A stretch of DNA of 64,000 nt from Bacteroides sp. (GTDB taxonomy: Bacteria; Bacteroidota; Bacteroidia; Bacteroidales; Muribaculaceae). The stretch spans positions 1-64,000 of the forward strand of contig JAAVCH010000022.1 of assembly GCA_014802425.1 (NCBI GenBank), given 5' to 3'. Of this stretch, positions 1-64,000 are shown piece after piece. Under the pieces are notes generated by a model. The model saw only the letters and a program-made list of their open reading frames with translations, searched no databases and was not told the DNA's origin. Position 1 is the stretch's first letter. Each line of letters starts with the position of its first letter. The position numbers and the translations under genes were made by a program.

Positions 1-27
1 ACCTGAGAAATATATAAGCCGAAAATT

Positions 28-1581
28 ATGAGCGAAGAACTCCAACAAAAACTGCGCACTCAGCTTTGGGCTGTGGCTAATAACCTTCGTGGCAATATGT
101 CAGCCAACGAATTCATGTACTTCTCACTTGGATTCATCTTTTATAAGTATCTTTCCGAGAAAATTGAAAAATATGCCGATCAATCTCTTGAAAATGATGA
201 GGTAACATTCAAGCAGCTTTGGGAAAGTCAGGAAGAAGAGGCCCTGGAACTTCAAGAGGAAGTTAAAAAGCAGTGTTTGGAAAACATAGGATATTTCGTT
301 GAACCGCAATATCTCTTTACTTCAATCATCGACCGAATCAACCGCAAGGAGAATATCCTCCCGCAACTTGAGCGTTCTCTGAAACGAATTGAAGACAGTA
401 CTCTTGGTCAAGAGAGTGAGGAAGATTTTGGAGGCCTTTTCTCTGATATTGATTTGGCATCGCCTAAGCTGGGGAAAACGGCCGACGACAAGAACAATCT
501 TATCAGCAGTGTTCTTGTTGCCCTCAATGGTATTGATTTCGGTGCCGACGAAGCAACTCAGATTGACATTCTCGGTGACGCATACGAGTATATGATTTCA
601 CAGTTTGCTGCCGGAGCAGGGAAGAAAGCCGGTGAGTTCTATACTCCTCAGGAGGTTAGTCGCATCCTTGCCGAGATAGTCACTCTCGGACATAACCGTT
701 TGCGCAACGTGTATGACCCGACCTGTGGTTCCGGTTCGTTGCTCATCCGTGCAGCCAATATTGGTAATGCCGTAGAGATTTTCGGTCAGGAGAAGAATCC
801 TACTACTTATAATCTTGCCCGAATGAATATGCTCCTTCATGGTATAAAGTTCAGTAACTTCAAGATTGAGAACGGTGATACTCTTGAAGCTGACGCTTTC
901 GGAGACAAGCAGTTTGATGCAGTAGTGGCAAATCCTCCGTTCTCAGCCGAATGGAGTGCAGCCGAAAAATTCAACAATGATGACCGATTTAGCAAAGCCG
1001 GACGTTTGGCTCCTCGCAAAACAGCCGACTATGCTTTTATCCTGCACATGATTTATCACCTCAATGATGGTGGTACGATGGCATGTATCGCTCCTCATGG
1101 TGTCCTGTTCCGCGGTAATGCAGAAGGTACGATTCGTCGTTTCCTAATCGAGAACAAAAACTATATTGATGCAGTTATCGGACTGCCGGCAAATATCTTT
1201 TACGGAACATCGATTCCCACATGCATAATTGTGATGAAGAAATGCCGTAAGGAAGACGATAATATTCTTTTCATTGATGCAAGCAAGGAGTTTGAGAAAG
1301 TTAAGACACAAAACAAGCTCCGTGAAGAGCATATCCGTAAGATTGTCGAGACTTACCGCGACCGTAAGGAAATCGAGAAATATAGCCATTGTGCTACCCT
1401 CCAAGAGATTGCCGACAACGACTACAATCTCAACATTCCCCGCTATGTTGATACATTCGAGGAAGAAGAGCCTATCGACATCAAGGCCGTAATGGCTGAA
1501 ATCAAAGAACTGGAAGCCAAACGAGCAGACCTTGATAAGGAAATCGAAGGCTACCTCCGTGAACTTGGAATCGTTGAATAA
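28..1581 (+). CDS. hsdM: Type I restriction-modification DNA methyltransferase subunit (HsdM)
   Basis: 517 aa. N6-adenine methyltransferase subunit of a type I restriction-modification enzyme; it transfers methyl from S-adenosylmethionine to adenine and, with HsdS, forms the modification core. The HsdM N-terminal helical domain is followed by AGEFYTP (about residue 201), the SAM-binding DPTCGSG (230-236) and the catalytic NPPF (302-305). All are intact and the length is normal, so it should be active. The ATG at 28 opens the window, so the promoter and any hsdR lie upstream and are not visible. The expressed hsdS ATG lies 19 bp downstream, consistent with one transcript. The gene is AT-richer than the chromosome from 5261 onward, suggesting an acquired island. 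Confidence 0.96.
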   Translation: MSEELQQKLRTQLWAVANNLRGNMSANEFMYFSLGFIFYKYLSEKIEKYADQSLENDEVTFKQLWESQEEEALELQEEVKKQCLENIGYFVEPQYLFTSIIDRINRKENILPQLERSLKRIEDSTLGQESEEDFGGLFSDIDLASPKLGKTADDKNNLISSVLVALNGIDFGADEATQIDILGDAYEYMISQFAAGAGKKAGEFYTPQEVSRILAEIVTLGHNRLRNVYDPTCGSGSLLIRAANIGNAVEIFGQEKNPTTYNLARMNMLLHGIKFSNFKIENGDTLEADAFGDKQFDAVVANPPFSAEWSAAEKFNNDDRFSKAGRLAPRKTADYAFILHMIYHLNDGGTMACIAPHGVLFRGNAEGTIRRFLIENKNYIDAVIGLPANIFYGTSIPTCIIVMKKCRKEDDNILFIDASKEFEKVKTQNKLREEHIRKIVETYRDRKEIEKYSHCATLQEIADNDYNLNIPRYVDTFEEEEPIDIKAVMAEIKELEAKRADLDKEIEGYLRELGIVE

Positions 1582-1600
1582 TCCCCACAAGACTATCCTC

Positions 1601-2785
1601 ATGGCACAAGATAAAGACCATAAAAACCTTAATGTTCCACCTTTGCGCTTCCCCGGCTTCACCGACGAGTGGAAAAAGAATACTTTGGGAGATATTGTAC
1701 AAGTTGTTAAGGCCAAAATCTCAACATCAGAGCTTCAATCAGATTCATACATTTCCACCGAGAATATTTTACCCAATTTCGCTGGAGTCAATGAGAATTA
1801 CAATATTCCTGATAGCCAGAATGTAACAAAATATAAGGCGGGCGATATATTATTAGCAAATATACGGCCTTATCTTAAAAAGATTTGGTTGGCTGATAGA
1901 AGCGGAGGTTGTAATGCGGACGTTTTAGTATTTCGACCTAATATTAATTCATCATTCGTATATTACGCTATAGCAAATGATAAATTCTGCAATTATGTAA
2001 TGAGTGGTGCAAAAGGTATTAAGATGCCTAGAGGGGATAAAGAACAAATTCTAAAATTTGAAATTGGTATTGCCTCTAAAAAGGAGCAACAAAAGATTGT
2101 TAGTTTACTTTCGATAATCGACGAGCGTATCGCGACTCAAAACAAAATAATTGACAACCTACAATCCTTAATCAAGGGACTTATACAGCATCTTATTTGT
2201 GTCGGTCTTGATAAAGGTACTTGGCATAATTATAGGTTGTCAGAGGTTCTGCAAGAACGAAATGAAATGAACAAAGAGTATTATCCTGTTCATTCAGTCT
2301 CAGTTTCGGTCGGCATTGTTAACCAAGTAGAATATTTAGGTCGCTCATTTGCTGCAAAAGATACGGTCCATTATCATGTGGTAAGATATGGCGATATTGT
2401 ATATACCAAATCCCCAACTGGAAATCAACCTTACGGAATTATCAAACAGAGTTTCTGTCAAAATCCAGTAGCAGTGTCTCCTCTGTACGGAGTTTATGAT
2501 CCAATTTCTTTTGAGATTGGCAATATTCTCCATTATTACTTTCTAAACCCACTGAATACCAACAACTACCTACTTCCACTTATTCAGAAAGGTGCAAAAA
2601 ATACAATTAACATTACCAATCATAGATTTCTTGAAAATAGTATTCCTCTTCCCATAAGCAATGAAGAGATAACATCTGTTTCAAAGACATTATCGTCGCT
2701 AAACTCAAAGATTGAACTGGAAAATCGTGCTCTTAATACATTGCTTAAGGAGCGACAATATCTACTCAATATGCTTTTTATATGA
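1601..2785 (+). CDS. hsdS: Type I restriction-modification specificity subunit (HsdS), expressed copy
   Basis: About 394 aa. The specificity subunit recognises the two halves of the bipartite target through two target-recognition domains (TRDs) joined by conserved helices. I start it at the ATG at 1601 (MAQDKDHKN), 19 bp after hsdM stops; the frame is open further upstream but would overlap hsdM. TRD1 spans roughly residues 25-165. A conserved EQQKI...DERIATQNKIIDNLQSL helix follows at about 165-195, then TRD2 and a C-terminal helix. The DNA encoding LNVPPLRFPGFTDEW and the DNA of the central helix are each repeated in inverted orientation in the facing hsdS. This copy sits behind the hsdM promoter and is the allele expressed in this orientation. 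Its stop overlaps that of the opposing gene by 8 bp. Confidence 0.94.
   Translation: MAQDKDHKNLNVPPLRFPGFTDEWKKNTLGDIVQVVKAKISTSELQSDSYISTENILPNFAGVNENYNIPDSQNVTKYKAGDILLANIRPYLKKIWLADRSGGCNADVLVFRPNINSSFVYYAIANDKFCNYVMSGAKGIKMPRGDKEQILKFEIGIASKKEQQKIVSLLSIIDERIATQNKIIDNLQSLIKGLIQHLICVGLDKGTWHNYRLSEVLQERNEMNKEYYPVHSVSVSVGIVNQVEYLGRSFAAKDTVHYHVVRYGDIVYTKSPTGNQPYGIIKQSFCQNPVAVSPLYGVYDPISFEIGNILHYYFLNPLNTNNYLLPLIQKGAKNTINITNHRFLENSIPLPISNEEITSVSKTLSSLNSKIELENRALNTLLKERQYLLNMLFI
1631..1675 (+). repeat. Outer 45-bp inverted repeat, left arm (hsdS inversion site)
   Basis: An identical 45-bp sequence occurs in reverse complement at 3858-3902. Here it encodes N-VPPLRFPGFTDEWK near the HsdS N-terminus. 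Long perfect identity at this position, with divergent flanks, is expected of a recombination site that swaps complete specificity genes. Confidence 0.93.
2137..2181 (+). repeat. Inner 45-bp inverted repeat, left arm (central helix of HsdS)
   Basis: An identical 45-bp sequence lies in reverse complement at 3319-3363. It encodes the conserved QNKIIDNLQSLIKG segment between the two TRDs. Inversion between the two arms would exchange the C-terminal TRD halves without breaking the frame. Confidence 0.92.
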
Positions 2786-3890
2786 ATAGCTCTTGTAATA
2801 GGTGTGCCTTTTGTTTTTGATACAGAGTCAAAAGATGTTTTTCATTATCAATCTTCTCACAAAGCGTATCAAGTTTCTTCACAATAAATTCTTGCATATG
2901 CTTATTAGCAAAAGGAATATTTATTTTATGAAAACAATCCATACGTAAAGATGGTACGGTTGACCCTACTGCATTACGGATGAAATAGTTATTCTGGGTT
3001 TGTAAATAGTGATAGATATAACGCGGTAAAAAGTTTGATGCGAAAGTTATTATAGCATAACACCTCTGGTGAAGTGCAAATTTCCCATTATAGTATCTAG
3101 GGAGAAAGTCAGCCCCTTCTCCTGCATAGATAATAGCTTCTGCATTGAAAGAATAATCCCTAAAGTATTTTACATCATCAGACCTATCAAAGAATGGATA
3201 TAAGCCATTCTGATAATCACTTACGGCATCCTGAACATCTCCGGAACCATTAGTTATCTTGGCAATATTTCCCAATTTGACGAAATTAGACAAAAGTGGC
3301 TTAAATAAAAGCTCTCTCAGTCCCTTGATTAAGGATTGTAGGTTGTCAATTATTTTGTTTTGAATCGCGATGCGTTGATCTATAAGCGACAAGAGGTTGA
3401 CAATACTCTGTTGTTCTTCTAATTCAGGAAGTACAACCTTAATTGATTTGAGATGTTCAGTATATAAGTGTACGACTGAAACGCCCTGAGCAACTCGTGC
3501 AATATCATATTTACGTTTACCATTTAACTGATAGCACATAAACGCGCCGTCCTGTTTGTCAAAACGCATAATATTCAAATCTCCACCGAGAAGTATACCG
3601 TCTTTTTTAACGCAGCGAGCTGTTGCAATATCCTCTGCCGTCTCTCCAGAACATGGAATTATAACATCATTAGTCTGACTCCTAATCAATTTGGTAGAAT
3701 CAATTTTTGTCTTGCTGTATACTTTATCAATTATCTCAGACTTATATTTTGTATAGAGTTCACCATACAGGATACATTCATCTCCTTCATCTGATAATTG
3801 ATCTTTAGAAATTCCATTCCCTTTTTCTATTTTGGTTATATCTTTTATTGTACATTCTTTCCACTCGTCGGTGAAGCCGGGGAAGCGCAA
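2778..3890 (-). CDS. hsdS: Silent, inverted HsdS cassette lacking a normal start
   Basis: About 370 codons encoding an HsdS with two further TRDs and its own central helix (EEQQSIVNLLSLIDQRIA). It is tail-to-tail with the expressed hsdS. The frame opens at a TTG inside the 45-bp outer repeat (encoding LRFPGFTDEW). The in-frame ATG and the N-terminal residues MAQDKDHKN of the active copy are missing and no promoter is apparent, so it is best read as a storage cassette. Recombination at 1631-1675/3858-3902 would place the whole cassette behind hsdM; recombination at 2137-2181/3319-3363 would exchange only the second TRD. The frame is fully open, which argues for ongoing use through inversion rather than decay. 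Confidence 0.9.
   Translation of the reverse strand: MRFPGFTDEWKECTIKDITKIEKGNGISKDQLSDEGDECILYGELYTKYKSEIIDKVYSKTKIDSTKLIRSQTNDVIIPCSGETAEDIATARCVKKDGILLGGDLNIMRFDKQDGAFMCYQLNGKRKYDIARVAQGVSVVHLYTEHLKSIKVVLPELEEQQSIVNLLSLIDQRIAIQNKIIDNLQSLIKGLRELLFKPLLSNFVKLGNIAKITNGSGDVQDAVSDYQNGLYPFFDRSDDVKYFRDYSFNAEAIIYAGEGADFLPRYYNGKFALHQRCYAIITFASNFLPRYIYHYLQTQNNYFIRNAVGSTVPSLRMDCFHKINIPFANKHMQEFIVKKLDTLCEKIDNEKHLLTLYQKQKAHLLQELFI
3319..3363 (-). repeat. Inner 45-bp inverted repeat, right arm
   Basis: Exact reverse complement of 2137-2181, in the central helix codons of the silent hsdS. Confidence 0.92.
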
Positions 3891-3902
3891 AGGTGGAACA
3901 TT
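3858..3902 (-). repeat. Outer 45-bp inverted repeat, right arm
   Basis: Exact reverse complement of 1631-1675. It forms the 5' edge of the silent hsdS and ends 49 bp before the tyrosine recombinase start codon. Confidence 0.93.
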
Positions 3903-3951
3903 TGTTATATTATTTCTCTAAGTATTCTAATAACCAAATTGTATTACCACC

Positions 3952-4881
3952 ATGACGCATCTGACTATCAGAGAAATTGCGGACTCCTGGAAAGAGAAAA
4001 AACGTCCGTATGTCAAGCGTTCCACGTTCGCAGCTTATATGCTGACGCTTGAAAACCATTTATTGCCATACTTTGGCAATCTGACCGAACTGAACGAGGC
4101 AACCGTTCAATCCTTCGTGCTTGAGAAAATCAATTCCGGGCTTTGTGTCAAGACCATCAAGGATATCCTCATCGTATTGAAGATGATAATGAAGCATGGC
4201 GTCAAGAATGAATGGATCAATCATGCAGAATGGGAGATCAAGTATCCCACTACCGCCACTCCTCCGGAAATCGAGGTTCTGACTGTGGCCAATCACAAAA
4301 AGATTCTCGACCACATAAAGGAGAACTTCTCATTCCGATCCCTCGGCATCTACCTGTGCCTCACGACAGGACTTCGCATCGGCGAAATATGCGCTTTGCG
4401 CTGGGATGACTTCAATGTACATAAAGGCACGCTTATGGTAAAGCGTACTATCGAACGAATCTATGTTATCAACGGGGAGGAGAAACACACGGAACTGGTT
4501 ATCAATACTCCCAAAACGCCTAATTCCGTGCGCGAAATTCCTCTCAGTACAGAAGCTCTCTCACTAATCAAACCATTGATGAAGATAGTCAACCCCGGAT
4601 TCTATGTAATCTCTAACGATAGTAAGCCAATAGAGCCACGCACGTATCGCGCGTATTATAAACGTCTTATGAAGACGCTTAATATTCCCGCAATCAAATT
4701 CCACGGACTCCGTCATTCATTTGCAACCCGTTGCATTGAGAGTAACTGCGACTACAAAACTGTCAGTGTACTCTTAGGACACTCTGACATCTCTACTACT
4801 CTCAATCTCTACGTTCACCCCAATATGGAACAAAAGAAGCGTTGTATTTCCAAGATGTTCAAGTCCCTCGGTAAAAAATAA
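3952..4881 (+). CDS. Tyrosine recombinase, probable hsdS invertase
   Basis: 309 aa. Site-specific recombinase of the phage integrase family. An N-terminal SAM-like core-binding domain (about 1-100) precedes a catalytic domain with Arg142 (TTGLRIGE), His251 and Arg254 (HGLRHSF), His277 (LLGHSD) and nucleophile Tyr287 (LNLYVHP), so the catalytic set is present. The start ATG lies 49 bp beyond the outer inverted repeat. Integrases directly beside facing hsdS genes are known in Bacteroidales to drive DNA inversion of type I specificity loci. That this one acts on the two 45-bp repeat pairs is inference from position. Base composition resembles the restriction-modification genes rather than the downstream chromosome. 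Confidence 0.93.
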   Translation: MTHLTIREIADSWKEKKRPYVKRSTFAAYMLTLENHLLPYFGNLTELNEATVQSFVLEKINSGLCVKTIKDILIVLKMIMKHGVKNEWINHAEWEIKYPTTATPPEIEVLTVANHKKILDHIKENFSFRSLGIYLCLTTGLRIGEICALRWDDFNVHKGTLMVKRTIERIYVINGEEKHTELVINTPKTPNSVREIPLSTEALSLIKPLMKIVNPGFYVISNDSKPIEPRTYRAYYKRLMKTLNIPAIKFHGLRHSFATRCIESNCDYKTVSVLLGHSDISTTLNLYVHPNMEQKKRCISKMFKSLGKK

Positions 4882-4890
4882 CTCAAAAAC

Positions 4891-4928
4891 AATCCCGGCG
4901 GTTACGATAAGCGAGAACCGACGGGATT
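4891..4928 (+). terminator. Hairpin downstream of the recombinase
   Basis: A 13-bp stem with one mismatch (AATCCCGGCGGTT pairing with AACCGACGGGATT) and a 12-nt loop starts 9 bp after the recombinase stop. It is not followed by a clear T-run, so intrinsic termination is plausible but not certain. Confidence 0.55.
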
Positions 4929-5260
4929 GCTTATGATTCACCCGATTCCGTCCTTTCTACAAAATGTTTCAGAAACATGCTTATGCGAACAACGAGTTCG
5001 CGAATTATTATCATTGCAGCGTAACCGAAACAAATAACTTCTGGAATCGATGAAGTCATATAAATTTTGACTCGTGTCCCACGTGTGTCGGATGTCATTC
5101 TTTCAAAAAAAGAATGATAACCTAATGGCATACTTTATTACAGTCTTCGACTGATTTATGGCATGAGCGCTGAAAGGCACGGCTAAAACAATAACCTGAT
5201 GCAATAATTGCAACTCAGTCATAAAGACAAAGATGAAGAGTAATGACTTAAGTCATGGGT
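4929..5260. other. Structured gap at the edge of the R-M island
   Basis: No confident gene. It holds several short palindromes: TGTTTCAGAAACA at 4965-4977, GCGAAC-AACGA-GTTCGC at 4985-5001, and an 8-bp stem at 5096-5116 (CATTCTTT...AAAGAATG). A minus-strand frame at 4931-5131 could encode 66 aa with a hydrophobic middle; I do not recognise it and cannot decide whether it is a gene. The region marks the change from AT-rich island to GC-rich chromosome. It may be an old attachment region or a small structured RNA. Confidence 0.4.
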
Positions 5261-7333
5261 TCAGAGGAGGCGGGAGAGGGTGGATTCGTCGAGGGTGGCG
5301 TAGATGCGGTTGCCGTTGGGAGTGTAGAGGGGGTCGGGAAGGGCGAAGAGATCGGCTATGAGCTGCTCCATCTCTTCGGGAGTGAGACGGCGCCCCCGGC
5401 GGATGGCCGCGCTGCGGGCCATGACAAGGGCCATGTTTGAGAGGAGGCTTTCGACAGGGCGGTCGTCGGCGCCATAGTTGTGGGAGTCTTCGCTTACGGA
5501 GTCCAGGATTCGGAGCACAATGTCTTTAGGATCGCATCCGCTGAGGTCGGCCGGCACCGCCATTATGTGGTAAAGCGAGTCATAGGCTGTCTGCGGCATC
5601 GAAGCGGAAGCAGTCGCGGACGCTGAATCGGACGCGGAGGCCGGGGCAGACACGGAAACTGAGTCAGACGCAGACGCGGAGTCGGGTGACGCGGCGGGGT
5701 CCGGGGTCGCGGCTACGAGTTCGAAGCCGAGGAGCCTGAGGTCGGACTCCACTTCGCGCAGGGCGGATTCCTGCTCCGGCTCAAGACGCAGGGTCTCCGG
5801 AAACATCACGCGCTGAGATACGCAGGTCTCCATCCGGGCCGACTGGAGATATCCCTCGTAGAGCACCCTGACATGGGCGCGGTGCTGGTCGATTACCAGT
5901 ACCGCATCGGGAGTGGTGGTGATGATGTATTTCTGCGCGAACTGCATGCACATCTGCGGCAGAGGAGAGAGGTCCATGCCGGGTATGACAGGGGAATCGG
6001 CCACAGGGTCGGGCGCGGGGTCGGACTCTTCGCGCTTCCGGCGCATGAAGTCGGAGTAAAGACGGTCCCAGTCGCCAAGGGTATCCGCTGACTGGCGTCC
6101 GGAAGCCACGTAATGGGAGCCGCCGTAGGAGTGCGGAGCCGCGGACGACGGAGCCACGGACGACGGGGCGTCGAATGTATCTGCAAACGGATTAGGCCCG
6201 AAGTCAGGCCTATAGTCGGCAGACTCGGGAAAATCGAATGGATTGTAATCGGCCGGGAGTTCCACCTCGGGGCGAGTCGGCGACACTCCCTCCGGCTCAG
6301 GATTCACCTCCACCACATCAGATGAGAAGTCAATCAGCGGCACAGCGGCGTTCTTTCCGAGCGAGGCACGCACTCCGGCCACGAGCAGGGGCCATATCTC
6401 CGATTCGTATTCAAATTTTATCTCGTTTTTGGTGGGATGTATGTTTACGTCGATCGACGCGGGGTCCACCTCGAACTTCAGGAAGTAGCACGGCTGCGTG
6501 TCGGCGGCTATGAGTCCCTCGAAACAGGAGAGCACTGCCTTGTGGAAGTAAGGATGGCGCATGTTGCGCCCGTTGACGATAAGGAATTGCAGGGCATTGC
6601 GGCGCCGGGCGTACTCGGGGCGGGAGACGTAGCCTGAAATCTTCACCAGAGCCGTATCGACCTCCACTGGGAGGAGGCTCATCTTGAGATTGTTCTTCCA
6701 GATGTCGTGGATGCGCTGATGAAACTTGGCGGCACGCAGGTCGAGCTGGCGCTTGCCGGTGTCGATGCTCATGCGGATACGGTTGTTGACCAGGGCCAGC
6801 CGCTCGAACTCACGCATGACATTGCTCAGCTCCACGTTGTCGCTCTTCAGGAACTTGCGCCGTGCGGGCACGTTGAAGAAGATGTTTCTGACGCTTATGC
6901 TGGTGCCCTGCTCGCACACGCACACTTCCTGCAATTCCACCTTCGAGCCGTTGATAAGGAGGCGGGTGCCCATCTGGGCATCCTTGACACGGGTCTTTAT
7001 CTCCACCTGCGAGATGGCGCATATGGAGGGCAGCGCCTCGCCACGGAAGCCCATAGTGCGCAGGCGGAAGAGATCATCGGCCCGGGTGATCTTGGAGGTG
7101 GCATGACGCTCGAAGGCCATGCGGGCATCGGTCTCCGACATTCCGCAGCCATTGTCGACGACCTGTATGAGCGTGCGCCCCGCATCCTTGAGGTAGATGC
7201 GGATATCGGTGGCGCCGGCGTCGACGGCGTTCTCCACAAGTTCCTTTATCACCGATGCCGGACGCTGAATCACCTCTCCGGCAGCTATCTGGTTGGCTAC
7301 CGAGTCCGGCAGCAGTCTGATGACGTCACTCAT
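5261..7333 (-). CDS. mutL: DNA mismatch repair protein MutL
   Basis: About 690 aa. GHKL ATPase that links MutS mismatch recognition to downstream repair. The N-terminal ATPase motifs are intact (QIAAGEVIQRPASVIKELVENAVDAG at about 15-40, then DNGCGM). The C-terminal dimerisation domain starts near residue 460. The nuclease motif DQHA(X)2E(X)4E reads DQHRAHVRVLYE at about 482, missing the first Glu, and the usual Cys motifs are replaced by ARSAAI and TPNGNR, so endonuclease activity is doubtful. A Ser/Ala/Asp-rich stretch (about 543-580) interrupts the C-terminal domain. I place the start at the ATG at 7333, which overlaps the end of the OstA-like gene by 8 bp; a TTG two codons upstream is possible. 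Last gene of the envelope operon. Confidence 0.95.
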   Translation of the reverse strand: MSDVIRLLPDSVANQIAAGEVIQRPASVIKELVENAVDAGATDIRIYLKDAGRTLIQVVDNGCGMSETDARMAFERHATSKITRADDLFRLRTMGFRGEALPSICAISQVEIKTRVKDAQMGTRLLINGSKVELQEVCVCEQGTSISVRNIFFNVPARRKFLKSDNVELSNVMREFERLALVNNRIRMSIDTGKRQLDLRAAKFHQRIHDIWKNNLKMSLLPVEVDTALVKISGYVSRPEYARRRNALQFLIVNGRNMRHPYFHKAVLSCFEGLIAADTQPCYFLKFEVDPASIDVNIHPTKNEIKFEYESEIWPLLVAGVRASLGKNAAVPLIDFSSDVVEVNPEPEGVSPTRPEVELPADYNPFDFPESADYRPDFGPNPFADTFDAPSSVAPSSAAPHSYGGSHYVASGRQSADTLGDWDRLYSDFMRRKREESDPAPDPVADSPVIPGMDLSPLPQMCMQFAQKYIITTTPDAVLVIDQHRAHVRVLYEGYLQSARMETCVSQRVMFPETLRLEPEQESALREVESDLRLLGFELVAATPDPAASPDSASASDSVSVSAPASASDSASATASASMPQTAYDSLYHIMAVPADLSGCDPKDIVLRILDSVSEDSHNYGADDRPVESLLSNMALVMARSAAIRRGRRLTPEEMEQLIADLFALPDPLYTPNGNRIYATLDESTLSRLL

Positions 7334-9644
7334 TTTCAATGGCAGCCTCCTCCTGCCCGATGGGGTTTTCCTGTCCGGCAGGATACTCCGGCCCGGTCAT
7401 GTTTTCCTCTTCCGTGGATCGTCCTTCAGCCGGGAGGGCCTCCGGGTCGGCTTCCCCCTCACTGCCGGCTGACTCCGACTCCTCCCCTTCCGCCGCGCCC
7501 TCCGAGGGAGCCGCCTCATCGGCTGGCAGTCCGGGCACGGAGTCCTCGCGCTTCAGCGGAGTCGGGTTGGGCCGGGAACTGGGTATGGCGCCGGTGGCGA
7601 AGTAGGCCTCCAGCTCGGGAGTGATCTCTCCGAGGTCGTCGGCCCACACAAGGCTGCCGCCATACCATTCACGCTTCGGCCGCAGGGCCTCAAGCCATGC
7701 GGCCTTGGGAAGGAACATCTGGCTGCGCTTCACCAGGAATATCGGGGTGACGCTCCCCGTCACCTCCGGCCACATCTTAAGGCGCTCCAGACGTCCGGCG
7801 GAGTCCATCTCCATGGTGAGCGTCGAGCTCTCCGCCTCCACGAGGCGGTTGTAGGTGGAGTCGGACTCCTGGGGTATCATTATGGTCTGCACCGACCCCT
7901 CGGCGTCAAGGCGCCGCAGGCCTGTGTCGGTGAACCACATCTTCATCCAGTCGGCATGCAGCTGATTGTAGAAATCCTCCTCCACGTATTCCATCAGCAT
8001 GGCCTTTCCGGGCACCACCGCATAGTCGGCCGTGGAGTCGTTGAGATGGACTATGATGGTGTCGCCGCGCACCTGCCGCTCATCGCTCCAGATCACGGGG
8101 AGGCGCGTCAGCTTGAGTATCGAATCCACTTCCGTAAAGGTGATGGTGTCGGCTATCCCCTGCACATCCTTACGGAAGAAACGCGCCCTCGGATAAGCCA
8201 TCGCCATGTGTACGAGCGAGTCTCCTTCGCTGACCTCCGCATTCCCTTCGGCCATGTGGAGCGTCTCCTCAGCTGTAACTTCAATCTCCTCCGGCAGTGC
8301 TACGGAGTCTGCCGGGCGTGCAGATGCCTGGACCGGCAGCGCGGCGACCACCGTATCGGCAGCCGCGAGCTCCAGCGGCGGAATCCCCGCGACAGTATCA
8401 GCAACCGCGACAGTATCAGCAACCGCGACAGTATCAGCAACGGCGACAGTGACCGAATCAGTGACCGCCACTATCGGAAGCTCCACTTTACGTGGACGCT
8501 TAAGCTCCCATGTGCGTATGGTGTCGGCACGCAGGAAGAGCGTGTCGCCGCGCGAATATTCCATCATGAGCGGATACTCGGTGGCCATCGACTCGCGTGT
8601 GCGGTCGTTGTAGATGCCGAAGCCTCCTATGAGTATGGCCTTGCGGGCCGTGTCGGTGATCACCATCGGCGTCGGACGCTTGGCGGGATTGCGGAAGCTG
8701 TAGGCGCGGCTGATGCGGGTGTCGGGATCGTAGACGATCGAGTCCCCTTCGAGCGTGGTGGTGCGCCCGAGTGAATCGGTATGGAAGATGGTGCTGCGTC
8801 CGGTGAGTTCGGCCACACCGGTCTGAGTGTTGTAGAATCCGCTCGAAGTCACTATGTCGTCTTCCTTCGAGTCGATGCGTGTCGGGGTCTCGATGCGGGC
8901 TATATGGGTGGCGGTATTGTAGTAAAGGGTGTCGGTATAGAGATGGAAATCGTTCTGCGTGCCGTCGAGCACCACATCGTGGAAGAACTCGGCATTGTCT
9001 GTCGAGGGGGAGTATTGCCCGTAGCGCGATGTGAGGACATTGACATCGTCCTCCAGGCGGCCGCCGTACTCGTACCATCCGAGGTCCTGGGCGAGGTCAT
9101 AGTCGAGCGAGTCAGTCGTGAGTCGTACCTTGCGGTTGATCATCCTCACCTCAGGCTCCGTGGCGCCGCAGCGCAGGCGCGCGAAGCGGGCGGTGCCGTC
9201 ATAGTAGGCGCGGTCGGCATAGACGAAAAGGGTATCCCCCTGCTCCATCCTCACATGGCCGAAAGCGTCCATCGAGTTCTGCTCGGGGAAGTAATAGGCG
9301 GAATCGCAGTAAAGCCACATTCCCATCTGGCGGAACTTCACGTTCCCCTTCACCACCTGCATCTCCGCCTCGCCGCCGTATCCGGCGGGAGGCTTCACGA
9401 TGGAGTCGGCCTGCTCAAGGAACACCTTGTCGGGCTTATGGCGGCTGGCCGATGGAATCTGGGGTGTGAACGGCGCTGTGGGCTCCGGGCGGCGGTAGGT
9501 CTCGTCGGGGTTGCCTGCGGGCTTCTGGGCCATGACATCGCGCACAATGCCGATGACGCCGACAGTGATGACCACCGCCAGCGCCACAATCACCCTTCTC
9601 GGGTCGTGCTCTGAAAATCCACTCTGTTTCCTGCCCGACATCAT
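7326..9644 (-). CDS. OstA/LptA-like LPS transport protein
   Basis: About 772 aa. After an N-terminal membrane/signal segment (VIVALAVVITVGVIGIV), residues about 60-330 carry beta-taco repeats of the OstA-like family (MWLYCDSAYYFPEQNSMDAFGHVRM, DTLYYNTATHIARI), related to LptA/LptD N-domains that shield lipid A in the periplasm. A second set of repeats follows at about 450-620, and the C-terminus is acidic and Pro/Glu-rich. The ATG at 9644 overlaps the stop of the preceding SurA-like gene (ATGA), indicating translational coupling. An 18-bp direct repeat encodes VADTVA units in the linker. Large OstA-like proteins of this kind are typical of Bacteroidetes; the precise role is not shown by the sequence. 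Confidence 0.85.
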   Translation of the reverse strand: MMSGRKQSGFSEHDPRRVIVALAVVITVGVIGIVRDVMAQKPAGNPDETYRRPEPTAPFTPQIPSASRHKPDKVFLEQADSIVKPPAGYGGEAEMQVVKGNVKFRQMGMWLYCDSAYYFPEQNSMDAFGHVRMEQGDTLFVYADRAYYDGTARFARLRCGATEPEVRMINRKVRLTTDSLDYDLAQDLGWYEYGGRLEDDVNVLTSRYGQYSPSTDNAEFFHDVVLDGTQNDFHLYTDTLYYNTATHIARIETPTRIDSKEDDIVTSSGFYNTQTGVAELTGRSTIFHTDSLGRTTTLEGDSIVYDPDTRISRAYSFRNPAKRPTPMVITDTARKAILIGGFGIYNDRTRESMATEYPLMMEYSRGDTLFLRADTIRTWELKRPRKVELPIVAVTDSVTVAVADTVAVADTVAVADTVAGIPPLELAAADTVVAALPVQASARPADSVALPEEIEVTAEETLHMAEGNAEVSEGDSLVHMAMAYPRARFFRKDVQGIADTITFTEVDSILKLTRLPVIWSDERQVRGDTIIVHLNDSTADYAVVPGKAMLMEYVEEDFYNQLHADWMKMWFTDTGLRRLDAEGSVQTIMIPQESDSTYNRLVEAESSTLTMEMDSAGRLERLKMWPEVTGSVTPIFLVKRSQMFLPKAAWLEALRPKREWYGGSLVWADDLGEITPELEAYFATGAIPSSRPNPTPLKREDSVPGLPADEAAPSEGAAEGEESESAGSEGEADPEALPAEGRSTEEENMTGPEYPAGQENPIGQEEAAIENE
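8389..8442 (-). repeat. 18-bp tandem repeat, three copies, within the OstA-like gene
   Basis: The unit GCGACAGTATCAGCAACC occurs at 8389-8406 and 8407-8424 and with one change at 8425-8442. It encodes VADTVA-type repeats in a linker between beta domains. Being in frame, copy-number changes would alter linker length without a frameshift. Confidence 0.85.
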
Positions 9645-11017
9645 TTCAGCCAACCCTTATAAGTGAACTCGCAAGGAAGCCAGCCATCCTCGATCTTCAC
9701 ATAGGTCTCATTGATTTTCTTTTCGACCCAGTCGCGCAGTATCTCGGAGGAGGCGTGGTTCTCATACATGTTCTTGAGCAGGTTGTAGTCCTCCGCCAGC
9801 GAGGCCGTATGCCCCGGGATGCGGGCCGTGAGCTTCACGATGGCGGCCACGTCGCGGTTGTTGCGCTCATCCTTCATTATGAAGGGTTCGGAGATGTCGC
9901 CGGGCTGCATCTTCTCGATGACCGTGGCCACTTCCGGGGGAAGCTGCTGCATCTCGAAGCGCGTGGAGCCGGTCTGCTGGTTCATCATTATTCCCTTGTT
10001 GAGGCGCGAGTCCTTCGACTGCGACACATAGCCGGCGGCGTCCTCGAACGTCAGCTTGCCACCCTTGATGTCGCGGCTGAGGGAGTCAAGACGCACGACG
10101 GCGTTGTTGAGGTCGGTGGCGCTCACCTGCGGGCGCAGGAGGATATGGCGCACGTTGATCTGCTCTCCCCTCTTCTCGATGAGCTGTATGATATGGAATC
10201 CGAATTCGGTCTCCACGATGCGCGACACCTTCTTGGGGTCGTTGAGGTTGAACGCCACGTTGGAGAATTCGGGCACGAAGTCGGCCTTGCCGTGGAATCC
10301 GAGCTCACCTCCCTGCATGCCCGATCCGTCCTCGCTGTAGAGGCGGGCAAGGGTGGCGAACTCCACCTCGCCCCGGTTGATGCGGTCGGCATACTCGCGG
10401 AGGCGCGCCTTGACATCGTCCACCTCCTGACGGGGCACCAGAGGATTGAGCGTGATGATCTGGGCCTCCACCTGCAGGGGCACGTAAGGGATGGAGTCGG
10501 CCGGAAGCGAGTCGTAGTAGCGGCGCACGTCGCGCGGAGTGGCCTTGACATCCTTGGTGAGGGAGCTTTTCACCTGCTCCACGATGTAGTTGTTGCGCAT
10601 CACCTCCACGAGCTGTTCCCTGAGCTGGGGCATCGGCTTGCGGAAGTACTGCTCCACCTTCTCCTTCGAGCCAAGATTGGTAATGAAGAAGTTGATGCGC
10701 CGGTCCACCTGAATCTGCACCTGGCTTTCAGGAGCCTCGATGGTGTCGATCTTTGCCTGATGGAGGTAAAGCTTCTCCACGGCCATCTGTTCCGGAAGAT
10801 AGCAGTAGGGGTCGCCCGGAATCTGGGCGCCCTCGGAGCGCATCTGGGAATAGAGTTCTTCGACATCGCTGCGGAAAATGGCTTCGTCGCCTACGGTCCA
10901 CGCCACTTCATCGACCACATTCTTCTTAGGGGCGGCGCCAAGACTGAGCGCTCCCCCGAGGGCTGCGATGCATGCGGCGGCGGCCATCCATGTCGCGGGC
11001 TTATTGATTGCTTTCAC
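9641..11017 (-). CDS. surA: SurA-like periplasmic peptidyl-prolyl isomerase
   Basis: About 458 aa. Periplasmic chaperone/PPIase for outer-membrane proteins. Signal peptide (KAINKPATWMAAAACIAALG...LGAA), SurA N-domain, then two parvulin-type domains at about 165-270 (VEAQIITL...GGELGFHG...EFGFHIIQL) and 285-390 (VRHILLRP). I favour the GTG at 11017, which gives MKAINKP and a normal signal sequence; the frame is open from another GTG at 11044. It follows the lipoprotein gene at 11119 and overlaps the OstA-like start. The SurA-like/OstA pairing suggests shared work in LPS and beta-barrel assembly. Confidence 0.9.
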   Translation of the reverse strand: MKAINKPATWMAAAACIAALGGALSLGAAPKKNVVDEVAWTVGDEAIFRSDVEELYSQMRSEGAQIPGDPYCYLPEQMAVEKLYLHQAKIDTIEAPESQVQIQVDRRINFFITNLGSKEKVEQYFRKPMPQLREQLVEVMRNNYIVEQVKSSLTKDVKATPRDVRRYYDSLPADSIPYVPLQVEAQIITLNPLVPRQEVDDVKARLREYADRINRGEVEFATLARLYSEDGSGMQGGELGFHGKADFVPEFSNVAFNLNDPKKVSRIVETEFGFHIIQLIEKRGEQINVRHILLRPQVSATDLNNAVVRLDSLSRDIKGGKLTFEDAAGYVSQSKDSRLNKGIMMNQQTGSTRFEMQQLPPEVATVIEKMQPGDISEPFIMKDERNNRDVAAIVKLTARIPGHTASLAEDYNLLKNMYENHASSEILRDWVEKKINETYVKIEDGWLPCEFTYKGWLK

Positions 11018-11118
11018 TTTCGTCGGTATTATGGTAAATTCCACGCCGCTGAGGCGCGGCGCATCTCAAATATGCAAAATTAATAAAAATTCGCGGATTA
11101 ATAGGCACTTATCACGCC

Positions 11119-12033
11119 CTATTTCGGCTGGCCCGGCGCGGGGGAATAGGAGTGGTAGCGCAGGTGCCCTTCACGGCGCGCCCTGGTGTAGAGCTCCTGC
11201 AGGAGGCGCCGCTCGTAGCGCTCGCCGCGATCGCGTTCGAGCTGCTCGCTTATGCGCGGGGCGGCCACTTCATACGGCATCGGGGTGCCGGAGGGAAGAT
11301 GGTCGGTGATATGCAGCAGATAGGTCATGCCCCGGTAAGTGGTCTCGAAGTTGACGTTGGAGGCCACGAAGGCGTCCATGTCGCCGAAGCGGTAGGGTAT
11401 TTCCCGGGCCATGATGGAGAAATCGGTCCAGGTATTGTCGAAGAACGAATACGCCACGGCGTCGGTCAGGCCGTACTGTTCGAGGTTGTCGATGGCGTCG
11501 GGGGTGGCCGTCATCATCCAGCGGCGCACGTCGGCCAGACGCGAGGCATCGGCCGGAATCTTGACGTAGAGCCCCTTCACCACCGGCCGCTCGAGCACCA
11601 TCTCCTCCTTCTGCTCCTCATAGTACCGGCGCACTTCGGACTCGGGCACCTCGTCGCGGTTCGCCTCGCGGAGCTTGCGCCGGTAGTTGGCCACAATGAG
11701 CTTGCGTCGGTACTCCTCCACACGCCGGTCGATCTCCTCCATGTCGTCGGTGTTCTCGGCGGCCACGTCGCTGATGAGCATGCGTTCGAGCCATCCCTCG
11801 ACCACAGTGTGGAAGAGCGCCGAGCTGTCGGCCTCGGATAGTCCGGCGGGGATGCGGCTCACCACGTCGCGGAGCATCAGCGTGGAGTCACCCACCGACA
11901 CGAGAGGAGTCTCCTCCATATCGGAGACGCGCGAATTGCCGTCACGTCGGCAACCCGCGCTCCCCGCGGCCAGCGCAATCAGGGCCGCAAGTGCCATCCG
12001 GTGATGGCGTATGTACGTTTTCAGAGGATTCAA
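11119..12033 (-). CDS. SurA-related lipoprotein without PPIase domain
   Basis: 304 aa. A signal peptide ends in the lipobox LAAGSAGC, so it should be lipid-anchored. The body resembles the helical N- and C-terminal chaperone part of SurA-family proteins (TLMLRDVVSRIPAGLSEADS..., VEEYRRKLIVANYRRKL) but I see no GGxLG...FG.HII parvulin signature. The frame starts at TTG 12033, 1 bp after the stop of the preceding PPIase gene; an ATG at 11997 would drop the charged n-region of the signal peptide, so TTG is preferred. Likely a chaperone partner of the two SurA-like PPIases around it. Function is inferred from family resemblance and context. Confidence 0.75.
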   Translation of the reverse strand: MNPLKTYIRHHRMALAALIALAAGSAGCRRDGNSRVSDMEETPLVSVGDSTLMLRDVVSRIPAGLSEADSSALFHTVVEGWLERMLISDVAAENTDDMEEIDRRVEEYRRKLIVANYRRKLREANRDEVPESEVRRYYEEQKEEMVLERPVVKGLYVKIPADASRLADVRRWMMTATPDAIDNLEQYGLTDAVAYSFFDNTWTDFSIMAREIPYRFGDMDAFVASNVNFETTYRGMTYLLHITDHLPSGTPMPYEVAAPRISEQLERDRGERYERRLLQELYTRARREGHLRYHSYSPAPGQPK

Positions 12034-12034
12034 A

Positions 12035-13975
12035 TCATTTCACTTTCTTGAGCACCTTGCGGTAGATCTCCACGGGGTATTTCTCGCGGAGGCTCTTCAC
12101 CCAGGCCTCTTCGAGGTATTCCTGATAGTCGCCTGTGACCTGTCCGCGCACGTCGGCCACTTCCTCGGGGGCATCTATCACCTTACCCTCGATCATGAGG
12201 GCTGAGTCGAATCCTGCGTTGGAGGATGAAGCCTGCGGAGCGCCGAACATCAGCCAGTCGACCACGGGGTTCTGCCCCTTCGGCATCAGCACACGGTCGA
12301 TCGTGGCCTCACCCTTGTATTCCTTCTTGAGCGTGGGGATGGCGTCGATCTTGGGAAGCTCCATATAGCGGCGCACAACATCGGCGGCGATGGAGTCGTT
12401 CTTGGCCTGCACGAGTATCCCCTTGGCACGCGGCTCGGACCATGTGTAGTCCGCGCGGTGGGCGGCGAAATAGTCCTCAAGTCCCTCGGTGTCGTTGGAA
12501 GCCTTGTTCCAGACGTTCTTGACGCTTGCCTCGTAGAGCAGGCTGCCGTTGGTGTATTCATGGAGGAGGTTGCGGTAGTCGGGCTCGTTCTCCTCAAGCC
12601 ATTCCTCCTCCACTTCCGTGAGGCGCTTGCCTGTGAAGATGTCGAATCCGCGTTCGAAGACCGCCACAGCCTGGTCGGGGTCGGAGTTGCGCACGCCGTT
12701 GAGCGAGGCGGTGAACTCGGAGAGGGGGTACGACTTCTTGCCAATGCGCAGCAGCTCACGCGAAGCCTCGGCCGGCACGCTGTATTTCTCGTAGAAGAGT
12801 GAGTCGATGCCGTTGGCTCCGGCATAGGCCAGGAGCTCGCCGGTGAGGACGCTGTTGAGATGCGGCTTGTGCTTGCGGGAGAGCTGCTCGTTGCGGTGCT
12901 TGCGCACGAGTTCGTAGCGCTCGTCCTGCGGATTGCCGATGCGTGCCAGCTCGCCGGGCTTCATCTCCGCCAGCGAGGGGGCACCTTTGGCGTCGATCTT
13001 GCGGATGATGTGCCAGCCGTAGTCAGTGCGGAAGGGAGCGCTGATCTCCCCTACCGGCATGGCGAAGGCCACACTGTCGAACTCAGCCACCATCTGGCCT
13101 GAGCCGAACCAGGGGAGCATTCCTCCCTGGCGTCCGGAGCCCTTGTCGTCGGAAAGGGCGCGGGCCAGTTCCTCAAACTTGGAGGGATCGGAGCTCACCA
13201 CATTGTAGATGCTGTCGATGCGCGCCTTGACGGCCTCCTTTTCCTCGGGAGTCGCGGCGGGGTTGTTGTCGAAAAGCAGGATGTGGGCCGCGCGCACCTG
13301 GCCGCGGGCCGGACGCCGGCCGCCGACCTTGATGATATGGTAGCCCGAGGGGCTTTCCACCACCTGCGACACCTCGCCCGGCTTGAGGTCGAAGACCGCC
13401 TTCTCGAAGCCATAGGGATAGTATCCGGCGCGGATGTAGCCGAGGTTGCCGCCACGGTGGTTGCTGCCACGGTCCTGGCTGTACTGTGCCGCGAGGGTCG
13501 TGAAGTCGCCATGTTCCTCGGCTATGACGCGGCGGAGGGAGTCGGCCGACGCCTTTGCCTGCCTGTTGGCTCCGGGCACACGGGGGTTCTTGAAGAACAT
13601 TATATGGCTCGTCTCCACTTCCTCGCGGGAACGGTCGTAAGCCTCACGCACGAGATTGTTGAGAAACACGGAGTCGGCCATGTAGGGAGCGGCGAGGTCA
13701 TGGCGGTACTGGGCCATCTCCTGACGGAAGGCGGATGTGGTATCGATTCCCTCGGCAAGCGCGTCGGCCACCTTCAGGCGATAGTTGACAAACATCTCGA
13801 CGTATTCGTCAAGCGGCTGGGGAGCCACCTGTTGCTGTGAATTCTTATGATAGAGATATTCGAATTCGGATTTGGGGACGTCAACACCGTTGACTTTCAT
13901 TATGACTGGGTCCTTCGCGGCCCATGCCAGAGCGCAGACACCGAGGCTGGCTCCGAGAAGAAGTTTGGTCTTCAT
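12035..13975 (-). CDS. SurA/PrsA-like peptidyl-prolyl isomerase with two parvulin domains
   Basis: 646 aa. Signal peptide MKTKLLLGASLGVCALAWA, a SurA N-like segment, then parvulin domains at about 130-230 (SHIMFFKNP...GGNLGYIRAG...SGYHIIKVG) and 235-345 (AAHILLFDN...GGMLPWFGSG...YGWHIIRKI). A long helical C-terminal part follows, longer than E. coli SurA (about 430 aa). First gene of the operon running to mutL, with 1 bp to the next gene. Predicted to fold outer-membrane or secreted proteins in the periplasm. Confidence 0.9.
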   Translation of the reverse strand: MKTKLLLGASLGVCALAWAAKDPVIMKVNGVDVPKSEFEYLYHKNSQQQVAPQPLDEYVEMFVNYRLKVADALAEGIDTTSAFRQEMAQYRHDLAAPYMADSVFLNNLVREAYDRSREEVETSHIMFFKNPRVPGANRQAKASADSLRRVIAEEHGDFTTLAAQYSQDRGSNHRGGNLGYIRAGYYPYGFEKAVFDLKPGEVSQVVESPSGYHIIKVGGRRPARGQVRAAHILLFDNNPAATPEEKEAVKARIDSIYNVVSSDPSKFEELARALSDDKGSGRQGGMLPWFGSGQMVAEFDSVAFAMPVGEISAPFRTDYGWHIIRKIDAKGAPSLAEMKPGELARIGNPQDERYELVRKHRNEQLSRKHKPHLNSVLTGELLAYAGANGIDSLFYEKYSVPAEASRELLRIGKKSYPLSEFTASLNGVRNSDPDQAVAVFERGFDIFTGKRLTEVEEEWLEENEPDYRNLLHEYTNGSLLYEASVKNVWNKASNDTEGLEDYFAAHRADYTWSEPRAKGILVQAKNDSIAADVVRRYMELPKIDAIPTLKKEYKGEATIDRVLMPKGQNPVVDWLMFGAPQASSSNAGFDSALMIEGKVIDAPEEVADVRGQVTGDYQEYLEEAWVKSLREKYPVEIYRKVLKKVK

Positions 13976-14115
13976 TCTGATTCGTTACAAAGCGTGATAA
14001 ATCGATTTTACTGATTTAACGAGAATGAAGCGGAAAAATTATATCTCCGTTCACGGTCGTGGCTCCCCGGCATCCCTTTACGGGTGGGGACGCGCCCCCT
14101 GACCCCGGACGCCCG

Positions 14116-16287
14116 TCATTTCGACCATGAGGAAAGGAACTTGATGCGCATCAGGCGGATTTCGTCTTCGGTGTATTCGTCGCCCAGTTCCTGGATCGAT
14201 GCCTCAAGGTCGTCTTCGGGAAGGGTATGCATGAAGTCGAGTATCTCTTCCTGGCAGTCTTCGTCGAGGATTTCATCTATGTAGTAGTCGATATTGATGC
14301 GGGTGCCCTCCTCCACGATGGCCTCAAGCTCACTGAGCAGTTCGTCGAATTCGAGCCCCTTGCCGTCGGCGAGTTCCTCAAGCCCCACCTTCCGGTCGAT
14401 GCCCTGTATGAGGTAGATCTTGGTCTTGGATTTATCGGCCATGGTGCGCACCCGGAAGTCCATGGGGCGCTCGATGCCGTTCTCCACCACATAGTCGGCT
14501 ATGACGCCGGTGAACTCCTTGCCGAAGCGGCGCGCCTTGGCGCTCCCCATTCCGGAGATGTTGGCGAGCTCCTCTTCCGTGATGGGATACATCATGGTCA
14601 TGGCCTCAAGCACCGGGTCCTGCACCACCACATAGGGGGGCACCTCAAGACGGCGTGCTATCTCCTTGCGCACATCGCGCAGGATGGCGAAGAGCACCGG
14701 GTCGGCCGCACCGCCGCTGTCGGTGTGCGCTTCGTGCGGCTCGTCGAACTCGGCCGCCTCCACAATCTTGAACGATCCGCGCGAACGCATGAACTCCTCC
14801 CCTTCGGGAGTGACGCGGAGTATCCCGTAGTTCTCTATGTCGTTGGCCAGATAGCCCGCGATGATGGCCTGCTGCAGTAGGTCGTTCATGAATCGGGCGT
14901 CGACATCGCTGAGCGCCCCGAAGCTTTCGAGGGCATCGTGATGGCACTGCTGCCCTATCTCGGTGGGGCGCCCCGAGAGATGGGCCACCACGTATTCCGA
15001 CTTGTACTGCTGACCGAGCTCGGAAATGGCGCTGAGGGTCTCGGCGAGTTCGTCGCCCGCCTCGACCTTCACCTTCGGATTGCGGCAGTTGTCGCAGTTG
15101 CCGCAGTTGTCGATCCGGGTCTTTTCGCCAAAGTAGCTCAGCAGCATCCTGCGCCGGCACACGGACGACTCGGCGTAATGGACCGTCTCAAGAAGCAGCT
15201 GGCGCCCTATCTCCTGCTCGGCGGGCGATTTGCCCTGGAGAAGCTTGTCGAGCTTCTGGATGTCCTTGTGGCTGTAGAACGCTATGCATATCCCCTCGCC
15301 TCCGTCGCGTCCGCCGCGTCCTGTCTCCTGATAGTAGCCTTCGAGGCTCTTCGGGATGTCGTAGTGTATCACGTAGCGCACATCGGGCTTGTCGATTCCC
15401 ATGCCGAACGCTATGGTGGCCACTATCACGTCGACGCGCTCCATCAGGAAATCGTCCTGATTGGCCGCGCGTGTGGCCGGATCCATGCCTGCATGATAGG
15501 CGTGGACGCGGATGCCGTTGATGCGGAGTATGTCGGCGAGCTCCTCCACCTTCTTGCGCGAGAGGCAATAGATGATGCCCGACTTGCCCGGATGCGACTT
15601 TATGAAGCGGATCACGTCGCGGTCCACGTACTTGGTCTTCGGGCGTACCTCGTAATAGAGGTTGGGGCGGTTGAAGCTCGACTTGTAGACAGCCGCACGG
15701 CGGATACGGAGGTTTTTCTGGATGTCGTGCTGCACCTTGGGGGTGGCCGTGGCCGTGAGGGCTATTATCGGGCGGCGCTGCAGGCGGTTGATGATGGTGC
15801 GTATCCTGCGGTACTCCGGCCGGAAATCGTGGCCCCATTCCGAGATGCAGTGGGCCTCGTCGACGGCATAGAAGCTTATCTTTATGCTTTGCAGGAACTC
15901 CACGTTGGAACTCTTGCCGAGGCTTTCGGGAGCCACGTAAAGGAGCTTCGTGCGGCCGGCCAGCACATCCTGCTTCACCTCCTCCACCGCCGCCTTCGAA
16001 AGCGACGAATTAAGGAAATGCGCCACTCCGGAATCGGCGCTGTAGTTGCGTATTGCGTCGACCTGGTTCTTCATCAGGGCTATGAGGGGGGATATGATGA
16101 TGGCTGTGCCTTTCGACATCAGGGCCGGCAGCTGATAGCACAACGACTTGCCTCCGCCGGTGGGCATAAGTACGAACACGTCCTTGCCGTCAAGGAGGTC
16201 GGATATGATCGCCTCCTGTTCACCTTTGAATGTATCGAATCCGAAGTGGGTCTTTAAGGCGCGTCGTATTTTTTTGCTATCTGCCAT
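14116..16287 (-). CDS. recQ: ATP-dependent DNA helicase RecQ
   Basis: 723 aa. 3'-5' superfamily 2 helicase in recombination and repair. The Walker A region MPTGGGKS lies at 41-48, followed by the DEAH box (VDEAHCISEWGHDFRPEY) and motif VI (QETGRGGRDG). The RecQ zinc-binding cysteines occur in CRRRMLLSYFGE...CGNCDNC. A winged-helix RQC domain and an HRDC domain (about 530-610) follow, then an acidic tail of about 100 aa not present in E. coli RecQ (about 610 aa). It has its own promoter at 16346-16376. Typical of Bacteroidetes RecQ with a C-terminal extension. Confidence 0.96.
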   Translation of the reverse strand: MADSKKIRRALKTHFGFDTFKGEQEAIISDLLDGKDVFVLMPTGGGKSLCYQLPALMSKGTAIIISPLIALMKNQVDAIRNYSADSGVAHFLNSSLSKAAVEEVKQDVLAGRTKLLYVAPESLGKSSNVEFLQSIKISFYAVDEAHCISEWGHDFRPEYRRIRTIINRLQRRPIIALTATATPKVQHDIQKNLRIRRAAVYKSSFNRPNLYYEVRPKTKYVDRDVIRFIKSHPGKSGIIYCLSRKKVEELADILRINGIRVHAYHAGMDPATRAANQDDFLMERVDVIVATIAFGMGIDKPDVRYVIHYDIPKSLEGYYQETGRGGRDGGEGICIAFYSHKDIQKLDKLLQGKSPAEQEIGRQLLLETVHYAESSVCRRRMLLSYFGEKTRIDNCGNCDNCRNPKVKVEAGDELAETLSAISELGQQYKSEYVVAHLSGRPTEIGQQCHHDALESFGALSDVDARFMNDLLQQAIIAGYLANDIENYGILRVTPEGEEFMRSRGSFKIVEAAEFDEPHEAHTDSGGAADPVLFAILRDVRKEIARRLEVPPYVVVQDPVLEAMTMMYPITEEELANISGMGSAKARRFGKEFTGVIADYVVENGIERPMDFRVRTMADKSKTKIYLIQGIDRKVGLEELADGKGLEFDELLSELEAIVEEGTRINIDYYIDEILDEDCQEEILDFMHTLPEDDLEASIQELGDEYTEDEIRLMRIKFLSSWSK

Positions 16288-16345
16288 GTGAAGTGAGAGT
16301 GTCGAGGTTAGTTCGGGTGCTTTTCCGTAAGTCGGTATGCTCTTC

Positions 16346-16376
16346 CAAAATTAAATAATTTTTTCGTAACCTGCAA
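16346..16376 (-). promoter_or_regulatory. Bacteroidetes-type promoter for recQ
   Basis: On the minus strand a -33 TTG (16374-16376) is separated by 20 bp from TAATTTTG (16346-16353), matching the TAnnTTTG -7 consensus. The recQ ATG is about 58 bp downstream. Confidence 0.7.
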
Positions 16377-16406
16377 CAAAAAGGGACGGTGTTTTTCACC
16401 GTCCCT
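16376..16406 (-). terminator. Intrinsic terminator after cysK
   Basis: A perfect 10-bp stem (AGGGACGGTG/CACCGTCCCT, 16382-16391 with 16397-16406) and a 5-nt loop, followed on the minus strand by TTTTTGTT. It ends the carbonic anhydrase-cysE-cysK transcript just before the recQ promoter. Confidence 0.85.
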
Positions 16407-16504
16407 CTCACTTTTTCATTCCTGCGGCCGTTCCTCGTCGGCCTCTGCGGGGCCCGGTACCCCTGTCCGTCATGCCCGGGAGCCCGGAAGGGAGCGTCGC
16501 CGCG

Positions 16505-17425
16505 TCACTGCAGCATCGACAGATACCGCTCGCCGGTGTCCGGCAATACGGCCACTATCGTCTTCCCTTCGTTTTCGGGGCGGCGTGCCAGCTCCAGGGC
16601 TGCGTGGAGCGTCGCTCCGGAGGATATGCCCGCAAAGATTCCCTCGCTGCGGGAAAGCATCTTCTGTGCGGCGAAGGCGTCGGCGTCGGTCACCCGTATC
16701 ACCTCGCTTACGAGGGAGGCGTCGTAGTTGGCGGGCACGAATCCGGCCCCTATCCCCTGTATCCTGTGGGCACCGGGTTTACCGCCTGAGAGCACCGGCG
16801 AGGCGGCAGGCTCCACGGCCACGGCCTCGATGGCGGGATTGTGGGCCTTCAGCGCCCGGGCCGACCCGCAGAGGGTGCCTCCGGTGCCGACTCCCGCCAC
16901 AAGGATGTCGACGTCTCCGTCGGTGTCGCGCCAGATTTCCTCACCGGTGGTGAGGGTGTGTATGCGCGGGTTGGCGGGATTGTCAAACTGGCTCATGACC
17001 ACTCCCCCGGGAGTGGCGGCCTGTATGCGTTCGGCCTCGGCTATGGCTCCCTTCATCCCTTCCGCTCCGGGGGTGAGCACGAGCTCCGCCCCCAGGGCAC
17101 GGAGCAGTCCCTTACGCTCCTCACTCATGGTCTCGGGCATGCAGAGCACTACCCTGTACCCCTTCACGGCGCCGATCCATGCGAGTCCGATGCCGGTGTT
17201 GCCGCTCGTAGGCTCGATTACGGTGCCCCCGGGCTTAAGGGCCCCCGACGCCTCGGCTGCCTCGATCATGGCGAGGGCTATGCGGTCCTTGGCGCTGCCG
17301 CCTGGATTGGCGGCCTCTATCTTGACGAGCACCCGGGCCTTCAGGCCGAGCTGCTCCTCTATGCGGCCCACCTCCACAAGCGGGGTGTCGCCGATAAGGT
17401 CGATGCGTGATCTGTGTATTTTCAT
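16505..17425 (-). CDS. cysK: Cysteine synthase (O-acetylserine sulfhydrylase)
   Basis: 306 aa. PLP enzyme converting O-acetylserine and sulfide to cysteine. PLP lysine at about K46 in GGSAKDRIA; substrate loop PTSGNTGIGLA; phosphate-binding glycine loop GVGTGGTLCG. Length is normal for CysK/CysM; the sequence does not cleanly separate the two. It lies 56 bp after cysE on the same strand, so the two final steps of cysteine synthesis are co-transcribed. Confidence 0.95.
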   Translation of the reverse strand: MKIHRSRIDLIGDTPLVEVGRIEEQLGLKARVLVKIEAANPGGSAKDRIALAMIEAAEASGALKPGGTVIEPTSGNTGIGLAWIGAVKGYRVVLCMPETMSEERKGLLRALGAELVLTPGAEGMKGAIAEAERIQAATPGGVVMSQFDNPANPRIHTLTTGEEIWRDTDGDVDILVAGVGTGGTLCGSARALKAHNPAIEAVAVEPAASPVLSGGKPGAHRIQGIGAGFVPANYDASLVSEVIRVTDADAFAAQKMLSRSEGIFAGISSGATLHAALELARRPENEGKTIVAVLPDTGERYLSMLQ

Positions 17426-17481
17426 GTCAACGGGTCTTTTATTCTATGGTTGTTACTGACGGCTGCCGACCGGGTCCTCCT

Positions 17482-18426
17482 CTATGACGGGCGGTCGGTG
17501 CGTATCCCGAGTTCGGCACGGGGCTGGAACACTCTGGAGTACGGCGGCACCGATTCCGTAAGCCATACGTTGCCGCCGATGACCGAATCGTGCCCCACGG
17601 TGACCCTTCCGAGCACAGTGGAATTGGCGTATATCGTCACTCCGTCCTCAATCACCGGATGGCGCGGTACATTCATGGGATGGCCGTCGCCGTCGAGGGT
17701 GAAGTTCTTGGCTCCGAGCGTGACGCCCTGATACAGCGTCACGTGATTGCCGATGATGCAGGTCTCCCCTATCACGACACCCGTGCCGTGGTCGATGGCG
17801 AAGTATTCTCCTATCCTCGCGCCGGGATTGATGTCGATGCCGGTCTCGGAATGGGCGAGTTCGGTGATGATGCGCGGCAGCACCGGCACTCCGAGCAGCA
17901 CGAGCTCGTGGGCCACCCGGTAGTTGACCATAGCCTGCACCACCGGATACCCGAGCACCACCTCCCCGTAGTTGGCCGCCGCCGGGTCATTGTCGAATAT
18001 CGCCCGCACGTCGGTGTAAAGGAGCCGCTTTATCTCAGGAATACGGGATATGAGCCGCAGTGCGAGCCGCACTCCGCGCGCCTCCGCCCCGGCATCGGCG
18101 CCGGCATCGTCCTTCATCATGAGGCAGTAGCCTATCTGCGCTCCGAGCAGTCTCATGAGCTTGTCAAGGCTCACCTCCAGACGCGACTCATGCATGGCGC
18201 GGCACCCCCGCAGGCTGTCGAGGAAATCGGGGAACACCACTGTCTTCACTATGGAGATGATCTCCCGCAGCACATCCACCGAAGGGAGCGGCCCCTCCCA
18301 TGCGGGAATCATGCTCCGCTCCAGCTCCGATGTCCGGCTCAGGCCCTGCACCGCGGTGCTGATCACCGTCTCCATGTCTTCCGACTCATCCTTATCAAGG
18401 ATAGTCCGGTTAAGTATCGTCGTCAT
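17482..18426 (-). CDS. cysE: Serine O-acetyltransferase
   Basis: 314 aa. Makes O-acetylserine from serine and acetyl-CoA, the substrate of the next gene's product. A helical N-terminal SATase domain is followed by left-handed beta-helix hexapeptide repeats (about 195-290) with [11 protein letters not shown] and [15 protein letters not shown]. It is somewhat longer than E. coli CysE (273 aa), closer to the epsilon/SatA-like enzymes. A short gap (51 bp) follows the carbonic anhydrase gene. A CysE-CysK complex through the C-terminal tail is possible but the canonical terminal Ile is absent (it ends ...IRTDRPS). Confidence 0.93.
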
Positions 18427-18477
18427 TTGCTTCCTTACATGCTTTTACGGGTCATGCGGTCAGGCACACGCAGTGTC

Positions 18478-19017
18478 TCAGAGGGGATTGAGGAGGCCGG
18501 TGACGGAGTCGATGATGTATCCGGCCACGCGCACGTCCTTAGCCATGAGCGGATGGTTGCGGATAAGGTCGACGGTCTCCTTCACGGCCTCTTCTCCGTC
18601 GTCGAAGCCATGAAGCCAGCTGTCGAGGTCGATGCCGCAATGGCGCATAAGCGAGATATGCTCTTCGTCGATGCCGCGTGCGCGCATAAGGTCGAGCATC
18701 TCATGGGCGTTCATCCCCTGCACTCCGCATCCGGTGTGGCCGATCACCATCACCTCCTCCACTCCAAGTTCGTAGACCGCCACCAACAGTGAGCGCATGG
18801 TGGAATCGAACGGATTGGTGATGGTGCCTCCGGCGTTCTTGATCATCTTCACGTCGCCGTTGCGTATGCCGAGCGCCGCGGGAAGAAGCTCCACGAGGCG
18901 GGTGTCCATACATGTGACGATGGCTATTTTCTTATCGGGATACTTTGAAGTCTCATAACTGCTGTAGGCCCCGGAGGCCACAAATTCCTTGTTGTGTCGC
19001 AGAATCTCGTCGATCAT
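18478..19017 (-). CDS. Beta-class carbonic anhydrase
   Basis: 179 aa. Zinc enzyme interconverting CO2 and bicarbonate. Zinc ligands Cys36 and Asp38 (CMDTR), His94 and Cys97 (HTGCG) are all visible, as is the conserved NAGG loop. The short length fits the small bacterial beta-CA group. It is the first gene of a three-gene run with cysE and cysK; the metabolic link is not obvious and may only reflect shared transcription. Confidence 0.94.
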   Translation of the reverse strand: MIDEILRHNKEFVASGAYSSYETSKYPDKKIAIVTCMDTRLVELLPAALGIRNGDVKMIKNAGGTITNPFDSTMRSLLVAVYELGVEEVMVIGHTGCGVQGMNAHEMLDLMRARGIDEEHISLMRHCGIDLDSWLHGFDDGEEAVKETVDLIRNHPLMAKDVRVAGYIIDSVTGLLNPL

Positions 19018-19213
19018 GGCTGATGGTGTTTGTTTGGCGGGTAAATACTCAAAAGTGTCTGTCGCAACAAATGATAAGGCCTGTCGCTCATGGGCGCCGC
19101 AATGGCCGCGGACCCCATGGCCGGCCCAAACTTACAACGGCCGAAACAGCCAAAAGGTTCCGGGCCGGTCGGCGCCCGGCAGTACGCCGCCGCTATTTCC
19201 GCCCCCCCCGCGC

Positions 19214-19243
19214 TTGCGGAACAGATATTTTTTCATATCTTTG
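19214..19243 (+). promoter_or_regulatory. Promoter of the efflux operon
   Basis: A -33 TTG at 19214-19216 is followed after 19 bp by TATCTTTG (19236-19243), a perfect TAnnTTTG -7 element, about 43 bp before the TetR start. A short C-tract lies just upstream at about 19202-19209. Confidence 0.72.
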
Positions 19244-19285
19244 CACTTTCAGAATTGTTAATCAATATTGATAGACACATAAGTT

Positions 19286-19915
19286 ATGACACAGACTCCC
19301 GACAGCAACGGAAATCCCTCCACCGAGCACCGCATCCTGAGCGCGGCGGAAAGGGAATTCATCGACAAGGGTTACGACGGGGCACGCACCACCTCCATCG
19401 CCGCAGCGGCCGGAGTGACCCACACCATGCTGCATTACTACTTCAGGACCAAGGAAAACCTGTTCAGGCACATCCTGGAGGAAAAGGTGAAGTTCCTGAA
19501 GGGCATGATGCTCGACCGCCTGTTTGAACGCGACGAGCCGCTGCTTGCCACCATAGAGTCAGCCATCGCAAGCCATCTGGATTTCCTGGCCTCCAATCCC
19601 GACTTCCCGAGATTCATGCTCACGGTGCTGGCCGAGAGACCGGAATTCGCCGACGCATTCAGGGAAATCGTGAACAGTGACTACCATGACACCATGAAGG
19701 TGCTACAGGAGAAAATCGACCATAGCGCCCGGCTGGGAGAATGCCGGAGAGTCGATGCGAGGATGCTAATCCTTGACATCATCTCGCTCAATGCCTTCAC
19801 CTTCATAGGGTTGCCGCTGGTCAACGTGCTGGTCGACGTGACTCCCGACGCCGACTTCATTGAGCAGCGCAAGAAGAACAACGTGGAACTGATAATGCTG
19901 AAACTGAAACCATGA
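19286..19915 (+). CDS. TetR/AcrR-family regulator of the efflux operon
   Basis: 209 aa. The N-terminal helix-turn-helix (about 15-60: ILSAAEREFIDKGYDGAR...AGVTHTMLHYYFRTKENLF) is a clear TetR_N domain; the C-terminal ligand-binding part is divergent. It is the first gene of the exporter operon and its stop overlaps the tolC ATG by 4 bp. By analogy with YbiH/CecR, the TetR regulator of ybhGFSR in E. coli, it probably represses this operon and is released by an exported compound. It resembles the other TetR in this window (61563-62297) in the recognition helix. Confidence 0.92.
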   Translation: MTQTPDSNGNPSTEHRILSAAEREFIDKGYDGARTTSIAAAAGVTHTMLHYYFRTKENLFRHILEEKVKFLKGMMLDRLFERDEPLLATIESAIASHLDFLASNPDFPRFMLTVLAERPEFADAFREIVNSDYHDTMKVLQEKIDHSARLGECRRVDARMLILDIISLNAFTFIGLPLVNVLVDVTPDADFIEQRKKNNVELIMLKLKP

Positions 19916-21195
19916 AAAGAGGATTCCTATTGTCGGCGGCGTGCGTTCTTGGCGCCATGGCCTCCTACGGCCAGATAACCCTCGACTACTGCCTTTCGAA
20001 AGCCGACGAGAACTACCCCCTCATCAAGAGGTATGCCCTTGTGGAGCGCACTCAGGCCATAGAGCTTTCCGACATCGACAGGCAATGGCTCCCGTCGGTG
20101 AGCGCGTATGCCCAGGCCACCGTACAGAACCGGGTGCCCGAGTTTCCGTCGGCGCTCACCGACATCATGGCCGCGATGGGGCATGACATGAGGGGACTCG
20201 GAAAGGCACAGTACAAGGTCGGGGTGGATGTGACGCAGACCATCTGGGACGGCGGAGCCGCCAAGGCAAGGCGCGACGTGGCGCGTAACGCCACTATCGA
20301 GGGGCAGGCCTCGCTCGATGTGGCCATGTACGCCATGCACGAGCGCGTGATGTCGTTCTTCTTCGCGGCCCTCCTTACTTCCGAACAGATGAGGCAGCAG
20401 GAGGCGGCCATATCCCTGCTGGAGTCCAACCTCACGAAAATCGAGGCCATGCTGGCCGGAGGCACCGCCATGAAGAGCGACGCCGACAATGTGAAGGCCC
20501 AGCTCCTGGCCTCCCGCCAGAAGCTGACCGAAGCCGCACACGCCCTTTCATCCTACAGGAGGGCCTTGGAGATATTCATCGGAGAGGGGCTCGACGGGAA
20601 GACTCTGGAAAAGCCGTCGGCCGCCATGCCGGCCGACCTCAGCTCCGACCGCCCGGAACTGAAGCTGTACGAGAGTCAGGTCAGGGCCAACAACGCCCGC
20701 GTCGCGGAAATACGCGCGTCGGTCATGCCTCGGTTCGGCTTCTTCGCCCAGGCCTTCTACGGCTATCCGGGATTCAACAACTTCGAAAGCATGATGAACA
20801 GGAGCCTGTCGTTCAACGTGCTCGCCGGAGTAAGGGCAAGCTGGTCGCTGAGTCCGCTATACACGAAAAACAATTCCCTGCACCGCATCGCGCTGGCCAA
20901 CGAGGCGATAGCCGCCGAACGCGAGACTTTCCTGTTCAATTCCGACATAAAGGTGGCCGGTCAGAATGAGCAGATCGAGGGCCTGCGGGAGGTGACGGCC
21001 ACCGACCGGGAGATCGTGGCGCTGAGGACCGACGTGCGCAAGGCAGCCGAATCACAGCTTGACAACGGAGTGATCGACACCTTCACGCTCCTCGCGAAGA
21101 TCACCGACGAGACCCAGGCCCGCCTCGCGGCCGCCTACCATGAAATACAGCTCCTCAACGCCATCCAGCAGCTGAGATACACCATCAACCGATAA
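19912..21195 (+). CDS. TolC-family outer membrane efflux protein
   Basis: 427 aa. Outer membrane channel of a tripartite exporter. Signal peptide MKRGFLLSAACVLGAMASYG, then two OEP repeats of long helices with the TolC-type start ITLDYCLSKADENYPLIKRY and a second half near residue 240 (ELKLYESQVRANNARVAEIRASVMPRFGFFAQ). Length is typical. Starts within the TetR stop codon and is followed 17 bp later by the membrane-fusion gene, so the operon encodes a complete envelope-spanning pump. Confidence 0.93.
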   Translation: MKRGFLLSAACVLGAMASYGQITLDYCLSKADENYPLIKRYALVERTQAIELSDIDRQWLPSVSAYAQATVQNRVPEFPSALTDIMAAMGHDMRGLGKAQYKVGVDVTQTIWDGGAAKARRDVARNATIEGQASLDVAMYAMHERVMSFFFAALLTSEQMRQQEAAISLLESNLTKIEAMLAGGTAMKSDADNVKAQLLASRQKLTEAAHALSSYRRALEIFIGEGLDGKTLEKPSAAMPADLSSDRPELKLYESQVRANNARVAEIRASVMPRFGFFAQAFYGYPGFNNFESMMNRSLSFNVLAGVRASWSLSPLYTKNNSLHRIALANEAIAAERETFLFNSDIKVAGQNEQIEGLREVTATDREIVALRTDVRKAAESQLDNGVIDTFTLLAKITDETQARLAAAYHEIQLLNAIQQLRYTINR

Positions 21196-21212
21196 GCACC
21201 CTTTTCATAACG

Positions 21213-22103
21213 ATGAAGAAGACCTTCACCATCCTTGCGGCATCCGCAGTCCTGCTGACCGCATGCCATAAAGAAGCCTCCTACGACGCCACCGGCATCT
21301 TCGAGGCCACCACAGTGACCGTTTCCGCCGAAACGGCAGGTAAAATCACCGAATTCAGTATTTCAGAGGGGGACACCGTGAGGCTCGGCCAGCATATCGC
21401 CTCGATCGACTCCACGCTGCTCACGCTTCAGAAAGCGCAGATGCTGAGCCAGCGGATGTCGGCCGAGAGCACCTCGCCCGACATCTCGGCCCAGGCGGCC
21501 TCCCTGCGCTCCGAGATAGCCCATCAGGAAAGCGAGCTCGAACGCCAGACGCGGCTCCTTGCCTCGGGCGCCACCACACAGAAGAACCATGATGACGCGG
21601 AGGCCCGCCTGCGGACCCTCCGGAGCCAGCTGACCGGCCTGCTCTCCACACTGACAAAGAACCGGACCTCGATCTCCGACAACTCCGAAGCCATCCGCTA
21701 TCAGATCGGACAGATCGACGAGAACATCGCCAAATGCCGCATCACGGCCCCCCTCACAGGCACGGTGCTTGAGAAGTATGCCGAGGCGGGCGAATACGCA
21801 ATGCCAGGCAAGCCCCTCGCCCGGGTCGCCGACCTGAACGACATCTATCTCCGCAGCTACTTCACGGCCAGCCAGCTCGCCGATGTCAAAATCGGAGAGA
21901 AAGTGACTGTAATCGCCGATTTCGGAGGCGACCGGCAGTATGAGTACCCGGGCACCGTCATCTGGATAGCCGAAGAGAGCGAGTTCACGCCCAAGTCGAT
22001 CCAGACCAGGGACTCAAGAGCCAACCTCGTCTATGCGGTGAAGATAGCGGTGAAGAACGACGGCCGGCTCAAACTCGGCCAATACGGAGAGGTAAGGCTA
22101 TGA
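21213..22103 (+). CDS. HlyD-family membrane fusion lipoprotein (YbhG-like)
   Basis: 296 aa. Periplasmic adaptor joining the ABC transporter to TolC. Lipobox LLTAC at residues 14-18; biotinyl/lipoyl-like halves around 35-65 (VSAETAGKITEFSISEGDTVRLGQ) and 165-200 (ITAPLTGTVLEKYAEAGEYAMPGKPL), separated by a coiled-coil hairpin (about 70-150), then a beta-barrel domain. The order matches E. coli YbhG. The stop overlaps the next ATPase start by 4 bp. Confidence 0.93.
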   Translation: MKKTFTILAASAVLLTACHKEASYDATGIFEATTVTVSAETAGKITEFSISEGDTVRLGQHIASIDSTLLTLQKAQMLSQRMSAESTSPDISAQAASLRSEIAHQESELERQTRLLASGATTQKNHDDAEARLRTLRSQLTGLLSTLTKNRTSISDNSEAIRYQIGQIDENIAKCRITAPLTGTVLEKYAEAGEYAMPGKPLARVADLNDIYLRSYFTASQLADVKIGEKVTVIADFGGDRQYEYPGTVIWIAEESEFTPKSIQTRDSRANLVYAVKIAVKNDGRLKLGQYGEVRL

Positions 22104-23017
22104 ATCCGGTCATAGCCGTGGAAGGGCTCTGCAAGAGCTACGGCTCCCTCCAAGCCGTCGACGATGTAAGCTTCGAGGTGAGGCAGGGTGAGATGTTCGG
22201 CCTCATCGGGCCGGACGGCGCGGGAAAATCCACCATCTACCGCATCCTGGCCACCATCACCTCGCCCGACAGTGGAAAGGCCGAAGTGCTGGGCATGGAC
22301 GTGACCCGCGACTACCGGCGCATACGCACCCGGATAGGATACATGCCCGACCGGTTCTCGCTCTATCAGGACCTGAGCATCATGGAGAACCTGAATTTCT
22401 TCGCGTCGATATTCGGGGTGTCGGTCAAGGCCAACTACGACCTCATCGCCCCCGTCTTCGGCCAGTTGGAAAAGTTTCCCCACCGCAAGGCCGGAGCGCT
22501 CTCCGGCGGCATGAAGCAGAAGCTCGCCCTGTGCTGCGCCCTGATCCACCGTCCGGAGATACTGCTGCTCGACGAACCGACCACCGGCGTCGACGCCGTG
22601 TCGCGCAGCGAGTTCTGGGACATGCTCGCCACCCTGAAGGACCAGGGGATATCGATCCTTGTCTCCACCTCGTATATGGACGAGGCCACCCGATGCGAAC
22701 GCATATCGATCATCGACAAGGGACGCCTACTTGACACCGGCACCCCAGCCGGACTCACCTCCCGGCTCGGCGAGAACCTCTACAATGCGGTGGCCCGGGA
22801 TATGTTCGGCCTGCTCAACAGGCTCCGCGCGCTCCCCGGAGTGGAGGACTGCTATACATTCGGAGCCACCCTCCACGTGGTGGGAAACGACGGATTCGAC
22901 CCCGGCGAGGCCGAACAGCGCCTCAGGAGCGACGGGCTCGCCGACGTGAGGATATATCCGGCCACGGGCGACATCGAAGACCTATTCATCAAACTCACAA
23001 CCCGGCAACGACAATGA
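22100..23017 (+). CDS. ABC transporter ATP-binding protein 1 (YbhF N-half-like)
   Basis: 305 aa. Walker A GPDGAGKST (about 38-46), signature LSGGMKQKLAL, Walker B LLLDEPTTGVD, so ATPase-competent. In E. coli YbhF two ATPase domains are fused; here they are two overlapping genes. The C-terminal extension (about 215-305) is a DUF4162-like regulatory tail. It starts in the HlyD stop and overlaps the next gene by 4 bp. Confidence 0.94.
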   Translation: MNPVIAVEGLCKSYGSLQAVDDVSFEVRQGEMFGLIGPDGAGKSTIYRILATITSPDSGKAEVLGMDVTRDYRRIRTRIGYMPDRFSLYQDLSIMENLNFFASIFGVSVKANYDLIAPVFGQLEKFPHRKAGALSGGMKQKLALCCALIHRPEILLLDEPTTGVDAVSRSEFWDMLATLKDQGISILVSTSYMDEATRCERISIIDKGRLLDTGTPAGLTSRLGENLYNAVARDMFGLLNRLRALPGVEDCYTFGATLHVVGNDGFDPGEAEQRLRSDGLADVRIYPATGDIEDLFIKLTTRQRQ

Positions 23018-23760
23018 ACCAATCAAATAACGCCATTTCAGTCAGGGAGCTCACCAAACGCTTCGGAAGCTTCACGGCCGTAGACCGCATTTCCTTCGAT
23101 GTGGCCAGGGGCGAGATATTCGGATTTCTGGGCGCCAACGGCGCCGGAAAGACCACAGCCATGCGCATGCTCTGCGGCCTGAGCCGTCCGACGTCGGGCG
23201 ACGGCACCGTGGCCGGCTACGACATAATACGCCGCCCGGAGGACATCAAGCGCAACATCGGATACATGAGCCAGAAGTTCGCGCTCTACGAGGACCTGAC
23301 CGTGGACGACAACCTCCGGCTTTTCTCCACCATCTACGGAATGCCGGCGGCACGCTTCAGGGGGGCCGCACGGAAAATGTACGCCGACCTCGACATGACC
23401 TCAATGAAGGATACGCCGGTGAGGGACATACCCATCGGGTGGAAGCAGAAGCTGGCGTTCGCCACGGCCACCATCCATAATCCGGAAATCGTGTTTCTCG
23501 ACGAGCCGACCGGAGGAGTCGATCCGGTGACGAGACGTAAATTCTGGGAGCTCATCTACAAGGTATCGTCAGAAGGTATGACGGTCTTCGTGACCACACA
23601 CTATCTCGACGAGTCGGAATACTGCAACCGGGTGTCGATCATGGTGGACGGGCGGATCAAGGCCCTGGACTCCCCCGCCGCCCTCAAGGAGAGATACCAC
23701 GTCGGCACGATGGACGCCGTATTCAGGACAGTGGCGGAAGGAGCGCTGAGAGGAGACTGA
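23014..23760 (+). CDS. ABC transporter ATP-binding protein 2 (YbhF C-half-like)
   Basis: 248 aa. Walker A GANGAGKTT, Walker B IVFLDEPTGGVD and the switch His (THYLDE) are present. The signature motif reads IPIGWKQKLAFA in place of LSGGQ, a variant I recall from other YbhF-type second domains, so it may still hydrolyse ATP. It pairs with the preceding ATPase to energise the two permeases that follow. One base separates it from the next gene. Confidence 0.93.
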   Translation: MNQSNNAISVRELTKRFGSFTAVDRISFDVARGEIFGFLGANGAGKTTAMRMLCGLSRPTSGDGTVAGYDIIRRPEDIKRNIGYMSQKFALYEDLTVDDNLRLFSTIYGMPAARFRGAARKMYADLDMTSMKDTPVRDIPIGWKQKLAFATATIHNPEIVFLDEPTGGVDPVTRRKFWELIYKVSSEGMTVFVTTHYLDESEYCNRVSIMVDGRIKALDSPAALKERYHVGTMDAVFRTVAEGALRGD

Positions 23761-23761
23761 C

Positions 23762-24811
23762 ATGAGCACGTTGAAATCAATCATCCGAAAGGAGTTCCTA
23801 CACATCGTCCGCGACAGCCGCACGTCGGTCATCACCGTAATGATGCCCCTGGTGCTTCTGCTGCTCTTCGGATTCGCCATCTCGACCGAGGTCAACGACG
23901 TAAGGGTCATCGCCTCCGTCGACCGGCACACCCCGCAGACACGCCTGATGCTGAAGAGAATCGAAGCCGACGGATATTTCACCTTCCTCGGCCCCGGCAC
24001 CCCGGCGGAGATAGAGGACGCCCTGCGGAAAGGGACGGCCGACGCCGGAATCGTGATAAAGGACCGCGACGGGAAGGCCGACTACCAGATCATAGCCGAC
24101 GCGTCGAATCCCAACATGGCCTCCACGGCGGCCGCCTACATCCAGGGCACTCTGGAAGGCGCCGGCGCGCCCTCTCCTGTAATCTCTCGCACGCTCTACA
24201 ATCCTCAGCTCAGGAGCTCCTACAATTTCGTGCCCGGCATCATGGGGATGATCTTCATCCTGGTCTGCGCCATCATGACCTCCGTGTCCATCGTAAGGGA
24301 GAAGGAGGCGGGGACAATGAACCTGCTCCTCGTCTCCCCCGTGAGGCCGGCCACGGTGATAATCGGCAAGCTCATCCCCTATTTCATCCTTTCCTGCGTG
24401 ATCCTCGCCGTGATGCTGGGCATATCATACGGCGTGCTGGGGATTCCGCTTTCGGAATCGGTCGTCGACGTGGTGCTCCTCACGCTGCTCTACATCCTGC
24501 TCTCGCTCTCGATCGGGCTGCTCGTGTCGACGATAGTGCGGACGCAGCTGGCGGCCCTGCTGGTGTCGGCCGTCATATTCATGATGCCGGTGATATTCCT
24601 CTCGGGTATGCTCTTCCCCATCGACAACATGCCCCGCATCATACAGCACATATCGTGCGTCATCCCCGCGAGATGGTACATCTCCGCGCTCAGGAAAATG
24701 ATGATACAGCAGCTCGGCTTCCGCCACGCCCTGCAGGAGACCGCCATCCTGGCCGGGATGACCGTGGTGATCCTCACCGTGGCGATCAGGAAATTCAACA
24801 CTAAAGACTGA
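23762..24811 (+). CDS. ABC-2 type permease (YbhS-like)
   Basis: 349 aa. One N-terminal transmembrane helix (VITVMMPLVLLLLFGFAI), a large periplasmic domain (about 45-160), then five C-terminal helices, the usual ABC2_membrane_3 layout. The KEAGTMNLLLVSPVRP motif is the coupling helix region typical of YbhS/YbhR. Predicted substrate is a drug, chloramphenicol/cefoperazone-like compounds or a cation as for YbhGFSR; the sequence does not say which. Confidence 0.92.
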   Translation: MSTLKSIIRKEFLHIVRDSRTSVITVMMPLVLLLLFGFAISTEVNDVRVIASVDRHTPQTRLMLKRIEADGYFTFLGPGTPAEIEDALRKGTADAGIVIKDRDGKADYQIIADASNPNMASTAAAYIQGTLEGAGAPSPVISRTLYNPQLRSSYNFVPGIMGMIFILVCAIMTSVSIVREKEAGTMNLLLVSPVRPATVIIGKLIPYFILSCVILAVMLGISYGVLGIPLSESVVDVVLLTLLYILLSLSIGLLVSTIVRTQLAALLVSAVIFMMPVIFLSGMLFPIDNMPRIIQHISCVIPARWYISALRKMMIQQLGFRHALQETAILAGMTVVILTVAIRKFNTKD

Positions 24812-24816
24812 CGAAG

Positions 24817-25911
24817 ATGAACCTAAGAATACTCATGGCGCTTCTGCGCAAGGAACTGAAGACGATAAGGCACAACAGCCTCGTGACGCGCATGATCGTG
24901 GCCATGCCGGTGATGGTGATGCTGGTGATGCCGCTTATCGCCACGCTTGACGTCAGCAACGTGGGTGTGGCCGTGGTCGACCTTGACCGCAGCCAGCTCT
25001 CACGAAGGATAATAAGCGACATCAGCGCCACCGGCACCCTCCATGTGGAGGCCGTATGCGCCGGGCATGAAGAGGCCATGCGTGAGATCGAATCAGGCAG
25101 GTGCGACGTGATCCTCACCATCCCCTACCGGTTCGCCAGCCGGCTGTCAGGCCTTGACGTAGAGGCCAACGGGGTCAACGCCACCAAGGGGATGCTCGGA
25201 GCCCGCTATGTCAGCTCCTCGGCGGTGGAGACCATCGGCCGGTGGCTTTCAGAGAACGGACGGAGCGCTGCGACGGCCCCACGGAGCGTCATCAACCGCT
25301 ACAACCCTACGCTTAACTACCGCAACTTCATGATTCCGGCCCTGATGGTGGTGCTCATAATCGTGATATGCGGGTTCCTCCCGGCCCTGAATCTCGTAAG
25401 CGAGAAGGAATCCGGCACCATCGAGGCGATCAACGTGACCCCGGTGGGGAAATTCACGTTTGTGCTCTCCAAGCTGCTGCCGTTCTGGGTGATCGGTATA
25501 TTCGTGGTGGCCGTGGGGATGCTTATCGGATGGAGTGTCTACGGCCTGGCTCCGGCCGGGAGCATATGGGCCATCCTTCTCGCGGCGGTGCTGTTCTCGC
25601 TCGTGATGTCGGGCATAGGGGTGACAGTGGCCAACAGTTCCGACACGATGCTGCAGAGCATATTCATGATGTTCGCCATCATAATGATATTCCAGCTCAT
25701 GGGGGGCCTCTTCACCCCCGTGAGTTCGATGCCGGAATGGGCAAGATGGATCACCTACGCAGTGCCTCCGCGTTATTTCATAGAGATAATGAGGTCGGTC
25801 TACCTTAAGGGGACCGGCGTGGCGGAACTCGGCTTCCAGTACGCCGCCCTAGGCGGAATGGCCCTCGCCCTGTGCCTTCTTGCAGCCCTGACCTACAGGA
25901 AACAGTCCTGA
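24817..25911 (+). CDS. ABC-2 type permease (YbhR-like)
   Basis: 364 aa. Same architecture as the preceding permease: N-terminal helix (MIVAMPVMVMLVMPLIA), periplasmic domain, EKESGTIEAINVTPVGKF coupling motif near residue 195, then five helices. It starts 5 bp after the preceding stop and probably forms a heterodimer with that gene's product. Last gene of the operon, followed by a hairpin terminator. Confidence 0.92.
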   Translation: MNLRILMALLRKELKTIRHNSLVTRMIVAMPVMVMLVMPLIATLDVSNVGVAVVDLDRSQLSRRIISDISATGTLHVEAVCAGHEEAMREIESGRCDVILTIPYRFASRLSGLDVEANGVNATKGMLGARYVSSSAVETIGRWLSENGRSAATAPRSVINRYNPTLNYRNFMIPALMVVLIIVICGFLPALNLVSEKESGTIEAINVTPVGKFTFVLSKLLPFWVIGIFVVAVGMLIGWSVYGLAPAGSIWAILLAAVLFSLVMSGIGVTVANSSDTMLQSIFMMFAIIMIFQLMGGLFTPVSSMPEWARWITYAVPPRYFIEIMRSVYLKGTGVAELGFQYAALGGMALALCLLAALTYRKQS

Positions 25912-25956
25912 CCACTACGGGAAACAGTCCCGACTTCCCCTTATTCCGGGATAAGA

Positions 25957-26006
25957 AGAAACCCCGGCGTCATACGGGGGTGAAGCCGCATGGCGTCGGG
26001 GGTTTC
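25957..26006. terminator. Hairpin between convergent operons
   Basis: An imperfect stem (GAAACCCCGGCGTC against GGCGTCGGGGGTTTC) lies between the ABC permease stop and the stop of the minus-strand AEC carrier; it could end both transcripts. Confidence 0.6.
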
Positions 26007-26057
26007 CCTGTTGTTTCTATAATTCTCAGTAATTTCTCTGTAATCCTTCGCGGTCCT

Positions 26058-27038
26058 TTATGCGAATGCGTGGATGGCCACGTCAGTGATCCAGATCCAG
26101 AGCGGACAGAAGCCCATGAAGAGTATCACGCTGAGAGTAAGGGATGAGGTGCCGTTGGCCACATAGGTGTTGTACTCGCTGGCGATGATGATGCCCGAGA
26201 ACGCGGGGGGAAGCACACCGGCCACGACAAGCATCTTGAGGTTGAGCGGATCCATATGTACAAGAAGGCCTACTATCAGCAGCAGCGCGGGCATCACCAC
26301 CATCTTGAGTATGGAGCCGAGCACCACCTGCCAGTTGATCGTAACCTTGATGGCGGAAAGTGTGATACCGGCGGCAAACACGGCCATCGAGGCGTTGGCC
26401 TTGGCGATAAGGTCAAACGACGGGCTCAGGTAGGCGGGCCACTTGATGCCGCAGAGCACCATCACCACAGCCAGGATAGGCGCCCAGGCCACAGGCTGCT
26501 CCAGAGCATGGAGCACCGGCTTCCAGGCCGATTCCTTCTTATGGCCGGTCTTCTCGGCCAGACTCGCATCCGAGGCGTTGAGCAGCGAGAGTCCCACCGG
26601 GATGCCGACGGCATTGACCACGATTCCCACGATGGCCACCACCAGCGCCACCGACGGCGTGGTGCCGAAGATAGGCTCAAGGATGGCGAAGCCGAGGAAT
26701 CCGATTGTAGGCGAGCCGCTGATAAGGGCCATCACCGCCGCATCGGCACCGGTGTTTTTCTTGAAGCAGTACTTATAGATGAAGTAGACCAGCATGAAGC
26801 AGAACATGATGACGAAAAGCGACACCAGCGTCAGCTTCAGGTCCTTGGCCAGCATTTCACGGTCGGCCTGCACGATGGACACGAACAGGGCTGCCGGAAG
26901 GGCGAAGTCGAGCACGACTTTATTGAACTTCTTTGCGTCAGCACCGGAGAAGGCACCCTTCTTTCCGGCGATGAAGCCCGCGAGCATCACCACCAGAATA
27001 GGCACTACCGCATAGAGTATGATATGCGTCATATTCAT
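26058..27038 (-). CDS. AEC-family carrier, probable oxalate/formate transporter (YfdV-like)
   Basis: 326 aa, about ten hydrophobic helices in two halves, a membrane transporter of the auxin efflux carrier superfamily. It lies 28 bp after oxalyl-CoA decarboxylase and appears to be the last gene of the operon. E. coli has the same combination (frc, yfdU, yfdV), where YfdV is an AEC protein. The likely job is oxalate uptake or oxalate/formate exchange; this rests on context, since AEC proteins also carry malate, malonate and others. It is unrelated to the MFS antiporter OxlT of Oxalobacter. Confidence 0.85.
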   Translation of the reverse strand: MNMTHIILYAVVPILVVMLAGFIAGKKGAFSGADAKKFNKVVLDFALPAALFVSIVQADREMLAKDLKLTLVSLFVIMFCFMLVYFIYKYCFKKNTGADAAVMALISGSPTIGFLGFAILEPIFGTTPSVALVVAIVGIVVNAVGIPVGLSLLNASDASLAEKTGHKKESAWKPVLHALEQPVAWAPILAVVMVLCGIKWPAYLSPSFDLIAKANASMAVFAAGITLSAIKVTINWQVVLGSILKMVVMPALLLIVGLLVHMDPLNLKMLVVAGVLPPAFSGIIIASEYNTYVANGTSSLTLSVILFMGFCPLWIWITDVAIHAFA

Positions 27039-27066
27039 AAGGCAATACGTTTAGAGGGGTGGATGA

Positions 27067-28800
27067 TCAGACGGTGTATTTGATGAGCGGGGTCGGATTG
27101 AGGTAGCCGATGTGGCCGCTCTCCTTGCCGGAGTCGGCGGCGAGCTGCACGTCGATCATGCAGGGTTCGCCGGAGGCGATGGCCTCGGTGAGGGCCGATG
27201 TAAGCTCGGCCGGAGTAGTGACATGATAGTTGCGGGCGCCGAAGGCCTCACCTATCTTGTCGTAGCGGGCGTTGATGTCAAGTGTCGTGGGCGCGGGCTG
27301 GTCGCCTCCCGACGGGTTGACGCCGATGCCGTTGTAGATGCCGCCGTTGTTGAATATCACCACAGTGACAGGGAGCTTATAGCGGCAGACAGTGGCGAAG
27401 TCCATGCCGGAGAATCCGAATGCGGAGTCGCCCTCTACGGCCACCACCTTCTTGCCCGTGGCCACGGCGGCGCCGATGGTGGACCCCATGCCCATGCCCA
27501 TGATCGACCATGAGGCGCAGTCCACACGGTGGCGCGGGAGCGACATGTCGACGGTGTCGCGGGTGTCGTCAAGGGTATTGGCGCCCTCGTTGACGAGTAT
27601 CACGTCCGGATTGGCCTCCAGGATGGGCTTGATGGCGGAGAGGGCCGTCCAGTGTGTCATCGGCGACAGCGTGGAAGCCTCCTTAAGGCGCTCGGCGAAC
27701 TTGGCGTTCTTCTCCTTGGTCTCGGCGGCGAGTTCCGGCAGCCATGCGGAATCGGTCGACATGGCCTTACCCTTCATGGCGTCGAGCAGGGCGGCCAGGC
27801 TGAGGCGCATGTCGCCCACGACAGGCGCATAGACCGGTGCGTTACGGTCGATTTCCTGAGGCTCCACCTCAAGCTGCACGAACTTCACGTCCTTGTTCCA
27901 CTTACCCTTGCCGAAATCAAGCATCCAGTTGAGGCGCGCTCCGACCACGATCACCACGTCCGACTCCTCCATGATTGTGGAGCGGCAGCTGAGGGCGCTG
28001 TACTCACCCTTGTCGGGGAGCAGACCCTTGGCCATCGACATTGCGAGGTAAGGGATCTTATAGGTCTCGACGAGCTCCTTGAGCTGGTCCTCGACCTGGG
28101 CGTAGGCCGCGCCCTTGCCGAGCAGGATCGCAGGCTTCCTGGCACCGAGGATCGTGGCGGCGGCACGCTCCACCGACTCCTTGTTGGGGGCCACTTCGGA
28201 ATATACGTCGACCGGAGTATAGAAAAGCTTCTCGGCCTCCTCGCGGTCCATGACCTCGCCCAGGGCCGGAGTCGTCATGTCGATGTAGACTCCTCCGGGA
28301 CGTCCGCTCACGGCCGCACGGTAGGCGCGGGCCACAGCCGAGGGGATATCCTTGGCATATGAGCAGCGGAACGCGGCCTTTACGAGCGGACGCGCCGTGT
28401 TGAGCTGGTCAAGCTGTTCGTAGGTGCCCATGTTCATGTCCACCATGGTGGGGTCGCTGGCGCCCGAAATCTGGATCATCGGGTAGCAGTTGACAGTGGC
28501 GTTGGCCGTAGCGGTGAGTCCGTTGAGGAATCCCAGCGAGGAGACGGTGAGCAGCACTCCCGGCTGGCGGGTGAGGAAGCCGTGGGTGGCGGCGGCCATG
28601 CCGGCCTGCTGTTCGAAACGGAATCCGTAGTAGTCTATCCCCACCTTCTGCATGGCGTAGGCGGCCTCGGTCACGGGGATGCCCACAAGACCGTAGACCT
28701 TATCGAGGTTAAGGCGCTTGAGCGCCTCGGCGAGTATGTACATGCCGGTCACCTGCTCGGGAAATTTCGGAGCCGTGGCGGCTGATTGTGCGTTATTCAT
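27067..28800 (-). CDS. oxc: Oxalyl-CoA decarboxylase
   Basis: About 577 aa. Thiamine-diphosphate enzyme that decarboxylates oxalyl-CoA to formyl-CoA and CO2. N-terminal Pyr domain with the activating Glu region (FRFEQQAGMAAATHGF), central domain, and C-terminal PP domain with GDSAFGFSGMDF...NNGGIYNG. Length and motifs match Oxc closely rather than acetolactate synthase. I use the ATG at 28800 (MNNAQSAA); the frame is open to 28842 but that would add 14 residues not expected for the family. Preceded by frc with a 127-bp gap containing a long hairpin. Confidence 0.95.
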   Translation of the reverse strand: MNNAQSAATAPKFPEQVTGMYILAEALKRLNLDKVYGLVGIPVTEAAYAMQKVGIDYYGFRFEQQAGMAAATHGFLTRQPGVLLTVSSLGFLNGLTATANATVNCYPMIQISGASDPTMVDMNMGTYEQLDQLNTARPLVKAAFRCSYAKDIPSAVARAYRAAVSGRPGGVYIDMTTPALGEVMDREEAEKLFYTPVDVYSEVAPNKESVERAAATILGARKPAILLGKGAAYAQVEDQLKELVETYKIPYLAMSMAKGLLPDKGEYSALSCRSTIMEESDVVIVVGARLNWMLDFGKGKWNKDVKFVQLEVEPQEIDRNAPVYAPVVGDMRLSLAALLDAMKGKAMSTDSAWLPELAAETKEKNAKFAERLKEASTLSPMTHWTALSAIKPILEANPDVILVNEGANTLDDTRDTVDMSLPRHRVDCASWSIMGMGMGSTIGAAVATGKKVVAVEGDSAFGFSGMDFATVCRYKLPVTVVIFNNGGIYNGIGVNPSGGDQPAPTTLDINARYDKIGEAFGARNYHVTTPAELTSALTEAIASGEPCMIDVQLAADSGKESGHIGYLNPTPLIKYTV

Positions 28801-28846
28801 AATTCTAAGGAGATTTTTTGGATAATTAACTGGGTGTCTCATCGGA

Positions 28847-28892
28847 AGAGGCGCATGTTCCGGAGCATCGAAGTCCGTAGTAATGCGCCTCT
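28847..28892 (-). other. Long-loop stem in the frc-oxc intergenic region
   Basis: A perfect 10-bp stem (AGAGGCGCAT at 28847-28856 with ATGCGCCTCT at 28883-28892) closes a 26-nt loop between the frc stop and the oxc start. There is no T-run after it in the transcribed direction. It could be an mRNA stabiliser, a processing site or an attenuator that sets the frc:oxc ratio. Confidence 0.5.
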
Positions 28893-28927
28893 CACTCTGT
28901 GTTTTTGATAATCTTTACCGTGCGGGT

Positions 28928-30250
28928 TTACATTTCCTTGTGGCCGTCGACCTCGATGGGCTCCGTGGTGCCGTTCTTGGCGAACTCTGCCTGCTGGGCC
29001 GAAGTATAGCCGAGGGAGGTAAGGATTTCCTCCGTGTTGCCGCCCAGTGTCGGAGCGGGGCCGTAGGTAGGCTGGAAGTTGCTCATGGTGAAAGGGCATC
29101 CCACTGTCACGAACTCGCCGATCTCACCGCCCTGGTCGATCTTGACGAGGGTGTTGCCGTCGTAGAGGCTCTCGTCGGCCATGAGTTCCTGGGTCGAGAT
29201 CACGGGACCTACCGGCACACCTGCCTTCGAAAGGATTTCGGTGACCTCGAATTTGGTCTTGTCGGCTGTCCATTCGCCGATACGCTCGTAGATGGCCTGT
29301 TTGTGACGGTCGCGGGCGTCGGCCGTGTTGAAGTCGGGATTGGTGAGCCAGTCCTCGAATCCTAATGCCTTGCAGGCGAGCTCGAAGTCCTTCTCGCCGC
29401 GCTGGAGGATGATATAGACGTAGTTGTTGGCTTCCTCAAGAGTGTCCATCGGGCCGGAGGGCTTGCACTTGTAGGTCCATCCGAGCACGCCGCCGCCCTC
29501 GATGTTGCCTGAACGCGGCACTGTCTTGCCGAACTTCTGGTCAGGATACTGGGGATACTGCGTGAGGTATCCGATCTTGTCAAGCGTGAGCTGGTCACGT
29601 GTCTTGATACGGCAGAGGTTAAGGCAGGCGTTGTGCATCGACTGGTAGACGTAGCATCCCTCCCCTGTGTTGTTGCGCTGCTGGAGGGCGGCGAGCAGAC
29701 CGATGAGGAGGTGCATGCCGGTGTTGGAGTCGCCGAGTGCGGCGCCGCTCTGGGTAGGCATGTTCATCGGGCCTTCATACCAGCCGGTAGTGGTTGCGGC
29801 GGCCGCCGTCACCTGTGCGATCGGCTCGTAGGCCTTGAGGTTGCGGTACTGGGAGCTCAACGGGAACCCCTTGATCGTACCGTAGATGCATCTCGGATTG
29901 AGTTTGTGGACCTGTTCCCAGCCGAAGCCGAGCTTGTCCATGGCTCCCGGGTGCAGATTCTCTACGAAGATGTCGCACTCCTTGATGAGTTTGGTGAGGA
30001 TTTCCTTGCCGTCAGGGGTCTTGGCGTCGAGGCTGAGCGACTTCTTGTCGCTGTTGAGCTGCAGGAAGTAGTACGAGGGCAGATCGGGATTGAACTGGAG
30101 TTCCTTACGTGTGGCGTCGCCCACGCCGGGACGTTCAATCTTGATCACATCGGCGCCGAGCCACGCCAGCATCTGAGTGCATGAAGGGCCGGACTGTACC
30201 TCGGTGAAGTCTACGACCTTGATTCCCTGAAGGGGAGCTGTGTTTTCCAT
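28928..30250 (-). CDS. frc: Formyl-CoA:oxalate CoA-transferase
   Basis: 440 aa. Class III CoA-transferase moving CoA from formyl-CoA to oxalate; the oxalyl-CoA feeds Oxc and the formyl-CoA is regenerated. The catalytic Asp is in GALGDSNTGMHL (about residue 170), matching Asp169 of the Oxalobacter enzyme, and the N-terminal VVDFTEVQSGPSCTQMLAWLGADVIKIERP is family-typical. Length matches Frc (about 428). First gene of the operon. No clear TAnnTTTG element was found upstream, but a run of ten Gs lies 67-76 bp before the start. Confidence 0.95.
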   Translation of the reverse strand: MENTAPLQGIKVVDFTEVQSGPSCTQMLAWLGADVIKIERPGVGDATRKELQFNPDLPSYYFLQLNSDKKSLSLDAKTPDGKEILTKLIKECDIFVENLHPGAMDKLGFGWEQVHKLNPRCIYGTIKGFPLSSQYRNLKAYEPIAQVTAAAATTTGWYEGPMNMPTQSGAALGDSNTGMHLLIGLLAALQQRNNTGEGCYVYQSMHNACLNLCRIKTRDQLTLDKIGYLTQYPQYPDQKFGKTVPRSGNIEGGGVLGWTYKCKPSGPMDTLEEANNYVYIILQRGEKDFELACKALGFEDWLTNPDFNTADARDRHKQAIYERIGEWTADKTKFEVTEILSKAGVPVGPVISTQELMADESLYDGNTLVKIDQGGEIGEFVTVGCPFTMSNFQPTYGPAPTLGGNTEEILTSLGYTSAQQAEFAKNGTTEPIEVDGHKEM

Positions 30251-30640
30251 AATGAATTGTATATTATATTTAATGTGTTTTTCAAAAAACCAGGAATCCG
30301 AATTAGATTGTATTGAGGGGGGGGGGCGGCGTTCAACTTAAATTCCGTAGTCGGCCTCCGGATACTCAGTGATTCAGTAATTTCCTTATTTCAGTATTTA
30401 TAACAATCCGATTTGTCGGAATTCCTCACCGGCATTTCTTAAAATATGTTATTTTTAGTTTGGGCGCAGTAATATGCCCCTCGTCTCGGCGTTATTTTGT
30501 AATTTTGCGGCTGGAAACGCGGCGCGCCCTCCCGGAACCGCCCGCTCCTCTCCGGCCGCGTCCTCCGGCCGCACCGACCGGCGCGGCCCCGCATCCCGCC
30601 GGTGCGCCGCCCCGGCGCCATTCATTCATACCTAAGCTAC
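30251..30640. other. Divergent control region between frc and a transporter
   Basis: No gene seen in these 390 bases. A G10 tract occupies 30317-30326, a possible slippage site upstream of frc. A perfect TAnnTTTG element (TAATTTTG, 30500-30507) points toward the plus-strand transporter, but no -33 TTTG lies at the right spacing. The stretch from 30507 to the start codon is very GC-rich and would form a long leader. The frc-proximal half is AT-rich. Confidence 0.55.
30317..30326. repeat. Homopolymeric G10 tract upstream of frc
   Basis: Ten consecutive G on the plus strand, 67 bp from the frc start codon. Runs of this length are prone to slipped-strand length change. Confidence 0.8.
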
Positions 30641-31609
30641 ATGAACGCCATATTACGCTTTCTTAAGGACTGGATTCTGATTGTGGCCATTCTTGCAGGA
30701 GTGGCCGGATACTTCATTTATGTCTCGATTCCAGCACTCGCGCCCACCCATGCGTTTGCCGACAAGGCCGTAGGCATAATCCAGCCGGTGCTGATCTTCG
30801 CGATGCTGTTCCTTACGTTCACCCGCATCGATCCGCGACATCTGCGTTTCCGCCCGTGGCATCTGTGGCTTCTGCTCTTTCAGGGGGGGATCTTCACCGC
30901 AATAGGATGCGTGCTCATAGCCCTCCCCCACTCCCCGCTGCGCATCATCCTCGAAGGGGCCATGATATGCCTCATCTGCCCCACCGCCACGGCCGGTGCC
31001 GTCATCACGCGCAAACTCGGTGGCGATGTGGGCAACATCACCACCTATACGATAATGATCAACGTCACGGCGGCCGTGCTCATACCGGTCCTCGTACCGT
31101 TTGTCCATCCCAATCCGGCCCTTAACGTATGGCATGCCGGGCTGCTGATAATGAGCAAGGTGTTTCCGCTTCTGCTGATGCCGCTGGTTCTGGCGATGGT
31201 GATGCGGAAGTTCTGGCCGAAGCTGACGTCGAGGATAGCTGAATTCCAGGAACTGTCTTTCTACATGTGGGCCGTGGCTCTGGCGCTGGCCACGGCCGTC
31301 ACCACCCGCAGCATCGTCCACACCCATGTTCCGGTGTCGGTACAGCTAGGGCTCGTGGCGGTATCGCTCATATGCTGCGCCCTCCAGTTCTGGCTCGGGC
31401 GCAAGATCGGGGGCCTCTACGGAGAGAAAATCACCGCCGGCCAGTCCTGCGGTCAGAAAAACACAGTCCTCGCCATCTGGGTAGGCTACACCTTCTTCAC
31501 CCCCATCACCTCCATAGTAGGCGGCTTCTACAGCATCTGGCACAACCTCATCAACTCCTACCAGCTCTACCGCCACAAAAAGACCCACCGGGATTTCAAT
31601 GGCCATTGA
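30641..31609 (+). CDS. BASS/SBF-like membrane transporter
   Basis: About 322 aa with nine or ten hydrophobic helices. The ICPTATAGAVITRKLGGDVG segment near residue 120-140 resembles the bile acid:sodium symporter (SBF/BASS) fold. The substrate cannot be read from the sequence. I start it at the ATG at 30641 (MNAILRFLKDW); the upstream in-frame extension is GC-rich leader. It is divergent from the oxalate operon, so an organic-acid role is a reasonable but unproved guess. Confidence 0.75.
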   Translation: MNAILRFLKDWILIVAILAGVAGYFIYVSIPALAPTHAFADKAVGIIQPVLIFAMLFLTFTRIDPRHLRFRPWHLWLLLFQGGIFTAIGCVLIALPHSPLRIILEGAMICLICPTATAGAVITRKLGGDVGNITTYTIMINVTAAVLIPVLVPFVHPNPALNVWHAGLLIMSKVFPLLLMPLVLAMVMRKFWPKLTSRIAEFQELSFYMWAVALALATAVTTRSIVHTHVPVSVQLGLVAVSLICCALQFWLGRKIGGLYGEKITAGQSCGQKNTVLAIWVGYTFFTPITSIVGGFYSIWHNLINSYQLYRHKKTHRDFNGH

Positions 31610-31790
31610 ACACCCCGACTTCCCAAAATGGCCTACGTATGTGATATTTTTCCGAAGGCCAGCCATACTATATACCTATCCGGGCTCATTTCAAGCATCA
31701 GCTTGAGATGGGTTTGGGGTATCTGCATATACAGCGTGGGGGCTGATTTGCTCGTTCCGGTAATTAGAGCAAGTTCGAAGACTATAGGTT

Positions 31791-31827
31791 GCGGGAGGAG
31801 TAATGATATGACTCCCGCTTTTCTTTT
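31791..31827 (+). terminator. Intrinsic terminator downstream of the BASS-like transporter
   Basis: GCGGGAG (31791-31797) pairs with CTCCCGC (31812-31818), followed by TTTTCTTTT on the plus strand, about 180 bp after the transporter stop. Confidence 0.72.
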
Positions 31828-31874
31828 ACCCCACCCTCAACACCGCCATTTGGAGTCAATGGCTGAGAAAGCTG

Positions 31875-32240
31875 ATGGCTCGAATATTCGACAATATAGA
31901 CTTGAAGTTCACACAAGGTCTTCAGGACATCATAACCAATACCGGCGTTAAACGTGTCGATTTCTGCATAGGCTATTTTAACCTGCGCGGTTGGGATTTG
32001 ATTATAGACCAAATAAATCAACTTCCGGGAGATGATGTCGAAGAAGAATCCTATCGCGATCCTCAAATTCGTGTCTGCCGACTGCTTGTCGGTATGCACC
32101 GACCGCCGGAAGAATTGACCCGTTGGCTTTATTCCAATGAGGACAGGACTCCTGACCCGGAATTCGTACGAAGTCAGAAAGTCAAAATAGCCCGTGACTT
32201 TCGCAAACAATTACAACTCGGTCTTCCAACTAAAAAATGA
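31875..32240 (+). pseudogene. Truncated N-terminal fragment of a PLD/helicase-type protein
   Basis: 121 aa starting MARIFDNIDLKF, with KRVDFCIGYFNLRGW and RVCRLLVGMHRPPEEL, and ending QLGLPTKK. I recognise this as the start of large Bacteroidetes proteins that join a phospholipase D-like N-domain to a SNF2/DEAD helicase of roughly 1000 residues; the recognition is from memory. Only the first tenth remains. The stop codon (TGA, 32238-32240) sits in the stem of the terminator of the opposing amylase gene, so the rest appears to have been deleted at that junction. The start and reading frame are clean. Defence islands often carry such helicases; here it is most likely a relic. Confidence 0.7.
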
Positions 32241-32270
32241 TTCCGCCTCCGGGGATGCCGGGGCGGAATC
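32232..32270 (-). terminator. Intrinsic terminator of the amylase transcript
   Basis: A stem of 13 bp with one bulge (32239-32252 with 32258-32270), followed on the minus strand by six T (32232-32237). Confidence 0.85.
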
Positions 32271-32293
32271 TTCGTTAAAGGGGGAAAGGGGAA

Positions 32294-35200
32294 TCAGTTG
32301 AGGCGGATGAAGGCGGGGATCCAGGCCTTCACTGAGACGGTGCTGCTGACTGTGCCGCCGTTGATGAGGTCGAGGCCGGTGCCGCCGATGGAGATATTGG
32401 CGTCTCTCTCGGAGAAGATCACCACTACCTTGTTGCCGGAGGAGGCATCGGTCTTGGTGATCACCTCGGCGCCGTTCTGCTGGGTGCGCTCCACTGTGCC
32501 GCGCCAAAGGGCGGGATTCTCACCACGTGCCTTGAAGACCTTGGCCACGTAGTCGTGGACCTTCTGCTCGTTGGTGTTGAAGCCGGAGATGCGGCCCGAA
32601 GTGCGGGCCTTGTTGTCGGCGTTGCCGTTGCCGGACTTGTCGCCGATCTCGTCGCCGTAATATGTGCAAGTCGGACCTGAATAGGCAGCCACGGCCGCAT
32701 GGCGCGTCATGAGCTTTTCGGGCGATGAACTTACATCCACGAAATCGCCTACCCTCGACGTGTCATGATTGCTGAGGAAAATCGTGGGGTTGACGCCTGA
32801 ATCACGGTAGCCACGCGATGCCGCGTCGTTGGAAAGGAACCATCCGCATGAGCCCACACCCGAAGAGAGGTTCACGAGATTATCCTTGCCGTCGAAGTCC
32901 ATCACGCTCTTGAGGCCGTCCTGCTGGGTGGTGGTTATGTTGCCGGCCGAGGTCCAGTCCTCTCCTACCATATACGCAAGCGTGCCCCACTGCTCTCCGC
33001 GCGCCTTGCGCTCGGCAGCCACTTTCTCCGCCTCCTTGCGGAGGTCGTTCCAGTAGTTGTGGCCGCCCTGATATACCTGATAGCACTGGTCAAGACGCCA
33101 GCCGTCGACTCCGCGCTCCATCCAGTAGCGTATCACTTCCTTGAAATAATCGAGCGATGCGGGAAAAACGATGTTGCCCGCCTCAGTGCCGCGCACGTTC
33201 GGAGTGTTGTCACGGGTCGTGATCCACTTTCCTTCGGGAGAAGCCTGGTTCACACCGCCATGATGGCCGAAAACGCCGTCGAGTATGACGTATATGCCGC
33301 GGTCGTGGCATTCACGGATAAGGTCGTCGAAATCGGCTTCCGTGCCGAATTTCGGGTCTACCTTGAAATAGTTCGTGCAGAAATAGCCTGTGGCCTGGAG
33401 CTTCTCCCCTCCGTTGCCGTTGGTGGAGTCGAAGATGGGGGTAAGCCATATCGCGTTCATGCCGAGTCCCTTGATGTAGTCGAGGCTTTCAATCACTCCG
33501 CGCAGGTTGCCGTTAGTGCGGTGGCCGCTGGGGCCCCACATGTCGCTGTAGCCTGAGGTGCCGTTGTCGCTGTGCTGGAAAGAGCCCACCATTATCTGGT
33601 AGATGGAGAGCTCGCGCCAGTCGCCGGAAAGGTCGTAGGTGGGAGTGGAGTCGTCGCGGGTGAAGGTGGCCGTGAATTGAGAAGTGCCGATGGAATTGGC
33701 GGCGGTCACCGACATCTCGCCGCTTTCACCGTCGGAGAGGTAGGAGGATACGCTGACGGTGTTGGAGTCGGTCGGCGACAGCGTCAGCGTACGGCCGTTG
33801 AAGGTGCCGCTGACCGTCACGGGCTCGTTGCCGAATGTGATGGTGATGGAGGAGTCACCCTTGACATTGCCGCCGGCAGGGGTCACAGTGATCGACGGAC
33901 GCTGCGGGCCGACATATACCGAATAGGAGCCGTCGGCATGATAGGTGGCCTTGCCGACAAAGGCGAGGTTTCCTCCGCCGGCCCTGTTGCTGTCGGAGTG
34001 GTCGTCCCAGCTTATGATGATGAATTCGGGGGTCTCCTTGCCTTCAGGAAGGCTCCAGTAATACTTGCCGTCCTTGACCGTCATCATGTCGCCGGGCCAT
34101 GTACCTGACGAAGTGCAGTTGACGTTCTTGGTATCGTTCCATGCCCATACGGCCACGTTCGTCTTCGACATGTCGTCGAAGTAGACATATACGCTGTCAT
34201 CGACATCCACCGGAGGCTCCACCGTCTGGGTCTTGGTATAAGTGAAGCTCTGCAGATTGGTCTCGCCGTCATTGTCGGTGAAGACGGAGAGTGTGGTGGT
34301 GGCATTGAAAGTGAGCGGTGCGGTATATACGGGAGAGGAGGCGTCGGCGGTCCCTGTGGTGGAGTAATGTACGGGCACTCCGGCCGGGTTCACGCTGAGG
34401 CTTACAGTGACGGCATCGGTGAATTCACCCGCCGCAGGGTTGGGAGTGACCACGGCACGTGTCCCTACGGGAGGAATCGGAGGTACGTACCCTCCGCCGG
34501 ATGTGCCGTATTCCTCGATGAGCATCACGGGGCCGGAGGCCGTCATGGTCACTTTGCCTCCGCTGACTGTGGCCGTGTTGTCGGTGTTGTAGCCGTCCAT
34601 TACGCGGGTGCCGTCAGCGAAGGCGGAGCCTACATTGAGAGTATAGCTCTGCCCCGACTGGGTGTCAAGGCGAATGGCTACGGCGTTGGAGTAGGCGCCG
34701 TCGGAGAATTTACGGATATAGGTGCCGTCGGAGATGGTCTGCGTGCCGGCGCCGACAGCGGGATTGCGGCGGCGGAACTGACCGACCTTCTGCCAGTGGA
34801 GGTTGACGTCATTGTCCACGGCGCTCCAGTTGAAGTCGCCTCGGGTCACCATGCCGGGGTCGCCGAAACCGTTGACTGTCGGGCGCGAGGTCTCGTCGCC
34901 GTAGTAGATCTGGGCGCCGCCGGGACAGAGCAGGAGCATCGTGCCCACCTTTTTCTGATCGCCCGGACGGTGGAGACCTGTGTCATGGCTCGACACGTAG
35001 TTGAGCACCTGATGGCCGTTGGAGCCGTTGCAGAAGTTGGCGTAGTATTCCCAGTCGCCGGTCGTGGGCGTGCGGCCGGTGCCCCCTTCGGTGCCGTTGA
35101 AGGCGAAATTGATCATGGAGTCATAGCCGCCCTGAGTGAAGTAGCCGGTATCGCCGTGGTCCCAGCCCCAGGCCTCTCCTGTCATCCAGAAGTCCTGGGT

Positions 35201-36583
35201 CCAGTCCTTGGCATACTCGTCGGCGCGGTCGCTGGCGCGCCATGTCTGCAATGCTGTGCGGCATGCTTCCTTAAGCTGCTTCCAGCGTGAGAACTCCACG
35301 TGCTTGGCCGTGTCGCAGCGGAATCCGTCGATGCCGAAGTACTCCACCCAGGCCGCCAGCCAGTGGATCACGTAGTCGGCCGGAGCGCCCTTGCCTCCCA
35401 CACGCCAGTCGTCGATGTTGGGCAGACGGTAGTCGTCATACTCGCCACCCTTCTCGGCACTCCATTTCTTAGAGAGGAACGCGGGAATCTGCACTGAGGC
35501 CGTGCTCTCGGTCACCACGTCGGGCAGCCCCGAGAGGGACATAGTCTTGTCGTCGCCGCCGGGCACCACGAAGCCTGCCGACTGTCCCCACGGACGGTCG
35601 CCGAAGGCACGCACCCACGGGCCCCACCAGTTGCCCCATTTTCCCTGAGTGTCGGCGTTGAAGCTCACGCTTCCGCTTCCCCACATGGTGAAGGGGGCCG
35701 ACGAGGGCACATAGCCGGCAGTCGGAGTGCCGTTGAAGTTGCCGAAGTCATAGTCGACGCAGTCGTCGAGAGTGGAATAGCCGGTGTGGTTGAGCACGAT
35801 GTCCATCACCACGCGTATTCCGCGGCGGTGAGCCTCGGTGACAAAGCGGCGCATGTCCTCGAGTGTGCCCATGTTGCGGTCCATGAAGGTCCAGTCGAGG
35901 GTATAGTAGCCGTGGAAAGCATAATGCGGGAACTTGTCGTCCTTGCCGCCTGTCCAGCCGTGCATCTGCTCGTAGGGGGCAGTGATCCATATGGCGTTGA
36001 CGCCGAGGCTGTCGAGGTAGTCGAGCTTCTCGGTGAGGCCCTTGATGTCGCCGCCGTGGAATGTGGCCACGTCGGTGCCGCCGGCCGTCTTGTGGCGGTG
36101 GTAGCTTTCATCGTTGGAGGTGTCGCCGTTATAGAAGCGGTCGGTCAGCACGAAGTAGACGTTGGCGTTCTTCCACGTGAAGTATTCGGCGCGCACGGCC
36201 TCGGGAGTGGTCACCTTTACGGTGTAGACGGTGGTGCGGTCGCCGTCGGTGACAGTGTAGGTGATGAGGTTCTCGCCGGCGGCGAAGGCCCCCATGGAGT
36301 GATTGGTGTACTGGAGGCCGTTGACGGTGATGTCGACCGTAGCCGAGGCCGAGGCGGGAGCGGCGGAGAATGTGGCCGTCTGCATGGCGTCCTCCCCGAG
36401 CTCTACCTCATAGGAGGTGGTGGCGGGATTGAATGAGGTCAGCACGTTTTCTCCGCCCACCTTGATTTCCAGACGGCTGAGCGAGGCGTCGGCGGCGGCC
36501 AGGCCGGAAAGCGAGCCTCCGGCAAGCATCATCGCTGTCACGACGGCTCCCATGTGTCCGGTATATGATCTGTTGGATTTCAT
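32294..36583 (-). CDS. Secreted amylase with two GH13 catalytic domains
   Basis: 1429 aa, exported by an N-terminal signal peptide. A Cadherin-like/beta domain (35-125) precedes GH13 domain 1 (about 135-690) with nucleophile Asp424 (FRCD), acid Glu470 (MTGEAW) and Asp534 (SSHD). Then a chitobiase C-terminal-like beta domain (710-785), a CBM26-like starch-binding module (795-890, VYVYFDDMSKTNVAVWAW), another beta domain, and GH13 domain 2 (about 990-1429) with Asp1165 (GWRLD), Glu1208 (MVGED) and Asp1274 (SNHD). Both catalytic triads are intact. It should cleave alpha-1,4-glucans such as starch or glycogen. It is 19 bp after the GLUG/T9SS gene; no SusC/SusD pair is nearby. The tail (ends ...WIPAFIRLN) has no evident T9SS signal. 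Confidence 0.93.
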   Translation of the reverse strand: MKSNRSYTGHMGAVVTAMMLAGGSLSGLAAADASLSRLEIKVGGENVLTSFNPATTSYEVELGEDAMQTATFSAAPASASATVDITVNGLQYTNHSMGAFAAGENLITYTVTDGDRTTVYTVKVTTPEAVRAEYFTWKNANVYFVLTDRFYNGDTSNDESYHRHKTAGGTDVATFHGGDIKGLTEKLDYLDSLGVNAIWITAPYEQMHGWTGGKDDKFPHYAFHGYYTLDWTFMDRNMGTLEDMRRFVTEAHRRGIRVVMDIVLNHTGYSTLDDCVDYDFGNFNGTPTAGYVPSSAPFTMWGSGSVSFNADTQGKWGNWWGPWVRAFGDRPWGQSAGFVVPGGDDKTMSLSGLPDVVTESTASVQIPAFLSKKWSAEKGGEYDDYRLPNIDDWRVGGKGAPADYVIHWLAAWVEYFGIDGFRCDTAKHVEFSRWKQLKEACRTALQTWRASDRADEYAKDWTQDFWMTGEAWGWDHGDTGYFTQGGYDSMINFAFNGTEGGTGRTPTTGDWEYYANFCNGSNGHQVLNYVSSHDTGLHRPGDQKKVGTMLLLCPGGAQIYYGDETSRPTVNGFGDPGMVTRGDFNWSAVDNDVNLHWQKVGQFRRRNPAVGAGTQTISDGTYIRKFSDGAYSNAVAIRLDTQSGQSYTLNVGSAFADGTRVMDGYNTDNTATVSGGKVTMTASGPVMLIEEYGTSGGGYVPPIPPVGTRAVVTPNPAAGEFTDAVTVSLSVNPAGVPVHYSTTGTADASSPVYTAPLTFNATTTLSVFTDNDGETNLQSFTYTKTQTVEPPVDVDDSVYVYFDDMSKTNVAVWAWNDTKNVNCTSSGTWPGDMMTVKDGKYYWSLPEGKETPEFIIISWDDHSDSNRAGGGNLAFVGKATYHADGSYSVYVGPQRPSITVTPAGGNVKGDSSITITFGNEPVTVSGTFNGRTLTLSPTDSNTVSVSSYLSDGESGEMSVTAANSIGTSQFTATFTRDDSTPTYDLSGDWRELSIYQIMVGSFQHSDNGTSGYSDMWGPSGHRTNGNLRGVIESLDYIKGLGMNAIWLTPIFDSTNGNGGEKLQATGYFCTNYFKVDPKFGTEADFDDLIRECHDRGIYVILDGVFGHHGGVNQASPEGKWITTRDNTPNVRGTEAGNIVFPASLDYFKEVIRYWMERGVDGWRLDQCYQVYQGGHNYWNDLRKEAEKVAAERKARGEQWGTLAYMVGEDWTSAGNITTTQQDGLKSVMDFDGKDNLVNLSSGVGSCGWFLSNDAASRGYRDSGVNPTIFLSNHDTSRVGDFVDVSSSPEKLMTRHAAVAAYSGPTCTYYGDEIGDKSGNGNADNKARTSGRISGFNTNEQKVHDYVAKVFKARGENPALWRGTVERTQQNGAEVITKTDASSGNKVVVIFSERDANISIGGTGLDLINGGTVSSTVSVKAWIPAFIRLN

Positions 36584-36602
36584 GTTATGATGTCGGGATT
36601 GG

Positions 36603-38225
36603 TTATTTCTTTACGACTTTAAGGGCAGCCGCACGGGAGTCGGATGTGACGGCGCGGAGGAGGTAGACGCCGGGAGGGCAGGCCCCCATGTCGACGGTGG
36701 CCTCAACGGCTCCGCCGGCGTGGCCGGCCAGCACGAGATGGCCGTCGAGGGCATACAGGGCGTAGCCTTCTATTCCGGCTTCTGAACTCAGGTACAGGAA
36801 TGTGGTCACAGGGTTGGGAGCGGCCTCAAAGGTTATACGGGCGATGCCGGTCTCGTCGATTCCGGATGCCACGTCGAAGTAATGGTCAGGCAGCACGCAC
36901 TCCTGATTGTCGAAGCCCCTGAGCTGCGGATATTCCTTATGCGCCTCTGCCGTCCATTTCCAGACGCGGTCGAAGTCCCAGCCGAGGAGAGAGCGGAATG
37001 TGGCCTCGTCGGTCAGCTGCTTCGCCTCCAGGTCGGAGGCATGGTGGCCGTGCATGCCCCAGGCGTCGGTGCCCGACGTCATCTCGCGCCAGCTGTAGAC
37101 GGCGTCGGCCAGATTGCGCGCGTTGTTGTTGCCTCCGAAGCGTGCGGAGAAATCATAGGATGAAGTGACGGATTCGTTGAGGGCCACAGAATTCTTCACC
37201 GTGCCGTAGTTGGCGCCCACGAGGCCGCCCGTATAGTCGAGTCCCTCCACAGCGCCCGCCGAATAGGTGTTCTTGACGGTGCCACGGTTCTTTCCTACGA
37301 GGCCGCCCGTGGCGTAGTCGTCGGGATTGCTGACGGTGGCTCCGGAATAGCAGTCGGTGATATTGCCGGCGATGTTCTCGCCCACGAGGCCGCCGGCGCA
37401 TATCGATGTGGCGGTGACGGAGCCGGTAGTGAAGCAACGGTCGATTTCTCCGCTTTCCACCATGCCGGCGAGGATGCCTGTGAAGGCGGTGCCGCGCACC
37501 CGGGCGTCCACGATGCCGAGGTCACGTATTTCGGCGCCGTCCACCACTCCGAAGAGTCCGGTGGCGCGTCCGAAGTCGGAGGAGGCAAGGCGCAGGCCGG
37601 TCACTACGTGGCCCATGCCGTCGAACCTTCCCTTGAACGGGGCCGACTGGCTGCCTATGGGCGACACCGTGACTGACGAGGCGTCGATGTCGGCCTCCAT
37701 GCGGAAGAATGTGGTGGCGCTCCAGTCGGAGGGTGTGGCCGCAAGGGCGGAGAGGTCGGCCGGAGTCTTGATGATGAACGGAAGCGCCTCGGTGCCTTCG
37801 CCTCCCGAGTACGCGTCGCGACGCCCCTGCACCACCTCCAGGGTGAGGTCAATGGTCTGGGAGCCGTTTTTAGTCTTGGCGATGAAGCCCAGCTGGGTGA
37901 GTCCGGCAAGTTCGGCCTCGGAGAGGCCGTAGAACTGCGCGATGTTGCTGATGGTGAACGTGTAGGTGCCTCCGCTTCCGCTCATGCGGAATTCCTCGGT
38001 CTCGACGTCATTCCAGCCGAACGGGCTTTTCATACCGCTTCCTACCTTCTCGCACCAGGTGTAGCAATACACTTCTGTGCCCAGGTCGGAAGTACTGATC
38101 TTGATCTCCAGCGGCTTGTTGCTGACGGCCGGAGACGGTGTCGACGTTATCGATGCCTGGTTGCCCACGGCCAGGACGGGCAGGGCGACCGTTAACGTCA
38201 ACAAGGAAAGAATAGTTTTCCTCAT
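36603..38225 (-). CDS. Secreted GLUG-repeat protein with T9SS-type sorting domain
   Basis: About 540 aa. Signal peptide MRKTILSLLTLTVALPVLAVG from the ATG at 38225; the frame is open to 38309 but without a signal sequence there. The N-terminal beta domain (about 20-140) resembles those in Bacteroidales starch-related surface proteins. GLUG motifs follow in the middle (GGLVGENIAGNITDCYSGATV, GGLVGKNRGTVKNTYSAG), and the last about 85 residues (EAAPNPVTTFLYL...PPGVYLLRAV...ALKVVKK) look like a Por/type IX C-terminal sorting domain. It is transcribed 19 bp upstream of the two-domain amylase, suggesting a surface partner, perhaps in glucan binding. The function is inferred. Confidence 0.8.
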   Translation of the reverse strand: MRKTILSLLTLTVALPVLAVGNQASITSTPSPAVSNKPLEIKISTSDLGTEVYCYTWCEKVGSGMKSPFGWNDVETEEFRMSGSGGTYTFTISNIAQFYGLSEAELAGLTQLGFIAKTKNGSQTIDLTLEVVQGRRDAYSGGEGTEALPFIIKTPADLSALAATPSDWSATTFFRMEADIDASSVTVSPIGSQSAPFKGRFDGMGHVVTGLRLASSDFGRATGLFGVVDGAEIRDLGIVDARVRGTAFTGILAGMVESGEIDRCFTTGSVTATSICAGGLVGENIAGNITDCYSGATVSNPDDYATGGLVGKNRGTVKNTYSAGAVEGLDYTGGLVGANYGTVKNSVALNESVTSSYDFSARFGGNNNARNLADAVYSWREMTSGTDAWGMHGHHASDLEAKQLTDEATFRSLLGWDFDRVWKWTAEAHKEYPQLRGFDNQECVLPDHYFDVASGIDETGIARITFEAAPNPVTTFLYLSSEAGIEGYALYALDGHLVLAGHAGGAVEATVDMGACPPGVYLLRAVTSDSRAAALKVVKK

Positions 38226-38374
38226 TTCAGATTTTAGATTAACATGTAAGAATATAAAGCCAGACGGGGGTGGGTCCCCCCTGTAATTTTTAAGGAGAAA
38301 GCGCCGCAAGGGCGAGGGTCAGATGCAAAAGCGAGCATCCGCTCGACAGCGCGGACGCCCGTAGGGGCGGAAAG

Positions 38375-39367
38375 TCAGGGGCAGGCCGTAAGCATACGTC
38401 CTTTCCCCTCGACGGTTAGTTGCCTGAGATTGGCCGGGATGAGGGCGGTGCGCCCCTGTGTGAGCTGGAGTTCACCGCCTGGATAACGCAGCATGACGTC
38501 GCCCGCGATGCACATCACCACCATCAGCGAGCCCTCGGGCATCGGCAGGGGCCTGAAACCGTCGACGATTATGCGGCGCACCTTGAAGTGGCTGCACTCC
38601 ACGAGGGGGGCGTCTGTCGCGTCGTCAGGCACACGGTGGCTTTTTCTGGGCTCCTGGGCCGAGAAGTCGATGGCTTCGAGGGCCAGTTCCGGATGGAGCT
38701 CACGCAGGCGCCCGTCGGCGTCGCGGCGGCCGTAGTCGTAGATGCGGTAGGTGATGTCGCTGGATTCCTGGATCTCGACGAGGAAGTTTCCCGCGCCGAT
38801 GGCGTGTACGCGGCCAGCCGGGATGTAGAAGATATCGCCGGGATTGCTCGGCTGCTCCTCAAGGTGGTCGACGAATGTATGGTCGGCCACGCTGCTTACG
38901 AACTCACAGGGGGTAAGGTCTTTGTTGAGACCCGAGAACACCTTGGCGCCGGGACGGGTGTCGATGACGTACCACATCTCGGTCTTTCCGCGTGAGGCGT
39001 GCCGGCGGGCGGCGAGTGCGTCATCGGGATGCACCTGCACCGAAAGCTTGTCGGCCGTGTCGATATACTTTATGAGCAGAGGGAACTGGCGGCCGTACCT
39101 GGCCGTCACCCTGCTTCCGAGCAGCGAGTCGCCGAAGCGCTCCACGAGCTCCGTGAGCGGCATTCCCATGTAGGGGCCTTCCGACACCACGGATTCATGT
39201 CCTTCTACGGCGGAGACTTCCCAGCTCTCCCCTATGTCGGTCGCATCGCTGCTGACCCCCTTGAAGGCGCATATGTTCGTCCCTCCCCAGATCACTTTCT
39301 TGAGGTAGGGATGAAACATGATGGGAGCCGCAATGATTTCCGAGGAGGAAGCATGTCGCTGGTTCAT
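38375..39367 (-). CDS. manA: Mannose-6-phosphate isomerase, class I
   Basis: About 330 aa. Zinc enzyme interconverting mannose-6-phosphate and fructose-6-phosphate. The cupin motif QVHPDD and the downstream KTEMWYVID give the metal ligands; VIWGGTNICAFKG near the N-terminus is the typical start region. I use the ATG at 39367 (MNQRHASS); starts at 39379 or 39427 are possible. The length suits the short bacterial class. It feeds GDP-mannose and fucose synthesis or mannose use; it is flanked by gdhA and the starch genes without an obvious operon. Confidence 0.92.
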   Translation of the reverse strand: MNQRHASSSEIIAAPIMFHPYLKKVIWGGTNICAFKGVSSDATDIGESWEVSAVEGHESVVSEGPYMGMPLTELVERFGDSLLGSRVTARYGRQFPLLIKYIDTADKLSVQVHPDDALAARRHASRGKTEMWYVIDTRPGAKVFSGLNKDLTPCEFVSSVADHTFVDHLEEQPSNPGDIFYIPAGRVHAIGAGNFLVEIQESSDITYRIYDYGRRDADGRLRELHPELALEAIDFSAQEPRKSHRVPDDATDAPLVECSHFKVRRIIVDGFRPLPMPEGSLMVVMCIAGDVMLRYPGGELQLTQGRTALIPANLRQLTVEGKGRMLTACP

Positions 39368-39520
39368 GATCGTATGCATGGTATGTGCCCGTAGGCGCCG
39401 CCCGCGTCCGCAGGGGGTTATTATCATGCGAATTTACTAAATTTTTCCGACACTTCCATTCCACTTCAGTATAAAACCACCCTCCGCCGGCATAAAAGCC
39501 CCTGATTGCAGAAAAAAAAC

Positions 39521-39551
39521 AGGCGGGACACCTCTGTGGAAGCGTCCCGCC
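39521..39551 (-). terminator. Intrinsic terminator of gdhA
   Basis: A perfect 8-bp stem (GGCGGGAC/GTCCCGCC, 39532-39539 with 39544-39551) followed on the minus strand by a T-run (39522-39529), 36 bp after the gdhA stop. Confidence 0.87.
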
Positions 39552-39586
39552 GTTATGGAATTCGGAATTATACCGCTGCAATCGGA

Positions 39587-40924
<1,338 letters not shown>

Positions 40925-41035
40925 GTTTGTCAGTTTAGATTTTTAGGTTAATTCGTTAGGTCGGCTCCCCCGCGCCGGCCGCCCCTACGGCGGCCTTTCG
41001 CAGCACCGGGAAATCTCCCTGTCGTTTTCTGCCGA

Positions 41036-41067
41036 CAAAAATACAACCAAATTTCCACCCCGCCAAA
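41036..41067 (-). promoter_or_regulatory. Bacteroidetes-type promoter of gdhA
   Basis: On the minus strand TTTG (41064-41067) and TATTTTTG (41036-41043) are spaced by exactly 20 bp, a full match to the -33/-7 consensus. Confidence 0.82.
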
Positions 41068-41212
41068 GAATTCGGCTTAAATCTCATATCATTTTTCTAT
41101 GCTTTACAACATCTTTAAGCAACACATCTTCGCGCCATGCGTCTTTTCGCGCCCCGATCATCCGGTTTCACGGATTTTCACGAGGCGTTTTAACCCGGTT
41201 GGCCGGCGCGGA

Positions 41213-41244
41213 TTTGTGGATTTCGGCGTAATTTAGTAACTTCG
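41213..41244 (+). promoter_or_regulatory. Promoter of the LytM-dxr-rseP run
   Basis: TTTG (41213-41216) and TAACTTCG (41237-41244) are separated by 20 bp; the -7 differs from TAnnTTTG at one base. The first start codon is about 92 bp downstream. Confidence 0.6.
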
Positions 41245-41336
41245 CGTAATCTATGCACGTGCGCGAACCCGGAAGCCTTAATACGCCTCCCTCCCGGCCA
41301 CGCCTCCGCGCGCCCACCCTCAACACACTACATCAG

Positions 41337-42221
41337 ATGCAAGCACCCCGGAAGAAATACCGACTCATTCTTGAGGACGAGGCCCGCATACAGACCATCG
41401 GTTCCTGGACCCTCACCCCGGCGAGGATATGGATATCGGCTCTGGCGGTCTTCGCGGCGGTGCTGGCCGTAGGATTCCTGTTCGTGCTCCTCACCCCCGT
41501 CAAGACCCTCATACCGGGATATTTCCGTGCGTCGCAGCGCGCCGCCACGGAGCAGGCCATGCTGCGGGTGGACTCGGTGATGGAGGCCTACTCGCGCAAC
41601 GAGGCATATGTGGCCAACCTCCGGGAGGTGTTCGACGCCGACCGGACGCCCCGCCGCCGCGACGTCTCGGCCGAAGCCACGGCCGCCGGATTCTCGCCCG
41701 ACTCGCTTATGCCGTCGTCGCCCGAGGAGATGCGGTTCGCGCGCATGATGCAGGAGCGCGAGAAATTCAATATCGCTGTGGCCGCTCCCCTCGCCGCCGA
41801 AGGAATGCTGCTGTATCCCGTAAGCGATGAAGGAATCGTCACCCCGGAAAGCCGCAATTCCACCACGGCGCGCCTCATCCTCCCGGAGGGGACATCGGTG
41901 ATGGCCATCGCCGACGGCGCCGTGCTCTCCGTAGGCTATGACCGGTCGGAGCACGGCTACGCCGTAATCATGCAACACGACAACGGCTTCGTCAGCCGCT
42001 ATGCCGGACTCGGATCGCCTCTGATCGGCAAAGGGGAGCTCGTGAGCGGCGGTCAGGTCATATCGCTGGCTCCGGGCGGAGGCGCGTCGTCACCGCCGCA
42101 GATCACCGTCGAGATGTGGCACGACGGCCAGCCCCTCCCACCCTACCGATATATCTCCTCGCTCACCTCGATGCCCGCCTCCGACATAGCGTCGGGCTCA
42201 GGGCAGACCCAAGTACCCTAA
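41337..42221 (+). CDS. Membrane-anchored LytM/M23-like protein, probably inactive
   Basis: About 294 aa from the ATG at 41337 (MQAPRKKYRL). One transmembrane helix (about 30-60), a coiled segment, then a C-terminal M23/LytM-like beta domain (about 160-290) with LPEGTSVMAIADGAVLSVG, HGYAVIMQHDNGFVSRYAG and a KGELVSGGQVI strand. The expected HxxxD and HxH zinc ligands are replaced (RNSTTARLI; PQITVEMW), so I expect no peptidase activity. Degenerate LytM proteins such as EnvC and NlpD activate amidases in division, and this may act similarly. It precedes dxr by 38 bp. Confidence 0.82.
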   Translation: MQAPRKKYRLILEDEARIQTIGSWTLTPARIWISALAVFAAVLAVGFLFVLLTPVKTLIPGYFRASQRAATEQAMLRVDSVMEAYSRNEAYVANLREVFDADRTPRRRDVSAEATAAGFSPDSLMPSSPEEMRFARMMQEREKFNIAVAAPLAAEGMLLYPVSDEGIVTPESRNSTTARLILPEGTSVMAIADGAVLSVGYDRSEHGYAVIMQHDNGFVSRYAGLGSPLIGKGELVSGGQVISLAPGGGASSPPQITVEMWHDGQPLPPYRYISSLTSMPASDIASGSGQTQVP

Positions 42222-42259
42222 CCCTCAAACCCCCACCTCCAAAGCTGAACCCCATCATC

Positions 42260-43423
42260 ATGCAGCAGAAAAGAATCGCCGTCATGGGCTCCACCGGCAG
42301 CATCGGCACCCAGACGCTCGACATCATAGCGGAATGCCCCGCGCTATTCCGCGCCTCAGTCCTCACGGCCGGTCACAACCACCGGCTCCTCGCCGAACAG
42401 GCACGCCGCTTCCGCCCCGACATGGTGGTCATAGCCGACCCCGACGGTCTCCGCCCGCTGCGTGAGTCGCTCGCCGACCTTCCGATCCGGGTGGAGTGCG
42501 GACCCGAGGCCCTGGCCGAGGCCGGATGCAGGGATAACGTCGACACGGTGGTGGCGTCGCTCGTGGGATACAGCGGGCTCATACCTACCGTCAACGCCAT
42601 ACGCGCCGGCAAGGAAATAGCCCTGGCCAACAAGGAGACCCTCGTCGTGGGGGGCGCCATCGTCACCCGCCTCGCACGCGAGCACGGAGTGAGGATACTC
42701 CCCGTCGACTCTGAGCACTCCGCCATATTCCAGTGCCTGCAAGGGGAGTCTACGACCCAGGCCCGTAAGATCTTCCTTACCGCCAGCGGCGGCCCTTTCC
42801 GCACTTTCACCGCCGAGCAGATGGAGCGCGTCACCGCCGCCCAGGCCCTGCGCCACCCCAACTGGGACATGGGGGCGAAGGTGACCATCGACTCCGCCTC
42901 GATGATGAACAAGGGGTTCGAGATGATCGAGGCCCGCTGGCTCTTCGATTGTCCGCCGGAGAAAATCGAGGTGGTGGTGCATCCCCAGAGCATAGTCCAC
43001 TCGATGGTGGAGTTTGTCGACGGCTCGGTGAAGGCGCAGCTCGGACTGCCCGACATGCACCTGCCCATCCGCTATGCCCTCGGCTATCCGGCCCGCATCC
43101 CGTCCGACCGTCCCGGCCTGACCCTGCGCGAGATGGCGGCCCTCACCTTCGAGGCCCCCGATCTCACCCGCTTCCCTATGCTCGGCTACGCCTTCGAGGC
43201 CATAGGGCGCGGCGGCAACATGCCCTGCATACTCAACGCCGCCAACGAGGTGGGGGTCCGCGCCTTCCTCCACGATGAGATCCCCTTCCCCGGCCTCGGC
43301 CGCCTGGCCGCCGAGGTGATGCAGCGCGCCGGATTCATATCCGACCCGTCACTATCCGACCTCGTCGCCACCCATGCCGAAGCCACACGTCTGGCCGAGG
43401 AGACGCTCGCCAGAATCAAATAG
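42260..43423 (+). CDS. dxr: 1-deoxy-D-xylulose 5-phosphate reductoisomerase
   Basis: 387 aa, the usual Dxr length, from the ATG at 42260 (MQQKRIAVMGSTGSIG). Converts DXP to MEP with NADPH, the committed step of the non-mevalonate isoprenoid pathway. The NADPH loop GSTGSIGTQTL, metal site DSEHSAIFQCLQ, and MMNKGFEMIEA motifs are present. The frame is open upstream, overlapping the LytM gene, but the family starts here. Followed 88 bp later by rseP, a neighbour arrangement common in bacteria. Confidence 0.97.
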   Translation: MQQKRIAVMGSTGSIGTQTLDIIAECPALFRASVLTAGHNHRLLAEQARRFRPDMVVIADPDGLRPLRESLADLPIRVECGPEALAEAGCRDNVDTVVASLVGYSGLIPTVNAIRAGKEIALANKETLVVGGAIVTRLAREHGVRILPVDSEHSAIFQCLQGESTTQARKIFLTASGGPFRTFTAEQMERVTAAQALRHPNWDMGAKVTIDSASMMNKGFEMIEARWLFDCPPEKIEVVVHPQSIVHSMVEFVDGSVKAQLGLPDMHLPIRYALGYPARIPSDRPGLTLREMAALTFEAPDLTRFPMLGYAFEAIGRGGNMPCILNAANEVGVRAFLHDEIPFPGLGRLAAEVMQRAGFISDPSLSDLVATHAEATRLAEETLARIK

Positions 43424-43511
43424 AAAATTACCCGTCATTCCGCCCCGGCTCAGTAAGCCGTCAATTACGGAGAAGCCTCATCCCGGCCCTCCCCCTAAAA
43501 ATAAGAAAAAT

Positions 43512-45134
43512 ATGGATGTATTCCTTATAAAAGCCACCCAGCTGATTCTGGCCCTGGCCTTTCTGATAGTGATCCACGAGTTCGGCCACTTCCTTTTCGC
43601 CCGCATATTCGGAGTGAAGGTCGAGAAATTCTATATATTCTTCGACCCCTGGACCGAGCTTTTCAAATGGCGCCCAAACAAATACATCGGTTTCCTCGGA
43701 AGCCACAAATGGCTTAAAGGGGCCACGGAAGAGGAGTGTCAGGCCTACCTCAAGGACAAACTCGAACGCAAGGCCCATGCCGAATGGGAGGCCGAGAAGA
43801 AGCAGTGCGAGAAAGAGGGGAAGCCCGTGCCTCCGGAACCCGAGCTGACGGTCGGCCACATCTGGGCCGAGGACGCTCCCGACGCCGTCGGCGCCCCGGA
43901 AGGGCAGAAGAAAAAACGCCGCTTCTGGAAAGACACCGAATACGGCATCGGATGGATACCGCTCGGCGGCTACTGCAAGATTTCCGGCATGATCGACGAG
44001 TCGATGGACACGGAGCAGATGAAGCGACCGGCACAGAAATGGGAGTTCCGCACCAAGCCGGCCTGGCAGCGCCTGCTCATCATGGTGGCGGGAGTGCTCT
44101 TCAATTTCCTGCTTGCCATCCTCATCTACGCCGGCATAGTCTACTCCACCGGTGAGAAATACGTGCGCTTCGACCGCGCCGAACTCGGCATGGCCTACTC
44201 GCCGGCGGCACATGAAGTGGGATTCCGCGACGGCGACATCCCCCTTACGGCCGACGGCAAGATCCTCGACTACCCCGCCGACGCCATGCTCGACATCACC
44301 CAGGCCTCCACGGTGCAGGTGCTCCGCGACGGCCGCGACACAGTGAGCATCGCCATTCCGTCCGACTTCCCCTTCATCCTGCAGAAGGAGATGGAGGAGG
44401 GCAAGACTCCCATCCGCCTCATGACCTACCGCATCCCCACGCGCGTCATCAGCGTGATGGCCGGCGAGGGAGCCGCCAAAGCCGGCATCCGCGAGGGTGA
44501 CGAAATCGTGGCAGTCGACAGCATAGCCACTCCCTCGCTCTTCGAATTCAAGCAGACCCTCGAACAGCAGGCCTCCCTTTATAAAAAGGAGCATTCCGCC
44601 GACAGGGCCACCGTCCTCCTGACCCTGTCGCGTGAAGGAGGCAAGACGGAGACAGTGCCGGTGGAGCTCTCCGACAACGACATGATGGGCGTAGGCCTGG
44701 AGACCGACATCACCCGGTTCTACCCCGCCGAGGAGAAGCATTACTCCCTCCTCGCCTCGATTCCCCGGGGAGTGGAGATGGGGGTCGACAAGCTCACATC
44801 GTATGCCAAGTCCATGAAACTCGTGGCCACCAAAGAGGGTGCCAAGAGCATCGGCGGCTTCGGCTCCATCGGTTCGATTTTCCCCGAGAAGTGGGACTGG
44901 GTGGCGTTCTGGAATATCGCGGCGTTCCTGTCAGTGGCCCTCGCGTTCATGAACATCCTCCCCATCCCGGCCCTCGACGGCGGCCATGTGCTTTTCCTGC
45001 TCTATGAGATCATCTTCCGCAGGCCACCGAGCCAGAAATTCATGGAGGTGGCCCAGATGTGCGGCATGGCCTTCCTGATCCTCCTCCTGCTCTACGCCAA
45101 CGGCATGGACATCGTAAGGCTCTTCATAAAGTAA
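43512..45134 (+). CDS. rseP: Site-2 intramembrane zinc metalloprotease RseP with a large cytoplasmic-side insertion
   Basis: 540 aa from the ATG at 43512 (MDVFLIKATQ). Membrane protease in regulated intramembrane proteolysis, acting on anti-sigma factors and remnant signal peptides. The zinc motif HEFGH is at 22-26, the third ligand is in PIPALDGGHV near 480, two PDZ domains lie between (about 195-345), and DTEYGIGWIPLGGYCKISGMIDESMD at 141-166 is highly typical. Compared with the Bacteroides layout as I remember it, about 87 residues (54-140), very charged (KLERKAHAEWEAEKK, GQKKKRRFW), are inserted between the first helix and the GYxK loop. The long frame begins at 43374, but an earlier start would overlap dxr. 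Confidence 0.93.
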   Translation: MDVFLIKATQLILALAFLIVIHEFGHFLFARIFGVKVEKFYIFFDPWTELFKWRPNKYIGFLGSHKWLKGATEEECQAYLKDKLERKAHAEWEAEKKQCEKEGKPVPPEPELTVGHIWAEDAPDAVGAPEGQKKKRRFWKDTEYGIGWIPLGGYCKISGMIDESMDTEQMKRPAQKWEFRTKPAWQRLLIMVAGVLFNFLLAILIYAGIVYSTGEKYVRFDRAELGMAYSPAAHEVGFRDGDIPLTADGKILDYPADAMLDITQASTVQVLRDGRDTVSIAIPSDFPFILQKEMEEGKTPIRLMTYRIPTRVISVMAGEGAAKAGIREGDEIVAVDSIATPSLFEFKQTLEQQASLYKKEHSADRATVLLTLSREGGKTETVPVELSDNDMMGVGLETDITRFYPAEEKHYSLLASIPRGVEMGVDKLTSYAKSMKLVATKEGAKSIGGFGSIGSIFPEKWDWVAFWNIAAFLSVALAFMNILPIPALDGGHVLFLLYEIIFRRPPSQKFMEVAQMCGMAFLILLLLYANGMDIVRLFIK

Positions 45135-45192
45135 GGGCCTCCCCGCGCGGCAGTAAAAAAATGTCCCTAAACCCCATAACATCGACTATAAC

Positions 45193-46374
45193 ATGCATCC
45201 CGTCATAACCCTAAAACCCGGCAAGGAAGAGTCACTTCTGCGCCATCATCCCTGGGTGTTCTCAGGAGCCATCGCGCGTATGCCCGCCAATCTCGAAGAA
45301 GGCGACTACGTGGAGGTACGCGCCGCCGACGGCCGTCTGCTCGGCGTGGGCCATTACCAGATAGGCAGCATCACAGTGCGCATCCTCGAATTCGGAGCCG
45401 ACCGTCTGCCGGAGGATTTCTTCTACGAGCGTCTGCTCAACGCCTCGCGCCTGCGCGCCACACTGGGGCTCATACGCCCCGACAACAACTGCTTCCGCCT
45501 CGTACACGGCGAAGGGGATTTCCTTCCCGGCCTGGTGGTGGACATCTACGGCGACACGGCAGTGATGCAGGCCCACTCCCCCGGCATGCACTTCGAGCGG
45601 GTCCGCATAGCCGAAGCACTTACGCGCCTCCCCGACATCGGCATACGCAACGTGTACTACAAGAGTGAGACCACACTCCCCTACAAGGCCCAGCTCGATC
45701 CGCAGAACGAGTATCTGATCGGCGCCTTCGACGGCAACATCGCCTTGGAGAACGGCCTGCAGTTCAACATCGACTGGCTGAAGGGGCAGAAGACCGGCTT
45801 CTTCGTCGACCAGCGCGAGAACCGCCGCCTGCTGGAGAGTTTCGCACGGGGGCGCACGGTGCTCAATATGTTCTGCTACACGGGCGGCTTCTCGGTGTAC
45901 GCCATGCGCGGCGGCGCGAAGTCGGTGGATTCGGTCGATTCATCGGCCAAGGCGGCCTCGCTCACCGACGCCAACATAGCGCTCAATTTCCCCGATGACC
46001 CGCGCCACAGCACCCATGCCGTGGATGCCTTCAGGTTCCTGGCCGAAATGCCCGACTCCAAGTACGACCTCATCATCCTCGACCCTCCCGCATTCGCCAA
46101 GCACCGCTCGGCATTGAAAAACGGCCTTATCGGCTACCGTAAGCTCAACGCCAAGGCCTTCGAGAAGATCAAGCCCGGCGGCATACTCTTCACCTTCTCC
46201 TGCTCGCAGGTGGTAAGCCGCGAGGCCTTCCGTCTGGCCGTATTCTCGGCCGCCGCCAAATCCGGCCGCAAAGTGCGGGTGCTCCACCAGCTCACCCAGC
46301 CAGCCGACCATCCCTTCGACATCTCCCATCCCGAAGGGGAATACCTCAAGGGGCTCGTGCTCTACGTAGAGTGA
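45193..46374 (+). CDS. rlmI: Class I SAM-dependent rRNA methyltransferase (RlmI family)
   Basis: 393 aa. Adds a methyl group to a cytosine of 23S rRNA in E. coli RlmI. An N-terminal PUA domain (about 1-75), a central EEHEA-like domain and a Rossmann methyltransferase fold with FCYTGGFSVYAMRGGAKSVDSVD (about 228-250) and the LDPPAFAK motif (about 300). The Cys in FSCSQVVS (about 340) matches the catalytic Cys region. The exact target base is inferred from the family. It follows rseP by 58 bp on the same strand. Confidence 0.9.
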   Translation: MHPVITLKPGKEESLLRHHPWVFSGAIARMPANLEEGDYVEVRAADGRLLGVGHYQIGSITVRILEFGADRLPEDFFYERLLNASRLRATLGLIRPDNNCFRLVHGEGDFLPGLVVDIYGDTAVMQAHSPGMHFERVRIAEALTRLPDIGIRNVYYKSETTLPYKAQLDPQNEYLIGAFDGNIALENGLQFNIDWLKGQKTGFFVDQRENRRLLESFARGRTVLNMFCYTGGFSVYAMRGGAKSVDSVDSSAKAASLTDANIALNFPDDPRHSTHAVDAFRFLAEMPDSKYDLIILDPPAFAKHRSALKNGLIGYRKLNAKAFEKIKPGGILFTFSCSQVVSREAFRLAVFSAAAKSGRKVRVLHQLTQPADHPFDISHPEGEYLKGLVLYVE

Positions 46375-46484
46375 TACTGAGCAGAGTGATGCCGCGGCCG
46401 AGGGCCGCTCGGCATCGACCCCGGCCCGGCCCTCCCCTTCCACTGAACCATAAGACACAATACCAACCAATTAACCAAACCATC

Positions 46485-48506
46485 ATGAAGAAGATAATTC
46501 CGGCTGTGGCGCTGGGGTCGATCATGGCCATCCAGCTGCACGCCGCCGAAGACAAGAACTTCAACTACCATGTCGACAATTTCGCCGACATCGAGGTGCT
46601 CCGCTATGAAGTGCCCGGATTCAACAACCTGACGCTCAACCAGAAGAAGATGCTCTACTACCTCTCGCAGGCGGCCCAGGCCGGACGCGACATCATCTGG
46701 GACCAGAACGGGCGGTACAACCTCCACCTCCGCCGGATACTGGAAAACATCTACACCGGATTCAAGGGTGACCGCGAATCGGCCGACTGGAAAGCCTTCG
46801 ACCGGTACATGAAGCAGGTATGGTTCGGCAACGGCATCCACCACCATTATTCCAACGACAAGTTCACACCCGGCTTCTCCCGCCAGTTCTTCGCGGAGCA
46901 GGCGGCCCTCATCCCCGATGCCGACCTTCCCCTCGAAGCCGGAGAATCGCGTCAGGATTTCATGGCCATGATGGAGAAGGTGGTGTTCGACCCCTCGTTC
47001 ATGGCTAAGAAAGTAAACCAGGACGGATCGCAGGACGTGATCCTCTCCTCCGCCGGCAACCTCTACGACGGCAATGTCACCCAGGCGGAAGTCGAGGCAT
47101 ACTACAACGCCATGAAAGACCCCGCCGACGAGACTCCCATATCCTACGGCCTCAACTCGCGCGTGGCCAAGGTGGACGGAAAGGTAGTGGAGCAGGTCTA
47201 TCACCTCAACGGCCTCTACGGCCCCGCGATAGCCAAGATAATCTACTGGCTCGACATGGCGAAAGGTGTGGCCGAGAACGACGCGCAGAAGGCCTACATC
47301 ACCAAACTCATCGACTTCTACGTCACCGGCGACCTCCGCACCTTCGACGAATACTCCATCCTCTGGGCCGAGGACACGGCTTCCGACGTGGACTTCGTCA
47401 ACGGCTTCATCGAATCCTACAACGATCCCCTGGGCATGACAGGCTCCTGGGAATCATACGTCAATTTCAAGAACCACGAGTCATCGGAGCGCACTCACGC
47501 CATCTCCTCCAACGCCCAGTGGTTTGAGGACCACTCCCCCATCAATCCGGCCTACCGCAAGCCCGAGGTGAAGGGCGTGTCGGCCAAGGCCATCACCGCC
47601 TCCTATCTCGCCGGCGACGCCTTCCCCGCCACCGCCATCGGCATCAATCTCCCCAACGCCAACTGGATCCGTGCCGCCCACGGCTCGAAGTCGGTGACGC
47701 TGGAGAACATCACCGAAGCCTACGCCATGGCCTCCATCGGCAACGGATTCAACGAGGAGTTCGTGATCGACGAACCCACCTCCAAGCTGCTCGACGAATG
47801 GCTCTACATCACCGATATGCTCCACACTGACCTCCACGAATGCCTCGGCCATGCCTCCGGACGCCTTGCGCCCGGCGTAGACCCCGACGCCCTCAAGGAG
47901 AACGGCTCCACCCTGGAGGAAGCCCGCGCCGACCTCTTCGCCCTCTACTATCTCCCAGACGCCAAACTCCAGGAAATCGGAGTGCTCTCCAACCCCGACG
48001 CCTACAAGGCCGAATACTACAAGTATATGCTCAACGGCCTCATGACCCAGCTCAACCGCATCGAGCCGGGCAAGGATGTGGAGGAGGCCCATATGCGCAA
48101 CCGCCAGCTCATCGCGGCCTGGGTCCTCGACCACGGTAAGAAGGACAAGGTGGTGGAGCTCGTCAAGAAAGGCGGCAAGACCTACGTCAAGATCAACGAC
48201 TACAAGAAGATGCGCGACCTTATCGGCCAGCTTCTCGCCGAAATCCAGCGCATCAAGAGCGAAGGCGACTATGAGGCCGGCAACGCCCTGGTGCAGAAGT
48301 ACGCCGTGAAGGTCGACCCGAAGCTCCACAAGGAGGTGCTTGACCGCTACTCGAAACTCGACATACCCCCCTACCGCGGATTCATCAACCCGGTCTACAA
48401 TGTGGTGCGTGACGCCGACGGCGAAATCACCGACATCACCCTCGACTACACCGAGACCTATCCCGAACAGATGCTCCGCCTCAGCCGCGAACACTCCAAC
48501 CTATGA
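46485..48506 (+). CDS. Dipeptidyl peptidase III (M49), exported
   Basis: 673 aa from the ATG at 46485. Zinc exopeptidase that removes N-terminal dipeptides. The M49 signature HECLGH is at 451-456 and the third ligand in EEARADLFALYYL near 483. The HECLGH spelling is that of the Bacteroides enzyme, so it is not unusual here. A signal peptide (KKIIPAVALGSIMAIQLHA) predicts a periplasmic location, suited to growth on peptides. The frame is open upstream into the rlmI stop region but without a signal sequence. Its stop overlaps the next gene's ATG. Confidence 0.94.
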   Translation: MKKIIPAVALGSIMAIQLHAAEDKNFNYHVDNFADIEVLRYEVPGFNNLTLNQKKMLYYLSQAAQAGRDIIWDQNGRYNLHLRRILENIYTGFKGDRESADWKAFDRYMKQVWFGNGIHHHYSNDKFTPGFSRQFFAEQAALIPDADLPLEAGESRQDFMAMMEKVVFDPSFMAKKVNQDGSQDVILSSAGNLYDGNVTQAEVEAYYNAMKDPADETPISYGLNSRVAKVDGKVVEQVYHLNGLYGPAIAKIIYWLDMAKGVAENDAQKAYITKLIDFYVTGDLRTFDEYSILWAEDTASDVDFVNGFIESYNDPLGMTGSWESYVNFKNHESSERTHAISSNAQWFEDHSPINPAYRKPEVKGVSAKAITASYLAGDAFPATAIGINLPNANWIRAAHGSKSVTLENITEAYAMASIGNGFNEEFVIDEPTSKLLDEWLYITDMLHTDLHECLGHASGRLAPGVDPDALKENGSTLEEARADLFALYYLPDAKLQEIGVLSNPDAYKAEYYKYMLNGLMTQLNRIEPGKDVEEAHMRNRQLIAAWVLDHGKKDKVVELVKKGGKTYVKINDYKKMRDLIGQLLAEIQRIKSEGDYEAGNALVQKYAVKVDPKLHKEVLDRYSKLDIPPYRGFINPVYNVVRDADGEITDITLDYTETYPEQMLRLSREHSNL

Positions 48507-48931
48507 CATCATCCATCCCCAAAGAAATAAAACAGTCCTTCCTCGCCTTCCGCAACGGTATCGTGGCCGATGCCCTGCGGAAGGCGGGGATGCCTTACGG
48601 CATCATCTTCGGGCTGCAGCTGCCGCAGCTTTCTGAAATAGCCCGCGCCTACGAGCCCGACCGCGAACTGGCCGAGGCCCTCTGGGCCGACACGGGTGTG
48701 CGGGAGTCGCGCCTGCTCGCCGCATGGCTTTATCCGCCCGAAGCCCTTTCGCCCGGACGGGCCGCCGAAATGGCCCTCGGAGCGCTCACCCGCGAAGAGG
48801 CCGACATCCTCTCATTCCGGCTCCTGCGCCGTCATCCGCAGGCCCGCGCCATCGCCGACATGATCGCCGCCGGCGCCTCAACCCCTCTGCAGGCCTATGC
48901 CGCCGAGGCCCTCGACAGAAATCTCGGTTAA
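48503..48931 (+). CDS. Short AlkD-like (DNA alkylation repair, HEAT) protein
   Basis: 142 aa, starting in the stop codon of the DPP III gene (ATGA). Helical repeat content with FRNGIVADALRKAGMPYGIIFGLQLPQLSEIARAY and DTGVRESRLLAAWLYPPE resembles AlkD-family HEAT proteins, which excise alkylated bases, but at 142 aa it is much shorter than AlkD (about 230). It may be a reduced relative; activity is uncertain. Translational coupling to a peptidase gene suggests expression control rather than shared function. Confidence 0.65.
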   Translation: MTSSIPKEIKQSFLAFRNGIVADALRKAGMPYGIIFGLQLPQLSEIARAYEPDRELAEALWADTGVRESRLLAAWLYPPEALSPGRAAEMALGALTREEADILSFRLLRRHPQARAIADMIAAGASTPLQAYAAEALDRNLG

Positions 48932-48971
48932 ATCCCCCACATACACTTTCACCCCATCAGACTTCGACAAT

Positions 48972-50840
48972 ATGCATACCCGATTAATCCTGCTTTTCAC
49001 TTTGCTTGCCGCCGTCTTCGGACTGCGCGCGGCCGAATACCCCGACTTCTACCTCCGAGGCGACTTCACTACGCCTGCATGGAATGACCTGCGCTGGCAG
49101 TTCTCACGCTCCGGCGACGTCTATACCCTCAATATCGCCAGTCTCGACGGGCAGTTCAAAATCTCCAACGAGGACTGGTCAGTCAATTTCGGAGCCTCCT
49201 CTCCGGAGCAGACCAACGTCTACGGGTCGACTACGGTGACCGGCACGGCCATGGGCCCCAACTTCAAGGCATCCGACCTCAAGAACGTGAAGATATCCTT
49301 CTCCTACAAGCCCGGCGCCCAGGAGACGAGCATACGCATCGAAGCCGACGGAGCCTCCCACGGCGATGTCAGCGGACTCTCCGGCACTCTCCCCGTGCTT
49401 TACATAAATGTAAGGAACGTCGACGGCTCCTACAACGACGAGATCATTTCCAAGGATCTCGCCCACAAGAACTATTTCTCGGGCGAATACTGGCTCGACC
49501 TCAACGGCTGCGAATGGATGGAGGCTGAAGGAGCCGCCTCGATTGGCTCGGCCGATGAGCCCCTCCCCCTCGAAATCAAGGCCCGTGGCAACTACACCCG
49601 CACCGCATTCGCAAAAAAGCCCTTTAAGCTCAAGCTCGGCAAGAAACAGGCCATGCTCGGAATGTCGAAGAGCAAGCATTTCGCCCTGCTCGCGCATGCC
49701 GACGACAATTACGGATACATGCGCAATTTCACGGGCTTCAACCTCGGACAGCGCATCGGACTTCCCTGGACCCCCTCGCAGCAGCCTGTGGAGGTGGTGA
49801 TCAACGGCTATTGCCGCGGCCTCTATTTCCTCACCGAATCGATCCGTGTGGAGGAAGACCGCGTCGACATCACCGAACTCCCCGACCTCTGCGAAGACCC
49901 CTCGATGATCTCCGGAGGCTATCTCGTGGAACTCGACAATTATGATGAGGACAATCAGATACAGATGGAGGAGCTCGGCTGGTATCCCGGCTTCCGCGAC
50001 ACGCTGCGCATCACCTTCGACACCCCCGAGGAATACTCCGACATACAGCGCCGCTTCGTCACCGAACAGTTCACGGCAATGAACGAGGCCATCGGAGACC
50101 TTTCCGACGACCTCTGGGCCTATATGGACATGGACGACGCCGTGCGCTATTACATAGTGCGCGAGATGATGAGCGACGTGGAGGCATTCCATGGCTCGAC
50201 CTACATGTACCGCGACCACGGCGCCGACCAGAAATGGCACTTCTCACCCATCTGGGACTGCGGCAACGGATTCAACGGCCCGACCGACGACTTCTTCTAT
50301 AACCACGGCCCCTACGGCAACACCTGGATCGCCTCCATCCGAAGCAACTATAAGTTCATGGGGCAGCTGGCCAAGACCTGGAAGTGGTTCATGACATCGG
50401 AGTTCGACGGCTTCTACAAGGACCTTGAGACCTACCGCGACCGCATCGCCGAAGCCGCCAAGACCGACCGCGACATCTGGAAGGACGCCCCTGTGCCCGA
50501 CGGAGGGCAGCGCGTGGTAGACAATTCCGACATGGCCATGCGTCACCGCAATGTGGTGGACCATCTTAAGGCCAAAATCAACTGGCTCAAGGAGAAGTTC
50601 GGCGACTACACCGCAGGCACCTTCACGGAGCCTGAGCGCGATGCCACCCCCGCCGCCGAGCTGCCGGAATACGTGATTTCGTTCGTGCAGGGCGTGACGG
50701 CCGACGCCCCCTTCGACCTCTCCGCCGAAGGAATACGCTATTACACCCTCAGCGGCAACGAAGTGGCCGCCCCTGCTCCCGGAGAAATCTGCATCGCGGT
50801 CACTCCCGACGGACGCGCCGCTAAAGTGACCGTAAAATGA
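48972..50840 (+). CDS. Secreted CotH-kinase-family protein
   Basis: 622 aa from the ATG at 48972 (MHTRLILLFTLLAAVFGLRAA, signal peptide). An N-terminal beta domain (20-150) precedes a CotH region (about 160-520) with IKARGNYTRTAFAKKPFKLKL, KHFALLAHADDNYGYMRNFTGF, GYCRGLYFLTESIRVEEDRV and WHFSPIWDCGNGF. CotH in Bacillus phosphorylates spore coat proteins; in Bacteroidetes the family is secreted and its role is unknown. Located 40 bp after the AlkD-like gene, on the same strand. The C-terminal about 55 residues form a short beta tail (YYTLSGNEVAAPAPGEICIAV) like T9SS-type ends, but weakly. Confidence 0.82.
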   Translation: MHTRLILLFTLLAAVFGLRAAEYPDFYLRGDFTTPAWNDLRWQFSRSGDVYTLNIASLDGQFKISNEDWSVNFGASSPEQTNVYGSTTVTGTAMGPNFKASDLKNVKISFSYKPGAQETSIRIEADGASHGDVSGLSGTLPVLYINVRNVDGSYNDEIISKDLAHKNYFSGEYWLDLNGCEWMEAEGAASIGSADEPLPLEIKARGNYTRTAFAKKPFKLKLGKKQAMLGMSKSKHFALLAHADDNYGYMRNFTGFNLGQRIGLPWTPSQQPVEVVINGYCRGLYFLTESIRVEEDRVDITELPDLCEDPSMISGGYLVELDNYDEDNQIQMEELGWYPGFRDTLRITFDTPEEYSDIQRRFVTEQFTAMNEAIGDLSDDLWAYMDMDDAVRYYIVREMMSDVEAFHGSTYMYRDHGADQKWHFSPIWDCGNGFNGPTDDFFYNHGPYGNTWIASIRSNYKFMGQLAKTWKWFMTSEFDGFYKDLETYRDRIAEAAKTDRDIWKDAPVPDGGQRVVDNSDMAMRHRNVVDHLKAKINWLKEKFGDYTAGTFTEPERDATPAAELPEYVISFVQGVTADAPFDLSAEGIRYYTLSGNEVAAPAPGEICIAVTPDGRAAKVTVK

Positions 50841-50883
50841 ACGCCCTCCAGGCCACTGTAAGACTCTGAATCCTATCTGAAAG

Positions 50884-51813
50884 ATGCACCCTCTGATTTC
50901 AAGACTTCCGGCCGAAAAGGTGATATGCCTCGACGCCGAGTTTGCCAACGACCGCAAGCGAAGCGGTGAAGATATGCTCGAGCTGTCCGTAATGGACGGC
51001 TCGGGTTCTTTGACATATACCAGCCGCTATCGCCCGGCGCGCCTGAAGAAATGGGGACTTGAGCCCCACAACATCACTCCGGAGATGGTGGCCGACGCTC
51101 CGAAATTCGCCGACTGCCGTAAGGAAGTGCAGAAGATGCTTGACGCCGCGGATTTCATAATCGGCTTCGCCATAGCCAACGACGTCAGGATCCTCCGGCA
51201 GGAAGGGATCATGGTGGACGACGCGAAAATCATAGAGCTGCGCGACTGGTTCTGGTTTTTCTACGGCCGCCATCATGGTCTCGACCACGAGCAGAACATC
51301 AACAACTCCAGTGTGGCCGGCTATCTCGGCGCCGATGTGAAAGAGGAACTGCTGCACGGGTCGGCCTACGACGCGCAGGTGACCCTTGACTCTTTCGACC
51401 GCCTGCTGCATCTTATCGACACCGCCCCGGGCGACACGCTGGCCGACGTCCACGCACGCTTCGTAAAGGAGTTTGAAGTGGCTTTCGAACAGTACCGCCG
51501 CGACAACGCGGCAGGATACTGCTTGCTGGAGCTGCGCGATGACGGAAGCTACAAGATGAAAGCCACCAAATTTGAGCCCGAACCATCGGACAGCATCGTG
51601 GCCGTCATCCGTGTGGCCGACCGCAAGGTCGCCCTCCGGGAGTTAGGCCTGATGCTCGTAGGCGAGGCCCGTAAAAGTTCCTTTACCGTACCGCGCCTCA
51701 CCGAACGTCAGCTGCGCCGTTTCCGTTCGTACACCAACGACTACTCCCCCGAAAGCTCCGCCTTCAAATCCGGCCTCGCCGACCTCATGAACCGCTTCTC
51801 CCCCCGCCGCTGA
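50884..51813 (+). CDS. DEDDh 3'-5' exonuclease
   Basis: 309 aa. DnaQ-like exonuclease fold: ExoI motif with Asp17/Glu19 (CLDAEFAND), second Asp in IIGFAIANDVRIL (about 100), and the His/Asp pair in HGSAYDAQVTL (about 160), so the DEDDh set is visible. The C-terminal about 120 residues are unassigned. It may proofread or trim DNA or RNA; the substrate is not evident. It is the last gene of the plus-strand run and converges with the 463-aa gene. Confidence 0.82.
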   Translation: MHPLISRLPAEKVICLDAEFANDRKRSGEDMLELSVMDGSGSLTYTSRYRPARLKKWGLEPHNITPEMVADAPKFADCRKEVQKMLDAADFIIGFAIANDVRILRQEGIMVDDAKIIELRDWFWFFYGRHHGLDHEQNINNSSVAGYLGADVKEELLHGSAYDAQVTLDSFDRLLHLIDTAPGDTLADVHARFVKEFEVAFEQYRRDNAAGYCLLELRDDGSYKMKATKFEPEPSDSIVAVIRVADRKVALRELGLMLVGEARKSSFTVPRLTERQLRRFRSYTNDYSPESSAFKSGLADLMNRFSPRR

Positions 51814-51937
51814 CCCGATATTTTCCTCCGACTTTTGAAAGCGGGGAAAATGCCAAGCCAAAAGTCTATCGAATAAAAAGAGTGGCCAAAGGTTGTGGCT
51901 TGAAGAGTCTCCGTAGATATGCGGGAGGCTGTACGCC

Positions 51938-53329
51938 CTACCGAGAGCCGGAGGGAGCGACGGTGGCACCGCCTGAAACGGATGGAGCGGCGTTGGCAGA
52001 CGGGGCCCCGGAAGGAGCGGCCGCGGCCTGCTGACCGCTTGTGGCAGACGGAGTGGGCAGAGTCAGTCCGATTCGAGTGGCGAAATCCTGCGACGCGGCA
52101 TTGAGCAGCCGCCCCTCCTCAGTCATGAGTACGGTGACGACGGGTTCGGCAAGGGTCGTGATCCATGTGTCGCCGGTAAACTGCGGGAAAAGCATCTCCG
52201 CCAGCGACGAGGAAGCTCCCGGGGCCGGACGCGAACGCTTCTTCATCAGATTCCATTCAGGCTGCCACCGTGATTTATTCCAACGGCGTTTCCCCTTCTC
52301 TACGGTGGTGTAATAGTCTTCATTGATGGAGCAGGTCTCGGTGATGTCCATCTCCACACGGTACTGCCCTGTGCCCCACGACGGAGAGTAAGTGGCCATA
52401 TCGGTGGAGCCCACGTAGCTGCGCGGCACGAGGAAGCAGTCGCCTGTCACCACCACGCGTTTCGGACCACGCGCATCCTCACTGCGCGAATAGCGGAACA
52501 CTCCGTCGGAATCAAGATGATTCGGATCAATGCACGCCGTTATCCTGAAGCGTCCGAGCTCCACGTTGTCGGCTACCTGTATGGCCTCATTGACCCACGA
52601 CGACTTCACGACCGCCTCCACATTGAACCGCAGATCCTTTCTTTTCTCGAAGCTGAACCCGATGCGGGTGGAGGGATCCATCGAGAGCGAGTCATTGGGT
52701 AGATTGCACAGCAGAGGGTTGAAACGGAGTTCATCCACCACTACCTCGAATTTCGAATGATGCAGCATGCGGTCGAGTCCATGGTCATCGTCGCGAAGTG
52801 TGCACGACAGGTAAAACACCTCCTCGTCGTGAGATTTGCCGGCGGAATCAAGAACCGTGATGTACTGACGGCAGCCGAAACCGCTGAACTTCATCCCCGT
52901 AGGGTCAAACGCACCTAACGGGGACGGGGCGGCATAGAAATCGAGTACGTCAGTCACCATCGGCAGATGCTTCACGAAGCGGCACTCCCCCATCGTGGCG
53001 GCCTGCCAGTCGGGACGCTTGTCGCGCAAGGCTTCCTTGGCCAACCCTATGCCTGCACCAAGAAGATTCTGCGAGGCGGAAAGGACGGTGGACGTACCCA
53101 GCGAAAGGTAACCGGACGCAAGGTCGGTCAGTATGGAGCGGTTTTCACCGTGAGCCCGGCGGGTCTTCAACGCACGGAGTCCACGATTGAATGTAAGGGT
53201 GTCGTTGTGCTGGTTGACGATGAGGTCGTACTTTCGCTGACCTCCTGCCAGTTTCCGGTCCGGCGCCGGCTGCGCGAAGACCCCGAAAGCCATAGTGGAG
53301 AGGAGAAGCGTGGTAAGGTAGGTGTTCAT
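51938..53329 (-). CDS. Exported protein of unknown function, CHAT-cluster member
   Basis: 463 aa. A clear signal peptide (MNTYLTTLLLSTMAFGVFAQ) and no transmembrane helix after it; no lipobox. I do not recognise the family. The middle has alternating beta-like segments (RFNVEAVVKSSW, ELGRFRITACID, RVVVTGDCFLVP, QYRVEMDITETC) with at least six cysteines, and the C-terminal about 40 residues are low-complexity Ala/Pro/Ser (SGQQAAAAPSGAPSANAAPS). It is the last gene after two CHAT genes (38 bp from the 811-aa one), so it may be a substrate, adaptor or effector of the proteases; that is inference from position. Confidence 0.7.
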   Translation of the reverse strand: MNTYLTTLLLSTMAFGVFAQPAPDRKLAGGQRKYDLIVNQHNDTLTFNRGLRALKTRRAHGENRSILTDLASGYLSLGTSTVLSASQNLLGAGIGLAKEALRDKRPDWQAATMGECRFVKHLPMVTDVLDFYAAPSPLGAFDPTGMKFSGFGCRQYITVLDSAGKSHDEEVFYLSCTLRDDDHGLDRMLHHSKFEVVVDELRFNPLLCNLPNDSLSMDPSTRIGFSFEKRKDLRFNVEAVVKSSWVNEAIQVADNVELGRFRITACIDPNHLDSDGVFRYSRSEDARGPKRVVVTGDCFLVPRSYVGSTDMATYSPSWGTGQYRVEMDITETCSINEDYYTTVEKGKRRWNKSRWQPEWNLMKKRSRPAPGASSSLAEMLFPQFTGDTWITTLAEPVVTVLMTEEGRLLNAASQDFATRIGLTLPTPSATSGQQAAAAPSGAPSANAAPSVSGGATVAPSGSR

Positions 53330-53367
53330 ATATCGCTCGATATTGGATTATGTCTGGTTTCAGTATT

Positions 53368-55803
53368 TCAGGGATCTATCAGTATGAACGGCGCCCAATA
53401 GGCCGGAGCGGCATACGGGTGGCTCACTGATGAGGGAGAAGATGATGAGGATGCGACAGGGCGGCTTGACATCGAGCCGGCACTGAATCTCCTCTGAGGA
53501 TGCTCCACGGCGAAGTCGCGCACCGCGGACTGGGCCGCCGAGAAGGCTTCGGAAACCGGCACCCCTGCGGCAAGACGCGAATGGAAACCTGTCATGAAGA
53601 GGCGCGCCGCATGGTCGTCGACCTCCCAGAGGGTAGCCACTATCGTACCGGCCCCCGCCATCTTGAGCGCACGCACGAGGCCGGAGGCATTTTCATCGGT
53701 TATGCGTCCTTTCGCCGTCTGACATGCGGAAAGCACCACGAGCCGCGCTCCGCTCAGGTCAAGGTCGCATATCTCACGGGCGGAAAGTATGCCGTCGTCA
53801 CGCAGGGGACGCTCCGGACCGCCGTCGGATCCGCTGCCAGGGTTGCCGAGCACGTTCGCCCCGGAGAGGGCCAGCCCGGAGCGGAGAAGGGAGATGTCGA
53901 CGGCCAGAGTGTCGGAGGGAAGGTAACGTCCTGCCCCTACTCCGCAGTCGAGGCTATAGCCATGCGTGGCCAAAAGAAGATGCGAGTAAGCCGATGCCTC
54001 GGCCTTGAATTCCTCCTCGCTCAACACATCACGCGGATTGTCTACGCCAAGTATGCGGGCCACTTCGGCAGCCTCTCCGGCCGTGCCGGGCAGATAAGTG
54101 AACACCGCCCGGGGAGAGGTCAGGCCGAGGCCACGCGTCAGTTCCATATAGGCCAGATTGTTACCCTCGCCGGGTGCCACCCCCTCAGCCGCAGGCTCGG
54201 AGTCGTAATCAAGTCCTCCCGCTATCAGCGAATTTCCAGCCACGAAATCCTCCGGGCGCTCCAGCAGCGACGACAGGCGGACCATCTTCAGGTCTCCGCC
54301 TCCTGCGAAAGGCATATTCTCAACGCCCCATAGATGAAACACACCCTCCGGCACGAACCGGACCGTGCGCACACTCTTCGGCAACGACTCCAGCACCGGA
54401 CGCCATATCATCCCGCCGAGCAAAGAATCGGAGTATAGCACATTCTTAAGATACGGGTCTTCATCCTCTATGGCTTCGGATATGGAGGCATCGGCCACCA
54501 TGCCGGGTTCATCCAGGAACGCCGCATCAAAGAGCGGCACGAATTTCGGACACCCTTTGGAGGTGAATGTCACGGCACCGTACATTTCCCTTCCCTCTTC
54601 ATCCGGATAAAGCACGAAGGCCACTCCCGCCTCGCCGTCGGCCAGCAGCCGCGCCGCATCGCTCCCCCGGGCCATGATGCGTGAGGCTGCGGCATCCGGC
54701 TCGTCACCAAGGTCGTAGAGCGACGGAAGTGAAATCTCGCGGCGGGTCAGCGCCACATCGAGGAGCAGCTCAGGGTCGGCGTCACCGATCATGAATGCCC
54801 TCGATAGAAGCGGCCGCTCCATAGTCCAGTAATCGAGCCGCATCTGCGCGGGCATTCCGGCCAGCGTGCGGGCGATACGCAGGCGTTCGGCCTCGAAGGA
54901 CTGACGCATCAGCCGGGCGGATTCCTTTCTTTGACCCGCACGGAGAAGTATTTCGGCTTTTTTCCAGAGGGCTATCAGATAGTCGGCGCCTTCATCGGCC
55001 GAGCACGGATTCCGCCGCGTGGTGACGGAGGAGGCAGCCACCCCTCCGGTTTCCTTAAGGGCCCGGTCGATTTCCATCAGCGCCTCCGCGTGACGTCCGG
55101 CACCGGAGAGGGCTATGGCGAGGTTGGCGCGCACGTGTCCGTGGCCGTGGCCGGTGTCGGAGAGAAGCGCCATGGCACGCCCGTAGTCGGCGATGGCTTC
55201 CTCATGCCGTCCGAGGACCGCGAGGATATACGCGCGGTTCTGGAGCAGCACATCAAGCGAGGGGGATTCTCCGGCCTCCGCTATCGCCTCATCAAGAATG
55301 CCGAGGGCTTCAGAAGTATTACCGAGGCGGTATTCAAGCGAAGCGAGGGCTCCCTCACGGCGGATTTCGCCCTCGGAGCCGGGAGCGAAGACAGCGTCTG
55401 CCAGCGACCCGGCGGCACGCCCGTAGCGGCCGAGGGCTATCTCGAGCTGGGCGCGGTTGAGGAGCAGATTGGCAAGATTCCGTCCATCGGGTGTAAGGGG
55501 GTCGGCAGCGTCGGGAAATACCGCGGTATCGGCCATAATGGCCGCGGCACGGTCGTAAGCTTCCTCGGCCGCGGGATAGTCGCCCGTGGCCCGGCGGATG
55601 TCGGCGAGCATCTGCAGCGTCCGCAGGCGTACGAGCGGATCAGCCGAGCTACGCATGATGGAATCGGCGAGCGAAGCGGCCCGCCGCCAGTCGCGCGCCG
55701 CCATCGCCTCGCGGGTATCGCGCAATACCTTCGATGGACGGAACACGTCGGCCTGCGCGAGCAGAGTGCTTAAAAGAATGATAATCCAGAGTAGACGATG
55801 CAT
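53368..55803 (-). CDS. Exported TPR-CHAT protein (putative caspase-like protease), 811 aa
   Basis: An N-terminal signal peptide (MHRLLWIIILLSTLLAQA) precedes about nine TPR-like helical repeats (25-315; e.g. GDYPAAEEAYDRAAAI, GRHEEAIADYGRAMALL) and a CHAT domain (about 390-811). The CHAT dyad is present: His614 in LLLATHGYS and Cys694 in VLSACQTAKG, with the C-terminal YWAPFILID motif. CHAT is a caspase-HetF-associated cysteine protease fold. A Ser-rich insert (772-795) sits just before the C-terminal motif. The gene lies 14 bp after the 1475-aa CHAT gene, same operon. Export of a CHAT protease predicts targets in the envelope or outside the cell; no target is known. Confidence 0.85.
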   Translation of the reverse strand: MHRLLWIIILLSTLLAQADVFRPSKVLRDTREAMAARDWRRAASLADSIMRSSADPLVRLRTLQMLADIRRATGDYPAAEEAYDRAAAIMADTAVFPDAADPLTPDGRNLANLLLNRAQLEIALGRYGRAAGSLADAVFAPGSEGEIRREGALASLEYRLGNTSEALGILDEAIAEAGESPSLDVLLQNRAYILAVLGRHEEAIADYGRAMALLSDTGHGHGHVRANLAIALSGAGRHAEALMEIDRALKETGGVAASSVTTRRNPCSADEGADYLIALWKKAEILLRAGQRKESARLMRQSFEAERLRIARTLAGMPAQMRLDYWTMERPLLSRAFMIGDADPELLLDVALTRREISLPSLYDLGDEPDAAASRIMARGSDAARLLADGEAGVAFVLYPDEEGREMYGAVTFTSKGCPKFVPLFDAAFLDEPGMVADASISEAIEDEDPYLKNVLYSDSLLGGMIWRPVLESLPKSVRTVRFVPEGVFHLWGVENMPFAGGGDLKMVRLSSLLERPEDFVAGNSLIAGGLDYDSEPAAEGVAPGEGNNLAYMELTRGLGLTSPRAVFTYLPGTAGEAAEVARILGVDNPRDVLSEEEFKAEASAYSHLLLATHGYSLDCGVGAGRYLPSDTLAVDISLLRSGLALSGANVLGNPGSGSDGGPERPLRDDGILSAREICDLDLSGARLVVLSACQTAKGRITDENASGLVRALKMAGAGTIVATLWEVDDHAARLFMTGFHSRLAAGVPVSEAFSAAQSAVRDFAVEHPQRRFSAGSMSSRPVASSSSSPSSVSHPYAAPAYWAPFILIDP

Positions 55804-55817
55804 GGTTCAGGAGTCAC

Positions 55818-58800
55818 TTAATCCAACAGAATGAAGGGAGCCCAGTAGTATGGGTCGGGATATGAGGATCGCACACGGCCCACCGCGCGGCGCCACGAAT
55901 CGTAGCGTGTGGAGCCTGAGCGCAGGGCACGGTAGAATTCCTGCATGAAGAGGGAGGTGGAGCGGTCGTTGACACTCCACAGGCTTACGAGAAGCGACTG
56001 CACCCCCGCCTGCTTGAAGCCGCGCTGCAGTCCGAAGATGCCTTCGAACGAATAGTCGCCGAGCGCGGTCTCACAGGCAGAGAGGGCCACGAGCCCGGTG
56101 CCTCCGAGGTCGAGGGCGGCCACTTCGGAAGCCGTCAGTATCCCGTCGTTGTCGTCCGGGGCGTCGCTGAGGCCGCGCCATGTCTCCTCGGCTCCGGCCA
56201 GCGCCACTCCGGAACGCTGCATCGTGCCTGAGCCCTTCGCCTTAAGGAAAGGATAGCGGTCGATGTCGGAGTCGGGAGAAATGTAATAGCCGTGGGTGGC
56301 GAGGTGCAGCACGTCGGGCCTGCCTGCCGCCAGCCGGCGCAGCTCCGACTCAGTGGCCGAGAACCGGGTGATGCTATCCACCCGCTGCGGGCCGAATTCT
56401 CCGGCGATGTCGCGTATCTCAAGGGCCGTGAACGGGAGATGGCGGAAATGGCTCCTCCGGATGGCGCGGCTGTCGGCGGAGGGGTCGGAGAAATCGAAGT
56501 CGCTCTCTGCGGAGCGGAGTCCGGCGGCGTCGGGGGGGAGCGGACGCTGGTCGGGAGAATAGAGGATGTCGCCCATCATGGCTATGGAGGCCGGTGGGGT
56601 TTCCGGACGGTCGAACACGAGCTGACCGGTGGTGGTGAGCTGCACGAGCTGATGGCGGTCGAAAAGGGTCGAGCCGTCGGGAAGGGAGAATGCGTTAAAT
56701 GCAAGCGTGCTCAGTATTCCCGGCAGGGAATAGTAGATTCTGCGGCAGGCGCCGACGCTCCGCTCCAGCGGAGCCCAGAGCAGGGAGTAAAGGGCCGTGT
56801 CGCCGGCAGCGTAGAGCGACCGGGCGCGTGACGCGCTGTTGCGGCTTCCGTCGCCGCGCAGATGCTCCATCAGTGCATCGGCACGGCAAAGGTCCACCAC
56901 CTCGGGGCGCTCCGCTCCGGGACGAAGCACGAGCGCCAGGATGTCGGTATTCGAGAACACGAATTCCACGGCGGCCTCGTCACTTCCGAGCCTGTCGCGG
57001 ATCTGCTCCCATTTCACATCGGCGATATCCTTATCGGCATACTTCTCGACGGCGGCGAGCACCCGCTGCTCCATTCGGTTGGTGCGGTGCTTGAGGTCGG
57101 CCAGGCGCAGGGTGCGCGCCGTATTCTCCTCCTGGCTCATATCGGGAGTCCACTGCATGTCGCGCGCCAGGGCGCCCCGCATTGTCTCTATGGAGTCCAC
57201 CATAAGGCGCAGCTCCGGGTCGCCGGAGCGCTCGATGGCTTCCATCGTGGCGCGGTGGGAACGCAACTGCATCCCGGTGCGGTATATCACGGCGTCATAG
57301 CACTCACCGCCGATTCGGTCGGGGAGGTACTGCAGAAGACCCACGAGAAGATCCGAAGGGTCGCCGTATCTCGTCATGTGGTTCTCCTGCTGCTGCTTGG
57401 TCATGAGGCGGAAGTTGCCGTCAAGCACTTCCCTGGCCCTCGCATAGCTTGCCCTCGCGTAAGGAAGGGCTTTGGCGGGATTCCCTTCCTCGGTGTACTG
57501 TCCTACCCGGAATCCATCGATAAAATCCATCACCGTCCTATTGTCACCCTTGAATGTCCGGGCGGCCTCCTCCAGACGGTCGGCCAGGGCATACGCCTCG
57601 TCGAACCGCTCCGTCATACACAGCAGAGTGATGTAATCGGAGCAGCTGACGGCATTCTCCTCATTTATACTGTCGCCCATCAGCTGCCTCATGACATGCA
57701 TCGTCTTGCCGAGATTCCCCTCAAAGTTCTTATAATACGTCGCCAGCGCCACGAGAGCCATGCGGTAATCGGAATTCTCCCTATAATCCGGCATGTAATC
57801 CCTGACCTCCGCAGTCCAGGCCTCAAGCATTCCGCATGCCTGGGTCATCATGCCTGTAAGCTGATCCATCATGGAGCGGGCCTCCACCGGCATCGCCCCG
57901 GCGTCAAATGGCTCGTAATGGAGCGCCATCATGTGCAGGTATTCCGCCATCGCCCTCACCACGTAGGAATCACGCACGAGCACATCACCGCCCGACGACT
58001 TATATAGCTGCCCGGTGAAATCGGTGATGGTCTGCAGTTTGGACAGAAGAGTTATCCAGTCGTCGGCATTGTCGTTCTTGAGAGCGTAATACTCGAGCCA
58101 GAGTCCGTCGATAAGGGTGGGGTCGGTAATTACGCCGGTGGCCGATGCGAGCAGGTCGGTGTCTTCCGCCAGTATTCGGCGTGACTCAGTAAAATCGCCC
58201 ATCATCTCATAAGCGGTGGCCATGTCGCGGCGAAGCATGATGAAGTCGGGCGAATAGGCATCCTCTCCCTGGGTATCCTTATATAGCTTCTCCGCCGTCA
58301 GGTACCACCGTAAAGCCTCCCTGGCTCTGCCCGCGTTCACGAGGTTGGTGCCGAAATCCCTGATGGTCGTAAAAAGAAAACCCGACAAAGGATTCTCCGC
58401 AAGCAATCCCTCCCCTTCCTCAAGCCATGGCTGAAGGGTTTCCGCCGGGAATCCGGCGAGGAAGGAATAGAACACTGCATTGTTGATGCAGCTCAGACGG
58501 GCGTCAGGATGCGACGCCGGCACAGCCTCAAGAGCCTCGGCATAACAGTCGGCCGCATCGGAATACCGTTTCAGGATATTGCCGTAGTAGCTCCCGAGGC
58601 CGGAGAGAAGATATGATTTCAGCAGGGAGCTTCCCGGAAGTGAGCTCTTTTCACTATTCCGTATCAACATGGTGTAGAAGCATTCCGGAAATGACCTGTC
58701 AGGGTTGTCGTACTCGTTCTCCGCGCTTAGGAGCGCCACGGCCCAATAGTTGAAGTCGTTGACGCATCCGTCCGGTCCCGACACGGCGATCCGGTCCGAG

Positions 58801-60245
58801 AGGACGTGATTCAGCACTTCTTTTCCCCGTTCATGGTTGAAGGCATAGTAGAGATAGAACTGCGCGACCACATCCCCCAACTGCAGAGACATCGGAGAAG
58901 ACGAATGGGTCGAGATATAATGCCTGTAGACGGGCTCCATCTTCTCAAGCGCCGTCTCCGGCGCAAGCATGTGGAGGTAGCGGTACACCTGCGCCATCAT
59001 GAGCATCACCGTATCGCTCTTCTCATCGAGACCGGATTCCACCATGACGCGCCGCATACGCTCGACCCAGGTGTCGTCGTCAGGATCTGAGAAAAGCTTG
59101 CAGAGGGCGATTTGGAAAAGGTTCTGATGATAGAGGGGGTTGGACATCCCGAGGGCGGCCTCAAGTATGTCGGAGGCTCGTGGCAGGAATATGTCCTCGC
59201 TCGTGGCCTGGCCAGCCGCCAGACATGTGAGCACCCACAGGACGCGGGCTTCGGCCACATCCTGCGACGAGCGGGGATAGTACATGTAAATATAATCGAA
59301 ATCCCGCTTAAGGGAGTCGAAAAGACCGGCCGACAGGTAACGGGTGTTCGATTTCAACTGTAGTCCGGAACGTATCATGGCCCTGAGCCGGGGATGACCC
59401 GGATTAAGCAGGCCTTCCGCTATTTCAGCGGCTTTTTCATGATACCATAGGGAATTACAGGGGAATTTCATTCCGGTCCCCATGAGCACGAAACCGGTGC
59501 CGCCGTTGAAGCCGGCCTCCGACTGGAGCATGGCCCCGGCCAGGTCGCTGTGGATTAAGGTCTTCATGTCGCCGATCCAGTGGTAGAGTTCAGCGCGCTG
59601 GAATGAGAGGTCGGGTGAATCGGGCGGATATATGTCGAGGGCTTCCTTTTCCAGGCGGAACATCAGAGGATAGTCGTTGACGTCACTGATGTTGGCCCTT
59701 ACATTGCGGACACAGCAGCGTATGGTCTTCATCGTCACTACCTGGGCACGGAGCCTCGGATCGGCTTTTCTGTCGACTTTCTTTTCCCAACCGGCTATGA
59801 GGTCGGCCCATTCGGAGTCGGTGTCGCGCAGGTTGGACTCCCCGGTGAGCCACGCCGTGCGCGCGCGTGCGGCGAGCAGGGAGCCGGGGTGATGCCCCTC
59901 GGCATACCGGGCTATCGCATCCATGGCGGCATTCATATGGCGGCACAGGGTGTCGACTTCCTCACGCCCCGAAAAAGCGACGTAATCCACGAGTTCGGGT
60001 ATTAATTCAGACGCCTCGCGCATGAGATTCATAGCCTCGGGTTCCTGAAGATTACTATACACTATGTCGACGGCCTCATTGAGCAGTTCCTCCTCGCTGA
60101 AGCGGGTGGGGTCGGCGTAACGTTCGGCCACCCATGCCCGGTGGGTGGATATGAGGTCCAACTGCGCGCGTGCCGTCCTTACCGACACGCCGCAGGCGAA
60201 GGCGGCGAGCAGGATAATGAGTGCGTATCTTGTCTTCGTGATCAT
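55818..60245 (-). CDS. Exported giant TPR-CHAT protein (putative caspase-like protease), 1475 aa
   Basis: Signal peptide (MITKTRYALIILLAAFACGVSVRTARA) then about 1000 residues of helical repeat, TPR-like in places (SDAADCYAEALEAVPASHPDA, AREALRWYLTAEKLYKD), a linker with coiled segments (940-1090) and a CHAT domain (about 1100-1475). His1318 (HLATHGYY) and Cys1391 (ALSACETALG) form the catalytic dyad, and the end YWAPFILLD matches the shorter CHAT protein. Its own promoter is at 60278-60308. It follows a decayed CHAT gene by 63 bp. Larger than the CHAT proteins I know from other clusters; the long repeat arm likely recognises partners. Confidence 0.85.
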   Translation of the reverse strand: MITKTRYALIILLAAFACGVSVRTARAQLDLISTHRAWVAERYADPTRFSEEELLNEAVDIVYSNLQEPEAMNLMREASELIPELVDYVAFSGREEVDTLCRHMNAAMDAIARYAEGHHPGSLLAARARTAWLTGESNLRDTDSEWADLIAGWEKKVDRKADPRLRAQVVTMKTIRCCVRNVRANISDVNDYPLMFRLEKEALDIYPPDSPDLSFQRAELYHWIGDMKTLIHSDLAGAMLQSEAGFNGGTGFVLMGTGMKFPCNSLWYHEKAAEIAEGLLNPGHPRLRAMIRSGLQLKSNTRYLSAGLFDSLKRDFDYIYMYYPRSSQDVAEARVLWVLTCLAAGQATSEDIFLPRASDILEAALGMSNPLYHQNLFQIALCKLFSDPDDDTWVERMRRVMVESGLDEKSDTVMLMMAQVYRYLHMLAPETALEKMEPVYRHYISTHSSSPMSLQLGDVVAQFYLYYAFNHERGKEVLNHVLSDRIAVSGPDGCVNDFNYWAVALLSAENEYDNPDRSFPECFYTMLIRNSEKSSLPGSSLLKSYLLSGLGSYYGNILKRYSDAADCYAEALEAVPASHPDARLSCINNAVFYSFLAGFPAETLQPWLEEGEGLLAENPLSGFLFTTIRDFGTNLVNAGRAREALRWYLTAEKLYKDTQGEDAYSPDFIMLRRDMATAYEMMGDFTESRRILAEDTDLLASATGVITDPTLIDGLWLEYYALKNDNADDWITLLSKLQTITDFTGQLYKSSGGDVLVRDSYVVRAMAEYLHMMALHYEPFDAGAMPVEARSMMDQLTGMMTQACGMLEAWTAEVRDYMPDYRENSDYRMALVALATYYKNFEGNLGKTMHVMRQLMGDSINEENAVSCSDYITLLCMTERFDEAYALADRLEEAARTFKGDNRTVMDFIDGFRVGQYTEEGNPAKALPYARASYARAREVLDGNFRLMTKQQQENHMTRYGDPSDLLVGLLQYLPDRIGGECYDAVIYRTGMQLRSHRATMEAIERSGDPELRLMVDSIETMRGALARDMQWTPDMSQEENTARTLRLADLKHRTNRMEQRVLAAVEKYADKDIADVKWEQIRDRLGSDEAAVEFVFSNTDILALVLRPGAERPEVVDLCRADALMEHLRGDGSRNSASRARSLYAAGDTALYSLLWAPLERSVGACRRIYYSLPGILSTLAFNAFSLPDGSTLFDRHQLVQLTTTGQLVFDRPETPPASIAMMGDILYSPDQRPLPPDAAGLRSAESDFDFSDPSADSRAIRRSHFRHLPFTALEIRDIAGEFGPQRVDSITRFSATESELRRLAAGRPDVLHLATHGYYISPDSDIDRYPFLKAKGSGTMQRSGVALAGAEETWRGLSDAPDDNDGILTASEVAALDLGGTGLVALSACETALGDYSFEGIFGLQRGFKQAGVQSLLVSLWSVNDRSTSLFMQEFYRALRSGSTRYDSWRRAVGRVRSSYPDPYYWAPFILLD

Positions 60246-60277
60246 GATGCAGGTCTAAAAACAGGTGTTTCAGCCCA

Positions 60278-60308
60278 CAAATATAGTGATTTATAATGGA
60301 ATATCCAA
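60278..60308 (-). promoter_or_regulatory. Promoter of the CHAT operon
   Basis: On the minus strand TTG (60306-60308) and TATATTTG (60278-60285) are spaced by 20 bp, a full TAnnTTTG match, 33 bp before the ATG of the 1475-aa gene. The -33 overlaps the end of the CHAT relic. Confidence 0.75.
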
Positions 60309-60652
60309 CTAAGGCATCAGGAGTATGAAGGGAATCCAGTAGTAAGGGTCGGACATCCTGGCGCGGAAGACGGAGTTATGCGCACCGAGTGAATTAAGGT
60401 CGGCGGTCAGTTCGGCGCCCCTGCAAAGCCCCACAACCTGCGGTTTCTTCACTCCTGACCGCAATACGAGGACAAGCACCTCCTTATCGGAGTTGACGGA
60501 CTTCACGGCCGCTTCATTACCGTCGAGCGCGTCCGCCACCTGACGCCGCATATGGTCATTCTACTCCTTGATGGTCATAAGACGGAAGTTGGCATCGAGA
60601 TTCTCCCTCTGTCCGGCATAATGGGTGCGGATGGACGGCAGCCCCGGGCGAT
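60309..60652 (-). pseudogene. Decayed third CHAT gene
   Basis: In one frame the minus strand reads LPSIRTHYAGQRENLDANFRLM..., colinear with residues about 925-956 of the 1475-aa CHAT protein, then a TAG stop (60561-60563) where that protein has Gln/Glu. The frame resumes with NEAAVKSV...LVLVLRSG...VVGLCR, matching residues about 1089-1137 (EAAVEFV...LALVLRPG...VVDLCR), and then jumps to SDPYYWIPFILLMP, matching its C-terminal end (about 1464-1475). Two internal deletions of roughly 130 and 325 codons, one nonsense codon and loss of the first about 925 codons are visible. The catalytic His and Cys regions are gone. The relic begins directly after the 203-aa gene stop (60658). Confidence 0.8.
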
Positions 60653-60657
60653 GCGTT

Positions 60658-61269
60658 TCATTCGAACCCTATTACGAATGTGACCGGGTCAAATGAGGTG
60701 TTTTCCACCCGCACGCTGAAATCCTCTTCACAGGGCGGAAAGGTCCAGGAGGCGGATGCTGTATAGCCGTCGTCGGAGACTTCGGCAGCCATCTCACCCA
60801 CCGAAGTGACCACTGTGTATTCAAGTGCTCCGGGAGCCGTGGCGACGGCCATAAGGCACATGGCGTCAGAGCCGGTGAAGGTAAACGTTCCCGTGCCCCC
60901 AGGAGCCAGCGAACGGGTGACGGTGACGACCGTTCCCGGGGTGGCCCTCAATCCCTCAAGCGGATTGAGGGGAACGAGCTCAGAATGCCTACGCCTGTAT
61001 TCGCGGCAAAAGTCGGGGGTAAAAAGCAGTAAAGGGTCGCCTACGGCCCCCACTGAGGATTCTTCGAAGCGCACGTCAGGCAGTTCCTCCACATCGGCCG
61101 TGCCGAGCAGCGCGGCCGCATCGGCGAGCGCATCGTCATCCTGCTCGAAGACGCCCCTTACAAGTTCTCTGGCGCCCTCTCCGAAAGCGGTGAGGTAATC
61201 GGTGGTCCGTGCGGCGAGTCCGAAAGGCACCGCCGTCATTAAGATAACTGAAATATGCAGTATATTCAT
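60658..61269 (-). CDS. Exported small protein of unknown function, first gene of the CHAT cluster
   Basis: 203 aa. A signal peptide (MNILHISVILMTAVPFGLAA) precedes an acidic helical segment (25-65, FEQDDDALADAAALLGT) and a C-terminal beta-rich region (about 105-203: GTVVTVTRSLAPGGTGTFTFTG, ALEYTVVTS, FSVRVENTSFDPVTFVIGFE) like a small jelly-roll or PPC-type domain. I do not recognise the family. It directly precedes the CHAT relic, so it may be the partner of a lost CHAT protease, as the 463-aa protein may be of the surviving ones. Its -7 box lies at 61483-61490. Confidence 0.65.
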   Translation of the reverse strand: MNILHISVILMTAVPFGLAARTTDYLTAFGEGARELVRGVFEQDDDALADAAALLGTADVEELPDVRFEESSVGAVGDPLLLFTPDFCREYRRRHSELVPLNPLEGLRATPGTVVTVTRSLAPGGTGTFTFTGSDAMCLMAVATAPGALEYTVVTSVGEMAAEVSDDGYTASASWTFPPCEEDFSVRVENTSFDPVTFVIGFE

Positions 61270-61482
61270 GATAATCCGTTATTTTTTAAGACTCCGTCAG
61301 GGTTTTGAGCGGTTTTCTCCACCCGAAGAGGGAGCTTAGCGGGCTAAGCGACCGATGAGGGGGAATGAATCCGCCGGAAAGATGGCGCAAGATTAATGAA
61401 GGGATTCAGTGATTCAGATTCTTTAAGGAATATTTTCAATCGCAAATAAGTTGAGGCAACCTCCATTATGCCATATAAAGTG

Positions 61483-61490
61483 CAAAGATA
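61483..61490 (-). promoter_or_regulatory. -7 element of the CHAT cluster
   Basis: TATCTTTG on the minus strand matches TAnnTTTG exactly and shares TATCTTTGCACTTT with the efflux-operon promoter at 19236. The first gene begins about 214 bp downstream. Confidence 0.55.
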
Positions 61491-61500
61491 GTTTTTTTTG

Positions 61501-61544
61501 AAAAAATATCGCGCCATGGCGGAAAAAATATCGTGCCGTGGCGG
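61501..61544. repeat. 22-bp tandem repeat, possible operator
   Basis: AAAAAATATCGCGCCATGGCGG (61501-61522) is followed at once by the same 22 bp with two changes (61523-61544) and a partial third copy. The first copy contains the palindrome CGCCATGGCG. It lies between the end of the TetR gene and the -7 box of the CHAT cluster, a fitting place for regulator binding. Confidence 0.7.
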
Positions 61545-61562
61545 AAAAACGTGCCTACTGCA

Positions 61563-62297
61563 TTACGGTGTATCCGGGTGGTCATGTCTGGAGGAAGGGC
61601 GGAGCCATGCACGGAGCTGTCCGGTGATGCGGGCGGTGAGCGAAGGAAGGGAATCGGCGGAAGCGGGGTCGAATCCGAGCATTGGACGCAGCAAGGGGGC
61701 CGCCATAAACGGATAGGTGTCGAGCGACAGCACGGTGAGGATAAGCTCACGCGCGTCTACGGCGCGGTTGTGTCCCGAGGCGGCTCCGAAGTCGATGATG
61801 CGTTGCAGGGCGCCGAGCGCGGGGGGCATTTCGGTACGGAGACGGTCGGCCACAAACTGCATCCTGTCGGGATGCGTGAGGAGCTCCACCACAAGGAAGC
61901 GCGGCAGGTCGGGGTTGTCGGCCATAAACCGCAGATGGCTCTCCACCATACGGGGAAGCAATGAATCCAGGCCTTCGTGGCTGTCGGGAATCTCCCCGAG
62001 CATGGCCTGCGTGAGCTTTGACACCTCGGAGTCGAGCACCCGCTGGAATAGGCCCTGCTTAGTGGCGAAGTAATAATGTATCATCGCATGGGTCACTCCG
62101 GCACGCTCGGCTATGACCACCGTGCGCGCTCCGGCATAGCCCTTCTTAAGGAATTCCTCGCCGGCCACACGCAGTATACGCTCCGCATTCCCCTCGTCGG
62201 GCACTGCCACTCCCCCCCCGGGATTCTCTTTTTCCACTGTCTCTTCCATCATCAAGGGTTTATGAGTCTGTCCGTCCACTGTCTCTTCCATCATCAC
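61563..62297 (-). CDS. TetR/AcrR-family regulator
   Basis: About 244 aa. TetR_N helix-turn-helix at about 38-85 (ILRVAGEEFLKKGYAGARTVVIAERAGVTHAMIHYYFATKQGLF); the recognition region resembles the efflux-operon TetR at 19286. The C-terminal domain is divergent. The start is ambiguous: a 22-bp direct repeat duplicates the start region (MMEETV occurs twice, ATGs near 62297 and 62255). It follows the transporter gene by 26 bp and probably controls it; it is also close to the 22-bp repeats before the CHAT cluster. Confidence 0.88.
   Translation of the reverse strand: MMMEETVDGQTHKPLMMEETVEKENPGGGVAVPDEGNAERILRVAGEEFLKKGYAGARTVVIAERAGVTHAMIHYYFATKQGLFQRVLDSEVSKLTQAMLGEIPDSHEGLDSLLPRMVESHLRFMADNPDLPRFLVVELLTHPDRMQFVADRLRTEMPPALGALQRIIDFGAASGHNRAVDARELILTVLSLDTYPFMAAPLLRPMLGFDPASADSLPSLTARITGQLRAWLRPSSRHDHPDTP
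62233..62254 (-). repeat. 22-bp direct repeat at the TetR start, copy 2
   Basis: TCCACTGTCTCTTCCATCATCA (plus strand) recurs at 62275-62296, 42 bp (14 codons) away and in frame, so the N-terminal MMEETV is duplicated. Confidence 0.85.
62275..62296 (-). repeat. 22-bp direct repeat at the TetR start, copy 1
   Basis: Identical to 62233-62254; covers the upstream possible start codons. Confidence 0.85.
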
Positions 62298-62323
62298 GAC
62301 TTCATTATTCCGCTCACCGGAGT

Positions 62324-63985
62324 CTACAGGAATATCAGCACCAGCAGCTGCGCTATCACCACTCTGGAGAACATGGCAAGCGGATAAACGGTGGCGTACC
62401 CCACGGCAGGATTGTCGCCCGGCAGCGTGGAGCTTGAATAGTTGAGCGCCATGGGATTGGCCATGGCTCCGCTGAGCACTCCGCAGGTCAGGCCGAAATC
62501 AAGACGCGCCAGGCGCATGGTGACCGGTATCATTATAAGGATCGGCAGCACGGTGACCACGAATCCGGCGCCTATCCACAGCACTCCCTCTCCACGCATG
62601 ATGGTCTCCACGAAGTGGGCGCCCGAGTCGAGGCCGAGACACCCGAGGAACAGGGACAGCCCTATGCCGCGCAGCATCAGGTTGGCGCTCCGCGTCGTAT
62701 AGGTGACGAGATGGAACTGCGGGCCGAAACGCCCGATGAGGATGCCTACGATTATCGGTCCCCCGGCAAGTCCCAGCTTCACCGGTACTGAAATGCCCGG
62801 TATCATTATGGGCACCGAGCCGAGCAACAGCCCCAGCACGATGCCTATGAAGATGGCGCCCATGTTGGGGTCCTTGAGAGTTAGGGATGAATTGCCCAGC
62901 ACTTTGGCGACATTCTCTATCGACCTTTCCTCGCCCACGATCGTGAGGCGGTCGCCGAGCTGGAGCACAAGATGGGGGGAGGCGAGCAAAGTGACGCCGC
63001 TGCGCACCACACGCGTGATATTGATGCCGTAGGAATTGCGCAGCTTCAGCGACCCGAGGCGCCGGCCGTTGATTTCGGGACGGCTCACTATCACATGGCG
63101 TGAAATCAGCGAGCTGTCGATGGCGTTCCAGTCGATCTCACCGGTATTCCAGTCCTCGCTCTCCCTGGCTCCGAAGAGAGCCGTCAGCGGAGTCACATCC
63201 CTGTCGGTGGCCACTACAAGCAGACGGTCACCCTCCTGAAGCACGGTTTCCGACGAAGGGATAGTGACATCCCCCTCGCGCCAGATTCTGGAAATCACGA
63301 AACGCACCGGAGTCAGCTCCGCCACCTGACGCACCGACATGCCGTAGATGCCGGGATTGCGGACATCGAAGGCCGCGATAAAGGTCTGGTTGTCGTCGTC
63401 GTGTGAGCCGTCGGTGATGTCGGAGGGGCGGGTCATGAAGCGCCGCGCCACTATAAAGGCGATGATCACGCCGACCACGCCGAGCGGATAGGTCACAGCA
63501 CAGCTGAGGGCGGCCCCGTCGGCCGGGATGCCGAGCTGGCTCAGCGCCTGCTGCGCCGCACCGAGGGCAGGAGTGTTGGTGGTGGCTCCGGAGAGCACTC
63601 CCACCATATCCGACATCGGGATATGCAGCAGGTAGGTGAGGCCGATCGCCACGCCGGTGCCGAGCAGGACTGTGGCCAGTCCGATGCCGTTGAGCAGGAT
63701 TCCCCCCTGGCGGAAGGAGCTGAAGAAACCGGGTCCGACCTTAAGCCCCAGTTCGTAGACGAAAAGCACGAGTCCGAAACTCTCGGCGAACACGAGCATG
63801 TCATGGTTGACCGACAGTCCGAAATGCCCGGCGATGATACCTACGAAGAATACCCATGTCACCCCGAGCGACACACCGCGGAAATGGAGCTTGCCGAGCC
63901 CGAGCCCGATGGTCACTATGAGCGAGAGCACCACCAGCGCCTGAAGCGCCGAGTCCTCAAAAAGTATGGAATAGAGCCAGTTCAT
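62324..63985 (-). CDS. AspT/YidE/YbjL-family transporter with RCK_C domains
   Basis: 553 aa. Two membrane halves of about five helices each (2-175 and 385-553) flank a cytoplasmic pair of TrkA-C/RCK_C domains (about 205-370; MSVRQVAELTPVRFVISRIWREGDV...LQEGDRLLVVATDRDV and HVIVSRPEINGRRLGSLKLRNSYGINITRVVR). This is the aspartate:alanine antiporter-like (AAE) layout of YidE and YbjL. The substrate is unknown; some members exchange aspartate or succinate. The likely ATG is at 63985, close to the window end; the promoter is outside. The TetR gene follows by 26 bp. Confidence 0.9.
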   Translation of the reverse strand: MNWLYSILFEDSALQALVVLSLIVTIGLGLGKLHFRGVSLGVTWVFFVGIIAGHFGLSVNHDMLVFAESFGLVLFVYELGLKVGPGFFSSFRQGGILLNGIGLATVLLGTGVAIGLTYLLHIPMSDMVGVLSGATTNTPALGAAQQALSQLGIPADGAALSCAVTYPLGVVGVIIAFIVARRFMTRPSDITDGSHDDDNQTFIAAFDVRNPGIYGMSVRQVAELTPVRFVISRIWREGDVTIPSSETVLQEGDRLLVVATDRDVTPLTALFGARESEDWNTGEIDWNAIDSSLISRHVIVSRPEINGRRLGSLKLRNSYGINITRVVRSGVTLLASPHLVLQLGDRLTIVGEERSIENVAKVLGNSSLTLKDPNMGAIFIGIVLGLLLGSVPIMIPGISVPVKLGLAGGPIIVGILIGRFGPQFHLVTYTTRSANLMLRGIGLSLFLGCLGLDSGAHFVETIMRGEGVLWIGAGFVVTVLPILIMIPVTMRLARLDFGLTCGVLSGAMANPMALNYSSSTLPGDNPAVGYATVYPLAMFSRVVIAQLLVLIFL

Positions 63986-64000
63986 TATTGTTTTTCTCAG

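Follow-up and report, generated by a model that had tools for sequence, protein, structure and literature searches.

In the literature consulted, the TPR-CHAT protease with a described mechanism is Csx29, which acts with a CRISPR effector (PMC9729208, PMC10028731). According to the consulted sections of these papers, it cleaves the product of a nearby gene once, and genes for CHAT substrates commonly lie close to that of the protease (PMC9729208). For prokaryotic metacaspases, the authors raise surface or fratricidal roles in the part of their article considered here (PMC3501461).

Here we describe a locus within the window, that is, the whole 64,000-nucleotide stretch of DNA analysed, in which two exported-type TPR-CHAT protease homologues, C811 and C1475, accompany two smaller proteins, P203 and P463. 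We tentatively read it, at a little under an even chance, as holding a periplasmic TPR-CHAT module in which P203 would be the regulator and P463 a dedicated partner, probably the substrate.

RESULTS

Organization of the locus

All four genes lie on the minus strand in the transcription order P203 (a small exported-type partner of 203 amino acids [aa]; 60658-61269), C1475 (a long exported-type TPR-CHAT protease homologue of 1475 aa; 55818-60245), C811 (an exported-type TPR-CHAT protease homologue of 811 aa; 53368-55803), and P463 (463 aa; 51938-53329). This confirms the positions and shared orientation given for these open reading frames in an earlier sequence-only reading. C1475 and C811 are separated by 14 bp, C811 and P463 by 38 bp, and P203 and C1475 by 412 bp. 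The last gap contains the predicted remnant of a third TPR-CHAT gene of the C1475 type, also on the minus strand (60312-60644, with an 80-aa open reading frame), which had been overlooked. This copy is decayed, judging from three collinear tblastn blocks with 53, 47, and 69% identity to C1475 and a stop inside; the blocks correspond to C1475 residues 926-959, 1081-1142, and 1459-1474 (best E value, 2.7e-14).

The TAnnTTTG motif is the −7 element of Bacteroidota. Matches to it are indeed present where promoters had been proposed, both on the minus strand, at 60278-60285 (TATATTTG, a possible −7 box for C1475-C811-P463) and at 61483-61490 (TATCTTTG, a possible −7 box for P203), but the number of such boxes in the window is not above chance (9 observed versus 10.8 expected). 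Sigma-70-like sites number 5 versus 3.6 expected, and neither count is evidence of promoters. The flanking genes scanned with Pfam/NCBIfam encode a CotH protein, an exonuclease, a TetR regulator, and an AspT-type transporter. A further open reading frame of 1429 aa lies outside the cluster (32294-36583, minus strand).

CHAT domains and catalytic dyads

Residues 465-809 of C811 (53377-54411) match the Pfam CHAT family PF12770 with 140.4 bits (E = 1.1e-40), and residues 1151-1473 of C1475 (55827-56795) match it with 166.8 bits (E = 9.7e-49), both above the 24-bit cut-off of the family. Pfam TPR matches are found in both proteins, giving the TPR-plus-CHAT architecture, and H614/C694 of C811 and H1318/C1391 of C1475 sit at the conserved dyad columns. 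The proposal of two TPR-CHAT proteins with intact His/Cys pairs therefore stands. H614 and C694 are invariant across an alignment of 29 members, all of which (29/29) contain the CHAT domain. His and Cys occupy the dyad columns in 114 of the 121 proteins of at least 400 aa in the CHAT cluster, which was built by single linkage and includes C811 and C1475 (three members below 400 aa were left out). The other seven comprise six proteins gapped at the His column and one with Q/S.

Elsewhere, a CHAT-like protein that reads Q/S in the dyad columns and may be an inactive paralogue is encoded beside a K3-CHAT-P463 module (L075:11611-14133). The host genome holds a further CHAT gene of 965 aa (L027:8001-10898, contig C4 of G000), and the open reading frames of the 19-kb stretch around it include no P463 or P203 match.

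Export signals

The N-termini of P463, C811, C1475, and P203 are all hydrophobic and resemble export signals, as had been proposed. They were scored with a crude home-made signal-peptide rule that looks for a hydrophobic core, K/R before the core, and a plausible cut site, with starts searched within 60 codons and proteins cut by a contig edge dropped. C811 and C1475 pass this rule, and so do most relatives, but P463 and P203 of the window fail it, their hydrophobic N-termini having no K/R ahead. Passing proteins amount to 115/119 for the CHAT cluster, 78/81 for P463, and 33/36 for two clusters of P203-like proteins (20/21 and 13/15), where one of the three misses is a mis-sorted kinase-lobe protein. 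The small P203-like cluster that contains P203 of the window gives 1/3, and the co-operonic clusters K4, K5, and K2a, described below, give 1/22, 0/18, and 2/13. Residue Q20 of P463 was invariant in a first nine-member alignment, which would fit cleavage between Ala and Gln, but the invariant columns of a 63-member alignment do not include it. We infer the periplasm, by default, as the site of the module; the extracellular location that had also been suggested is not supported.

Export-like N-termini are frequent in these neighbourhoods, where the same crude rule passes 205 of the 493 other genes that encode 150 aa or more. This frequency would suit ordinary envelope housekeeping, with the TPR-CHAT proteins serving quality control or being non-catalytic and their neighbours being there by chance. 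We consider such a role very unlikely, given the retention of the dyad described above and, as shown below, the repeated adjacency, clade specificity, co-variation, and patchy occurrence of these genes.

Co-conservation of P463 and P203-like proteins with CHAT

A family survey of 198 genomes, own genome included, found P463 in 9 and CHAT in 37. All nine P463-positive genomes are CHAT-positive (hypergeometric probability of 1.2e-7, relatedness ignored). Scanning public genomes with a P463 profile confirmed 161 stretches, of which the best 80 were kept, all titled Bacteroidota. Together with the window and four others, these give 85 P463 loci, which retain near-duplicates and are not independent, and in which genes were called by a simple open reading frame rule. 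A CHAT-cluster gene is present in 80 of the 85, and in 71 of the 85 a CHAT gene lies directly beside P463 on the same strand within 300 bp. The 14 loci with no directly adjacent CHAT include two with a P203-type gene between, three with a lipoprotein-like gene between, two with the CHAT on the opposite strand, and five with no CHAT-cluster gene in the sequence analysed at that locus; two were left unresolved.

In a midpoint-rooted tree of 116 CHAT proteins, read without regard to branch support, all 44 CHATs located directly upstream of P463 (556 to 877 aa, C811 included) fall in one clade, together with six others. C1475 belongs to the other main clade, where its neighbours are largely of 1438 to 1555 aa, some being shorter or cut. 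Immediately upstream of these 44 CHATs stands a P203-like gene in 28 loci and a kinase-lobe/TM/P203-like fusion in another 7 (35/44 in total); of the remaining nine, five, one of them the window, have another CHAT in this place, three have an unclustered gene, and one locus ends at a contig edge. Moreover, distances between P463 proteins correlate with those between the adjacent CHATs (r = 0.79, 46 loci), also where the CHAT is downstream (r = 0.86, 34 loci), and in each case 0 of 200 shuffles, which ignore shared ancestry, reached as high a value. Across the same 25 loci, the correlation is 0.85 with the adjacent CHAT versus 0.57 with a second CHAT.

Since the two genes are adjacent in 71 of the 85 loci, the 44 CHATs upstream of P463 belong to one clade, and the distances co-vary, the partnership extends beyond mere position. 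The survey thus bears out the expectation that P463 and P203-like proteins are co-conserved with CHAT genes. The idea of an envelope TPR-CHAT system with dedicated partners gains from this co-conservation, from the intact dyads, and from the export-like N-termini, but it needs redrawing, as the conserved unit does not contain C1475. By sequence comparison, the conserved unit is P203-C811-P463, and C1475, of another CHAT clade, need not belong to the same machine.

Properties of P463 and P203

Neither P463 nor P203 has a match in Pfam/NCBIfam (E up to 0.1; PPC families included for P203) or in PADLOC/PHROGs (E up to 0.01), and at E below 0.05 the profiles of P463 and of P203-like proteins find no PDB chain. 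Both partners had been described as being of unknown family; this holds across the four libraries, but the predicted fold of P203 is recognisable. The P203 model (pLDDT 86.4, pTM 0.82) consists of an N-terminal helical hairpin and a C-terminal beta-sandwich which, by structure comparison, resembles solved PPC/collagen-binding domains. Direct searches with P203 gave matches in 4 of 198 genomes, own included, the other three at weak E values. Two of these weak matches occupy the position expected from synteny, upstream of a CHAT gene and P463; the third is probably spurious. Identity between P203 of the window and 36 aligned P203-like proteins is 9 to 24%.

The AF2 model of P463 (mean pLDDT 80.0, pTM 0.75) has a confident, mainly beta core that finds no PDB match in a structure search, and no gasdermin is among the structural matches listed. 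Residues 65-97 (53039-53137, minus strand) form a stretch of 33 residues with at most one D/E/K/R/H/P, preceding the invariant W108 (W in 85/85). Model confidence is mostly low here, with pLDDT below 50 at residues 62-65 and 67-94 of the full-length protein (43-46 and 48-75 in the numbering of the model). This kind of uncharged stretch before W108 is commoner in P463 proteins than in soluble controls, and a membrane-active role for it is speculation on our part.

Distant P463 homologues and C14 caspases

P463, a companion of CHAT proteins, has a more distant connection with C14 caspases. Its distant homologues, of about 300 to 340 aa, align to it with an hhalign probability of 100 (E = 1.2e-40), and several appear, by eye, lipoprotein-like at the N-terminus. 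At each of the first five distant loci (5/5) a C14 caspase gene is adjacent, in one case one gene away, and these caspases have export-like N-termini, again by eye. In a class survey, the distant family occurred in 12 of 345 genomes, two of which were already in hand. Of ten new distant loci, four have a C14 gene next door and one has a CHAT gene on the opposite strand with two genes between. The other five contain no C14 or CHAT; three of them come from one genus and one lies at a contig end. Six of the ten therefore have neither a C14 nor an adjacent CHAT gene, and C14 is found by distant P463 in 9 of 15 loci overall (L138, L139, L140, L141, L143, L156, L157, L162, and L164). The distant homologues are possible companions of exported caspases. 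Some of the C14 caspases near them carry WD40-like or TPR repeats.

An association of one superfamily with two protease families, CHAT and C14, is what a generic regulator would give, and the co-variation of P463 with CHAT suits an inhibitor as well as a substrate. P463 might then be an inhibitor, chaperone, or activator, and the substrate would be some other protein, whether from the envelope, a phage, a competitor, or the animal host. P463 is larger than most protease inhibitors, which counts against this explanation. In addition, the protein encoded next to the studied CHAT protease proved to be its substrate, according to the sections consulted (PMC9729208, PMC10028731). We hold a regulatory or chaperone role of P463 to be fairly unlikely, and a substrate remains our preferred reading.

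The wider operon in relatives

In 20 of the 44 loci, the genes follow the order K4, K5, K2a, P203-like, CHAT, and P463, either complete or in a cut or fused form. In K5, an N-terminal FHA-like region is followed by a single TM segment, whose start falls between residues 101 and 148, and by a trypsin-like domain. The FHA match is weak (E = 5.7e-4 in L021 and 0.07 in L025, none in L065 and L066); the TARH His and SG[GA]P Ser are kept in 9/9 members of an alignment made from every second member above 380 aa. K2a matches the C-terminal part of the protein-kinase profile only. At seven loci a single fusion protein joins K2a to the P203-like domain through a TM segment, so the P203-like part would lie on the opposite side of the membrane. 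K4 is a relative of the RCK region of a TM-bearing protein whose Slo-like RCK and TrkA_N matches are weak. K4-related RCK-type proteins are encoded at the same loci (L082:515-2896, L076:13306-15423, L095:5881-8055, and L074:1-1629) and carry TM segments, except that of L074, which begins at the locus edge.

Other membrane proteins occur in some relatives' loci. A TIR-TM-FGE-sulfatase-like protein is encoded directly before a P203-like gene, with CHATs near, at L066:11401-12708, L067:18564-19790, and L078:10462-11733, and the two together would be a second kind of cross-membrane arrangement. Proteins with weak similarity to CHASE2 are found beside or near the CHAT-P463 pair in L061, L062, L063, L081, L087, and L092.

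The FHA-like/TM/trypsin and kinase-lobe genes are absent from the window, which would keep the periplasmic half only, and a search of its genome, run without a positive control, found no K5 relative. Since these relay genes are missing, the module in the window would have to do its sensing in the periplasm or rely on unlinked genes.

The wider operon could be taken as a transmembrane caspase-type cascade, in which a cytoplasmic signal would pass through a periplasmic protease and an exported TPR-CHAT protein to P463 as executioner. The input would be an FHA-like reader, a kinase-like lobe, and RCK/TrkA and TIR neighbours, and single-span proteins would relay it to a trypsin-like protease in the periplasm and to a PPC-like receptor. 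These would switch on CHAT, whose cut would make an envelope executioner of P463, a protein with a latent uncharged segment. Members of the P463 superfamily would generally serve exported clan-CD proteases, both CHAT and C14, as partners, and the window would hold a minimal, periplasm-only version. As a whole, we judge this cascade distinctly unlikely.

A patchy distribution (9/198, 6/295, and 2/395 genomes, own genome and distant members included) and the presence, in some relatives, of TIR and RCK/TrkA-type proteins close to the module also suit envelope defence against injected or periplasmic attackers, such as T6SS effectors or phage entry, in which CHAT would degrade the attacker, or CHATs that are themselves antibacterial effectors or immunity proteins. 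According to the consulted part of one report, a T6SS locus of Bacteroides fragilis encodes CHAT proteins in a variable region (PMC11854122). Yet PADLOC gives a single weak match for C811 (BovA, E = 0.0057) and none for C1475 (E up to 0.01) or, as above, for P463 and P203, and no T6SS gene was recognised at the loci by untargeted annotation. A defence or effector function seems to us rather unlikely in this specific form. Because of the patchy distribution, an accessory, conflict-type role nevertheless fits better than housekeeping.

DISCUSSION

Returning to the periplasmic module, C811 would be exported and, with its TPR repeats and CHAT protease domain, would stay inactive until P203 or the ligand of P203 engages it; we infer the regulator role of P203. 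Active C811 would then act on P463, most likely by cleaving it at a specific site, in the way that Csx29 cleaves Csx30. That P463 is the substrate of C811 is a guess, to which we give somewhat less than an even chance. Cleavage might activate or release P463 at the membrane or wall; this effect is likewise guessed. C1475 would be a second CHAT beside the P203-C811-P463 module. In relatives, the trigger may come from inside the cell through the inner-membrane FHA-like/TM/trypsin and kinase-lobe/TM/P203-like proteins.

As far as sequence can tell, the module points to a little-studied proteolytic signalling system of the cell envelope. An exported TPR-CHAT protein with dedicated, co-evolving partners would place caspase-type signalling in the bacterial envelope, in a module that occurs patchily yet repeatedly in gut and rumen Bacteroidales. 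P463 would be a testable partner, and the relatives would tie cytoplasmic sensing modules to periplasmic proteolysis. Such a system would speak to the long-standing question of whether the caspase homologues of bacteria serve cell death, defence, or attack on neighbours. Among the matches listed from open PubMed Central, no title or abstract opening describes exported TPR-CHAT proteins with these partners.

Bacterial gasdermins also have adjacent caspase-clan or trypsin-like proteases and a partner that acts at membranes. They are cytoplasmic, unlike the proteins proposed here, and none was among the structural matches listed for P463.

A near counterpart in architecture is Csx29/Csx30 with the sigma factor of Craspase (type III-E CRISPR), which, in the sections consulted, shares TPR and CHAT, the His/Cys dyad, and a partner gene nearby (PMC9729208, PMC10028731). 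The present locus differs in the export-like N-termini of C811 and C1475 (by the crude rule), in the lack of a CRISPR gene among the flanking genes scanned with Pfam/NCBIfam rather than by a dedicated search, and in P203-like and P463 profiles that match no PDB chain at the threshold given above. The caspase-clan/trypsin conflict systems of multicellular bacteria resemble the relatives' loci in their TIR, trypsin, FHA, or kinase domains; as described in the parts consulted, they are mainly NTPase-centred (MoxR-vWA, STAND, GTPase), and those parts do not mention the P463 and P203 families (PMC7159879, PMC8195603). Such NTPase genes were not recognised here by general rather than dedicated searches. 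Prokaryotic metacaspases are C14 and not CHAT proteins, and a P463-like companion is not mentioned in the part of the article considered, but they share with this locus the presence of caspase homologues with an N-terminal helix that may be a signal peptide (PMC3501461).
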